From the NCBI GenBank assembly GCA_002067745.1, contig MVRU01000017.1:1-45457 (forward strand): 45,457 bases of DNA, in the 5' to 3' direction. The position numbers and the translations under genes are program-made. The notes below the pieces were generated by a model. The model was not told the DNA's origin. It did not search any database and saw only the letters and a list, made by a program, of their open reading frames with translations. Numbering within the stretch: the stretch's first letter is position 1; each line of letters opens with the position of its first letter. Below, one piece after another: positions 1-45,457 of this stretch. This stretch comes from Syntrophus sp. PtaU1.Bin005. GTDB lineage: Bacteria > Desulfobacterota > Syntrophia > Syntrophales > Syntrophaceae.

Positions 1-18
1 GATCAATAAGAAAGACAG

Positions 19-40
19 GGGATGACCTGCCCGTCATCCC
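19..40. repeat. Perfect 8-bp hairpin next to the IS end
   Basis: GGGATGAC at 19-26 pairs with GTCATCCC at 33-40 around a 6-nt loop. There is no clear T-run on the plus side and only a broken pyrimidine run on the minus side. It may end the transcript of the insertion-sequence genes outside the window, or simply be part of the IS end. Confidence 0.4.
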
Positions 41-53
41 AAAGTATAAACAC

Positions 54-106
54 TGCTCTGGGTGGTCAAAATTCGATTATCACAGGTGGTCAATTTTCGG
101 TTGTCA
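54..106. mobile_element. IS21-like insertion-sequence end (left border)
   Basis: Two related units lie in tandem. Each begins GGTGGTCAA and is followed by TTCG(G/A)TT; the outer one ends in GGTTGTCA at 106. The block TGCTCTGGG-TGGTCAA (54-67) recurs in inverted orientation at 45436-45452. Several short repeats at each terminus and a TG...CA tip are typical of the IS21 (istA/istB) family. The tip points into the window, so the body of the element would lie upstream of base 1. No transposase gene is visible, so the family call rests on the end structure alone. Confidence 0.55.
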
Positions 107-473
107 TTACCAAAATAACCTTTGCCGGCTGAATTGACATAGATTTGCTTCAAATATAAGGTCCTTGATCTGAAGAGTCAACATTCGAGAACCTCAAATC
201 AAACGAACAGGTCGCTTCCTTTTCATGGAGGCGGGAGGGGGATGGTCCGGCAAGAAGATTTATCTGAAAAAACTGAAACAAGAGCAGAAGGAGGAGCTCA
301 TTCCGGAGATCTGATGGTAGTGCGATTATTCCCGTTAAAACGTCAAGGACCGTCTGGTCGTTTATTTCAGCGCCGAGAACGTCTTGCCGCTGATCGGAAG
401 TCAGGAGGCCCGTTGATCACCGCTAAGCCAAACGACCTGTTTCGGGATCCTTTAGGAAGGAGGAAAAGAAGAA
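107..473. other. Gene-poor stretch between IS end and lipoprotein gene
   Basis: No gene here is convincing. The open frame that runs into the lipoprotein gene from 242 reads as low-quality, Arg-rich sequence and is probably only an upstream extension. In another frame (225-416) there are two protein-like fragments interrupted by three stops: one with IYLKKLKQEQKEEL, and one with DRLVVYFSAENVLPLIG ending at a TGA at 414-416. This may be a decayed gene left beside the insertion sequence. That reading is an inference. Confidence 0.35.
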
Positions 474-518
474 ATGGGGCAGGGAAACCACATCGAATCA
501 GCCCATCTGAGCGCATGA
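474..518 (+). CDS. 14-codon leader ORF overlapping the lipoprotein start
   Basis: An ATG at 474 sits about 10 bases behind a strong ribosome-binding site, AGGAAGGAGG at 454-463. It opens a short frame, MGQGNHIESAHLSA, that stops at TGA 516-518. The stop overlaps the ATG at 515 of the next gene as ATGA. That downstream ATG has no Shine-Dalgarno sequence of its own. The layout suggests translational coupling, with ribosomes loading at the leader and re-initiating on the lipoprotein gene. No peptide function can be assigned. Confidence 0.4.
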   Translation: MGQGNHIESAHLSA

Positions 519-1618
519 ACGTTTCTAATCGAAAAACGGTCTCTGCGGCTGCGATCCTTTTGCAGGCCCTGCTGCTGGCTTCCTGCTTGCTGCCTGTCAG
601 GCCCTTCGATGAACAGAGGTGGTGGGCGCAAGTGGAGTCTGCAGACCCGGCGCTTCTCTATGCCCCGCATCGGGAAGACGGACGCTATTTCAATCCCTGG
701 ATGCCCATGGAGAAGGGTTTCCGTGATTTCCTACGCTGGCAGCTCTCCGAAAGGACCCTCTATGCTCCGGAGGAGGAAAAGGAGCTTCTCGATGTTTTAT
801 TGGACCTCTCTGATCGGATCCGGTCAACACCGGGCGATTTTATCGCCTGGATCGGTCATTCCTCGTTTCTGATCAGAATCGATGGGGCATACTGGATTAC
901 CGATCCGATCTTTTCGGAGCGGGCACTGCTGCCGAAACGGAAAACCCCGCCCGGTCTTTCCCTTGATGTGTTTGCGGCCCTGCCCGGAAAGAAAAACGTG
1001 CTGATTTCCCACAGCCATTACGATCATCTCGATTCCGAAAGCATCCGACGTCTCCCCGCCGACACTCGGATCTATGTCCCCCTGGGACTCAAGGCTCTGA
1101 TGAATGGCCTAGGAAAACAGGACGTGGTGGAAATGGACTGGTGGCAAACGGTTTCCTGCGGCGACCGCTGCCAGGTCGTCTGCCTTCCCGCCCAGCACTG
1201 GTCGAGAAGGATCACGCAAAACACTAATACCACCCTATGGGCGAGTTTTCTGCTGGTGAGTTCCGACAGGAAAATCTATTACGGCGGCGACAGCGGATAC
1301 TTTATCGGCTATCGGGAAATCGGACGCCGCTATCCCGGCATTGATTACGCCCTGTTGCCCGTCAACGCCTATCACCCACGCTGGTTCATGTATTATGCCC
1401 ATATGGATGCCCGGGAGGCCCTCGATGCATTCCGCGACCTGGAAGCACGTTACTTCATCCCGACCCAATGGGGTACCTTCCGGCTGGGAGACGAACCGGT
1501 CGGGCAGGCGCCTTCTGCGCTTTCCAAGGCCGCGCAATTCAGCGACACCGATCCGGCCCGGATCATCGTCATGGGCATCGGCCAGCTTTTGCCTCTAGGC
1601 AGTCGAGATCCAAAGTAA
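515..1618 (+). CDS. Metallo-beta-lactamase-fold lipoprotein (UlaG / NAPE-PLD-like hydrolase)
   Basis: A predicted metal-dependent hydrolase of 367 residues, probably anchored outside the inner membrane. The N-terminus is a signal peptide ending in the lipobox LASC, with Cys24 as the likely lipid-modified residue. The metal-binding motif HSHYDH follows LIS near residue 170. Later ligand regions include an AQHW stretch, YYGGDSGYF and a C-terminal IPTQWGTF. This order is typical of the UlaG/NAPE-PLD-like branch, which often acts on phosphodiesters or lactones; the substrate cannot be told here. The ATG at 515 was chosen because the signal peptide starts there. The gene is convergent with the FAD oxidoreductase, leaving only 10 bases between them. 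Confidence 0.8.
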   Translation: MNVSNRKTVSAAAILLQALLLASCLLPVRPFDEQRWWAQVESADPALLYAPHREDGRYFNPWMPMEKGFRDFLRWQLSERTLYAPEEEKELLDVLLDLSDRIRSTPGDFIAWIGHSSFLIRIDGAYWITDPIFSERALLPKRKTPPGLSLDVFAALPGKKNVLISHSHYDHLDSESIRRLPADTRIYVPLGLKALMNGLGKQDVVEMDWWQTVSCGDRCQVVCLPAQHWSRRITQNTNTTLWASFLLVSSDRKIYYGGDSGYFIGYREIGRRYPGIDYALLPVNAYHPRWFMYYAHMDAREALDAFRDLEARYFIPTQWGTFRLGDEPVGQAPSALSKAAQFSDTDPARIIVMGIGQLLPLGSRDPK

Positions 1619-1628
1619 CGAAGGGCTT

Positions 1629-2747
1629 TTATCCCTTTACCGCCAGAAACCACTTCAACAGATTCTTTGATAATCTGACACGTTCCCTCCAATTCAGCAC
1701 CTGCAAACCCTTTTTGAAGTTGAAAGCGTTGCCCTCTTGGAAAAGAAGCGTCTTGTAATTGAACGTGCTCACCGTCTTTCTTTTTTCTGTCTCAATTTCC
1801 TGTCGATAAAGCCGCCCCGGGGATACCCCTTGACGAATGCTCTCGAAGGAAACACTCCCAGCTATCCTGCCCGATGCCAAGGCAGATGAAATACCTTCGC
1901 CGAAGAAATTCAAAAGCCCGCTTGCCTCTCCGGAAACGAGGATGCGCTCTGAACCGAAACAAAACAATCCCTTTGGCGCTGCATAAGTGACCCTGCACCC
2001 GAGCCGCCTAATCAAACACGCCTGTTGGATGCCGATTCGCCTCCAAAGATGTTCCTTAAATCTGGCCATGGCCGAGGTGGCCTTGTCTTTCGGCTGGGCC
2101 ACAACTTCCATCACCAGCAGGCCGTCTTTGACATAAGCGGATGGGTACAAAGAAATTCCAGGAAAGGCAAAAAAATGGAATAAACCGGGCTCAAGATGAC
2201 ACTCGCAGGCATAGGTTTCCTGCAGGGCAACATACCAGGTCAATTTCGCCGTTAATGACGGATCAATTTGCTTCACCGTGCGTGACGCACCGCCATCAGC
2301 GGCAATCAGTATTCGACTGTGAACTTCAAGAAGCTCTCCATTCGATTTGATGCAGAGGAGATCGACGCCATCAATGCCCTCTTTAAAGGAGAGCATCTTT
2401 GTTTCATCAAGAACTACTGCCTGTGAAGACTTGCACAACCATGCATCTAGACGATCCCGCCAAATCATCAATCCCTGGATTGGTATATCTCCCGCGTTGC
2501 CGCTCGGAAAATGCATCCGCATGGCATGGACGTGAGATGGGGAGGCGAAGACATCCTGTGCCATGTCGCCAAAATGTTCCGAAAGAGTTCTGATTGAATC
2601 CGGCACGAGGATACCCGAGCATGCCTTGTGGCGTGGGATTCTTTTCTTCTCCAGAATGACTGCTTTCAATCCCCTTCGGGTGCATTCGCGGGCAGCCGAA
2701 CATCCTGCCGGACCTGCGCCGACGATAGCGACATCACATTCAATCAT
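1629..2747 (-). CDS. FAD-dependent oxidoreductase, geranylgeranyl-reductase family
   Basis: A predicted flavoprotein of 372 residues. The N-terminal Rossmann motif VAIVGAGPAGCSAA is followed by an acidic strand end at ILEKK and by RHKACSGIL, the P(R/K)xK-C-G region seen in geranylgeranyl-reductase and related lipid or quinone reductases. The second FAD motif appears as ILVSGEASGLLNFFGEGI, with GEA where GDA is usual. The start at 2747 puts the FAD motif at the N-terminus; an in-frame extension to 2867 adds unlikely sequence. Substrates in this family include prenyl chains, archaeal-type lipids and halogenated aromatics, so no specific reaction is claimed. It is transcribed divergently from the zinc-ribbon gene. 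Confidence 0.72.
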   Translation of the reverse strand: MIECDVAIVGAGPAGCSAARECTRRGLKAVILEKKRIPRHKACSGILVPDSIRTLSEHFGDMAQDVFASPSHVHAMRMHFPSGNAGDIPIQGLMIWRDRLDAWLCKSSQAVVLDETKMLSFKEGIDGVDLLCIKSNGELLEVHSRILIAADGGASRTVKQIDPSLTAKLTWYVALQETYACECHLEPGLFHFFAFPGISLYPSAYVKDGLLVMEVVAQPKDKATSAMARFKEHLWRRIGIQQACLIRRLGCRVTYAAPKGLFCFGSERILVSGEASGLLNFFGEGISSALASGRIAGSVSFESIRQGVSPGRLYRQEIETEKRKTVSTFNYKTLLFQEGNAFNFKKGLQVLNWRERVRLSKNLLKWFLAVKG

Positions 2748-3043
2748 GGGGCTTAATCCGCCATATACAAAAATAAAATACCTCGTTGCCCTTAAAAATC
2801 TGGATGAAAGATGTTTTTTGCTCAAAAAAACCATCCTCAACGAGGAGCACTGGTAATCTTCTGTCAAATCGTTGCCTTTCCAGAGCTCCCGTGCTATTTG
2901 AAGATCGTCAGGGCACCGTTCACAGAAGCTGCAAGGTGCTTGTAAGAAACCGCGTATCTGTTGATTCGTTTTCCCGCAACGGCAAAGGAAAGCGTGGGGG
3001 AAGAGGAACTCTGAAAAACGCGGGTGTTCATAGCGGGGGGCAG

Positions 3044-3508
3044 ATGTCCATTCGTACGTGCAGTCAATGCGGAAAAGAGACAGACAGCGGATCCACGGCC
3101 TGTCCCCAATGCGGAAGCCCTATCAGGCCTTCTTCAGGGGGGATATCCAGGTACCTGCGAGGGATTGCCTTTTCCGCCATCGGGGTCGTCTTGTTTGTCA
3201 TTGTATTTTCGATCATTCACAGTGGAAAATTTGCCGCAACATCCTCCAAACAGGATCGGGAAACAGAAGCCGTTCAGGTGTCCCAGCAATTCATCATGAG
3301 AAAGTTGAAAGCGCCATGGACGGCACAATTTCCATCACCTGCTCAAACAAGGGTGACCAAGGGAGAAAACGACCAATACACCGTAAACTCCTATGTAGAA
3401 GCCAGAACCTGGGAAGGAGCCATTCAGCGGAAGAATTATGAATGCGTCCTTCGCTATGAACCGGAAAAAGGCCGCTGGCATCTCGTCAAGCTTACCCTGG
3501 AGAAGTGA
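3044..3508 (+). CDS. Zinc-ribbon, single-TM protein of unknown function
   Basis: A protein of 154 residues. It starts with a zinc ribbon of two CxxC pairs (CSQCGKE...CPQCGSP, residues 6-26), followed by one hydrophobic segment (about residues 41-61). After that comes a soluble C-terminal domain with VSQQFIMRKLKAPWTAQFPS and VNSYVEARTWEGA. This domain resembles a widespread unnamed domain in small zinc-ribbon membrane proteins whose consensus reads roughly F-V-x-x-R-L-K-x-P-x-T-A-x-F. The ATG at 3044 follows a G-rich site (GGGGGG) by 3 bases. The 296 bases upstream hold no gene. The role is unknown; it faces the Re-citrate synthase-like gene tail to tail. Confidence 0.7.
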   Translation: MSIRTCSQCGKETDSGSTACPQCGSPIRPSSGGISRYLRGIAFSAIGVVLFVIVFSIIHSGKFAATSSKQDRETEAVQVSQQFIMRKLKAPWTAQFPSPAQTRVTKGENDQYTVNSYVEARTWEGAIQRKNYECVLRYEPEKGRWHLVKLTLEK

Positions 3509-3553
3509 GGGGACGCGAAAAGAATCGATCCGGCCGCCGCTGTTGAATTTAAG

Positions 3554-5443
3554 CTACATCCAGCGATCGGACTTGTACTTTGCGTCATACTCCGCCTTCA
3601 GGGCGATCTGGGTCGCTTCGGCGATATACTCCGGTTCCTTGACGAGGTCTTCCACCTTGATGTCCACGCCGAAAATCCCCACCATCTCGTCGTTGTCGTC
3701 CGTAATAGGTTCGGAAACGGTGAAGCAAAGGGCGCCGGTCATCTTGGAGATGTAGAAATCCGTGACGTGCAGTTTTCCTTTACGCATCGGTTCGATAAAC
3801 CACTCGCGGTCGGACTGGTCCGTGCCGACTCCGTAATTCTCATATTTGGCCCGATCGACGAAATTCGTGATGTTCTTAGTGGTTTTCTTTCCGTTCATGT
3901 CGACGACATAGGCGAACTGGATCGAAGGATACTCTTCGATAAACCGCTGCATCACGGGCTCCTGAAGCTCGGGCTTCATGGTCTTCATAGCCGGATCGTC
4001 GATGATTTTGCGAAGGACGGCAATGGCGGCCTCCGCAGCCTGGAATTTGATCCGTTCGAGATCGGACATGAAGAGTTCCGGCAGATATTTGCGGACCTTC
4101 GCTTCCAGCTCCTCGGAAGAGATCGTTGTCATGCGCCCGTCTTCGTATTCCTCGTTGATCCACTTGTTGATCTTGGAAATTCCCGGATGCCGCTTGTCGA
4201 TGGCGCTGTCGCCGGTCAGGCCGAAGTGCGAATTAATCCAGTAGGCGATGCCCGCTTTTCCGGACTTGTCGGTCACCATCGGGACGATGGGACGCTTCAG
4301 GATCTTGGTCGTGTCAAAGATGTTGTAGATCTCCTCGTTCTTGATGAGGCCGTCGGCATGAACGCCCGCCCGGGTCACATTGAAATCCGAACCGACGAAG
4401 GGGAAATTGGCCGGAATCTTGAAATCGATCTTATTCCGGAAATACTGAGCAATGTCGGTAATGACCGTCGTATCGATCCCGTTGGTCCCTCCCATGAGGC
4501 CGATGTATTCCATGATCAGCCCTTCGATGGGCGGATTGCCCGTCCGCTCACCAAGCCCGAGGAGGGTGGAGTTGGCGGCGCTGCAGCCGTAGAGCCAGGC
4601 GGTGGTCGCGTTGATCAGAGCCTTGTGGAAATCATTGTGGCCATGCCATTCCAGGAGATGCCCGGGGACGCCTGCATCGTCAATGAAGGCCCGGACCAGC
4701 TTGTCAACGCTGCGGGGCAGCGAGGCCCCCGGATAGGTCACCCCGTATCCCATGGTGTCGCAGAGGCGGATCTTGATGTCGATGCCGCTTTCCTCCCGGA
4801 GCTTCATCAGCTCGAGGGCGAAGGGGATGCAGAAGCCGTAGATATCGGCCCGGGTGATGTCCTCAAAGTGGCAGCGGGGAACAATCCCTGTGTCGAGAAT
4901 GGCTCTGACGATGTCAAGGTAATCGTTGAGGGCTTCACTGCGCTTCTTGTTCAATTTCAGGAAGATATGATAATCGGAAACGGAGGTCAGAATCCCCGTT
5001 TCCTTCAAGCCGGCCTCTTTGACCAGGGGGATGTCCTCCTTGGCCGCCCGGATCCAGCCGGTGATCTCCGGGTAGCGGAGTCCAAGGTCCTGGCATCGGG
5101 CGACGCCTTCCTTATCCTTCCTACTGTAGAGAAAAAATTCCGTCTGGCGGATGATCCCGTTCTCTCCGCCCAGCCGGTTCATCAGCGAATAGAGGTCGAC
5201 GATCTGCTGGACGGTGTAAGGCGGCCGAGCCTGCTGCCCATCCCGGAAGGTCGTATCGGTAATGAAAATTTCTTCGGCCGGTTGAATGGGAATAATCCGA
5301 TGGTCGAAGTCGATCCGGCTGACCTCTTCATAGGGAAAGACTTCCTTCTGCAGATTCGGTTCGTCCACATCCCGCAGCTCGAAGCGCCAGAACCGGGTAT
5401 GCTGGTGATTCAGGACTCTTTTTTCGGGATTCCATTTTGCCAT
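3554..5443 (-). CDS. Re-citrate synthase-like enzyme with C-terminal Cache-like domain
   Basis: Predicted to condense acetyl-CoA and oxaloacetate to citrate with Re stereochemistry, the step used by syntrophs and some clostridia that lack ordinary citrate synthase. The 629-residue protein has an HMGL/DRE-TIM barrel: TDTTFRDGQQ at 62-71, the metal ligands HGHND at 267-271 and GERTGN at 299-303. The N-terminal block, with IPIQPAEEIF just before the barrel, is characteristic of the Re-citrate synthase/homocitrate synthase branch. Residues about 495-605 form an added domain: AYVVDMNGK, DREWF, TDFYIS, and MVGIFGVDIKVEDL. That pattern resembles a Cache/PDC sensor domain. A ribosome-binding site (TTGGAG) lies about 8 bases before the ATG. 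Homocitrate or isopropylmalate synthesis remains possible; no leu or lys genes are nearby. Confidence 0.75.
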   Translation of the reverse strand: MAKWNPEKRVLNHQHTRFWRFELRDVDEPNLQKEVFPYEEVSRIDFDHRIIPIQPAEEIFITDTTFRDGQQARPPYTVQQIVDLYSLMNRLGGENGIIRQTEFFLYSRKDKEGVARCQDLGLRYPEITGWIRAAKEDIPLVKEAGLKETGILTSVSDYHIFLKLNKKRSEALNDYLDIVRAILDTGIVPRCHFEDITRADIYGFCIPFALELMKLREESGIDIKIRLCDTMGYGVTYPGASLPRSVDKLVRAFIDDAGVPGHLLEWHGHNDFHKALINATTAWLYGCSAANSTLLGLGERTGNPPIEGLIMEYIGLMGGTNGIDTTVITDIAQYFRNKIDFKIPANFPFVGSDFNVTRAGVHADGLIKNEEIYNIFDTTKILKRPIVPMVTDKSGKAGIAYWINSHFGLTGDSAIDKRHPGISKINKWINEEYEDGRMTTISSEELEAKVRKYLPELFMSDLERIKFQAAEAAIAVLRKIIDDPAMKTMKPELQEPVMQRFIEEYPSIQFAYVVDMNGKKTTKNITNFVDRAKYENYGVGTDQSDREWFIEPMRKGKLHVTDFYISKMTGALCFTVSEPITDDNDEMVGIFGVDIKVEDLVKEPEYIAEATQIALKAEYDAKYKSDRWM

Positions 5444-5469
5444 GTCTTAAACTCCAAATCATAAAAGTC

Positions 5470-5481
5470 TCTCTGCAGAGA
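5470..5481 (-). promoter_or_regulatory. 12-bp palindrome in the leader
   Basis: TCTCTGCAGAGA is a perfect 12-base palindrome about 20 bases downstream of the predicted transcription start. As a second dyad in the same short leader it is a candidate regulator site. No known regulator is recognised. Confidence 0.35.
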
Positions 5482-5495
5482 CAGTTCTCCATGCA

Positions 5496-5515
5496 CTTAT
5501 ATTCTAAAATATAAG
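5496..5515 (-). promoter_or_regulatory. Inverted repeat overlapping the -10 box, candidate operator
   Basis: CTTATAT (5496-5502) and ATATAAG (5509-5515) are perfect 7-base arms around TCTAAA. The repeat covers the -10 box of the promoter, where a bound repressor would block transcription. It could instead be a weak AT-rich hairpin. Confidence 0.4.
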
Positions 5516-5535
5516 AGGTTATTATTGGATGTCAA
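5508..5535 (-). promoter_or_regulatory. Sigma70-type promoter of the Re-citrate synthase-like gene
   Basis: On the minus strand TTGACA (5535-5530) and TATATT (5513-5508) are 16 bases apart. Transcription would start near 5500, leaving a leader of about 55-60 bases. It lies wholly inside the 103-base gap behind aspS, so the gene can be transcribed apart from the hisS-aspS operon. Confidence 0.55.
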
Positions 5536-5546
5536 TCGTAATAATT

Positions 5547-7322
5547 CTAGACAATTTTGAGGGACAATTCCATCAGCTGTTCGATGCTTACCTTGGAAGG
5601 AGCGTCCGTCATCAGGCAGGTAGCCTTCTGGGTCTTGGGAAAGGCGATCACATCGCGAATGGATTCCGCACCCGTCATCATCATGATCAGCCGGTCCAGC
5701 CCGAAGGCGATCCCCCCGTGGGGCGGCGTTCCATATTCCAGGGCATCGAGGAGAAATCCGAATTTGGTGCGGACCTCTTCGCTCTGGAGGCCCAGGGCCT
5801 CAAAGATGAGAGACTGGATCTCTTTTCTGTGGATCCGGATGCTTCCTCCACCAACCTCGGAGCCATTGAGGACGAGATCGTAAGCCCGGGCCCGCACTCT
5901 GCCCGGGTTCTCCCGAAGCTGCGGAACATCCTCCGGGACCGGGGACGTGAAGGGGTGGTGGGTTGAGACGTAGCGCTTTTCCGTATCGCTGAATTCCATG
6001 AGGGGAAACTCGGTGATCCAGACGAAGGCAAACTGGTCGGGGTCGATTAAATTGAGCTTTCTGGCGAGATGAGCCCGCAGGTTCCCGAGGGAATCGGTCA
6101 CCACGGCAGGCGTATCGGCGACAAAAACCAGGGCGTCGCCTTCAGCGGCCTCCATTTTCGAATTGATCTTGGAAACTTCTTCCGCCGTCAGGTATTTGAA
6201 GATCGGTGACGTCCATCCCTCGGCGGTGATCCGGGCCCAGGCCAACCCCCTGGCCCCGTAGATGGCGACAACATTCTGGAGATCATCAAGATCTTTCCGT
6301 GAGAGGCGCTTCCCGTCGGGGATGCGGATGGACTTGATGACGCCGCCGGCGGCGACCACATCACGGAATGCCGTAAATCCCGTATTGGCCAGGATATCGG
6401 TGAGGTCCCGGAGTTCAAGACCGAACCGGACATCCGGGTTGTCCTTGCCGAAGCGGCTGATGGCTTCCGCATAGGAAAGGCGGGGGAAGGGGAGGGAGAC
6501 CTGCCGGTTCAGGCAGCGCGAGAAGAGGTGCGCCATCAGGCCTTCCATGATTTCGATGATGTCGTTCTCCGTAATGAAGGACATTTCCACGTCGATCTGC
6601 GTAAATTCCGGCTGGCGATCCGCCCTGAGGTCTTCGTCACGAAAGCATTTGACGATCTGGTAATACCGGTCAAAGCCGGACACCATGAGCAGCTGTTTGA
6701 AGATCTGCGGCGACTGGGGAAGGGCGTAGAAGCTCCCCTTGTTGATCCGGCTGGGGACCAGATAGTCCCGGGCGCCTTCCGGGGTGCTTTTGGTGAGAAA
6801 GGGGGTCTCGATTTCAATAAAGCCCTCTTCCTGGAAATATTGGCGCGCTTCCGCCGCCACCCGACTCCGAAGCATGATGTTTTTCTGCAGATGCGGTCGG
6901 CGCAGATCCAGGTAACGGTACTTGAGCCGGACGTTCTCCGAGATGTCGCTGTCCGTCTCGAGGCTGAAAGGTGGGGTCTGCGATTCGTTGAGGATTTCCA
7001 GTTCCTCGATCATCACCTCGATGGCTCCCGTCTTCATGTCGGGATTGATCATTCCTTCAGGACGACCGCGAACCGTTCCCCGGACGGCCAGGACATATTC
7101 GCTGCGGATCTTGTGGGCCTCGCGGTGGGCATCGGGGCTGAATTCCGGGTTGAAGACGATCTGAACAAGGCCTTCACGGTCTCGAAAATCCACAAAAATG
7201 ACCCCGCCGTGGTCCCTGCGGCGGTGCACCCAACCCATGAGAATGACTTCCGAATCGAGTTGATTGGTGCCCAGATGTCCACAGTAATGCGTTCTCTTCA
7301 TGGTCGTTAGAAAATCCGACAA
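5547..7322 (-). CDS. aspS: Aspartate--tRNA ligase
   Basis: Charges tRNA-Asp with aspartate in the cytoplasm. The 591-residue length fits the bacterial form with an inserted GAD domain. Visible parts are the OB-fold anticodon-binding domain ([20 protein letters not shown]), class II motif 2 around [18 protein letters not shown], and motif 3 at [13 protein letters not shown]. The start is uncertain. A TTG at 7322 has a fitting ribosome-binding site (GAGAGGT, within the 3' end of hisS); the ATG at 7301, which gives the familiar MKRTHYCG start, has none. It follows hisS by 6 bases and is clearly cotranscribed. Whether it also charges tRNA-Asn cannot be read here. Confidence 0.95.
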
Positions 7323-7328
7323 AGGTCG

Positions 7329-8594
7329 TTACCTCTCTTTTATAAGATTCAGAATGTGCTGATCCAGATCATCAAGGGAAACGGTCTGCTGAGTTCCGGT
7401 TTTCATGTCCCGCAGCTCGACCTTCCGTTCTTCGATTTCCCTGTCCCCAAGTATCAGCGTATAGGAGCAGTTCAACCGACCCGCCTTTTTCATCTGGCTT
7501 TTAAGGCTTTTAGACGAAAATTCCTGCTCTGCGTAAATCCCTTTCAATCTCCATTGATTGCACAGGGTAAAGGCCAAATTCCGGGCCTGTTCCCCCAGGG
7601 AGGCCAGAAAGATGTCCGGTGGGGGCGCAGAAGCGGACTCCGGCACCTCCAAAAGGGCAAGCAGCCGTTCAAACCCGACGGCAAATCCAATGCCGGGGAT
7701 ATCCGGGCCGCCCAGTTCCTGGACAAGGCGGTCATAGCGGCCGCCGCCGACCACGGCATTCTGGGAGCCCAGATGCTCCGTTGTGACTTCGAAGGTCGTC
7801 TTCGTGTAGTAATCCAGCCCCCTGACCATTCCGGGATTCACCGTGTAGGGTATGGCGAATTCCTCCAGGGCGGAAGTCACCTTTCCGAAATGCTCCCGGC
7901 AGTCTCCGCAGAGAAAGTCGCCGAGGTGAGGCGCGCCGCGAATGATCTCCTGGCACTCTTTCGACTTGCAGTCGAAAACCCGGAGGGGGTTGGTGCCCAG
8001 GCGTCGCTTGCAGTCGTCGCAGAGTCCCGCCTCCTTTCCCTGAAGAAATTCCGTAATGACGTTCCTGAACGCGGGACGGCAGGACGAACACCCCAGGGAA
8101 TTCAGCTCCAGGCTGACCTTCTTCAGGCCGACTCGGTCGAGAAAGTGCATGAGCATGAGGATGATTTCCGCATCGGCCCGGGGATCATCGAGGCCCAGCA
8201 GTTCCGCATCGATCTGGTGAAACTGCCGGAACCGGCCTTTCTGAGGCCGTTCGCGGCGGAACATGGGGCCGATGGTAAAAAGCCGCGTTACCGCCTGGGC
8301 ATTGTGGAGCGAGTGCTCCAGGTAGGCCCGGATAACGGAGGCCGTTGCCTCCGGCCGCAGGGTCAGGTACTCGTCCCCACGGTCCAGGAAGGTGTACATT
8401 TCCTTTTCAACGATGTCCGTGGATTCGCCGATTCCCCTCTTGAAAAGGTCGGTTTTTTCCAGGACGGGCAGGCGGATTTCCCTAAACCCGAAACGGGAAA
8501 AAACTTCCCTGGCGACGTTCTCCACGAAGCGCCACTTTTCCGTTTCCTCGGGCAGAATATCCTTAAACCCTTTAACTGCCGTAATGATTTCCAT
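7329..8594 (-). CDS. hisS: Histidine--tRNA ligase
   Basis: Charges tRNA-His. The 421-residue protein starts with AVKGFKDILPEE, has motif 2 as GPMFRRERPQKGRFRQFHQ and the histidine-binding motif RGLDYYTKTTFE, and ends with the HisRS anticodon-binding domain. CSSC and CDDC (SLGCSSCRP...LCDDCKRRLG) and two further cysteine pairs in the central insertion are common in HisRS. It is the first gene of the hisS-aspS pair. No T-box-like leader was seen in the 107 bases upstream. Confidence 0.96.
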   Translation of the reverse strand: MEIITAVKGFKDILPEETEKWRFVENVAREVFSRFGFREIRLPVLEKTDLFKRGIGESTDIVEKEMYTFLDRGDEYLTLRPEATASVIRAYLEHSLHNAQAVTRLFTIGPMFRRERPQKGRFRQFHQIDAELLGLDDPRADAEIILMLMHFLDRVGLKKVSLELNSLGCSSCRPAFRNVITEFLQGKEAGLCDDCKRRLGTNPLRVFDCKSKECQEIIRGAPHLGDFLCGDCREHFGKVTSALEEFAIPYTVNPGMVRGLDYYTKTTFEVTTEHLGSQNAVVGGGRYDRLVQELGGPDIPGIGFAVGFERLLALLEVPESASAPPPDIFLASLGEQARNLAFTLCNQWRLKGIYAEQEFSSKSLKSQMKKAGRLNCSYTLILGDREIEERKVELRDMKTGTQQTVSLDDLDQHILNLIKER

Positions 8595-8701
8595 TTTTAT
8601 AAACTCTACCCAGCCTTATTTTAAGGCCAAGATGCTTAACATAGAACGTATTGGATGACAATGAAATTATGTCATTTTGCCTCATGAACAACGGTGGTTT
8701 T

Positions 8702-11170
8702 CTACTCCTTCCTGAACCCTTTCACCAGCAGTTTTTTTCCGTCCGTCGACACGGTGACCGCCCCCTGCTTATCCGTGCGGAAGATCCTGGCCCCGGCACT
8801 CCGGTATCTCGCCAGAACTTCCCCATGGGGAAAGCCGAAGACATTGTCAGGACCGCAGCTGATCACGGCAATCTGCGGCTGTACGGCGTTCAGGAAAGGA
8901 AGACTGCTCGATGAGCGGCTCCCGTGATGTGGGACAAACAGGACCGCGCTGCGGAGATCCGATGAGCGGCTGAGAAGATGCTTCTCCTCGTCAGCCGATA
9001 TGTCGCCGGTGAACAGCAGGTGCACTGTTCCATAGGTCAGCCTCATGACCAGGGACTTTTCGTTGAGATTTCCACCGGAGGGGCTCCTTATTCCCGGATT
9101 GAAAAGTTCAATCCCGACCTTTCCGACCTTCAGGAAGGTTTCCCGGTCCCTTATAATCCGATGGCGGATGTTCCTGCGCCGGATGATTTCCACAAAACGG
9201 CGATACGCTTCCGAATCGTCGCCTTCCCCGCTGGACCACACTTCTGAAACGGAAAAATGTTCCAGGATAAAGGGGAGGCCACCGAGATGATCGACATGGG
9301 CGTGGCTGAGCACAACGATGTCGATCTTTCGAATTCCCTCGTGCCAGAGAAAGGGGGCGACCACGGAACGGCCGACGTCAAATCCGTCACCTGGGACTCC
9401 ACCACCATCCAGGAGCATCGTCTTTCCGCCGGGAAAGCGGACGAGGGCGGAATTGCCCTGATGGACATCGATGGCGGTTACCGTGAGCCCCCGGTCCTGA
9501 AAAGGCCGGAGATACTTCCAGGCCAAGGAAGCCGAAAGGGAAATCAGTATGAGGACGAAGAGAATCCGGAGCCGTCGCTTTCTCTCGTCCTGACCGGGAA
9601 CGCCCTGCCTCCTGTCCATAGAGATCAGCGCGACGGCGCAGAGAAGAAGGAGATAGAACAACCCCAACTGCCAGAGGGAAGGGGTGCAGACGTAAAAGGA
9701 GGCCCCGGGAAGGGAGGCGAAGAAGTCGACGAGGAAAAGGGAGACCTTGACCAGCCAGGCGGAGCTCGAAATCAAGAGGCCGGCCAGGAGCTCTGAAAAG
9801 GGGCTGACGGCGATGACCAGCATGCTCAGCGGAAGGGCCAGCAGACCGAGGATCGGAACCAGGACCGCATTGGCGGGAATAACGAGAAGGGAGACCCGGT
9901 TGAAGTAGTAGGCCAGGATGGGCAATGTTCCCAGGGTGGCGCTTATCGTGGTGATCAGAAACAGCCAGACCTGGCCCTGAATTTTGTTGATCCGGAGCGC
10001 CGCCGGTGATGAGCGCGGCAACGGCTGGACCTCGTGGCGATGCCCGGAGAAAAGGGGGACCATCAGGATGATGGCGGCAACGGCGGCGAAGGAGAGCTGG
10101 AAGGAGAGATCGAAGAGGGCTTCGGGGGAGACCGTCAGGATCAGCACAGCCGCAGCGGACAGGGTATTGATCATGTCCTGCCGACGGTCCAGGAGCACGG
10201 CGATCATGAACACCATGGCCATGAGGGTCGCCCGCAGAACGGACATGCCGGCGCCGGCGACAAAGGCGTACAACAGGACCGGCAGGAATGCTGACACAAG
10301 GGACAGCTTGATGACGTTAAAGCGAAGAAGAAGATATTCCGATCTCTTGAGAATCCAGCGCATCACCATGATTGTCCACAAGGCGATCAGCCCGACATTG
10401 AAACCGGAAACGGCAAGGATGTGGGACGTTCCGGTCAGATTGAACTTTTCCAGGATGGGCGGCGGGATTTCCCTCGAACTGCCGAGAATCATCGCGGCAA
10501 GAATCGTCCGCTCCGGATAGGGGGCATGCCTGTTAACCAGGTCGCGTATGTAACCCCGGAATATTTCGAGCGAGTATCGTATCGGATTTCCCTGGCCATG
10601 CCGCAGCACAATCACCCGGGATGCGTCGTTGACGAAGCCGGCAGAGGAGATCTTTTCAAAGCGCAGGCGCCTTTCATAATCAAAACCACCGGGATTGTTG
10701 AAGTTATGCGGTTTGTGCAGGCGGGTGCCACAGCGGATGACGTCTCCGTATTTCAACGCCTGCTGTCCCTTGACGGTCAACAGAACCCTGTCCGATACGG
10801 GCTTGTGGATGCCGCCCGCTGAGATGCCCGTTGCCTGCAGGACAAGCCTGGTTTTGTCCGGGGCGAATTCCGGTGATTCGCAGATGATTCCCTCCAGGAT
10901 CGTGCTCTTTCCCCGTTCCTGCAGGGAAAGGATCGCGGAAGAGGGGGAGGAGGGCTCGAAGCGCAGAATGTTGAGGCTCCCCTGAAGAAAAAGGATGGCC
11001 GGTACAGCCAGAAGGATCAAAAAGGGTTTTTTCAGGCGGACGCCGGCAAGAAGAAGGGCGAGAAGGAGAACCAGGCAGATCAGGAGGTGGAATGCCGGGG
11101 GAGAAAAAAACTCTCCGGCGAGAATGCCGGAAATCAGAGCTGCCAGAAGGAAAAGGAAAGGCCTTTGCAT
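8702..11170 (-). CDS. comEC: DNA uptake channel protein ComEC/Rec2
   Basis: Inner-membrane channel that takes up single-stranded DNA during natural transformation. At 822 residues it has the full architecture: N-terminal membrane helices and a soluble OB-like domain, the Competence domain of many helices (about residues 215-490, with [15 protein letters not shown]), and a C-terminal metallo-beta-lactamase domain from about 575. The metal site [11 protein letters not shown] and later VPHHGS are intact, so the nuclease domain may be active. It is divergent from the PilS-like gene across 139 bases. No comEA or pilus structural gene is in the window. Confidence 0.92.
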
Positions 11171-11309
11171 GTGTCAGGGTTGTCTGCCCAATCGGTTGAA
11201 TTTATCGGATCTTGGCACTGTCAATGACGATAGAATTCCCCGACGGGATCTTCGAATAAGTAAATCCTGAAGCGGTATTTTCCCTTGAGAAGAGAGGAGC
11301 CGCTTTTTA

Positions 11310-13040
11310 TTGAATCCTGCAGAGAAACCGGCCTTGCAGAAGAAAAATATTCTCCACAGATTACACTGGCTGATTCTATCCCGGATCGTTGTCGCCACGA
11401 TTCTCCTGGGAATATTTGTATTCTTTGATCTCAAGCAAACTTCATCCCACCCGGGAATCCGTTTTCAGCCGTTCTACAGCCTGATCCTCGTCACCTATCT
11501 CCTTTCCTTTGTCTATGTCTTTCTCGTAAAAATCGTCAAATCCTGGTTGGTGTCCGCCTGTCTTCAGGTGGCATGCGACGTCCTGCTGATCACCGTCCTT
11601 GTTCACCTGACCGGCGGGGCCGGAAGCGTCTATTCCGTTCTTTATCCCATGGTCATTATTTATACGGTGATTTTTTCCGATCGCCGGGGCGGCTTTCTCG
11701 CAGCCACCGCCTGCAGCCTTTTCTATGGATCCCTGCTGCTCCTGGAATTCAACGGTTTTCTGGAGCGCACCCCTTCAGAGCTGATGATGGAAACCCCATG
11801 GAATTCCGGCTACATGTACTCAAGGATCAGCATCCATGCCCTTTCCTTCTACATCATCGCCTTCCTGGCCAGCTTTGTCATCGAGCAGGAAAAAGCGACC
11901 CGAACCCTCCTGGCTGAAAAGGAGAGCGCCCTGGACAAGCTTGGCATGCTCCATCGGAGCATCATTGAATCGATTGACACCGGCATCCTCACCGTCAACC
12001 TGGAGGGGCGGATCCAATCGTTCAACCAGGCGGCGGCCAGGATATCCGGGCTGTCTGTGGAGAGCGTTCTAAACCGGGATGTTCAATCCGTATTTCCCGA
12101 GTTCAATGCTCTGAAGGAGCGCTCTTCCAGGATTCCGGCGGCCAACGGATCGGAGAGGCGGATGGAGATGAGGATCAGGAAAGGGGAAAGGGAGGAGCAG
12201 ATTCTTGGCTGTTCTCTCTCGGTGCTCAAGGGCAGCCGGGGAGAACACCTCGGGCACATCCTGATATTCCAGGATCTGACGGACATCAAAAAAATCGAGG
12301 CGGCCTACGAAAAGAGCAGGCGTCTCGCCTTCGTCGGCGAGATGGCTGCGGCCCTTGCGCATGAAATTCGCAATCCCCTTGCCGCCATCAGCGGCTCGAT
12401 CCAGATGCTGAAAAAGGATTTGAAGCTGGATCCCATGGATGAGCGGCTGATGAAGATCGTGCTGCGCGGCAAAGATCAGCTCGAAAATGTCATGAAGGAC
12501 TTTCTCCTCCTGGCCCGGCCGGCAGCGGGAAACAGGGAATGGATAAACCTGGATGACCTGATCGAGGAGATTCTGGAATCTCTCGTTTATCTTCCGGACT
12601 GGACGGAGAAAATCACGGTCGAGAAGAACCTGTCCGGAAGCGCCACGCTTTGCGCAAACAGGACCGAAATGCAGCATGTGCTGTGGAACCTGATTGTCAA
12701 CGCCCTGCAGGCCATGCCCTGCGGAGGCCGCCTGTCTGTCGGGACGGGCACGGCGACTGCCGATACGGGGGAGGAATCCGTGGAGGTGCAGATCGGGGAC
12801 AGCGGAGAGGGCATCCCGAAGGAGATCATGGAGAAGATCTTTCAACCTTTCTTTACCACGAAGGAAAGGGGGACGGGTCTGGGGTTGGCGATTGTGGGCA
12901 GGATTATTGAAAACGGCTCGGGAACTCTGGCGGTGGAAAGCGAAAAAGGGAAGGGCGCCATTTTCCGCGTCTGCCTGCCGAGGAACCGGGAAGTTCAGAA
13001 CGCCCCCCTGCACCTTCTGGAAAACAGCCGGGCTGCCTGA
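11310..13040 (+). CDS. PilS-like sensor histidine kinase
   Basis: Membrane sensor of a two-component system, 576 residues. About six membrane helices occupy residues 22-192, the usual PilS layout; a PAS domain spans roughly 212-325, the HisKA box AALAHEIRNPL has phospho-acceptor His351, and the HATPase ends with GTGLGLAIVGRIIENGSG. The start is TTG at 11310, behind GAGAGGAG. The response regulator follows after 19 bases. PilS kinases act with sigma54 activators on type IV pilus genes in several proteobacteria; the target here is an inference. Confidence 0.88.
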   Translation: MNPAEKPALQKKNILHRLHWLILSRIVVATILLGIFVFFDLKQTSSHPGIRFQPFYSLILVTYLLSFVYVFLVKIVKSWLVSACLQVACDVLLITVLVHLTGGAGSVYSVLYPMVIIYTVIFSDRRGGFLAATACSLFYGSLLLLEFNGFLERTPSELMMETPWNSGYMYSRISIHALSFYIIAFLASFVIEQEKATRTLLAEKESALDKLGMLHRSIIESIDTGILTVNLEGRIQSFNQAAARISGLSVESVLNRDVQSVFPEFNALKERSSRIPAANGSERRMEMRIRKGEREEQILGCSLSVLKGSRGEHLGHILIFQDLTDIKKIEAAYEKSRRLAFVGEMAAALAHEIRNPLAAISGSIQMLKKDLKLDPMDERLMKIVLRGKDQLENVMKDFLLLARPAAGNREWINLDDLIEEILESLVYLPDWTEKITVEKNLSGSATLCANRTEMQHVLWNLIVNALQAMPCGGRLSVGTGTATADTGEESVEVQIGDSGEGIPKEIMEKIFQPFFTTKERGTGLGLAIVGRIIENGSGTLAVESEKGKGAIFRVCLPRNREVQNAPLHLLENSRAA

Positions 13041-13059
13041 TATTTCAAAGGGAGGGAAC

Positions 13060-14430
13060 ATGGCGACCATTCTTGTGGTGGATGATGACAAGGGAATGCG
13101 GGAGTTTCTCGACATCATGCTGACCCGTGAGGGATACGACGTCCGATGTGCGTCAAATGCCGCGGAAGCGCTGACCTCGTGCAGAAAGCGCTCCTATGAC
13201 CTGATCCTGACAGATCTGAAGATGCCCAGGATGGACGGCCTGGAGTTTCTCAAGGCGGTCAAGGAGATATCCCCGGAATCTCTGGTCATCCTGATTACGG
13301 CCTATGCCTCCGGTGAAACCGCCGTCCGGGCGATGAAAGAAGGCGCCTATGACTATATCGAAAAGAATTTCAACATTGAAGAATTCACGTCGACCATCCG
13401 CAACGCCCTGGAATCCAATGGCCGGATGCGCGATGACGCCAAGTTTATCAGGGATATGGAAAACGCCGCTTCCTTTGGGGAGATGATCGGCAAGAGCAGG
13501 GAGATGCGCAAGGTATATACCCTGATCAAGAAGGTGGCCGAGACGACGGCCAATGTCCTCGTTCTCGGAGAAAGCGGAACGGGCAAAGAGCTTGTTGCCA
13601 AGGCTATTCATGCGCACAGTCCGCGGAAGGATAAGCCCTTTATCGCGATCAATTGCGGCGGTATACCGGAAACCCTGCTGGAGAGTGAACTGTTCGGCTA
13701 CATGAAGGGTTCCTTCACCGGCGCCTATGCGGAAAAGGCCGGCCTTTTCGAGATTGCCAGGGGAGGGACGGTCTTTCTCGATGAAGTGGGAGAGTTGCCC
13801 CCCGTTCTGCAGGTCAAGCTCCTGCGGGTGGTTCAGGAGAAGACGTTTCTGAGAATAGGCGGAACGGAAAGCATCCGGGTGGATGTCCGGATTATTTCGG
13901 CAACGAACCGAAACCTGGAAGAGATGATCCGGAAGGGAGAATTCCGGGAGGACCTCTATTACCGCCTCAACGTGATCCCGGTGCGAATTCCGGCCCTTCG
14001 GGAACGAAAGGAGGACATCGCGATCCTCACGCGGTATTTCATTGAAAAATATGCCAGGGAATTCGGGAAGGGCATCCGGAATATTTCCAATTATGGACTC
14101 GAACTCCTCATGGACTATTCCTTCCCGGGCAATGTCCGGGAGCTGGAGAATATCATTGAAAGAAGCGTGGCCCTGGAGCAGTCCAACATCATCCTCCCTG
14201 AAAACCTGGTGATTTCCGGAAGCCACTCGGCGGATCAGGGCGACGGCTGCAGTAACCCGGGGCCGTTTCCGGATCAGGGAATCAACCTGGGTGCGGAGAT
14301 GGCACGATTCGAACGGGACATGATCGAGAGAGCCCTGGAAAAGTCCAACGGCTCAAAAACAAGGGCGGCGGAGCTCCTGCAGGTGAGTTTCGATTCACTG
14401 CGTTACCGCATCGAAAAGCTGGGGATGTGA
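13060..14430 (+). CDS. NtrC-type sigma54 response regulator, PilR-like
   Basis: A 456-residue activator of sigma54 promoters. The receiver domain has acidic residues VVDDD and phospho-acceptor Asp52 (TDLKMP). The AAA+ domain has Walker A GESGTGKE (170-177), GSFTGA (217-222) for sigma54 contact, and Walker B GGTVFLDEVGEL. The C-terminal Fis-type helix-turn-helix holds KTRAAELLQVSFDSLRYRI. GSFTGA is, to my recollection, also the form found in PilR. The ATG at 13060 has a good site, AAGGGAGGG. It is paired with the upstream kinase and convergent with recJ, with three bases between the stop codons. Confidence 0.9.
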   Translation: MATILVVDDDKGMREFLDIMLTREGYDVRCASNAAEALTSCRKRSYDLILTDLKMPRMDGLEFLKAVKEISPESLVILITAYASGETAVRAMKEGAYDYIEKNFNIEEFTSTIRNALESNGRMRDDAKFIRDMENAASFGEMIGKSREMRKVYTLIKKVAETTANVLVLGESGTGKELVAKAIHAHSPRKDKPFIAINCGGIPETLLESELFGYMKGSFTGAYAEKAGLFEIARGGTVFLDEVGELPPVLQVKLLRVVQEKTFLRIGGTESIRVDVRIISATNRNLEEMIRKGEFREDLYYRLNVIPVRIPALRERKEDIAILTRYFIEKYAREFGKGIRNISNYGLELLMDYSFPGNVRELENIIERSVALEQSNIILPENLVISGSHSADQGDGCSNPGPFPDQGINLGAEMARFERDMIERALEKSNGSKTRAAELLQVSFDSLRYRIEKLGM

Positions 14431-14433
14431 ACG

Positions 14434-16170
14434 TCAGTTTTCTCTGACCTTGATATCCTTCATCTTCAACTGAATATCCGAGGAGCCGTTCCAGTAGTTG
14501 ATCTGCGGTGTAAAGGCGATGTCGAAGAAGGAATCGTGAAGATCGCGGATAAAATGGCCCTGGCTGAACCAGATCGAGTTTCGGGACACACCGGATTGGG
14601 ACACACGCATCCGGAGATGATTCTTGCCCACGATGGCCGGGGACAAGGCGTTGACATTCCTCACGCAGAGGACCGGCTCCGGGTTCCGACTTCCGAAGGG
14701 GGCCAGCAGCTCCATCTGGGACAACAGTTCATGGGTGATGTCGTTCAAGTGGCATTGAGCGTCAATGAACGTTGCGGAGACGAAATCCGACTTCTGCACA
14801 TTTTCCCGGACGATTTCATCGAGAAGATCGGAGAATTGCGCAATATCCTCTTCAAGAATGGAAATGCCCGCCGCATAGCGGTGGCCGCCGTAGGAGATCA
14901 GGTAGTCTTCACATTCCTTTAATCCCTGAAAAATGTTGAAATTGGCGATGCTTCGTCCCGATCCTTTGCCGACGCCGTCCCTCAGGCTGATCAAAATCGC
15001 CGGACGGTCGTAACGGTCGGCGATTTTTGACGCCACAATTCCGATGACGCCGGGGTGCCATTTGTCCGATGCCATGACGAAGGACGTTCTGTTGCTGGAA
15101 TCGATGGTGCTGTCGATGTGTTCGACAATTTCGTCCAGGATGACCTTCTCCAGGGCCCTCCGCTTCCGGTTGTAGCTTTCCAGCTTCAAGGCCAGTTCCC
15201 TTGCCTCGGTTACCGAGTCGCTCAAGAGCAGCTCAACGGCCTCTCCAGGCAATCCGACCCTGCCGGCGGCATTGATCCGGGGGATCAGGCAAAAGGAGGC
15301 CTTTTCGGAATCGACCGTCGAATCGTCAATTCCGCTGATTTCTTTCAGCGCGCGGATCCCGGTTCGTTTGCCCTCTGTAAGGAGCTCAAGGCCCACACGG
15401 GAAAAGATTCGATTCTCATCAACCATGGGGCAGATGTCGCCGATTGTTCCCAGGGCGACGAGATCGAGGTACTCCTTCAGATTCGGGTAGGGCTTGTCGT
15501 GCCAGAAGCCGTTCTTCCGGAGGCTCCCGCGAAGGGCGATGAGGAAATTAAAAACGATGCCCACGGCGGCAAGGTGCTTCAGGGGAAACGTGTCATCGGG
15601 CCTTTTGGGGTTGATCGAGGCGACGGCATTGGGCAGAGGCCCGGAAACCTCGTGATGGTCCAGGATAATGGTATCCAGCCCCAGGGAAGCGGCATAGAGA
15701 ACCTCGTCGCGGTCGGAAATGCCGCAATCGACGGTGACGATCAGTGAAGCACCGCCGTCCTTGATCCTGTCGATCGCCTTCCGGTTCAGGCCATATCCCT
15801 CCTCGATCCGATCGGGTATGTAATAGCCGGCGTCGGCCTGGATCTCCCGGAGAAACTTGACCAGCACGGCGACGGAGGTAATCCCGTCGGCATCGTAATC
15901 GCCGTAAACGACCACCTTTTCTTTCCTGTAGACAGCCGAAATCATCCGGTCGACTCCGGGGAGCATGTCCTTCATGAGAAAAGGGTTATGCAGGTCGTGG
16001 AGGGAAGGATACAGGTATTTTCGGGCCTCGTCGGGGGTGAGAATGTGCCGTCCGGTCAGGATGGATGAGATAATCCAGTGAATTCCGAGTTCTCTGACAA
16101 GAAGATTCCGCTCTTCCTCATTGCCGTCCGGCATAATCCAGTTTGTTGTCGGTAAACAGTTTCTAAACAT
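14434..16170 (-). CDS. recJ: Single-stranded-DNA-specific exonuclease RecJ
   Basis: A 5'-3' exonuclease on single-stranded DNA, used in RecF-type recombination and mismatch repair. The 578-residue protein has the DHH phosphoesterase motifs: VVYGDYDADGITS (Asp91, 93, 95), VTVDCGISD, and IILDHHEVSG, then a DHHA1 domain with SYGGHRYAAGI. The C-terminal OB-fold is also present. It has its own promoter candidate. RecJ is convergent with the PilR-like gene and lies near comEC; this is a pattern to note, not proof of a joint role. Confidence 0.94.
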   Translation of the reverse strand: MFRNCLPTTNWIMPDGNEEERNLLVRELGIHWIISSILTGRHILTPDEARKYLYPSLHDLHNPFLMKDMLPGVDRMISAVYRKEKVVVYGDYDADGITSVAVLVKFLREIQADAGYYIPDRIEEGYGLNRKAIDRIKDGGASLIVTVDCGISDRDEVLYAASLGLDTIILDHHEVSGPLPNAVASINPKRPDDTFPLKHLAAVGIVFNFLIALRGSLRKNGFWHDKPYPNLKEYLDLVALGTIGDICPMVDENRIFSRVGLELLTEGKRTGIRALKEISGIDDSTVDSEKASFCLIPRINAAGRVGLPGEAVELLLSDSVTEARELALKLESYNRKRRALEKVILDEIVEHIDSTIDSSNRTSFVMASDKWHPGVIGIVASKIADRYDRPAILISLRDGVGKGSGRSIANFNIFQGLKECEDYLISYGGHRYAAGISILEEDIAQFSDLLDEIVRENVQKSDFVSATFIDAQCHLNDITHELLSQMELLAPFGSRNPEPVLCVRNVNALSPAIVGKNHLRMRVSQSGVSRNSIWFSQGHFIRDLHDSFFDIAFTPQINYWNGSSDIQLKMKDIKVREN

Positions 16171-16228
16171 GATCGGCTAAATTGGAAAAGAGAAGGGTTA
16201 TCGGGAAGACCACAATATAAACTGTCAA

Positions 16229-16256
16229 ATGATAGTCAGGTTTTTTCCGATGTCAA
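16229..16256 (-). promoter_or_regulatory. Promoter candidate for recJ
   Basis: On the minus strand TTGACA (16256-16251) and TATCAT (16234-16229) stand 16 bases apart. The -10 box begins about 60 bases before the recJ start. Confidence 0.45.
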
Positions 16257-16285
16257 GGAAAAGGTTGCCCCGGATGGAGCGGACG

Positions 16286-16319
16286 CAGGAGGCGCGCCGC
16301 TTGAGCGCTGCGCATCCTG
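16286..16319. repeat. Long GC-rich imperfect hairpin between usp and recJ
   Basis: CAGGA/TCCTG and GCGC/GCGC arms pair around one G-A mismatch, and an inner CGC-TTGA-GCG forms the tip. It lies just behind the usp stop codon. There is no T-run after it, so it may be a REP-like or RNA-stabilising element and not a terminator. Confidence 0.35.
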
Positions 16320-16329
16320 TTCAGGGCTG

Positions 16330-16773
16330 TCAACGCTTGACAACGAGGACCGGCTTTCTGGCCTTGCGGATGACCTGCTCGGAGACGGATCCCATGAGCA
16401 TTTCCTTGACGTTGCTCATGCCGTGGGAGCCGATGACGATCATCGATACATCCTCTTCCGCCTCCGCTCGAAGGATCTCCCTGAAGGGGATGCCTTTTTC
16501 GATCCTGACACGGCTGCCGATTCCCCTTTCGTTGAGTCGTGCCGCTATTCTGTCCGCCTCCTCCCGTGCGGAGATTTCCTGCTTTTCTCCCAGCCGGGAA
16601 AGGTCCAGGAGGGAGTAGACCTCGGGAATGTGGAGGCTTCTCGTGTCAACGACATGAACGATGACGACTTCCCTTGCCCCGGCCTCTCTGAGGCGGAGGA
16701 GATATTCCAGGGCCTTTTTGGAAGTGTCTGAAAAATCCGTAGGATATAGAATCTTCTGAAACATTCTTTTCAT
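16330..16773 (-). CDS. Universal stress protein, UspA family
   Basis: A single-domain Usp of 147 residues. It begins with KILYPTDFSDTSKKALEY and ends with the ATP-binding motif GSHGMSNVKEMLMGSVS (residues 115-131), which matches the G-x2-G-x9-G-[ST] pattern of ATP-binding Usp proteins. A GGAGATG ribosome-binding site precedes the start. The gene follows a 448-base gene-free stretch and precedes recJ on the same strand; recJ has its own promoter candidate. Its exact stress role cannot be told. Confidence 0.9.
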   Translation of the reverse strand: MKRMFQKILYPTDFSDTSKKALEYLLRLREAGAREVVIVHVVDTRSLHIPEVYSLLDLSRLGEKQEISAREEADRIAARLNERGIGSRVRIEKGIPFREILRAEAEEDVSMIVIGSHGMSNVKEMLMGSVSEQVIRKARKPVLVVKR

Positions 16774-17051
16774 CTCCTCTCCGGTATCATCCCGTCAAGA
16801 CGCCCAGGTAAAAGGGTCACCCATGGAACGGCATTCCTCCCGCATTGAACGATGTGCCTATTTTTCTCACATTCCCTTCTGTTTGTCGAATTTTTTATCC
16901 GCCGGACCGGGGAGCAGGAGGCGCAAGGGTTGGAAATCAGCTATGAGGCGCATCCCGGCTCGACGGAAGCAGAGGACTTAAGGGTGCATGGCACATGACT
17001 TGTATGATGGCTGTCAATATGTTGTCCGCCAAGGTCCGGAATCGGTGAAAA

Positions 17052-17081
17052 GCGAATAAATACGAGGCGTATTCTGCTCGC
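17052..17081. repeat. Interrupted dyad upstream of secA
   Basis: Inner arms AATACG (17059-17064) and CGTATT (17068-17073) pair around AGG, and outer GCGA/TCGC arms (17052-17055, 17078-17081) extend it. It lies about 50 bases before the secA -35 box. It could be an operator or part of a small RNA. Confidence 0.35.
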
Positions 17082-17131
17082 TTGACGCTCGGTGGGTGAG
17101 GATCGGGGGGCGTGGACTATCTGATGAACGG

Positions 17132-17159
17132 TTGACATCCTAGCAAAATGGTGTATGAA
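17132..17159 (+). promoter_or_regulatory. Promoter candidate for secA
   Basis: TTGACA at 17132-17137 and TATGAA at 17154-17159 are 16 bases apart, giving a leader of about 55 bases before the secA ATG. Confidence 0.5.
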
Positions 17160-17221
17160 AAGCCGGTAAACTATAAACTGACCAATCGAGTCAGTATTTC
17201 CCAGCAGAAAAAGGTTGACCT

Positions 17222-19738
17222 ATGTTTGCATCCGTACTGAAAAAGATTGTCGGTACAAAAAATGACCGAGAAATAAAGAAACTTTCGGCAATCCTCCGTG
17301 AAGTCAACGATCTGGAATCTTCCATTTCAAGATTGAGCGATGAAGAACTTCAGGCGAAGACGCCTTATTTCAAGGAGAAGCTGGACAATGGCGCCTCCCT
17401 GAGCACGATCCTTCCCGAAGCCTTCGCCGTCGTCCGCGAAGTAGCCAGCAGGACGGTGAAAATGCGCCCCTTTGATGTCCAGGTCATCGGCGGCCTGGTC
17501 CTTCATGAAGGCAGAATCGCCGAAATGAAGACGGGTGAAGGAAAGACGCTGGCGGCCACGATGCCACTGTATCTCAATGCCCTGGAGGGGAGGGGCGCCC
17601 ACCTGGTCACCGTCAACGATTATCTGGCCCGTCGCGATGCCGAGTGGATGGGCCCGATTTACAAGTTTCTCGGCCTTTCCGTCGGTGTGATCGTTCACGG
17701 TCTGGATGATGACGAACGGCGGGAGAACTATGGCTGCGACATCACCTACGGCACGAACAACGAGTTCGGATTTGATTACCTGCGCGACAACATGAAGTTC
17801 GCCATCGAGGATTATGTCCAGCGGGACTTTCATTACGCCATCGTGGACGAGGTGGACAGCATTCTCATCGACGAGGCCAGAACCCCGCTGATCATTTCCG
17901 GCCCCTCTGAAGAATCCACGGACAAGTACTACCGGATCAACCAGGTGATCCCCCGGCTCCGGAGGGACACGGATTACAGCATCGATGAAAAGAGCCGGAC
18001 GGTCGTCCTGACGGAGGAGGGCGTGGCCCGGGTGGAGTCCCATCTCAAGGTTTCGAATCTGTACGAACCCCGTAACATCGACACGCTGCATCATGTCAAC
18101 CAGGCCCTGAAGGCCCATACGCTCTTCAAGCGGGATGTGGATTACCTGGTGAAGGACGGGCAGGTGATCATCGTGGATGAATTCACCGGGCGCATCATGC
18201 CCGGCAGACGCTACAGCGATGGGTTGCACCAGGCCCTGGAGGCCAAGGAAAAAGTCAAGATCGAGCAGGAAAACCAGACTCTGGCTTCCATCACTTTCCA
18301 GAATTTCTTCCGGATGTATTCCAAGCTGGCGGGGATGACGGGAACCGCCGATACCGAAGCCGCCGAATTCAAGAAGATTTACAACCTCGATGTCGTGGTG
18401 ATTCCCACCAACATGCCCATGATCCGGGTGGATCATACCGATGTGATCTATAAAACGGAAAAGGAAAAGTTCGCGGCGGTCATCGAGGAAATCAGGGAGC
18501 TGAACAAGGCCGGGCGGCCGGTCCTGGTGGGCACCATTTCCATTGAAAAGTCGGAGCTTCTCAGCAAGTACCTCAACCAGACCGGAATTCAGCACCATGT
18601 TCTCAATGCGAAGAACCATGAACGGGAGGCCGAAATCGTATCCCAGGCCGGGCAGCGCGGCCAGGTGACCATTTCCACCAACATGGCCGGACGCGGAACG
18701 GACATCAAGCTGGGTGAAGGCGTCGCGGAGCTGGGCGGCCTGCACATCCTGGGCACGGAGCGGCATGAAAGCCGCCGCATCGACAACCAGCTCCGGGGAC
18801 GTTCCGGCCGGCAGGGGGACCAGGGCTCTTCGCGGTTTTACCTCTCCCTGGAAGACGATCTGCTGCGGATCTTCGGAGCCGAAAAGATTTCCTCCATCAT
18901 GGATAAAATCGGCATCGAGGAAAACGAGCCCATTGAGCACAAGCTCATTTCCCGGGCCATTGAAAATGCCCAGAAGCGGGTTGAAGGACAGAACTTCGAC
19001 ATCCGCAAGCATCTGCTGGAATATGACGACGTCATGAACCGGCAGCGCCAGGTCATCTACGAACAGCGGAAGAGCGTTCTGAAGGGGGACAATCTGAGGG
19101 CGGATCTTCAGGACATCATTGAGGAGACGGTTGAGGATCTCGTTCCTGAGTATGTGGATGACAAGAAGCACCCCGACGAATGGAACCTCAAGGGTCTGGA
19201 GGAAAGGGTCTACGCCCAGTTTGCGCTGAAGATGGATTTGGGAGGCGACGACCTGGGAAGCGGCCAGGATATCGAAGAGAGGATCGTTGCCGCCGTCAAC
19301 GATCTCTTGAAGAGGAAAGAGGCGGAGTTCGGGACCCCTCTGATGGATTATCTTGTCCGCATGATCAGCCTGCAGTCCATCGATATCCACTGGAAGGATC
19401 ATCTGCTGGGCATGGATCATCTGAAGGAAGGCATCGGCCTGCGCGGGTACGGCCAGAAGGATCCGGTCCGGGAGTACCAGAAGGAGGGATATGACCTCTT
19501 CATGGACATGATTCAGCGGATCAAGGAAGACACGGTCCGAAAGCTCTGCCTTGTCCAGATTCAGCGGGAAGAAGAGGTGGAGGAGATGAGGGAGCAGCAA
19601 CGGCAGGATTACATCATGAACCGGGGTGAGGATACCCCTGCTACCTCAACGGTCCGCCGCAAGACCCAGAAGGTGGGCCGAAACGATCTCTGTCCCTGCG
19701 GAAGCGGGAAGAAGTACAAAAAGTGCTGTGGGGCATAA
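17222..19738 (+). CDS. secA: Preprotein translocase ATPase SecA
   Basis: Motor ATPase that pushes unfolded secretory proteins through SecYEG. The 838-residue protein has Walker A TGEGKT (104-109), the DEVD box in [18 protein letters not shown], a preprotein-binding domain, and motif [13 protein letters not shown]. The C-terminus [15 protein letters not shown] is the zinc-binding SecB-interacting tail. The start ATG follows AAAAAGG by 7 bases. Its promoter is at 17132-17159, and argJ follows after 64 bases on the same strand, possibly as part of the same transcript. Confidence 0.97.
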
Positions 19739-19748
19739 GGGCCAACGC

Positions 19749-19770
19749 GAAGAAACCCCCGGGGTTCTTC
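19749..19770 (+). repeat. Hairpin between secA and argJ
   Basis: GAAGAA (19749-19754) pairs with TTCTTC (19765-19770), and CCCC with GGGG, with one bulged A. There is no T-run, so it may dampen read-through or mark an RNA cut site rather than terminate transcription. Confidence 0.35.
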
Positions 19771-19802
19771 CGGAGAATAACGATGGAAAGGCAGGGTGCA
19801 CC

Positions 19803-20996
19803 GTGAATTGTGACGAATATGCTGTTCCCGGATTTCTGGCCAACGGAATATCCGCCGGAATCAAGGAGCAGGGGCGAAAGGACCTCGCCCTGATTTTTTC
19901 GGAAGTTCCGGCGAGGGCTGCCGGCGTCTTCACAACGAACTGTTTCAAGGCGGCCCCCGTTTTGGTGGACATGGAGCGCATGTCCGCGGGAGCGGCACAG
20001 GCCATCGTGACCAACAGCGGCAATGCCAACGCCGCGACGGGAGAACGGGGATACCGGGACGCCCTGGCCATGTCCCGCGCCGCTTCGAAGGAGCTGAAGA
20101 TTTCCGAAGATCTCGTTCTGGTGGCCTCCACCGGCGTGATCGGCCATTCCCTGCCGCTGGAGATCATTGAACGGGGAATGGAGCCCCTGGTTGCCGGATT
20201 GCGCAGGGACGGGATTCCCGATGCCGAGGCGGCGATGATGACCACGGACCGGTTTCCCAAGATGTCCTGCCGGAAAGGTATGATCGGCTCAAGGGAAGTG
20301 ACCCTCTGCGGCATCGCCAAGGGGGCGGGCATGATCCAGCCCAACATGGCCACCATGCTGGCCTACCTGATGACGGATGCCGACATTGACGGCGAAGCGC
20401 TGCACGCTGTATTTTCGGAAGGAATTGCGCAGAGCTTTAATGCCATCACCGTGGACGGCTGCATGAGCACCAATGACACGGCCCTGATCCTGGCCAACGG
20501 CAGGGCCGGAAACCGGCAGATTCGCCGCCGCTCCCGGGAGTATGCCCCTTTCCGGGAGATGCTTTCCACCGTTCTGGACGACCTCTGCCGGGGAATGGTG
20601 CGCGACGGCGAGGGGGCGACGAAGCTCATCGAACTGGTGGTTGACGGTGCGCGCACCCGGGGAGAGGCCCGTCGTGTGGCCTACGCCGTGGCCAATTCCA
20701 ACCTGGTGAAAACGGCCTTTTACGGGGGCGACCCCAACTGGGGGCGGATCATCTCCGCGGCCGGTTCCATCGGCATCCCCCTTCCAACACAGTCCGTGCG
20801 GCTCTTTTTTGAAGAGGTCTGCCTGTTTGAGGCCGGGCAGGGGACGGCCTTTCCAACCGACCGGGTGGCCGCCATCATGGCCCAGGAGACGATCCGGGTC
20901 CGGCTCGAACTGGGGATGGGAACCGGGAGCTTCAGGATCTATGCCTCCGATCTTTCCTTCGAGTACGTAAAAATCAACGCCCATTATCATACCTGA
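19803..20996 (+). CDS. argJ: Bifunctional ArgJ (glutamate N-acetyltransferase / N-acetylornithine acetyltransferase)
   Basis: Transfers acetyl from N-acetylornithine to glutamate and may also use acetyl-CoA, so closing the cyclic arginine pathway. The 397-residue protein starts by GTG at 19803 (site GGCAGGG); the in-frame sequence upstream belongs to secA. ArgJ cuts itself before a threonine: here PNMATML, with Thr184 as the nucleophile. Also seen are ANGISAGIK, TNSGNANAATG and GGDPNWGRI near the C-terminus, where the active site is completed. No other arg genes lie in the window. Confidence 0.94.
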   Translation: MNCDEYAVPGFLANGISAGIKEQGRKDLALIFSEVPARAAGVFTTNCFKAAPVLVDMERMSAGAAQAIVTNSGNANAATGERGYRDALAMSRAASKELKISEDLVLVASTGVIGHSLPLEIIERGMEPLVAGLRRDGIPDAEAAMMTTDRFPKMSCRKGMIGSREVTLCGIAKGAGMIQPNMATMLAYLMTDADIDGEALHAVFSEGIAQSFNAITVDGCMSTNDTALILANGRAGNRQIRRRSREYAPFREMLSTVLDDLCRGMVRDGEGATKLIELVVDGARTRGEARRVAYAVANSNLVKTAFYGGDPNWGRIISAAGSIGIPLPTQSVRLFFEEVCLFEAGQGTAFPTDRVAAIMAQETIRVRLELGMGTGSFRIYASDLSFEYVKINAHYHT

Positions 20997-21085
20997 TTCA
21001 GCAGCGGCTTTCGGGGCGACAGGATCCCCAATGTTCGCCCTTCAGTTCCAGACGTCTCGATTTCAGGCATCAGAGGGGAACTTCC

Positions 21086-22197
21086 ATGAAAACATTATTC
21101 GAGGCCAGCCGGATTAACGGGATGGAGCTACCCAACCGCTTTGTCCGTTCGGCGACCTGGGAGGGAATGGCGACCGCCGAGGGCGAGGTGACGCCGAGGC
21201 TGATTGAAACAATGACCCGACTCGCCAGGGGGGGGTCGGACTGATCGTCAGCAGCCACACTTACGTGAGTCCTGAAGGTCAGGCGACACCCTGGCAGCTG
21301 GGCATCTACAAGGACGAACTGATCCCCGGCCTGAAAAAAATGGCTGAGGCCGTTCACGAATGCGGCGGACGGATCGTCCTGCAGCTGGCTCATGCCGGCG
21401 CCTTTGCCGTCGAATCCCTCAGGGACCATCCGCCCCTGGCCGTGTCGAATTACGAGGGCCTGGCCGAGTCTCCCCGAAGGGAAATTTCCCTGCAGGATAT
21501 CACGGAGCTTGTTGCCGCCTTCGCGGACGGCGCCCGCAGGGCGAAAGCGGCAGGCTTTGACGGCGTGGAGCTTCATGCCGCTCACGGCTATCTCCTGAGC
21601 CAGTTTTTCTCGCCCCTGTATAACCGGAGGAAGGATGCCTACGGCGGAAGCACATCAAATCGGGCCCGGATCGGCCTTGAAATCCTCTCGGCTGTCCGGG
21701 AGAGCGTGGGTAGTGACTATCCCGTTCTCATGAAAATGAACGGACAGGATTACAGCAGAGACGGGCTTGTGCGGGAAGAGTCCGTCCAGATGGCCAAGCT
21801 CCTGGAAGAAGCGGGCCTCGACGCCCTGGAACTGAGCGGAGGATTGCTCAAGAGCATCAAGACATCCCCAAGCCGGCCGCGGATTGACACCGTGCAGAAG
21901 GAGGTCTATTTCCGGGAGGATGCGCGGCTCTTTAAAAGGGAATTGAACATTCCCCTGATCCTCGTTGGCGGAATACGCTCTCTCGAGGTTGCCGAAGAGC
22001 TCCTGGAGTACGGGGAAGCCGACTACATCGCCATGAGCCGGCCCTTTATCCGGGAGCCCGACCTGATCAGCCGCTGGAAGGCAGGGGATCGCCGTCGAGC
22101 GGAATGCACCTCCGACAATCTCTGTTTTGCGCCCGGCTTTAAGGGCGACGGCGTGTACTGCGTTACCCGGGAGAGGGAAGCGGCGCAGATTTCGTGA
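21086..22197 (+). pseudogene. NADH:flavin oxidoreductase, old-yellow-enzyme family, frame broken
   Basis: An FMN-dependent ene-reductase type barrel. Its reading frame is interrupted. The first 52 codons (ATG at 21086, good site AGAGGGGA) read MKTLFEASRINGMELPNRFV and end at TGA 21242-21244. The rest continues one frame back, from GLIVSSHTYV through HAAHGYLLSQFFSP to the C-terminus. The break lies in the G8 tract at 21228-21235; one more G, or a -1 slip, would give LARGGVGLIV and a single protein of about 370 residues. It may be a true mutation, a sequencing error, or a slippage site. A normal OYE is about 330-370 residues. Confidence 0.75.
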
Positions 22198-22211
22198 ATT
22201 CCTGATTTTGT

Positions 22212-22880
22212 ATGAAAATACTTCAATGCTGGGATGACGGCGTGGTCAGCGATGCCCGCCTCGTCGATCTTCTACGGCGCCATGGGGCAAAGGCGACATT
22301 CAGCCTGAATCCCGGGCTGTATCAGAACAATCGATCCTTCGGATGGCTTTCGGAAGGCCGGGAGATCTGGAGGCTCGGCCTTCAGGAACTTCCGGCGGTT
22401 TACCAGGGATTTGAGATCTGCAGCCACTCCATGACCCATCCGTATTTGACGGATCTCGACGGCAGCCGGCTGGACTGGGAAATCAGGGCCAGCCGGGATC
22501 TCCTGGAGCAGCTCTTTTCAAGACCCGTTACGGGATTCTGTTATCCCTTCAATGCCTACAACGACCCGGTGCTTTCCGCCGTCCGCTCGGCCGGCTATCG
22601 CTGGGGCCGGGGCAAAAGGGAGGGGCTGCACCGTTTCCCGCCGGTAGATCCCCTGGAGTTTTCCCCCACCTGCCGCGTCCTCGACCCGGAATTCTGGCGG
22701 AAATACGAAGGTGCGAAAAAGACGGGGGGGGGCTTTTTCTTCTGGGGGCACAGCTATGAACTGAGCACGGAGGCCCTGTGGGACGATTTTGAAAGGCGGA
22801 TCGAAAGGATATCGTCCGACGGCGATACGGAATGGTCGTTTATCGGCGATCTGTTTGAGCCTCCTCTCATGCCGATTTAA
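22212..22880 (+). CDS. Polysaccharide deacetylase family protein (NodB/CE4-like)
   Basis: A predicted polysaccharide or amide deacetylase of 222 residues. CWDDG at residues 6-10 stands where CE4 enzymes have TFDDG, the catalytic Asp pair. HSMTH (about 75-79) is the metal-binding HSxxH motif. Later parts include GFCYPFNAYND and FFFWGHSYEL. A G9 tract lies inside the gene at 22724-22732 but stays in frame. No signal peptide is visible, so it may act in the cytoplasm or be a shortened form. It follows the old-yellow-enzyme gene by 14 bases and may share its transcript. Confidence 0.82.
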   Translation: MKILQCWDDGVVSDARLVDLLRRHGAKATFSLNPGLYQNNRSFGWLSEGREIWRLGLQELPAVYQGFEICSHSMTHPYLTDLDGSRLDWEIRASRDLLEQLFSRPVTGFCYPFNAYNDPVLSAVRSAGYRWGRGKREGLHRFPPVDPLEFSPTCRVLDPEFWRKYEGAKKTGGGFFFWGHSYELSTEALWDDFERRIERISSDGDTEWSFIGDLFEPPLMPI

Positions 22881-23084
22881 GGAACTCTGACAACATGTTC
22901 TAAACGGTGCATTTCATCAGGGTGATCATTTTTTGTTTTATCTTGCGTATTATCCATCTTTGTGCTATTCGCCTGCCAACTTCACACATCCTTGGACCGA
23001 GAGGACGTTGCTTTTGAAAAAACAAGAGTTTCCGCTCGGGATGAAGAGGGTAGAGGAAAACAAAAAACAGAAAAGGAGATTTTT

Positions 23085-23939
23085 ATGGCGATCATTTCCA
23101 TGAAGTCGTTACTCGAGGCGGGTGTTCATTTCGGACATCAGACCAACAAATGGAACCCGAAGATGAAGCCCTATATTTTCGGGGCGAGGAACAATATCTA
23201 CATCATCGATCTTCAGCAGACGGTGGGCCTTTTTCAGACGGCCTACAATTTTGTCATCGACACCGTCAGCGGGGGCGGTGAGCTCTTGTTCATAGGCACA
23301 AAAAAGCAGTCTCAGGATTCCATCCGCGACGAGGCATCGCGATGCGGTATGCCCTATGTCAACCAGCGGTGGCTGGGTGGCATGTTGACCAATTTCGTCA
23401 CCATCAAGAAACGGATTGACCGTTTGAACTCTCTGGATCAGATGTTCGAGGACGACAGCGTCCGGGCTTTCCCCAAAAAGGAAATCATGGGGCTTCAGAA
23501 GGAAAAGGAAAAGCTGTCGAAGGTCATCGGGGGCATTTCGAAGATGAAGAGACTGCCGTCGGCGATGTTCGTCGTCGATCCGAAGCGGGAAACCATTGCC
23601 GTCAATGAAGCCAGAAAACTGAACATCCCCATCGTAGCCATTGTCGACACCAACTGTGACCCTGACGCCATCGATTACATCATCCCCGGAAATGACGACG
23701 CCATCCGGGCGATCAAGCTCTTTTCTTCGAAATTTGCGGACGCGGTGCTCGAAGGCAAGCGGCGCTACGAAGAAAAACTTCAGGCGGAAACGGACAAGGA
23801 TACGGAACCTGCGGCGCTGCAAGCGGCAGATAATTCGGAGTCGGATGTTCCCGAGAGCGTCGAGACCAAGGAAGGCGTTTCCGCTGCGGCAAGTTCGGAT
23901 CGGGAAGTCACCGGGCAGTCAAATGTAGAGGAGGAATAA
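23085..23939 (+). CDS. rpsB: 30S ribosomal protein S2
   Basis: S2 of the small ribosomal subunit. The conserved starts [16 protein letters not shown] and [13 protein letters not shown], then [14 protein letters not shown] and VDTNCDPD, identify it. It has 284 residues; a divergent, acidic tail from about residue 225 is longer than in E. coli (about 241). A GGAG site precedes the ATG by 6 bases. The 204 bases upstream are gene-free and could hold a leader on which S2 acts, but no specific structure was found. It begins the S2-EF-Ts-PyrH-Frr set. Confidence 0.97.
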
Positions 23940-23941
23940 AA

Positions 23942-24547
23942 GTGGCTATTACATCAGAAATGGTTAAGGAACTGAGAACAAAAACCGGTGCGGGGATGAT
24001 GGACTGTAAGGAAGCCCTGAACGCATCAAACGGGGATTTTGATAAGGCGATTGATTTTCTGCGCAAGAAGGGGATGTCCGCGGCAACGAAGCGCTCCTCC
24101 AAAGCGGCCAAGGACGGAACCGTTGCCTCGTACATTCATATGGGGGGCAAGATCGGGGTGATGGTCGAGCTCAACTGCGAGACCGACTTTGTCGCAAAGA
24201 CCGAAGAGTTCCAGACGATCGCCAGGGACCTCGCCATGCACGTGGCCGCCTCCAATCCAACGTACGTAGGTCCTGCCGATGTCCCGGAAGACGTACTGGA
24301 AAGGGAAAAGGAGATCTATCGCAGCCAGGCCCTGGCCGAGAAGAAGCCGGAGAAGATCTGGGACAAGATCATCGAGGGAAAGCTGAACAAATATTACGAG
24401 GAAGTCTGCCTGACCAAGCAGAAATTCATCAAGAATACCGATGTGACCGTCGAAACGCTGATCAACAACCTGATCGCAAAAACGGGTGAAAATATCCTTG
24501 TCCGCCGGTTCGCAAGATTTCAGCTCGGAGAGGAAATCAAGAAATAA
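23942..24547 (+). CDS. tsf: Elongation factor Ts
   Basis: Nucleotide exchange factor for EF-Tu. It has 201 residues, a short form like that of many non-enterobacterial species (E. coli is about 283). The UBA-like start AITSEMVKELRTKTGAGMM contains the expected GAGMM and the core motif TDFV at 81-84, which inserts near the EF-Tu nucleotide site. The start is GTG at 23942, two bases behind the rpsB stop, with GAGGA about 6 bases upstream. Confidence 0.96.
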   Translation: MAITSEMVKELRTKTGAGMMDCKEALNASNGDFDKAIDFLRKKGMSAATKRSSKAAKDGTVASYIHMGGKIGVMVELNCETDFVAKTEEFQTIARDLAMHVAASNPTYVGPADVPEDVLEREKEIYRSQALAEKKPEKIWDKIIEGKLNKYYEEVCLTKQKFIKNTDVTVETLINNLIAKTGENILVRRFARFQLGEEIKK

Positions 24548-24614
24548 GGATTTCACGGGAGTGCTGAACCGACGGCCATACATGAAGGGGAGCGGAATAT
24601 AATCCTTGGAACCA

Positions 24615-25328
24615 ATGGCGTACAAAAGGGTTCTGTTGAAACTGAGCGGTGAAGCCCTGATGGGCGAATCCCGGGGAAGCAGCATCATCGATCCGGCGGT
24701 GGTCGAGGCCATTGCCGGTGAGATCCGGGAGGTTGTCCGCCTGGGCGTTTCGCTCGGTGTCGTGATCGGCGGCGGAAACATCTTTCGCGGGGTGGAAGCC
24801 AGCTCCAAGGGGATGGATCGGACCTCGGCGGATTACATGGGCATGCTGGCCACGGTGATCAACAGCCTGGCGCTGCAGAGCGCCTTCGAAGGGGCAGGTA
24901 TCGAGACCCGGGTACAGACGGCCATTGCCATGAGGGAAATCGCGGAACCCTTTATCCAGAAAAGGGCGATGAGGCATCTGGATAAGGGGAGGGTCGTGAT
25001 CTTTGCCGCGGGGACGGGGAATCCCTATTTTACCACCGATACGGCCGCCGTGCTGCGGGCGATGGAAATCAAGGCCGACGTCATCATGAAGGCCACCAAG
25101 GTGGATGGGGTTTATGACAAGGATCCCGTAAAGCATCCCGATGCCGTCATGTACCAGAAAATCAGTTATAACGATGTCTTGGCAAAGAATCTTAAAGTGA
25201 TGGATGCAACAGCGATCTCTCTGTGCCGGGACAACGGGTTGCCGGTTCTGGTCTTCAATCTGCAGAAGTCAGGCAATATCGTCCGGGGGGTTTCCGGAAG
25301 TCGCGTAGGAACTCTTGTTGGAGATTGA
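24615..25328 (+). CDS. pyrH: Uridylate kinase
   Basis: Phosphorylates UMP to UDP in pyrimidine synthesis. The 237-residue protein begins [15 protein letters not shown], has IGGGNIFRG and ends with amino-acid-kinase features such as [15 protein letters not shown]. The ATG at 24615 is preferred, though a TTG three codons earlier (24606) is in frame; the best site, AAGGGGAG at 24585-24592, lies 13 bases from that TTG and 22 from the ATG, and the start stays open. It sits between tsf and frr as in many bacteria. Confidence 0.95.
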
Positions 25329-25332
25329 GATT

Positions 25333-25890
25333 ATGAAGGATATTATCTTTGAAGAACTGAAACAGAATATGGAAAAGGGACTGCAGGCCCTGGAAAAGTC
25401 CTTCAACAAGGTCCGTACGGGCAGGGCTTCGCTATCGCTGCTTGACGGGATCAAAGTGGATTATTACGGCACCCCGACGCCGCTTAACCAGGTGGCCACG
25501 CTTTCCGTTCCGGAAAGCCGGCTGATCCTGATTTCCCCCTGGGACACGAGCGCTTTGAATGCCGTCGAAAAGGCGATCCAGAAAGCGGACCTCGGGCTGG
25601 TGCCGAACAATGACGGCAAAGTCATCCGCATTTCGATCCCCCCGCTGACGGAAGCCAGGAGAAAGGAACTGGTCAAGGTTGTGCGGAAGATGGCGGAGGA
25701 ATGCAAGGTCAAACTGAGGAATGACCGGCGGGATGCCAACGAGGAATTCAAATCCCTGAAAAAGGGGAATGACATCTCCGAGGATCAGATGCATGACTAC
25801 CAGGAACAGGTCCAGAAAATAACGGATAGCTACATCGCCAAGGCCGAGGGGATTCTGGGGCAGAAGGAAAAGGAGATCATGGAGATCTGA
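25333..25890 (+). CDS. frr: Ribosome recycling factor
   Basis: Splits the ribosome after termination together with EF-G. It has 185 residues, the usual length. MKDIIFEELKQNMEKG, VRTGRASLSLLDGI and YYGTPTPLNQVAT at the N-terminus are conserved. The ATG at 25333 lies four bases after the pyrH stop, with GGAG at 25320-25323; the in-frame TTG at 25315 is less likely. A strong terminator follows at 25930-25954. Confidence 0.96.
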   Translation: MKDIIFEELKQNMEKGLQALEKSFNKVRTGRASLSLLDGIKVDYYGTPTPLNQVATLSVPESRLILISPWDTSALNAVEKAIQKADLGLVPNNDGKVIRISIPPLTEARRKELVKVVRKMAEECKVKLRNDRRDANEEFKSLKKGNDISEDQMHDYQEQVQKITDSYIAKAEGILGQKEKEIMEI

Positions 25891-25929
25891 TCGGTTTCTT
25901 GAGGTCTCTATTCGTTGGGAATGACATGA

Positions 25930-25954
25930 GGGGAGCCCTGAGGCTCCCCATTTT
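25930..25954 (+). terminator. Rho-independent terminator after frr
   Basis: GGGGAGCC (25930-25937) pairs perfectly with GGCTCCCC (25942-25949) around CTGA, followed by ATTTTG. The short T-run is only moderate, so some read-through into uppS is possible. Confidence 0.7.
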
Positions 25955-25978
25955 GTTCAAAGATGGGAATCATATCGA

Positions 25979-26725
25979 ATGAATCTTGACCCGAAAAAAA
26001 TGCCGCGCCATATTGCGATCATCATGGACGGCAATGGCCGATGGGCGAAAAGGCATGCCCTTGGACGGATCTTTGGACACAAACGGGGAGCCGAGGCGGT
26101 AAACATCGCAGTCCGGACCTGTCGGGAGCTGGGAGTCGAGTATCTGACTCTGTACGCCTTTTCCTCGGAAAACTGGTCCCGTCCTCGAAGCGAAATTCAT
26201 GCGCTCATGGATCTCCTGGAAGAGTATCTCCGCAACCAGCTCGGGGAGATGATGAAAAACGGGATCCGTCTGAAAACCATGGGCGAAATCGAACAGTTGA
26301 GGGATTCCGTGAAGGAGATTCTCCATGAGGTCATGGAAAAAACCGCTCGGAACAAGGGGATGACGTTGACTCTGGCCCTCAGTTATGGAGGACGGGAAGA
26401 GATCGTTTCCGCCCTTCGAAAGATCGTCCGGGACTGCATGGACGGGAAACTGACGCCGGAGGATCTCGATCGGGAGCTCTTCGCCCGCTATCTTTATACC
26501 GCCGGCATGCCGGACCCGGATCTTCTCATCAGGACCAGCGGTGAACAGCGCATCAGCAACTTCTGCCTCTGGCAGATGGCCTATACCGAGTTTCATTTCA
26601 CCGAAGTATTGTGGCCGGATTTCAGCCGCGAGGATCTTGTGAGCGCCATCGCTGATTACCAATCGCGGGAAAGGCGCTTCGGGATGACGAGTGAACAGGT
26701 CCGGACAAACGGCGGAACCTCCTAG
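25979..26725 (+). CDS. uppS: Isoprenyl transferase (undecaprenyl diphosphate synthase)
   Basis: Makes the C55 lipid carrier for cell wall and envelope sugars from farnesyl diphosphate and IPP. The 248-residue protein has the catalytic region IAIIMDGNGRWAK (Asp17), then LTLYAFSSENWSRP, and RTSGEQRISNFCLWQ for substrate binding. The ribosome-binding site is weak (GATGGGA). It begins the set uppS-cdsA-dxr-rseP-tsaB after the frr terminator. Confidence 0.96.
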   Translation: MNLDPKKMPRHIAIIMDGNGRWAKRHALGRIFGHKRGAEAVNIAVRTCRELGVEYLTLYAFSSENWSRPRSEIHALMDLLEEYLRNQLGEMMKNGIRLKTMGEIEQLRDSVKEILHEVMEKTARNKGMTLTLALSYGGREEIVSALRKIVRDCMDGKLTPEDLDRELFARYLYTAGMPDPDLLIRTSGEQRISNFCLWQMAYTEFHFTEVLWPDFSREDLVSAIADYQSRERRFGMTSEQVRTNGGTS

Positions 26726-26800
26726 TTCCATGGCTTTCGCGGAATCGCCGCCCCTTTGCAGAAGACGGAGGATCCACCCTGAACCCCGGGAAGAACGAGC

Positions 26801-27607
26801 ATGACACCACACCTTAAGAGATGGATAACGGCCATCGTTGCAGTCCCCATCGTCTTTGCCCTGGTTTTCTTCGGCTCCGAGGCGCTTTTTTCGGGCGTAT
26901 TGACGGCGATCGTCCTGGTGGCCGCTTTGGAGTACAATGCTCTGAGTTTCGGGAAGGGGTTTTCCTGGGAAAAAGGGGAAGTCCTCTGCGGGGCTCTGCT
27001 TCTGCCTCTTGGAGCCTTCCTCGGCGGGGAAAAGCTTCTGCTGGCCATTTTGGCCCTGCTGACCGTGGCGGTATTCCTGGCCTCCCTGTTTCGCGTCAAA
27101 GAGGGCGGAATATCGCTCGAACCCGTGGGCAAAGTCCTGTTCGGCCTTGCGTACCTCCCCTTGATGCTTTCCTATTTTATCCTTCTCCGGAAGACGGAAA
27201 ACGGGGTTTTGTGGATTTTCTTCGTACTGTTGCTGCCGATATCGGGCGATATCGCCGCTTTTTATTTCGGGAGGACCCTGGGAAAGCATAAGCTCTATCC
27301 GAGGATCAGTCCGGGGAAGACCGTTGAAGGCTCTATCGGCTCAATGGTGGGCAGCGTTCTGGCGGTCATGGTGTATTCCTCCTTCGTGTTGACTTCCCTG
27401 CCTCTCCTTCATGCCGCGGTCCTGGCCGTGATCGGCAACGGCATCAGCCAACTGGGGGATCTTTTTGAATCCATGATCAAGAGGGCTGCCGGCGTCAAGG
27501 ATTCCGGAACGATTCTGCCCGGGCATGGCGGGATGCTGGACCGGCTGGATTGCCTAATATTTCTTGTGCCTTTCGTATATTATTATCGTATGTTATGCAT
27601 TCCATAA
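26801..27607 (+). CDS. cdsA: Phosphatidate cytidylyltransferase
   Basis: Makes CDP-diacylglycerol, the branch point of phospholipid synthesis. The 268-residue protein has about seven membrane segments and the signature SMIKRAAGVKDSG followed by LPGHGGMLDRLD near the C-terminus. It shares 13 bases with the start of dxr. The products of pssA and psd in this window use its product. Confidence 0.95.
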   Translation: MTPHLKRWITAIVAVPIVFALVFFGSEALFSGVLTAIVLVAALEYNALSFGKGFSWEKGEVLCGALLLPLGAFLGGEKLLLAILALLTVAVFLASLFRVKEGGISLEPVGKVLFGLAYLPLMLSYFILLRKTENGVLWIFFVLLLPISGDIAAFYFGRTLGKHKLYPRISPGKTVEGSIGSMVGSVLAVMVYSSFVLTSLPLLHAAVLAVIGNGISQLGDLFESMIKRAAGVKDSGTILPGHGGMLDRLDCLIFLVPFVYYYRMLCIP

Positions 27608-28767
27608 AACAAATATCCCTTCTGGGTTCTACCGGGTCTATCGGCCGAAGTTCCCTGGATGTGATTCGCAGAAACCCGGACAGGTTCAAAATCATCGCCC
27701 TTGCCGCAGGGCGGAATCTTTCCGAACTGAAGCGGCAGATCGAGGAATTTCAGCCATCGGCCGTTTCCGTTATCGATGAGCACCACGCCCTCGAGCTGAA
27801 AAGGCAACTGCCCTCGCTGGCGGGCCTGGAGGTTCTCTACGGATCTGAAGGCTATCGCCAGGTTGCCTCGCTGCCCGATGCCGATCTGGTCATCTCGGCC
27901 ATGGTGGGGGCTGCAGGTCTTCTGCCGACCCTGGCGGCCATTGAGGCCGGCAGGGATATTGCTCTGGCCAACAAGGAAACCCTCGTCATGGCGGGCAGCC
28001 TCGTTCTTGAACTGGCAAAAAGCAGAGGGGTCAATCTTCTGCCCGTGGACAGCGAGCACAGCGCCATTTTCCAATGTCTGTCAGGCCAGGGATCTCAGCG
28101 GATCCGGAATATTCACCTGACGGCATCGGGAGGCCCCTTTTTCCGCTGCTCAAGAGAACGCCTGGAAACGGTGGGGCCGAAGGACGCCTTGAAGCACCCG
28201 AACTGGCTCATGGGAGACAAAATCACCATTGATTCCGCGACAATGATGAACAAAGGCCTCGAGGTGATCGAGGCAAAATGGCTTTTCGGCGTCGAGGTCG
28301 ATCAGATCCTGGTCTGCATCCATCCGCAGAGCATCGTCCATTCCATGGTGGAATTTACGGATGGTTCGGTGCTGGCGCAGCTCGGCATTCCCGACATGAA
28401 AATCCCCATCGCCTACGCCCTTTCCTTTCCGGAGCGGATGGACTGTCCGGAGCTGTCCCTCGATCTTTTCAAGATCGGCACCCTGGAATTTTTTCCTCCG
28501 GATATCGAAATGTTCCCGTGCCTTGGGCTGGCTTACAAGGCGGCGAGGGAGGGAGGAACCATGCCGGCCGTGCTGAACGCGGCCAATGAAGTGGCCGTTG
28601 AGGCCTTTCTTGCGGAACGCCTGCCGTTCATGAAAATACCCCGGCTTGTTGAAAGGGTCATGGATTCCCATGGAATCAAGGGACTTCCGGATCTGGGAGA
28701 CATTCTCGAAGCGGATGCCTGGGCGCGGCGGGAAGCGCAGAAACTTCTTAAGAACATGAGGGATTAA
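27595..28767 (+). CDS. dxr: 1-deoxy-D-xylulose 5-phosphate reductoisomerase
   Basis: Second step of the MEP isoprenoid pathway. The 390-residue protein begins with the NADPH motif LLGSTGSIG (residues 9-17); also seen are NKETLVMAG, PVDSEHSAIFQ, SGGPF and NKGLEVIEAKWLF, the metal and substrate regions. The ATG at 27595 lies inside the end of cdsA and has no clear ribosome-binding site, so it probably depends on coupling with cdsA. IspG is also in the window. Confidence 0.96.
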   Translation: MHSIKQISLLGSTGSIGRSSLDVIRRNPDRFKIIALAAGRNLSELKRQIEEFQPSAVSVIDEHHALELKRQLPSLAGLEVLYGSEGYRQVASLPDADLVISAMVGAAGLLPTLAAIEAGRDIALANKETLVMAGSLVLELAKSRGVNLLPVDSEHSAIFQCLSGQGSQRIRNIHLTASGGPFFRCSRERLETVGPKDALKHPNWLMGDKITIDSATMMNKGLEVIEAKWLFGVEVDQILVCIHPQSIVHSMVEFTDGSVLAQLGIPDMKIPIAYALSFPERMDCPELSLDLFKIGTLEFFPPDIEMFPCLGLAYKAAREGGTMPAVLNAANEVAVEAFLAERLPFMKIPRLVERVMDSHGIKGLPDLGDILEADAWARREAQKLLKNMRD

Positions 28768-28772
28768 AGAGA

Positions 28773-29873
28773 ATGATCGGAATCAGCATTCTATCCGTTG
28801 TCGTCCTGCTGGGCGTTCTCATCTTCGTGCATGAACTGGGGCATTTTCTGGCGGCGAAATATGCCGGTGTCGGCGTTCTGAAATTTTCGCTGGGATTTGG
28901 ACCGAAGCTCATTGGACGGAAAGTGGGGGAGACGGAATATCTCCTGTCTCTTATACCTCTCGGAGGCTATGTCAAGCTTCTGGGTGAATCTCCCGATGAT
29001 GAGCTTCCACCTGAAGAGAATCAGCGGTCCTTTCTGAAACAGAATGTCTGGAAGCGGATCATGATCGTGGCGGCCGGACCGCTCTTCAACGTCTTTTTTG
29101 CCATTTTTGTGTTTACGATCATTTATATGACCGGTGTACCCGTTCTTTCGGCCAAGGTGGGGGGGGTCGAAGAGGGGAGCGCGGCCCACCAGGCGGGGAT
29201 TCTTAAGGATGACACCATTCTTGCCGTCAACGGAAAAGCCGTCTCCCAATGGGATGAGATGGCCGAAGAGATCAGTAGAAGCGGGGGAAAGCCTCTGACG
29301 CTGCGGATCGAGCGGGACCGCGCCACCCGGGACGTGACCCTCGTTCCGAAGCTGATGAAAGCGAAGAATATCTTCGAGGAGGAAGTGGAGAAGTACCGGA
29401 TCGGAATCAGTGCCTCTTCCTATATCCTGGTTGCGAGAAAAGGTCCCATAGACGCCTTCTGGATGAGTCTGAAGCAGACCTGGCTGATATCCAAGCTGAC
29501 CATGGTGGGAATCGTCAAGATGATCGAAGGGGTCATTTCTCCGAAAAACATCGGAGGCCCGATCCTGATCGCACAGATCGCCGGTGCCCAGGTGAAGGAG
29601 GGGATTACCCCCTTTGTGATGTTCATGGGGCTTCTCAGCATCAATCTGGCCATTCTCAATCTTCTGCCAATCCCCGTTCTCGATGGAGGCCACCTTCTGT
29701 TCTTCATGATCGAGGCGGTCATAGGCCGGGAAGTCAGTGTCCGCTGGAGAGAGCGGGCGCAGCAGGTAGGGCTCATCATCCTGATTCTCCTGATGGCGTT
29801 CGCCTTCGCCATGGACATTGACCGCTTGAATCTCGGTTTTGTCAATGATTTTCTTAAAATGATCGGCAGGTGA
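28773..29873 (+). CDS. rseP: RIP metalloprotease RseP (site-2 protease family)
   Basis: Intramembrane zinc protease that cuts anti-sigma factors and signal peptides. The 366-residue protein has HELGH at 20-24 in the first membrane helix, a PDZ domain (about residues 125-190), and the second zinc-binding motif NLLPIPVLDGGH near 290-300. E. coli RseP has two PDZ domains; this one seems to have one. It sits five bases behind dxr, as in many bacteria. Confidence 0.95.
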   Translation: MIGISILSVVVLLGVLIFVHELGHFLAAKYAGVGVLKFSLGFGPKLIGRKVGETEYLLSLIPLGGYVKLLGESPDDELPPEENQRSFLKQNVWKRIMIVAAGPLFNVFFAIFVFTIIYMTGVPVLSAKVGGVEEGSAAHQAGILKDDTILAVNGKAVSQWDEMAEEISRSGGKPLTLRIERDRATRDVTLVPKLMKAKNIFEEEVEKYRIGISASSYILVARKGPIDAFWMSLKQTWLISKLTMVGIVKMIEGVISPKNIGGPILIAQIAGAQVKEGITPFVMFMGLLSINLAILNLLPIPVLDGGHLLFFMIEAVIGREVSVRWRERAQQVGLIILILLMAFAFAMDIDRLNLGFVNDFLKMIGR

Positions 29874-29883
29874 AAGAACACTC

Positions 29884-30585
29884 ATGATAACTCTGGCTCT
29901 GGACTCATCGTCAAAGACCGTCGGGATTGCGCTCCTGGAGGACGACGAGACTCTTGTGGAAAGCTTTTTTAATCTGGGGGTCAATTCTTCCATTCTGCTG
30001 CTGCCGGCCATCAGGGATGTCTTCCAGAAGGCGGGAATGGACGCGGAACATGTCGACCTGTGGGCCTGCACCACGGGGCCCGGTTCGTTCACCGGCTTGA
30101 GAATCGGGCTCGGCACCCTGAAAGGGCTGGCACTGGCCACGGGACGGCCCATTGCCGGAGTTTCCACCCTCGAGGCCCTGGCGTTTAACGGCATCCATTC
30201 CTCTAGGGTGATCTGCCCCATGATGGACGCACAGAGAAACCAGGTTTACACAGCCCTGTACACCGCCGAAAGCGATTTCTCCCTGAGAAGAATCGGAGAA
30301 GAGAGGCTGGCCGACCTGGAGGCCTTTTTGCCCCGGATTACGGAAAAGGCCCTCTTCCTGGGTGACGGGGCCTTGAAATACCAGCAGCGGATTGTGGAAT
30401 GCCTGCCTGATCGGGCCTGTTTTGCCGCCCCTCATCTTCATGCCGTCCGGGCCTGTGCTGTCGGCCTCCTGGGCAGAGAGAGCCACCGCCGGGGCGAGAT
30501 TCTCGATCTGTTAACCTTTACGCCCCGTTACCTGCGCCTTTCTGAAGCGGAAGTGAAGCGCCTGCAGCAGGATCAGCAGGGTTGA
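29884..30585 (+). CDS. tsaB: tRNA threonylcarbamoyladenosine synthesis protein TsaB
   Basis: Partner of TsaD and TsaE in making the t6A base of tRNAs that read ANN codons. The 233-residue protein begins ITLALDSSSKTVGIALL, and GPGSFTGLRIGLGTLKG is the diagnostic motif. It has the ASKHA fold but is inactive alone in known cases. It follows rseP by 10 bases. A GC hairpin (CTGCCG-TTC-CGGCAG, 30608-30622) follows without a T-run. Confidence 0.93.
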   Translation: MITLALDSSSKTVGIALLEDDETLVESFFNLGVNSSILLLPAIRDVFQKAGMDAEHVDLWACTTGPGSFTGLRIGLGTLKGLALATGRPIAGVSTLEALAFNGIHSSRVICPMMDAQRNQVYTALYTAESDFSLRRIGEERLADLEAFLPRITEKALFLGDGALKYQQRIVECLPDRACFAAPHLHAVRACAVGLLGRESHRRGEILDLLTFTPRYLRLSEAEVKRLQQDQQG

Positions 30586-30607
30586 AAGGCCCGGCGAATC
30601 AGGGATT

Positions 30608-30622
30608 CTGCCGTTCCGGCAG
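30608..30622 (+). repeat. Short GC hairpin after tsaB
   Basis: Six-base arms CTGCCG and CGGCAG flank TTC. There is no T-run, so it might be a pausing or RNA-protecting structure at the end of the operon. A TTGACA at 30650-30655 may begin a promoter for psd, but its -10 box is poor. Confidence 0.3.
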
Positions 30623-30804
30623 TGCGCTTCCGCCGTCCGACAAGAATGATTGACAAGCTTTTTTAATTAAGATAAGTCACTCTGGCTTGGAAGAAAAAAC
30701 CAGGAAAGTTGTTACATACACGTTATCAACAGTGACGTATTGTTCATATTCATTCTGATGGGACCCTCGTGAAGAATCATGAATTTATTTAGGATTGTTT
30801 CGAG

Positions 30805-31446
30805 ATGAAGCATGACAGCCTGATTGCTCCTGAGGGAATACCTTTTATCGCTCTTTTCGGCGCTGCGACCATCCTGGCGGTCGTCTTGTTAAAATCATAC
30901 GGAATTGCAGCCGTTTTTCTTGCCCCTACGCTCTTTTCAGCCTGGTTTTTCCGCAATCCCGAGAGGCGGGTTCCCGGAGATGAGAGGATGATTGTATCGC
31001 CCGCCGATGGTCAAGTCATCCGAATCGACGAGGGTGTCCATCACGAACTCCTTTCCGGGCCGTGCAGGAAGGTCAGCATTTTCATGAATATTTTCAATGT
31101 TCATGTGAACCGGATTCCCTACTCCGGGAAGGTATCCCGAATCGTCTACCATCCGGGACGCTTTCTTTCTGCAAATCTGGACAAGGCGTCTGAGCAGAAT
31201 GAAAGAAATTCCGTTCTGATCCTGACGGACGACGGCAAGGAAATTCTGACCATTCAGATCGCGGGGTTGATCGCCCGCCGAATCGTCTGCTGGGTGGAAG
31301 AGGGCGATGGTCTCACACGGGGCGAGCGCTTCGGGTTGATCCGTTTCGGCTCCCGTCTGGAGGTGTTTCTGCCGATGGAGGCAAAACTCTGTGTAGCCAG
31401 AGGGGACAAGGTGCAGGCAGGGCAGACGCCGATAGGGACGTTTTGA
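30805..31446 (+). CDS. psd: Phosphatidylserine decarboxylase (short type)
   Basis: Makes phosphatidylethanolamine from phosphatidylserine. The 213-residue protein has the short form without the long N-terminus of E. coli Psd. It has one or two N-terminal membrane segments and the block VSIFMNIFNVHVNRIPYSG. The self-cutting site is at RFGSRLEVFLP, where Gly-Ser is cut to leave a pyruvoyl group. It overlaps pssA at the stop by one base. Confidence 0.93.
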   Translation: MKHDSLIAPEGIPFIALFGAATILAVVLLKSYGIAAVFLAPTLFSAWFFRNPERRVPGDERMIVSPADGQVIRIDEGVHHELLSGPCRKVSIFMNIFNVHVNRIPYSGKVSRIVYHPGRFLSANLDKASEQNERNSVLILTDDGKEILTIQIAGLIARRIVCWVEEGDGLTRGERFGLIRFGSRLEVFLPMEAKLCVARGDKVQAGQTPIGTF

Positions 31447-32210
31447 TGAAAAAGGAAGGGAAACTGGGCAAAAGCCACATGAAAAAAGGGGTGTATATTT
31501 TACCAAACCTTTTTACATCGGCGAACCTCATTTTCGGTTTTTATTCCATTCTTTATTCCATCCGCGGAGCCTTTGTCGAGGCCTCTTTTTTTGTCCTGAT
31601 TTCCATTGTCCTGGACAGCCTGGACGGCCGGATTGCCAGAATGACCAATTCGGTGAGCAAATTCGGAATCGAATACGATTCGTTGTCCGACCTGGTGGCT
31701 TTCGGCGTGGCGCCTGCCGTGCTCATTTACCTGTGGTCTCTTTCATCCTTTGGAAAATGGGGATCGGTGACGGCCTGCCTTTTCGTCCTGTGCGGGGCTC
31801 TGCGCCTTGCCCGGTTCAATATCCAGATCGGCATTGTTGAAAGCAAGGTCTTCAAGGGTCTGGCGATACCGGCAGCGGCCGCGGTCATCGTGACGGGAAT
31901 TCTGCTCTATGAAGACAAGGTGGGTAAGGGACCCTATCCTCACATTCTTGTTCTTGCCGCTGTCGTCATCCTGTCGCTTCTGATGGTCAGCAATGTGAAA
32001 TATTACAGCTTCAAGAACCTGAATTATTTTGCCCGCAAGCCCTTCATGTCTTTTTTAGTGATTGTTCTGGCTTTGCTGATTGTTGTTGCTGAGCCTCAGG
32101 TCATGCTGTTCACGGTGATGACGGGGTATGCCCTTTCGGGACCTGCCTGGTTTCTTCTGAGATTGGTGAAGCGCCATCGCCGGCCGGCGACGGAAGCTCA
32201 AGGGACCTAG
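31446..32210 (+). CDS. pssA: CDP-diacylglycerol--serine O-phosphatidyltransferase
   Basis: Makes phosphatidylserine from CDP-diacylglycerol and serine in the inner membrane. The 254-residue protein has several membrane segments and the CDP-alcohol phosphotransferase motif DGRIAR...GIEYDSLSD. The start ATG at 31446 overlaps the psd stop by one base (TGATG). A later ATG at 31479 is also possible. Together with cdsA and psd this gives a complete PE route. Confidence 0.93.
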   Translation: MKKEGKLGKSHMKKGVYILPNLFTSANLIFGFYSILYSIRGAFVEASFFVLISIVLDSLDGRIARMTNSVSKFGIEYDSLSDLVAFGVAPAVLIYLWSLSSFGKWGSVTACLFVLCGALRLARFNIQIGIVESKVFKGLAIPAAAAVIVTGILLYEDKVGKGPYPHILVLAAVVILSLLMVSNVKYYSFKNLNYFARKPFMSFLVIVLALLIVVAEPQVMLFTVMTGYALSGPAWFLLRLVKRHRRPATEAQGT

Positions 32211-32353
32211 AGACGGGTCCACCGGGGTGCGGAAGACACGGGAGGTGCAATAGCCGGGGCCCGGCTTATCCCGTCGCTTCGGCAGCAGAATGGCCTGCCG
32301 GACCGATGAAAAGCTTTTAAGATCAGACCTGCGAAATAAGGAGAAGTGGATAG

Positions 32354-33370
32354 ATGGATTCATATAACGTAGCCGTAGTCGGTGCGACCGGCGCGGTAGG
32401 CAATGAAATGATCCGGGTTTTGGAGGAACGCGATTTTCCTGTCCGGGAGCTGACCCTTCTGGCATCTGAGCGTTCACTAGGCGTTGAAATTGATTTCCGC
32501 GGTAAACCCATACCGGTGAAGGTCCTCGATGAGAATTCCTTCAAGGGAATCGAGATCGGGCTGTTCTCGGCGGGAGGAAGCGTCAGCGAACGGTATGCCC
32601 CCATCGCCGCGGCGGCGGGATGCGTGGTCATCGACAACACCAGTGCCTTCCGGATGGATCCGGAGGTTCCCCTGGTCGTTCCCGAAGTCAATCCCCAGGC
32701 CATCGGGCAGTACAAAAAGAAGGGGATCATAGCCAACCCCAATTGCTCCACCATCCAGATGGTCGTAGCCCTCAAGCCGATTCACGATGCCGTTCGTATC
32801 CGGCGGGTCGTTGTATCCACGTATCAGGCTGTATCAGGAACAGGGAAAAAGGCCATTACCGAACTGGCTGAACAGACCCGGGCGCTGATGAGCTGCCAGG
32901 AGGTCAAAGTGAAGGTCTATCCCCATCAGATTGCCTTCAATTGTCTGCCCCATATCGACGTCTTCCTCGATAACGGCTATACCAAGGAAGAGATGAAAAT
33001 GGTCAACGAGACAAAAAAGATCTTCGATGATCCGTCGATCGGGGTGACGGCCACGGCAGTCCGGGTTCCCGTCTTTTATGGACATTCGGAATCGGTGAAT
33101 ATCGAAACGGAGAAGAAGATATCGGCGGAAGAGGTCAAAAAGCTCCTGTCAACGGCTCCCGGAGTAACGCTGATTGACAATCCGAAAGAAAACGCCTATC
33201 CCCTGGCGATCCATGCGGCAGGAAAGGATGACACCTTTGTCGGCAGGATTCGGGAGGATGAATCCATTCCCAACGGGATCAACCTGTGGGTCGTGGCGGA
33301 TAACATCCGCAAGGGCGCGGCGTCCAATGCCGTTCAGATCGCCGAGGTGCTGATCCGGGATTATCTATGA
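32354..33370 (+). CDS. asd: Aspartate-semialdehyde dehydrogenase
   Basis: Reduces aspartyl phosphate to the semialdehyde, the branch point to lysine, diaminopimelate, methionine and threonine. The 338-residue protein starts with the NADP-binding VAVVGATGAVGNEM and has the active-site cysteine in NPNCSTIQ. Also seen are TYQAVSGTGKKA and RVPVFYGHSESV. It overlaps the rsmD start by 4 bases (ATGA), which suggests coupling. Confidence 0.96.
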   Translation: MDSYNVAVVGATGAVGNEMIRVLEERDFPVRELTLLASERSLGVEIDFRGKPIPVKVLDENSFKGIEIGLFSAGGSVSERYAPIAAAAGCVVIDNTSAFRMDPEVPLVVPEVNPQAIGQYKKKGIIANPNCSTIQMVVALKPIHDAVRIRRVVVSTYQAVSGTGKKAITELAEQTRALMSCQEVKVKVYPHQIAFNCLPHIDVFLDNGYTKEEMKMVNETKKIFDDPSIGVTATAVRVPVFYGHSESVNIETEKKISAEEVKKLLSTAPGVTLIDNPKENAYPLAIHAAGKDDTFVGRIREDESIPNGINLWVVADNIRKGAASNAVQIAEVLIRDYL

Positions 33371-33927
33371 GGATCATCGGAGGGCGGGCAAAGGGTAGGC
33401 GCATCGCCGTACCGCCCGGTTATACCGTCCGTCCGACTTCAGACCGAATCAAGGAGGCCCTGTTCAATATCCTGGGGCCCCTGGAAGGTCAGACCTTTCT
33501 CGATCTCTACGCGGGGACGGGAAGCGTGGGCCTGGAGGCCCTCAGCCGGGGAGCCCGGCAGGTGGTTTTCGTTGAAAGGATTCCTTCCCTGGTTGCAGCC
33601 CTCAAGCGGAACCTGGAGGTCTTCGGCTTTTCCGGAGGATATGAGATTATTGCCTCGGACATAGGGCCGGCCTTCAGTCGCATGGTTGAGAAAGGGCTTC
33701 AATTTGACGTGATTTTCGCTGATCCGCCGTACAGAAAAGGGCAGATAGCCCGGACGGTCGATCTGCTGAATTTTCATGTGTCCCTGCTGGCCCCCGGAGG
33801 GGTGGCCATTCTCCAACGCGCCCGGGAAGAGCCCCTGGTGATCGAAGGAGACCAGGGAATGACGCTGGTCGATGAGAGAAAATATGGAGATACCCTGTTG
33901 TCGTTCATGAGGCATTCAGAAAATTAA
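33367..33927 (+). CDS. rsmD: 16S rRNA (guanine966-N2)-methyltransferase
   Basis: Methylates G966 of 16S rRNA using S-adenosylmethionine. The 186-residue protein starts MRIIGGRAKGRRI, has motif I LDLYAGTGSVGLEALSRGA and motif IV IFADPPYRKG (DPPY, as in N-methyltransferases). The ATG overlaps the asd stop by 4 bases. RsmD next to coaD is a common order in bacteria. Confidence 0.94.
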   Translation: MRIIGGRAKGRRIAVPPGYTVRPTSDRIKEALFNILGPLEGQTFLDLYAGTGSVGLEALSRGARQVVFVERIPSLVAALKRNLEVFGFSGGYEIIASDIGPAFSRMVEKGLQFDVIFADPPYRKGQIARTVDLLNFHVSLLAPGGVAILQRAREEPLVIEGDQGMTLVDERKYGDTLLSFMRHSEN

Positions 33928-33937
33928 AGAGGATGAT

Positions 33938-34432
33938 ATGAAAAAGGTTGCTGTATATCCCGGTTCTTTTGATCCCATAACCAACGGCCATCTTGATATA
34001 ATCAAAAGAGGCCTGTCCATGTTCGATGAAATCATCGTCCTTGTTGCCTACAATGCCAGTAAGACGTCCCTGTTTACCGTGGAGGAGCGGATAGAGATGA
34101 TCCAAGAGGCTCTTCGTGACCGGAAACGGGTCCTGGTGGACAGTCATGACGGTCTGCTGGTCGATTATGTCCGAAATGCCGGAGCAAACATCATTCTCCG
34201 CGGTTTGAGAGCCATGTCGGAATTTGAGTATGAGTTTCAGCTCGCCCTGATGAACCGTCGCCTCAACCGCAATGTGGAAACGGTTTTCTTTATGACCGGC
34301 TACAAATGGTTTTATACAAGCTCTACGATCATCAAGGAAGTTGCCCGTCTCGGCGGCTCTCCGAAAGGGCTTGTTCCAGAGGTTGTTTATCGGAGAATGC
34401 AGGAAAAGTTTCCCAAAATGATCAAAATTTAG
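33938..34432 (+). CDS. coaD: Phosphopantetheine adenylyltransferase
   Basis: Fourth step of coenzyme A synthesis. The 164-residue protein has VAVYPGSFDPITNGHLDII with the nucleotidyltransferase T-x-G-H motif (residues 15-18), and YTSSTIIKEVARLGG near the C-terminus. It starts 10 bases behind rsmD. Confidence 0.96.
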   Translation: MKKVAVYPGSFDPITNGHLDIIKRGLSMFDEIIVLVAYNASKTSLFTVEERIEMIQEALRDRKRVLVDSHDGLLVDYVRNAGANIILRGLRAMSEFEYEFQLALMNRRLNRNVETVFFMTGYKWFYTSSTIIKEVARLGGSPKGLVPEVVYRRMQEKFPKMIKI

Positions 34433-34440
34433 AGAGTATT

Positions 34441-35634
34441 ATGAAGCTAGCATCGAGAGTATCGCTAATCAAACCGTCTCCAACTCTGGTCATTACCGCC
34501 AAAGCGGCCGCTTTGCGCGCGGAGGGCCGGGACATCGTCGATTTCGGGGCGGGAGAGCCGGACTTCTACACCCCGGAACACATCAAGGCCGCAGCCATCC
34601 AGGCGGTGGAATCAAATTTTACGCGCTATACGGCGGTCGGAGGCATCGATGAACTGAAGGATGCCATTATCCGGAAGCTTCAAAAGGATAACCACCTTTC
34701 CTACAGGCGTTCGGAGATCGTCGTCTCCTGCGGGGCCAAGCACACGCTTTTCAATCTTGCCCAGGTCCTGTTCGAGGAGGGGGATGAGGTCGTTATTCCA
34801 GGACCCTACTGGGTTTCCTATCCGGACCTCGTGCTTTATACCGGGGCGCAACCTGTCATTGTCAACACCCGGGAACAGGACGGCTTTAAATTAACCCCGG
34901 AAGGGTTGGAACGCGCCATCACGGAAAGAACCAGGGCGCTCATCATCAACAGCCCGTCAAACCCCACAGGATCCGCCTATACGAGGGAGGAGCTTGCCGC
35001 GCTGGCCGAGGTGGTGCTCCGCCATTCGATGATGATCATTTCTGACGATATTTATGAAAAGATCCTCTTCGACGGGCTGGATTTCTGGAATATTGCGGCC
35101 GTTGCTCCCGCTCTGAAGGACCGGACCATCGTTGTCAACGGTGTCTCCAAGGCCTATGCCATGACGGGCTGGAGGATCGGCTATGCCGCGGGGCCGGAGG
35201 CCGTCATCGCGGCCATGGGAAAGATTCAAAGCCAGAGCACCTCCAATCCGGCTTCCATCTCCCAGAAGGCTGCTGTTGAGGCTCTGACCGGGGATCAGCA
35301 GGTCATTTCGGAAATGGTCAAGGAGTTCCAGAGGCGGAGGGATTACATCGTTTCCGTCCTGAATTCCTTTAATGGCGTTTCCTGCCTGAAACCCCAGGGG
35401 GCTTTCTACGTCTTTCCCAATGTCTCCACATTGTATGGATTGAGCTGTGGGGATCGGAAGATCAACGATTCCGCTGCAATGGCGGAATATCTCCTCGAGG
35501 AGGCCGAGGTGGCCGTCGTGCCCGGAGCTGCCTTCGGAGATGACCGCTACATCAGGATTTCCTACGCAACATCGATGGAGCTGATTGAAAAGGGACTGGA
35601 GCGGATCGGGAATGCGCTGATGCGTTTGAAATGA
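34441..35634 (+). CDS. Class I/II pyridoxal-phosphate aminotransferase, aspartate aminotransferase type
   Basis: Moves amino groups between aspartate (or similar) and 2-oxoglutarate. The 397-residue protein has the PLP lysine in VSKAYAMTGWRIGYAAG (Lys237), NSPSNPTGSAYT, and FGAGEPDFYTPE near the start, typical of the I-gamma (thermophile-type) aspartate aminotransferase group. ATG at 34441 is preferred over the longer frame that overlaps coaD. Some members also use prephenate; that cannot be read here. Confidence 0.87.
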   Translation: MKLASRVSLIKPSPTLVITAKAAALRAEGRDIVDFGAGEPDFYTPEHIKAAAIQAVESNFTRYTAVGGIDELKDAIIRKLQKDNHLSYRRSEIVVSCGAKHTLFNLAQVLFEEGDEVVIPGPYWVSYPDLVLYTGAQPVIVNTREQDGFKLTPEGLERAITERTRALIINSPSNPTGSAYTREELAALAEVVLRHSMMIISDDIYEKILFDGLDFWNIAAVAPALKDRTIVVNGVSKAYAMTGWRIGYAAGPEAVIAAMGKIQSQSTSNPASISQKAAVEALTGDQQVISEMVKEFQRRRDYIVSVLNSFNGVSCLKPQGAFYVFPNVSTLYGLSCGDRKINDSAAMAEYLLEEAEVAVVPGAAFGDDRYIRISYATSMELIEKGLERIGNALMRLK

Positions 35635-35691
35635 GAACCATCAGCGGAATTTTGTAATGTCAACACATCAATAGGGGCGGGCGTTTATTTC

Positions 35692-37095
35692 ATGGGCGGT
35701 TTATTTGGAGTCGTAGCGAGAGAAAGCTGCATAAAGACCCTTTTTTACGGAACGGATTACCACTCCCATCTGGGAACGGAAAATGGCGGTCTGGCCGTAT
35801 TCGGGGAAAACAATTTCAAGAAGGCCATTCACAGCATCAGTCAGGCGCAATTCAAATCCAAGTTCGTCGATCACTACCGGCAGATGAGAGGGACAGCGGG
35901 AATTGGGGCCATTGACGACGATTCGCCGCAGCCGCTGATCATCCGCTCCAGATTCGGGACTTTTGCCATCGCGGCATCAGGCTTGATAACGAACAAGGAT
36001 CGTTTGACGGCGGAGCTGCTTCGGGAGGGGACCTCGTTCAGTGAGATAAAAAACGGCGTCGTGAACACCGTGGAACTCGTGGCCAAGCTGATCAGCAGAG
36101 GGACAAGCCTTGTCGAAGGCATTGTGCGGATGCAGGAGGCCATCGAGGGGTCCATCTGCACTCTGATCCTGACGGAGGAGGGCCTTTATGCCGCACGGGA
36201 CAAATATGGACGGTTTCCTCTGGCAATCGGCAGGGAGCGGGCGGGGCAGGGATTTGCCGTGGCAACGGAATCCAGTTCCTTCCCCAACCTGAACTATGAG
36301 CTGGACAAGGTGATCGGCCCGGGAGAAATTGTCCTGTTGACCGCCGACGGATACAAGGTTCTGCGCCCTGCAAACAACCAGCGGAAAGTTTGCGCCTTTC
36401 TCTGGATCTATACCGGTTATCCCTCCTCCTCCTACGAGGGAATTTCCGTGGAGAATACCCGTGAGCGCTGCGGCCGGGCGATGGCCAGGCAGGATGACAT
36501 TTCCGCGGATCTTGTCTGCGGCATTCCCGACTCAGGTGTCGGGCACGCTTTGGGGTACGCCGCCGAATCAAAAATCCCCTATCGCCGTCCCCTGGTCAAA
36601 TACACCCCCGGGTACGGCAGGAGCTATACCCCGCCGTCACAGGATATCCGGGACCTCGTCGCCACCATGAAACTCAGCGCGGTCCATGACGTCATCAACG
36701 GCAACCGGATGATTGTCTGTGATGATTCCATCGTCCGCGGAACACAGTTAAAGAATTACACAGTGAAGAAGCTGTGGGAGAATGGTGCCCGGGAAATTCA
36801 TGTTCGGCCGGCCTGCCCCCCGCTCATGTTTACCTGCCTTTACGGATCTTCAACGCGCTCTACATCGGAACTGGCTGCCCGGAGGGCGATCCTGGCCATC
36901 GAGGGAAAGGAGCCCTCCGATATCACCCCCTATCTGGATTGCCGCTCGAAGGAATATTCAAGAATGGTCGAGTGGATCCGCAGGGACCTCAACGTGACGA
37001 CTTTGAAATTCTTGAATATTGAAGCCATGATCGAGGCGATCGGCCTTCCGGAAGATCAGCTTTGCCTCCACTGCTGGCGGGGGGGTGACCTCTGA
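35692..37095 (+). CDS. PurF-like amidophosphoribosyltransferase paralogue without the glutaminase cysteine
   Basis: Related to glutamine PRPP amidotransferase. The 467-residue protein begins MGGLFGVVAR, where true PurF has CGIFG with the catalytic Cys1. The HVRYST and HNGN blocks of the glutaminase site are also missing; GAIDDDSPQPL and AASGLITN stand there. The PRPP-binding loop IVCDDSIVRGT (341-351) is intact. Cysteines at 234, 382, 458 and 461 match the positions of the Fe-S ligands of the Bacillus-type enzyme (KVCAF, FTCLYG, CLHC). It may use free ammonia or be regulatory. It lies alone, without other pur genes. Confidence 0.75.
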   Translation: MGGLFGVVARESCIKTLFYGTDYHSHLGTENGGLAVFGENNFKKAIHSISQAQFKSKFVDHYRQMRGTAGIGAIDDDSPQPLIIRSRFGTFAIAASGLITNKDRLTAELLREGTSFSEIKNGVVNTVELVAKLISRGTSLVEGIVRMQEAIEGSICTLILTEEGLYAARDKYGRFPLAIGRERAGQGFAVATESSSFPNLNYELDKVIGPGEIVLLTADGYKVLRPANNQRKVCAFLWIYTGYPSSSYEGISVENTRERCGRAMARQDDISADLVCGIPDSGVGHALGYAAESKIPYRRPLVKYTPGYGRSYTPPSQDIRDLVATMKLSAVHDVINGNRMIVCDDSIVRGTQLKNYTVKKLWENGAREIHVRPACPPLMFTCLYGSSTRSTSELAARRAILAIEGKEPSDITPYLDCRSKEYSRMVEWIRRDLNVTTLKFLNIEAMIEAIGLPEDQLCLHCWRGGDL

Positions 37096-37298
37096 TCAGG
37101 TCTGCCGCGAAAAGGCGGAGGATCGGGCTTACCGAGGGCGAAGGATCCGGAAGGTTCGTTGACGGGAAAATCCGATTCCTCACGCTTTTTTGCTGAAATA
37201 CCGGAAAAGAAAACGCACCTCCAAGAGCTCCTCAATTCAATCAGAAGAACAGACATCCCGAAGTCACTATCCTTCAATGCTCGGAAAGATATTCCCCG

Positions 37299-37328
37299 TT
37301 GAAGGCATTCGCATCTTTGTGCTATACA
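37299..37328 (+). promoter_or_regulatory. Promoter candidate for ispG
   Basis: TTGAAG at 37299-37304 and TATACA at 37323-37328 are 18 bases apart. They lie about 30 bases before the TTG start of ispG. Confidence 0.4.
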
Positions 37329-37359
37329 AAAAACCAATCGAAAAATATAAGGATTTACA

Positions 37360-38448
37360 TTGAATCGCCCGTTCCGGAGAAGAAAAACAAAGGCCCTTTG
37401 GGTGGGAAATGTTCAGATTGGAGGAGATGCACCCGTTGCCGTTCAGTCCATGACGTGTACGGATACACGAAATGTCCCTGAAACGGTAGCCCAGATCGAA
37501 GCCCTTGAAAACGCCGGCTGTGAAATCGTCCGTGTGGCGGTGCCCGATGAGGCAGCGGCATCGGTTCTGGGTGAGATCAAAAAGGCCATCCACATCCCAA
37601 TCATCGCCGACATCCATTTCAATGCCCGTTATGCCCTCATGGCCATCGAGCAGCATATGGACGGCATCCGCATCAATCCAGGCAACATGGGAAAAGAGAA
37701 CATTGCCGACGTTGTGCGCGCCGCCAGGGATTACAACACGGCCATCCGGGTCGGCATCAATGCCGGCTCGCTGGAGAAGCCCATACTGGAAAAGTATGGC
37801 GGGCCTACCGCTGAAGCCCTGGCGGAAAGCGCCCTCAATAATCTCGCCCTTCTGGAAGATCTGGGATTCGATCGCATCAAGCTTTCCCTTAAATCCTCCC
37901 ACGTCCCCACCATGATCGACGCCTACCGGATCGTTGCGGCCAAAACGGACTGCCCGCTGCACCTGGGGGTGACCGAGGCAGGGACGCTGGTAAATTCAGC
38001 CATCAAATCCTCCATCGGCATGGGGGTGCTCCTTTACGAGGGAATCGGCGACACGATCCGCGTCTCTGTCACAGGCAACCCCGTTTCCGAGGTCGGGTTG
38101 GCCTACGGCATTCTCCGGGCACTGGACATTCGCAGGGTCGGACCGGATATCATCTCCTGCCCCACGTGTGGACGCTGTGAAATCGACCTGTTCTCCCTGG
38201 TTGAAAGGGTCGAGAAGGCATTGGTCGGGATGAAGGACGACCTGAAGATCGCCCTCATGGGCTGCGTCGTGAATGGACCGGGAGAAGCGGCTGAGGCGGA
38301 TGTTGGAATCGCCGGCGGCCGGGGGGCGGGTCTCCTGTTCAGAAAGGGAAACGTCATCCGCAAGATCAAGGAGGAGGAATTTCTTGAAGTACTGCTTGAA
38401 GAAATTTCGGAAATAACAAGAAACAAAAGGAATATCGAAGAGAAATAA
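37360..38448 (+). CDS. ispG: 4-hydroxy-3-methylbut-2-en-1-yl diphosphate synthase
   Basis: An iron-sulfur enzyme near the end of the MEP isoprenoid pathway. The 362-residue protein has cysteines C267 and C270 (SCPTCGRC) and C302 (GCVVNGPGEA) as cluster ligands. PVAVQSMTCTDTRN and RINPGNMG mark the barrel domain. The start is TTG at 37360, behind AAGGA. It is followed by proS after 74 bases. Confidence 0.95.
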   Translation: MNRPFRRRKTKALWVGNVQIGGDAPVAVQSMTCTDTRNVPETVAQIEALENAGCEIVRVAVPDEAAASVLGEIKKAIHIPIIADIHFNARYALMAIEQHMDGIRINPGNMGKENIADVVRAARDYNTAIRVGINAGSLEKPILEKYGGPTAEALAESALNNLALLEDLGFDRIKLSLKSSHVPTMIDAYRIVAAKTDCPLHLGVTEAGTLVNSAIKSSIGMGVLLYEGIGDTIRVSVTGNPVSEVGLAYGILRALDIRRVGPDIISCPTCGRCEIDLFSLVERVEKALVGMKDDLKIALMGCVVNGPGEAAEADVGIAGGRGAGLLFRKGNVIRKIKEEEFLEVLLEEISEITRNKRNIEEK

Positions 38449-38522
38449 ACGGGACCGGTGGTGGCCCTGATTTTTCTTTAACTCCGTTCATTCTATCGCC
38501 TATGCAAGGACAAGGAGGTTAA

Positions 38523-40268
38523 ATGCGCTATTCGGAAATGTTCCTGCCCACAGAAAGAGAAGTCCCTTCAGATGCCGAAGTCATCAGTCATCAGCTCATG
38601 CTCCGAGCGGGGATGATCAGAAAACTGTCTGCCGGGGTTTACTGCTATCTCCCCCTGGGTTACCGGGTCATCAGAAAGGTTGAGCAGATCATCCGTGAAG
38701 AAATGAACCGGGCCGGTGCCCAAGAGGTTTTTCTTCCCATGGTCCAGCCGGCGGAACTGTGGCAGGAGTCCGGGCGCTGGGAGCATTATGGCAAAGAGCT
38801 TCTGCGCTTCCGGGACCGACATGACCGGGAATACTGCCTGGGGCCGACTCACGAAGAGGTCATTACAGACCTGGTCCGCCATGAGCTCAAAACCTATCGG
38901 CAGCTTCCGAAAAATCTCTACCAGATCCAGACCAAGTTCCGGGATGAGATCCGCCCCCGCTTCGGAGTCATGCGGAGCCGGGAATTCGGGATGAAGGACG
39001 CCTACAGCTTCGATGCCGATGAGGAAGGGGCCGAGATCAGTTATTCGAAGATGTTTGAAGCATACAAAAGGATTTTTTCCCGGTGCGGACTGAAATTCCG
39101 CCCCGTCGAGGCCGATTCCGGGACGATCGGTGGAAGCTTTTCCCATGAGTTCATGGTGATGGCCGATTCAGGGGAGGACGGGTTGGTGTTCTGCAGCTCA
39201 TGTTCCTATGCGGCCAACCTGGAAAAGGCGGAGGTGCATCCGCCGGAGAAAGAAAACCTGGATGCAGTGGAAGAGCTGCCCCTGACGGAAGTACACACCC
39301 CGGACATCCGAACCATCGAAGAGGTCTGCGCCTTTCTCGGGGTGTCCCCCCGGGAGATCGTGAAAACCATGATCTTCAGCGCCGACGGGAAGCCTGTGGC
39401 CGTGCTGGTTCGTGGAGATGAAGAGGTCAACGAGATCAAGGTCAGGAATTACCTGGGCTGTGACGAGCTCGAACTGGCCATGGATGACATAATTGAAGCA
39501 ATTACGGGCGCCCCCCGCGGATTTGCCGGGGCCGTCGGGCTTCGGGGCCGGATCATTGCGGACAACACGCTGATCAACATGAGGAACGTGGTCATGGGTG
39601 CAAACAAGGAGGACTATCATCTGCGCAATGCCAATCCCGGCCGTGATTTCCAGATTGAGGCTTTTGCGGATCTGAAGATCGCCAGGGAAACGGACGACTG
39701 TCCCCGCTGCGGGAAGGCGCTGTCCTTCGCCAGGGGCATCGAGGTCGGGCACGTCTTCAAACTGGGAACAAAATACAGCAAGGCCATGGAGGCCGTTTTT
39801 CTCGATCGGAACGGTAAAGAGCAGACGATGATTATGGGCTGCTATGGGATAGGAACCGGAAGAACCGTCGCGGCATGCATCGAACAGAACAATGATGAAA
39901 ATGGAATTGTATGGCCCATGCCGATTGCGCCCTTCCATGTCATCATCACGCCTGTGAATATGAACGACTCCGCCCTTGCCGAGGCTGCGGAGCGACTTTA
40001 TGGCTCATTCGCCGCCGGCGGATTCGAGGTGCTGCTCGATGACCGCGATGAGCGCGCCGGCGTTAAATTCAAGGATGCGGACCTGATCGGCATCCCGATC
40101 CGGGTGACGATCGGCCCCAAGAAACTGGCCGAGGGAAAGGTTGAAATCCGGTTGAGGGACACCGGCGAGGTGACCGCCGTCCCCCTGGAAGAGGTTGAGA
40201 ATTATATCCGGAAACTGATCAGCGGGAAAATGAACCTGGAAAACAGCGGTTCAGCGGGCAGCGAATAG
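38523..40268 (+). CDS. proS: Proline--tRNA ligase
   Basis: Charges tRNA-Pro, whose UGG-type gene lies at 44785. The 581-residue bacterial form has the class II core split by an editing (INS) domain (about residues 225-400, with [15 protein letters not shown]). Motif 2 appears as [17 protein letters not shown] and motif 3 as [17 protein letters not shown] strong site, AAGGAGG, lies 4 bases before the ATG. Residue numbers are approximate. Confidence 0.97.
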
Positions 40269-40420
40269 CCGGAAACCCTTTCTGCCTGGATTTACAGACC
40301 ACTTTGCGATCAATGCGCTCTTTGTCGGGGGCCATCGGCCAGGCCGCGGGTTGCACGTTAAAGAAAATGGGACCAGGTCAGGTAGCCGGGAACATGAAGG
40401 GCTGGAATTAAAGAGACGTC

Positions 40421-42592
40421 ATGCTGCGGATCATCGATATCCTTGACAAAACACAGGAATATCTCACTCCGGGAGAACAGGAGCTGATCGAAAAGGCCTA
40501 CATCTTTTCGGCCTCTGTTCACCAGGGGCAGGTGCGCCTATCCGGTGAGCCCTACATGACCCATCCCATGGAAGTTGCCGGAATCCTCGCCGACATGGAG
40601 CTTGATGCCGCGTCCATAGCGACGGGACTCCTCCATGACACCGTTGAGGATACGCTGACGACCCTTGAACAGATAGAAGAGCTCTTTGGAAAAGATGTCG
40701 CCTTCCTGGTCGACGGGTTGACAAAGATCAGCAAGATCACCTTCAGAAGTCAGGAGGAGCGGCAGGCGGAGAATTTCCGCAAGATGATTCTGGCCATGTC
40801 CGCGGATACCCGGATTCTCCTGGTGAGATTGGCGGACCGCACTCACAACATGAGAACTCTTGAGTTCCACACACCGGACAGGCAACGGTATATTGCGAAG
40901 GAAACCATGGAACTCTATGCGCCCCTGGCCAATCGGCTGGGCATTTACCGGATGCAGGTTGAACTGGAGGACATGGCCTTCCGCTACCTGGATTACGACG
41001 CCTATTCCAATCTGACAAAGCGGATAGACTCAACGCGGGAAAAGAGGGATCAATATACCAGGGAAGTCAAGAGGATGATCCAGGAAAAGATCGACGAGTA
41101 CGGCCTTAAAGGCGTAGTCGAGGGCAGGGCAAAGCATTTCTGGAGCATCCACAAGAAAATGCACGAACAGAAAATTGATTTCGACGAGGTTTATGATCTG
41201 ACGGCCTTCCGCATCATCCTGGATTCCGACAAGGAAAAAGACTGCTATGAAGCCCTCAGTATCGTGCATGCCCTGTGGATACCGGTTCCAAGAAGGTTCA
41301 AGGATTATATCGCCATGCCCAAGGCGAACAACTACCGCTCCCTCCACACGACCGTCATCGGTCCGTCCGGCCAGCGGGTGGAAATCCAGATCCGGACGAA
41401 AGAGATGCATGAATGGGCGGAAGAGGGGATTGCCGCACACTGGCGGTACAAGGAAAAACGGATGCTTCCAGGCGCCGACGAGGAGCAGATCCGAAAGCTG
41501 CGGGAGTTGCTGGAAATACAGCAGGACTTGAAAAACCCCCGCGAGTTCATGACGAACCTGAAGCTGGCCCTGTTTCCCGATGAGGTTTATGTGTTCACGC
41601 CCGACGGCGATGTCCGGTCTTTTCCGAAGGGGGCCACACCGATTGATTTTGCCTACAGCATCCATACCGACGTGGGGCATACCTGTGTCGGGGCCAAGGT
41701 CAATCGGAGCATCGTCCCCCTGAAATATGAGCTTAAAAACGGTGACGCCGTTGAGATCATCACGCAGGCCGGACACCATCCCAGCAAGGACTGGCTGAAG
41801 TACGCCGTCACATCAAGGGCGCGGTCAAAGATCAAGGGCTGGGTCAAGGCAGAGGAAAGCAAAAAGAGCATCACCCTGGGCAGGGAACTGCTGGAGAAGG
41901 AGTTCCGCAAGAACTCCCTCAAGTTGAGCTCGGCGGTTAAATCGGATGAAATCCGCGATCTTTTCACGGAATTATCGATTAACACCCCGGACGATCTGTT
42001 CGCCCTTGTGGGCTACGGACGAGTCTCCCCGAAAAGGGTTGTCCATCATTTTATCCATGATGAAATCAGCGCCCCTGAAAGGGTGCCTGCCGACAGGGCA
42101 GCGAAAAGGACCAAAAAAGAGGACTCCCAAGGGATATTGATTACCGGCATTGAGGACATCATGGTGCGGTTTGCCCACTGCTGCGACCCTATCCCCGGAG
42201 ATGAGATCGTCGGTTACATAACAAGGGGGCGGGGCGTTACGATTCATACGGCCGATTGTGAACGTCTTTCGGAGCTGGATTCCGAAAGGTTTGTGGACGT
42301 GGCCTGGAGTGCGAAGGCATCGCAGACCTATTCCGTGAATATGGTCGTCACATGCAAGGATAAGAAAGGCATCCTGGCGGAAATCAGCTCGGTGATTTCT
42401 TCCCTTGACGTAAACATCAGCACCGCCAGAGTGGATACCAGCAGGGACATGCGGGTGAATTGCTTTTTCCGGCTTGATGTCACTGGGCTGAGGCAGCTGC
42501 AAACACTGACCTCGGCGATTCAGCAGATCAAGGAAGTCCTTTCAGTGGAAAGGGTGCACAAGGTAAAGGAGCATCCACGCCTATCCGGCTGA
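40421..42592 (+). CDS. Bifunctional (p)ppGpp synthetase/hydrolase (Rel/SpoT)
   Basis: Makes and degrades the alarmone (p)ppGpp. The 723-residue protein has the HD hydrolase motif HDTVED (72-77) and HPMEVAGIL upstream. In the synthetase domain, RFKDYIAMPKANNYRSLHTTV has RxKD, the form typical of bifunctional enzymes; RelA with synthetase only has ExDD. TGS (VFTPDGDVRSFPKGATPIDF) and C-terminal ACT domains follow. A GGCTGGAATTAAAGAG site precedes the start. Confidence 0.95.
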   Translation: MLRIIDILDKTQEYLTPGEQELIEKAYIFSASVHQGQVRLSGEPYMTHPMEVAGILADMELDAASIATGLLHDTVEDTLTTLEQIEELFGKDVAFLVDGLTKISKITFRSQEERQAENFRKMILAMSADTRILLVRLADRTHNMRTLEFHTPDRQRYIAKETMELYAPLANRLGIYRMQVELEDMAFRYLDYDAYSNLTKRIDSTREKRDQYTREVKRMIQEKIDEYGLKGVVEGRAKHFWSIHKKMHEQKIDFDEVYDLTAFRIILDSDKEKDCYEALSIVHALWIPVPRRFKDYIAMPKANNYRSLHTTVIGPSGQRVEIQIRTKEMHEWAEEGIAAHWRYKEKRMLPGADEEQIRKLRELLEIQQDLKNPREFMTNLKLALFPDEVYVFTPDGDVRSFPKGATPIDFAYSIHTDVGHTCVGAKVNRSIVPLKYELKNGDAVEIITQAGHHPSKDWLKYAVTSRARSKIKGWVKAEESKKSITLGRELLEKEFRKNSLKLSSAVKSDEIRDLFTELSINTPDDLFALVGYGRVSPKRVVHHFIHDEISAPERVPADRAAKRTKKEDSQGILITGIEDIMVRFAHCCDPIPGDEIVGYITRGRGVTIHTADCERLSELDSERFVDVAWSAKASQTYSVNMVVTCKDKKGILAEISSVISSLDVNISTARVDTSRDMRVNCFFRLDVTGLRQLQTLTSAIQQIKEVLSVERVHKVKEHPRLSG

Positions 42593-42609
42593 TGTTTCCC
42601 ATATATGTG

Positions 42610-42639
42610 TTGACAGAGATTTGTTGTTTGCTGTATGAG
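42610..42639 (+). promoter_or_regulatory. Promoter candidate for the amidase operon
   Basis: TTGACA (42610-42615) and TATGAG (42634-42639) are 18 bases apart, just before the amidase ATG, which would leave a very short leader. Confidence 0.4.
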
Positions 42640-42650
42640 AGGCTCAATTT

Positions 42651-43385
42651 ATGTTGAAGAGTACAGGAAAGATGGTGCGACAGGCGTTTCCGTATGTTCG
42701 TCTCAATAACGTTTTTTCATGGCTGATTCTGCTGCTTCTGGCCATGTATGTGCTGCCCCTTTCGGCATTGGCAGCGCGGGAGGGGATGCTGGTCGTCCTT
42801 GACCCGGCCCACGGCGGTTCAGAAAAAGGGGTGCGGTTTTCGGACGACGTTTATGAAAAGGACGTGACCTTGGCCATTGCCCGCAGCGTTCAGAAAGAAT
42901 TGATGACGTCTCAGAACATACGCGTGCAGCTGACCCGTGATTCGGATCGGACGCTCAGCCTTCGCGAGAGGGAACAATTCGCACGCAATGCAGCCCCGGA
43001 TCTTTTTCTCAGCCTGCACGTAAACGCCGGGTTCGGAAAAAAGGCATCGGGATTCGAAATTTATTTCCCGGGGTTCAAGCGGAACACGCAAGGTGAGAAT
43101 GAGGATTCGTCTGTGATCCTGACGGACATGGCGAGAAACAAACATCTCAATGACAGCGTGCGGTTCGCCTATATCCTGCAAAAGAACCTGGAGCAGGTAT
43201 TTCCCAGGAAAGGCCGCGGGCTTCGAGAGGCAGCGGTTCCCGTTCTGGAGGGCATCGTCAAGCCGGCCGTCGTTGTTGAGCTTGGTTTTGTTTCAAACCC
43301 GGAGGACAAGAAGCAGATGCTGGAAAAGGAAATCCAGCTCGCCGTTGCCAGGGCCATCAGCAAGAGCATCAAAGAACTTTACTGA
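42651..43385 (+). CDS. N-acetylmuramoyl-L-alanine amidase (Amidase_3)
   Basis: Cuts the amide bond between muramic acid and the peptide in peptidoglycan. A 244-residue protein with a signal sequence or N-terminal helix ([18 protein letters not shown]). The zinc ligands are in [13 protein letters not shown], a Glu in the following stretch, SLHVNAG, and VVELGFVSN supplies the catalytic Glu. It lacks the AMIN domain of AmiC. It begins the rph-rdgB set; the promoter is at 42610. Confidence 0.93.
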
Positions 43386-43437
43386 ACAGTCCGCATTCCT
43401 TTGCAGCAGTCATATCTATTCGGGGAGCCTTCTAAGT

Positions 43438-44160
43438 TTGAGGAAAAACGACCGCAGACACGATGAAATCCGGGACGTGAAAATCACGCGGAATTACTTG
43501 AAACATCCACAGGGTTCCGTCCTGATTGAGATGGGGGACACGAAGGTCATCTGCACGGCCACGCTGGAAGAGAGAGTTCCGCCTTTCTTGAAGAATTCGG
43601 GAAAGGGTTGGCTGACGGCTGAATACGCCATGCTTCCCATGGCGACTCAGGAGAGAAACAAAAGAGAGGCCGCGCAGGGTCGAATCGGAGGGCGGACTCA
43701 TGAAATACAGAGGTTGATAGGGCGCTCCCTGCGTGCTGTTACCGACCTGGAGAGTTTCGGGGAAAACACCGTATATATCGATTGTGACGTCATCCAGGCT
43801 GACGGCGGTACACGCACGGCGTCCATTACGGGAAGTTTCGTCGCCCTTGCAGACCTTTTCCGCAAGATGAAGGAAGAGGGAAGGTGCGGCTCCATGCCGC
43901 TGCTGGATTACGTCAGTGCCGTCAGCGTCGGGATTATTAACGACACGCTTATGCTCGACCTGGAGTATGTCGAGGATTCGCAGGCGGACGTCGATATGAA
44001 TGTGGTCATGACGGGCATGGGGAAATTTATCGAGGTGCAGGGAACCGCAGAGAAAGTCCCCTTTTCCCGGGACCGATTGACGGAAATGATCGAGCTGGCC
44101 GGAAGGGGAATCCAGGCACTGACTGAAATTCAGAAGCAGACACTGGGAGGCCAGTTCTGA
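43438..44160 (+). CDS. rph: Ribonuclease PH
   Basis: A phosphate-dependent 3'-5' exoribonuclease that trims tRNA ends. It has 240 residues from a TTG start at 43438, chosen because homologues begin with RxxxRxxDElR and a GGGAG site lies 11 bases before it. Conserved parts are [33 protein letters not shown] and [18 protein letters not shown]. Its stop (TGA, 44158-44160) overlaps the likely CTG start of rdgB. Confidence 0.93.
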
Positions 44161-44771
44161 TCAAGATCGTTTTTGCCTCTAAAAATAAAGGAAAGGTCCG
44201 GGAGGTCCGGGCGATTCTCGAGGAACTGGACGTCAACCTGGAATCCCTGGAGGCATATCCGAATGCCCCTGACGTTGTCGAGGACGGAAGCTCATTTTTC
44301 GAAAATGCCTTGAAAAAGGCCAGAGTCATATCTGAATTCACGGGTGAAATCGCCCTGGCTGACGATTCAGGATTGGAAGTCGATGCACTCAACGGCCAAC
44401 CGGGAATTTATTCTGCCCGCTTTGCCGGTGAGGGTGCGGATGACAATCAGAACAACCAGAGACTGATGGAGCTGTTGAATGGGGTCCCAGCGAAGGACCG
44501 GTCGGCTGCCTTTCGCTGTGTGCTGGTTCTTTATCATCCGGATGGGAACTACGAATCGTTTGACGGAAGATGGGATGGATTCATCAGCGAAACGGTTGCA
44601 GGAACAGGCGGTTTCGGTTATGATCCGGTCTTCCTGCTTCCGGAATCCGGCAGAACCGTTGCGCAGTTGACATCCGAGGAAAAGAACAGAAGCAGCCATC
44701 GGGCGAAAGCCCTTCAAGCACTGAAGGATCATTTAAGAAAACGGTCATATCCGGCCAAAAAAGAATCATAA
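44157..44771 (+). CDS. rdgB: XTP/dITP pyrophosphatase
   Basis: Removes noncanonical purine triphosphates (XTP, dITP). The N-terminus (L)[36 protein letters not shown] and [11 protein letters not shown] mark the family. No ATG, GTG or TTG is in frame between a stop at 44124-44126 and the conserved N-terminus. The best start is CTG at 44157, 6 bases behind GGGAGG (44145-44150) and overlapping the rph TGA as CTGA. It gives 204 residues with the same N-terminal length as E. coli RdgB (MQKVV). Starting at ATG 44310 would drop about 50 essential residues. Confidence 0.9.
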
Positions 44772-44784
44772 GTACATATAAATA

Positions 44785-44861
44785 CGGGGCGTAGCGCAGC
44801 TTGGTAGCGCGCCTGCTTTGGGAGCAGGATGTCGCAGGTTCAAATCCTGCCGCCCCGACCA
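44785..44861 (+). tRNA. tRNA-Pro (anticodon UGG)
   Basis: The acceptor arm CGGGGCG pairs with CGCCCCG, D-arm GCGC/GCGC, anticodon arm CCTGC/GCAGG around TTTGGGA with anticodon TGG, and T-arm GCAGG/CCTGC around TTCAAAT. CCA is encoded, ending at 44861. The window also encodes proS, which charges it. The 3' end could be an integration site, but no second copy was seen. Confidence 0.97.
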
Positions 44862-44873
44862 ATATTATCAAGA

Positions 44874-44902
44874 GGTTATGGGTATGCCATAGCCCTTTTT
44901 TT
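44874..44902 (+). terminator. Rho-independent terminator after tRNA-Pro
   Basis: GGTTATGG (44874-44881) pairs with CCATAGCC (44887-44894), with one G-U pair and loop GTATG, and is followed by C and then a T7 run. Confidence 0.75.
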
Positions 44903-45002
44903 ATTTTGTAATCAAATCGGGGAAAATATATGAACAAACAGCTTAATTTATTTCGTCCCTTGGAGACGATATGTTAATAAGAAGGCAAAGGAGATACTTC
45001 AT

Positions 45003-45230
45003 ATGAATAAAAGGCAAAAGAAAAAAGAACAGAAGAAGCAGATGATACTGGCATTCAACGATGTTATCGGAGAATGTTTGGCAACCGAAGACCCCCTGGC
45101 AACGTTGAAAGAAATTAAGACTCAAGGCGAAAAGCATTTTGAAGAATTGGGACTCGATGTCCCCCCGGTAGTATTTGATGAAATCATGGCTGGATGTGAA
45201 CAAATAATCAAAGAAATAATTAACCAATAG
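45003..45230 (+). CDS. Small lysine-rich hypothetical protein
   Basis: A 75-residue frame bounded by two terminators (44874 and 45248). It starts with a basic stretch (MNKRQKKKEQKKQ) and then a mildly acidic, helix-like part with GECLATEDPLATLKEIKTQ and VVFDEIMAGCEQIIKEIIN. AAAGGAGATACTTCAT gives a good ribosome-binding site 8 bases upstream. No family is recognised; the good site, sensible composition and its own terminator favour a real gene. Confidence 0.6.
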   Translation: MNKRQKKKEQKKQMILAFNDVIGECLATEDPLATLKEIKTQGEKHFEELGLDVPPVVFDEIMAGCEQIIKEIINQ

Positions 45231-45247
45231 TCTGAACTTGCAATATC

Positions 45248-45284
45248 AAAAAACCCCCAATGGAGAAATCCGTCGGGGTTTTTT
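45248..45284 (+). terminator. Rho-independent terminator after the small ORF
   Basis: AAAAAACCCC (45248-45257) pairs with GGGGTTTTTT (45275-45284); an inner GGA/TCC closes a GAAA loop. It is strong and, being A-rich on one side and T-rich on the other, could stop transcription from both sides. Confidence 0.8.
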
Positions 45285-45386
45285 GAACTAACGTCTCAGG
45301 AGCGTATTTGATCCATTGAGGCTCATATGTTCTTAGAAAGCCTAGATAGCCACTAAATCTTTTTTTACATACTTATATTATTTGGT

Positions 45387-45457
45387 TGTGCTAACCTAAA
45401 ATTGATCAGGGAAAGGGCCTTGTGCTAACCGAAAATTGACCACCCCAGAGCACCAGA
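45387..45457. mobile_element. IS21-like insertion-sequence end (right border)
   Basis: TGTGCTAACC occurs at 45387-45396 and again at 45421-45430; each is followed by (T/G)AAAATTGA. The inner block TTGACCACCCCAGAGCA (45436-45452) is the inverted complement of the block at the left border. The tip at 45387 begins with TG, so the element body would lie beyond the window end. No transposase is visible. Confidence 0.55.

Follow-up and report, generated by a model that had tools for sequence, protein, structure and literature searches.

A PDC/Cache domain at the C-terminus of Re-citrate synthase in Syntrophus and its relatives

2-Isopropylmalate synthase (LeuA) belongs to the same barrel superfamily as Re-citrate synthase, and its end product, leucine, binds a regulatory domain that follows the barrel and a linker. 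The Re-citrate synthase of Syntrophus aciditrophicus is reportedly the subject of a paper by Kim et al. from 2013. The enzymes of S. aciditrophicus and C. kluyveri are treated as known, isolated Re-citrate synthases (PMC12016533). Cache domains are described as the leading family of extracellular sensors in prokaryotes. In a 2016 survey their families were found to be principally extracellular, with YkuI_C and Diacid_rec as intracellular exceptions, and their known outputs, the SMP_2 family apart, lay in signal transduction; the text of that survey makes no mention of citrate synthase (PMC4822843). KinD of Bacillus subtilis, PctA, and Tlp3 are kinases or chemoreceptors with double PDCs on the outer side of the membrane, whereas the window (the whole stretch of 45,457 nucleotides from Syntrophus sp. 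PtaU1.Bin005 that was analysed) codes for an enzyme of metabolism with a single cytosolic PDC of the same fold. A literature search for a Cache domain with citrate or homocitrate synthase returned nothing relevant, which is weak evidence, as most subscription papers lie outside its coverage. The protein itself is known through S. aciditrophicus, and its Cache-tailed architecture is apparently an undiscussed variant.

The enzyme and the Cache fold of its tail

The gene (3554..5443, minus strand) starts with ATG and codes for a protein of 629 residues, a Re-citrate synthase of the C. kluyveri / S. aciditrophicus type with a C-terminal PDC/Cache domain. Its DRE-TIM barrel comprises residues 60-335 (4439..5266, minus strand) and was matched in the whole protein by the HMGL-like Pfam family PF00682 over residues 60-333 (E 4e-27). 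The motifs FRDGQQ (66-71), HGHND (267-271), and GERTGN (298-303) all lie within the barrel, where the first-pass annotation had rightly placed the latter two, and they show little or no variation among 40 tailed homologues. The post-barrel linker, residues 336-459 (4067..4438, minus strand), has a weak HCS_D2 match at 358-400 and is helical in the model. It leads into the PDC/Cache domain, residues 460-602 (3638..4066, minus strand), which was delimited by PF22673, the AlphaFold model, and structure searches. The protein ends in a helical extension, residues 603-629 (3557..3637, minus strand), with a pLDDT of about 45 in the full model; most sequences of the order align to residue 629, and most other lineages end at about 602-609.

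The Si-citrate synthase family PF00285 had no match in the genome of the window, which is 99.6% complete, and 13 of 14 controls were positive. As read from the sequence, the gene is the only citrate synthase of the organism, with the Re-face type predicted. A genome of the same genus, G003 (one contig, 3,179,300 bp), which we take to be S. aciditrophicus SB, contains a single close homologue that is 90% identical over all 629 residues and 93% identical in the tail. Whether the S. aciditrophicus enzyme possesses this tail had been left as a question in the first-pass annotation; under that assignment of G003, it has the same tail and no structural difference from the window enzyme.

The tail had been proposed to be a Cache/PDC-like sensor domain, and the profile and structure searches gave a PDC fold, with nothing that spoke against the proposal. 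MCP-like_PDC_1 (PF22673) scored 46.7 bits with the full-length protein and 49-50.1 bits with the tail alone, above its curated cut-off of 27 bits. The same family matched all of the 50 aligned tails, and the match is therefore far beyond chance. The best dCache_1 score of the window tail, 37.8 bits, was under the cut-off of 45 for that family; both Pfam and the model indicate a single PDC module at residues 460-602 and not the double Cache architecture of dCache_1AA sensors. An AlphaFold model of residues 452-629, built from the 50 aligned tails, had a mean pLDDT of 83.7. It places helices at 461-481, 484-488, and 491-504 ahead of a first strand at 508-515, the arrangement of a Cache domain. 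The long N-terminal helix, residues 461-481 (4001..4063, minus strand; DSSP on the models), belongs to the Cache domain, so that the domain starts at about residue 460. The C-terminal domain previously delimited as residues 490-605 is thus real, but it spans about 460-602, and its long first helix had been missed.

Structural comparisons placed the tail among known sensors. Foldseek searches of the PDB with the tail model retrieved KinD (E 8e-8), C. jejuni Tlp3, DcuS, DctB, PctA-C, and YkuI, while the VIA-align Z scores were 15.7 for WalK, 15.1 for KinD, 14.2 for Tlp3, 13.4 for citrate-bound CitA, 13.2 for DctB, and 12.7 for YkuI. The sequence profile of the tail also retrieved Tlp3, KinD, and PctA from the PDB, with E values of 1e-10 to 1e-7. 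The best structural matches include PDC sensor domains, of which many bind ligands. Cache domains typically, though not universally, sit between two membrane helices, and the tail departs from this siting in having no hydrophobic segment. The mean hydropathy of 19-residue stretches peaked at 0.90 over the 629-residue protein; no membrane segment was thus detected, and a cytosolic location is expected. This agrees with the earlier view that the domain acts in the cytoplasm.

Distribution of the tail and gene neighbourhood

The tail arose long ago and has been retained in one large branch of the enzyme family; it is neither universal nor specific to the genome of the window. Within the order to which the window belongs, every full-length homologue was tailed, and in a sample of the phylum the enzyme was present in 119 of 247 genomes, nearly always with the tail. 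At least eight bacterial phyla have tailed enzymes, and the tailed relatives belong to Desulfobacterota (including Desulfovibrio), Nitrospirota, Omnitrophota, Elusimicrobiota, Spirochaetota, Lentisphaerota, Auribacterota (Erginobacter), and Margulisbacteria (Termititenax); many of these relatives are metagenome bins, whose single taxon labels may be wrong. No relatives were found in a scan of viral contigs (viral_contigs). The Re-citrate synthases of Bacillota and of anammox Planctomycetota have the same barrel and linker, with 50-62% identity over the first 460 residues or so, but they end at about 450-480 residues, without the PDC/Cache domain. The tail was absent from all 27 Bacillota genomes with the enzyme, and from the enzymes of Brocadiaceae (anammox) and other Planctomycetota. 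For these 27 genomes, this is in line with the first-pass annotation, in which the first characterised clostridial enzymes are said to lack such a tail.

A tree was built on the catalytic part with 146 family rows, 88 of them tailed. The tail trait required 6 changes on a quick tree, compared with about 46 when the labels were shuffled, and a constraint holding all tail-less rows together was not rejected (p-AU 0.069). The tail is therefore not a standard part of all Re-citrate synthases, which had been raised as an objection to reading it as an addition, but it is standard throughout one large branch. It separates two branches of Re-citrate synthase, the kinetics of which should not be pooled. 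Two tail-less enzymes from Desulfobacterota genomes (L077, L078) nest inside the Bacillota clade, which suggests acquisition from clostridia, or misbinning of the contigs, in preference to loss of the tail. These results show that the fusion of Re-citrate synthase and Cache domain is real and old.

Two other accounts of the tail were tried and rejected. A recent fusion in the genome of the window is rejected because the tail occurs throughout the order and in a large part of the phylum. Decayed or read-through tails were considered for five loci with stops within their C-terminal matches (L151, L155, L157, L165, and L168); what follows the stop has no relation to the tail and is either the next gene or noise, and these are therefore ordinary tail-less enzymes.

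Several minor observations were made in the same survey. Three Bacillota genomes (G551, G578, and G603) have two divergent tail-less copies each (L213, L214, and L215 with L192, L196, and L198), and G603 has a third match to the enzyme, which is partial or more distant. L211, also from Bacillota, is a tail-less and highly divergent homologue, with 49% identity and a branch length of 1.5, and may have a different substrate. L142 is titled Betaproteobacteria and carries an enzyme in the Desulfovibrio clade; it is probably a mislabelled termite-gut bin.

Directly upstream of the gene lies aspS (5547..7322, minus strand), and upstream of this is hisS (7329..8594, minus strand), both named from their translations. 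The aspS gene was found upstream on the same strand, within about 1 kb, in 88 of the 142 tailed loci with enough flank, compared with none of 59 tail-less loci; the sole exception counted as tail-less with aspS upstream was L032, a truncated contig of the tailed order. Many relatives also have hisS upstream of aspS where the flank reaches, and the order hisS-aspS-Re-citrate synthase (3554-8594 in the window, minus strand) is conserved across much of Desulfobacterota. Because the pattern tracks phylum membership, the adjacency of aspS is not independent evidence for the tail. The neighbourhood suggests an amino-acid-supply setting for the Re-citrate synthase gene, and the three genes possibly form an amino-acid-supply operon.

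Conserved pocket and possible control of the enzyme

The tail is under strong purifying selection. Its dN/dS within the genus was about 0.02-0.03 (NG86, where computable), below that of the catalytic part, and its mean pairwise identity among 146 tailed sequences was 0.50, against 0.70 for the barrel. W548, S566, L572, and D594 occur in all 146 tailed sequences, followed by F549 and T569 (144/146 each), R546 (142/146), and Y564 (131/146); G518, T575, and G589 are, like F549, T569, and R546, conserved at 97-99%. The residues of pocket type among them (R546, W548, F549, Y564, S566, T569, and D594) are thus conserved at 90-100%, and several can be placed on known pockets by alignment. R546-x-W548-F549 (3797..3808, minus strand) corresponds to R126-x-W128-Y129 of PctA, and its Arg to R131 of KinD. 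Y564-x-S566-x-x-T569-G-x-L572 (3728..3754, minus strand) is a pocket-wall motif in which Y564 aligns with PctA Y144 and S566 takes the place of the PctA Asp two residues after Y144; YxSxxTG is also present in KinD. D594 (3662..3664, minus strand) aligns with PctA D173, which binds the amino group of amino acids in these receptors. Overall, four of the six positions of the amino-acid motif of PctA (Y121/R126/W128/Y129/Y144/D173) are identical in the tail, one is a conservative change (Y129 to F), and Y121 is absent, its position being taken by T541, with no counterpart. More generally, KinD, PctA, and Tlp3 have the pocket positions R/K-x-W/F-[YF] and the next Tyr in common with the tail. In the literature, R126 of PctA is a carboxylate contact, and D173, a key residue of the motif, is in contact with amine ligands as well.

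Since similar residues are general in PDC domains, the pocket-type residues argue for a working pocket and not for a single ligand. By these alignments the pocket of the tail is likely a carboxylate site, intermediate between those of PctA and KinD. D594 is invariant and therefore leans towards an amino acid, which we infer to be at least as likely a ligand as a plain organic acid, the example of a possible allosteric effector given in the first-pass annotation.

The proposed mechanism starts from the position of the domain. The single PDC/Cache domain follows the linker of Re-citrate synthase where LeuA has its leucine-binding regulatory domain; this dimer (regulatory) domain of LeuA is likewise ligand-binding but has a different fold, and the LeuA barrel is only about 25-30% identical to that of the window enzyme. 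The ligand of the cytosolic Cache domain would be a small carboxylate, for which glutamate, aspartate, or another amino acid is plausible; R546/W548 would lie on its carboxylate side and D594 on its amino side. Binding may then move the first helix of the domain (461-481), a direct continuation of the linker, with a resulting change in catalysis. Where Re-citrate synthase serves biosynthesis, its pathway leads most obviously to glutamate, and this fits the argument from D594. Tail-less relatives, 50-65% identical to the window enzyme, are presumably active, so the tail appears dispensable for catalysis in the family. We put the probability that the Cache tail confers ligand-dependent control on the enzyme in general, with an organic acid included among the candidate ligands, at roughly 0.6. 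Within it we infer the binding of a ligand, its identity, the direction of its effect, and the coupling via the linker. The amino-acid version alone ranks lower: that anaerobes from eight or more phyla use the built-in Cache domain to sense an amino-acid end product, and thereby control the flow of carbon into 2-oxoglutarate, has, in our judgement, somewhat short of an even chance.

If the tail is a true sensor, a widespread and conserved cytosolic Cache domain on an enzyme of central carbon metabolism would extend Cache outputs to direct enzyme control. The fusion suggests that a metabolite may be sensed directly on the enzyme, in which case a chemoreceptor-type Cache domain would have moved to the cytosol as an allosteric metabolite sensor within a citrate synthase. 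It may also explain how citrate entry is regulated in strict anaerobes without Si-citrate synthase. The question is cheaply testable on the enzyme already studied from Syntrophus.

The same pocket could belong to a carboxylate sensor of the KinD type, responding to pyruvate, acetate, lactate, or citrate through product inhibition or precursor activation; this is a sub-case of ligand-dependent control, and we consider it less likely than not. KinD was the best Foldseek match and has the Arg and YxSxxTG in common with the tail, its substrates in the literature are succinate, malonate, pyruvate, and lactate, and citrate-bound CitA is among the structural matches. However, two residues common to all 146 tails differ in KinD: there is no Asp at the position of D594, and that of W548 is occupied by F. 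It is unlikely, in our estimate, that the tail is a ligand-free structural module, which would only stabilise the dimer or position the subunits and leave catalysis unregulated. PDC and PAS domains often dimerise via their N-terminal helix, and S460, K466, and A469, in or before this first Cache helix, are also conserved; tail-less relatives exist; and the structural score of WalK, for whose sensor domain we know of no ligand, is as high as that of KinD. The most conserved positions of the tail are nevertheless the ligand-contact positions of PctA and KinD, which extends conservation beyond the dimer helix alone.

The conserved gene order in Desulfobacterota could be taken to mean that the Cache domain couples the enzyme to another protein (a tRNA synthetase or a signalling protein, for example) and not to a small molecule. 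We regard this as highly improbable, because the same tail occurs without an adjacent aspS in Nitrospirota, Elusimicrobiota, Spirochaetota, and Desulfovibrio, and the conserved residues resemble a pocket more than a surface. Ligand-dependent control is the reading that we prefer.

YkuI_C is, like the tail, an intracellular Cache domain at the C-terminus of an enzyme, but its partner is a signalling enzyme, an EAL domain of the c-di-GMP phosphodiesterase type. PF22673 is by far the better-scoring profile for the window tail, which had no match to the YkuI_C profile at E ≤ 0.01, a threshold at which 17 of the 50 aligned tails matched it. Among the genomes of 13 relatives, an EAL-YkuI_C protein was the next-best match to the tail profile. 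This protein (L238:1444-2697, minus strand), from a genome of the same order (G006), has a C-terminal Cache domain (HYISFATGNLCITLS) that resembles the Re-citrate synthase tail, and it is another cytosolic Cache domain and possibly a near relative of the tail.
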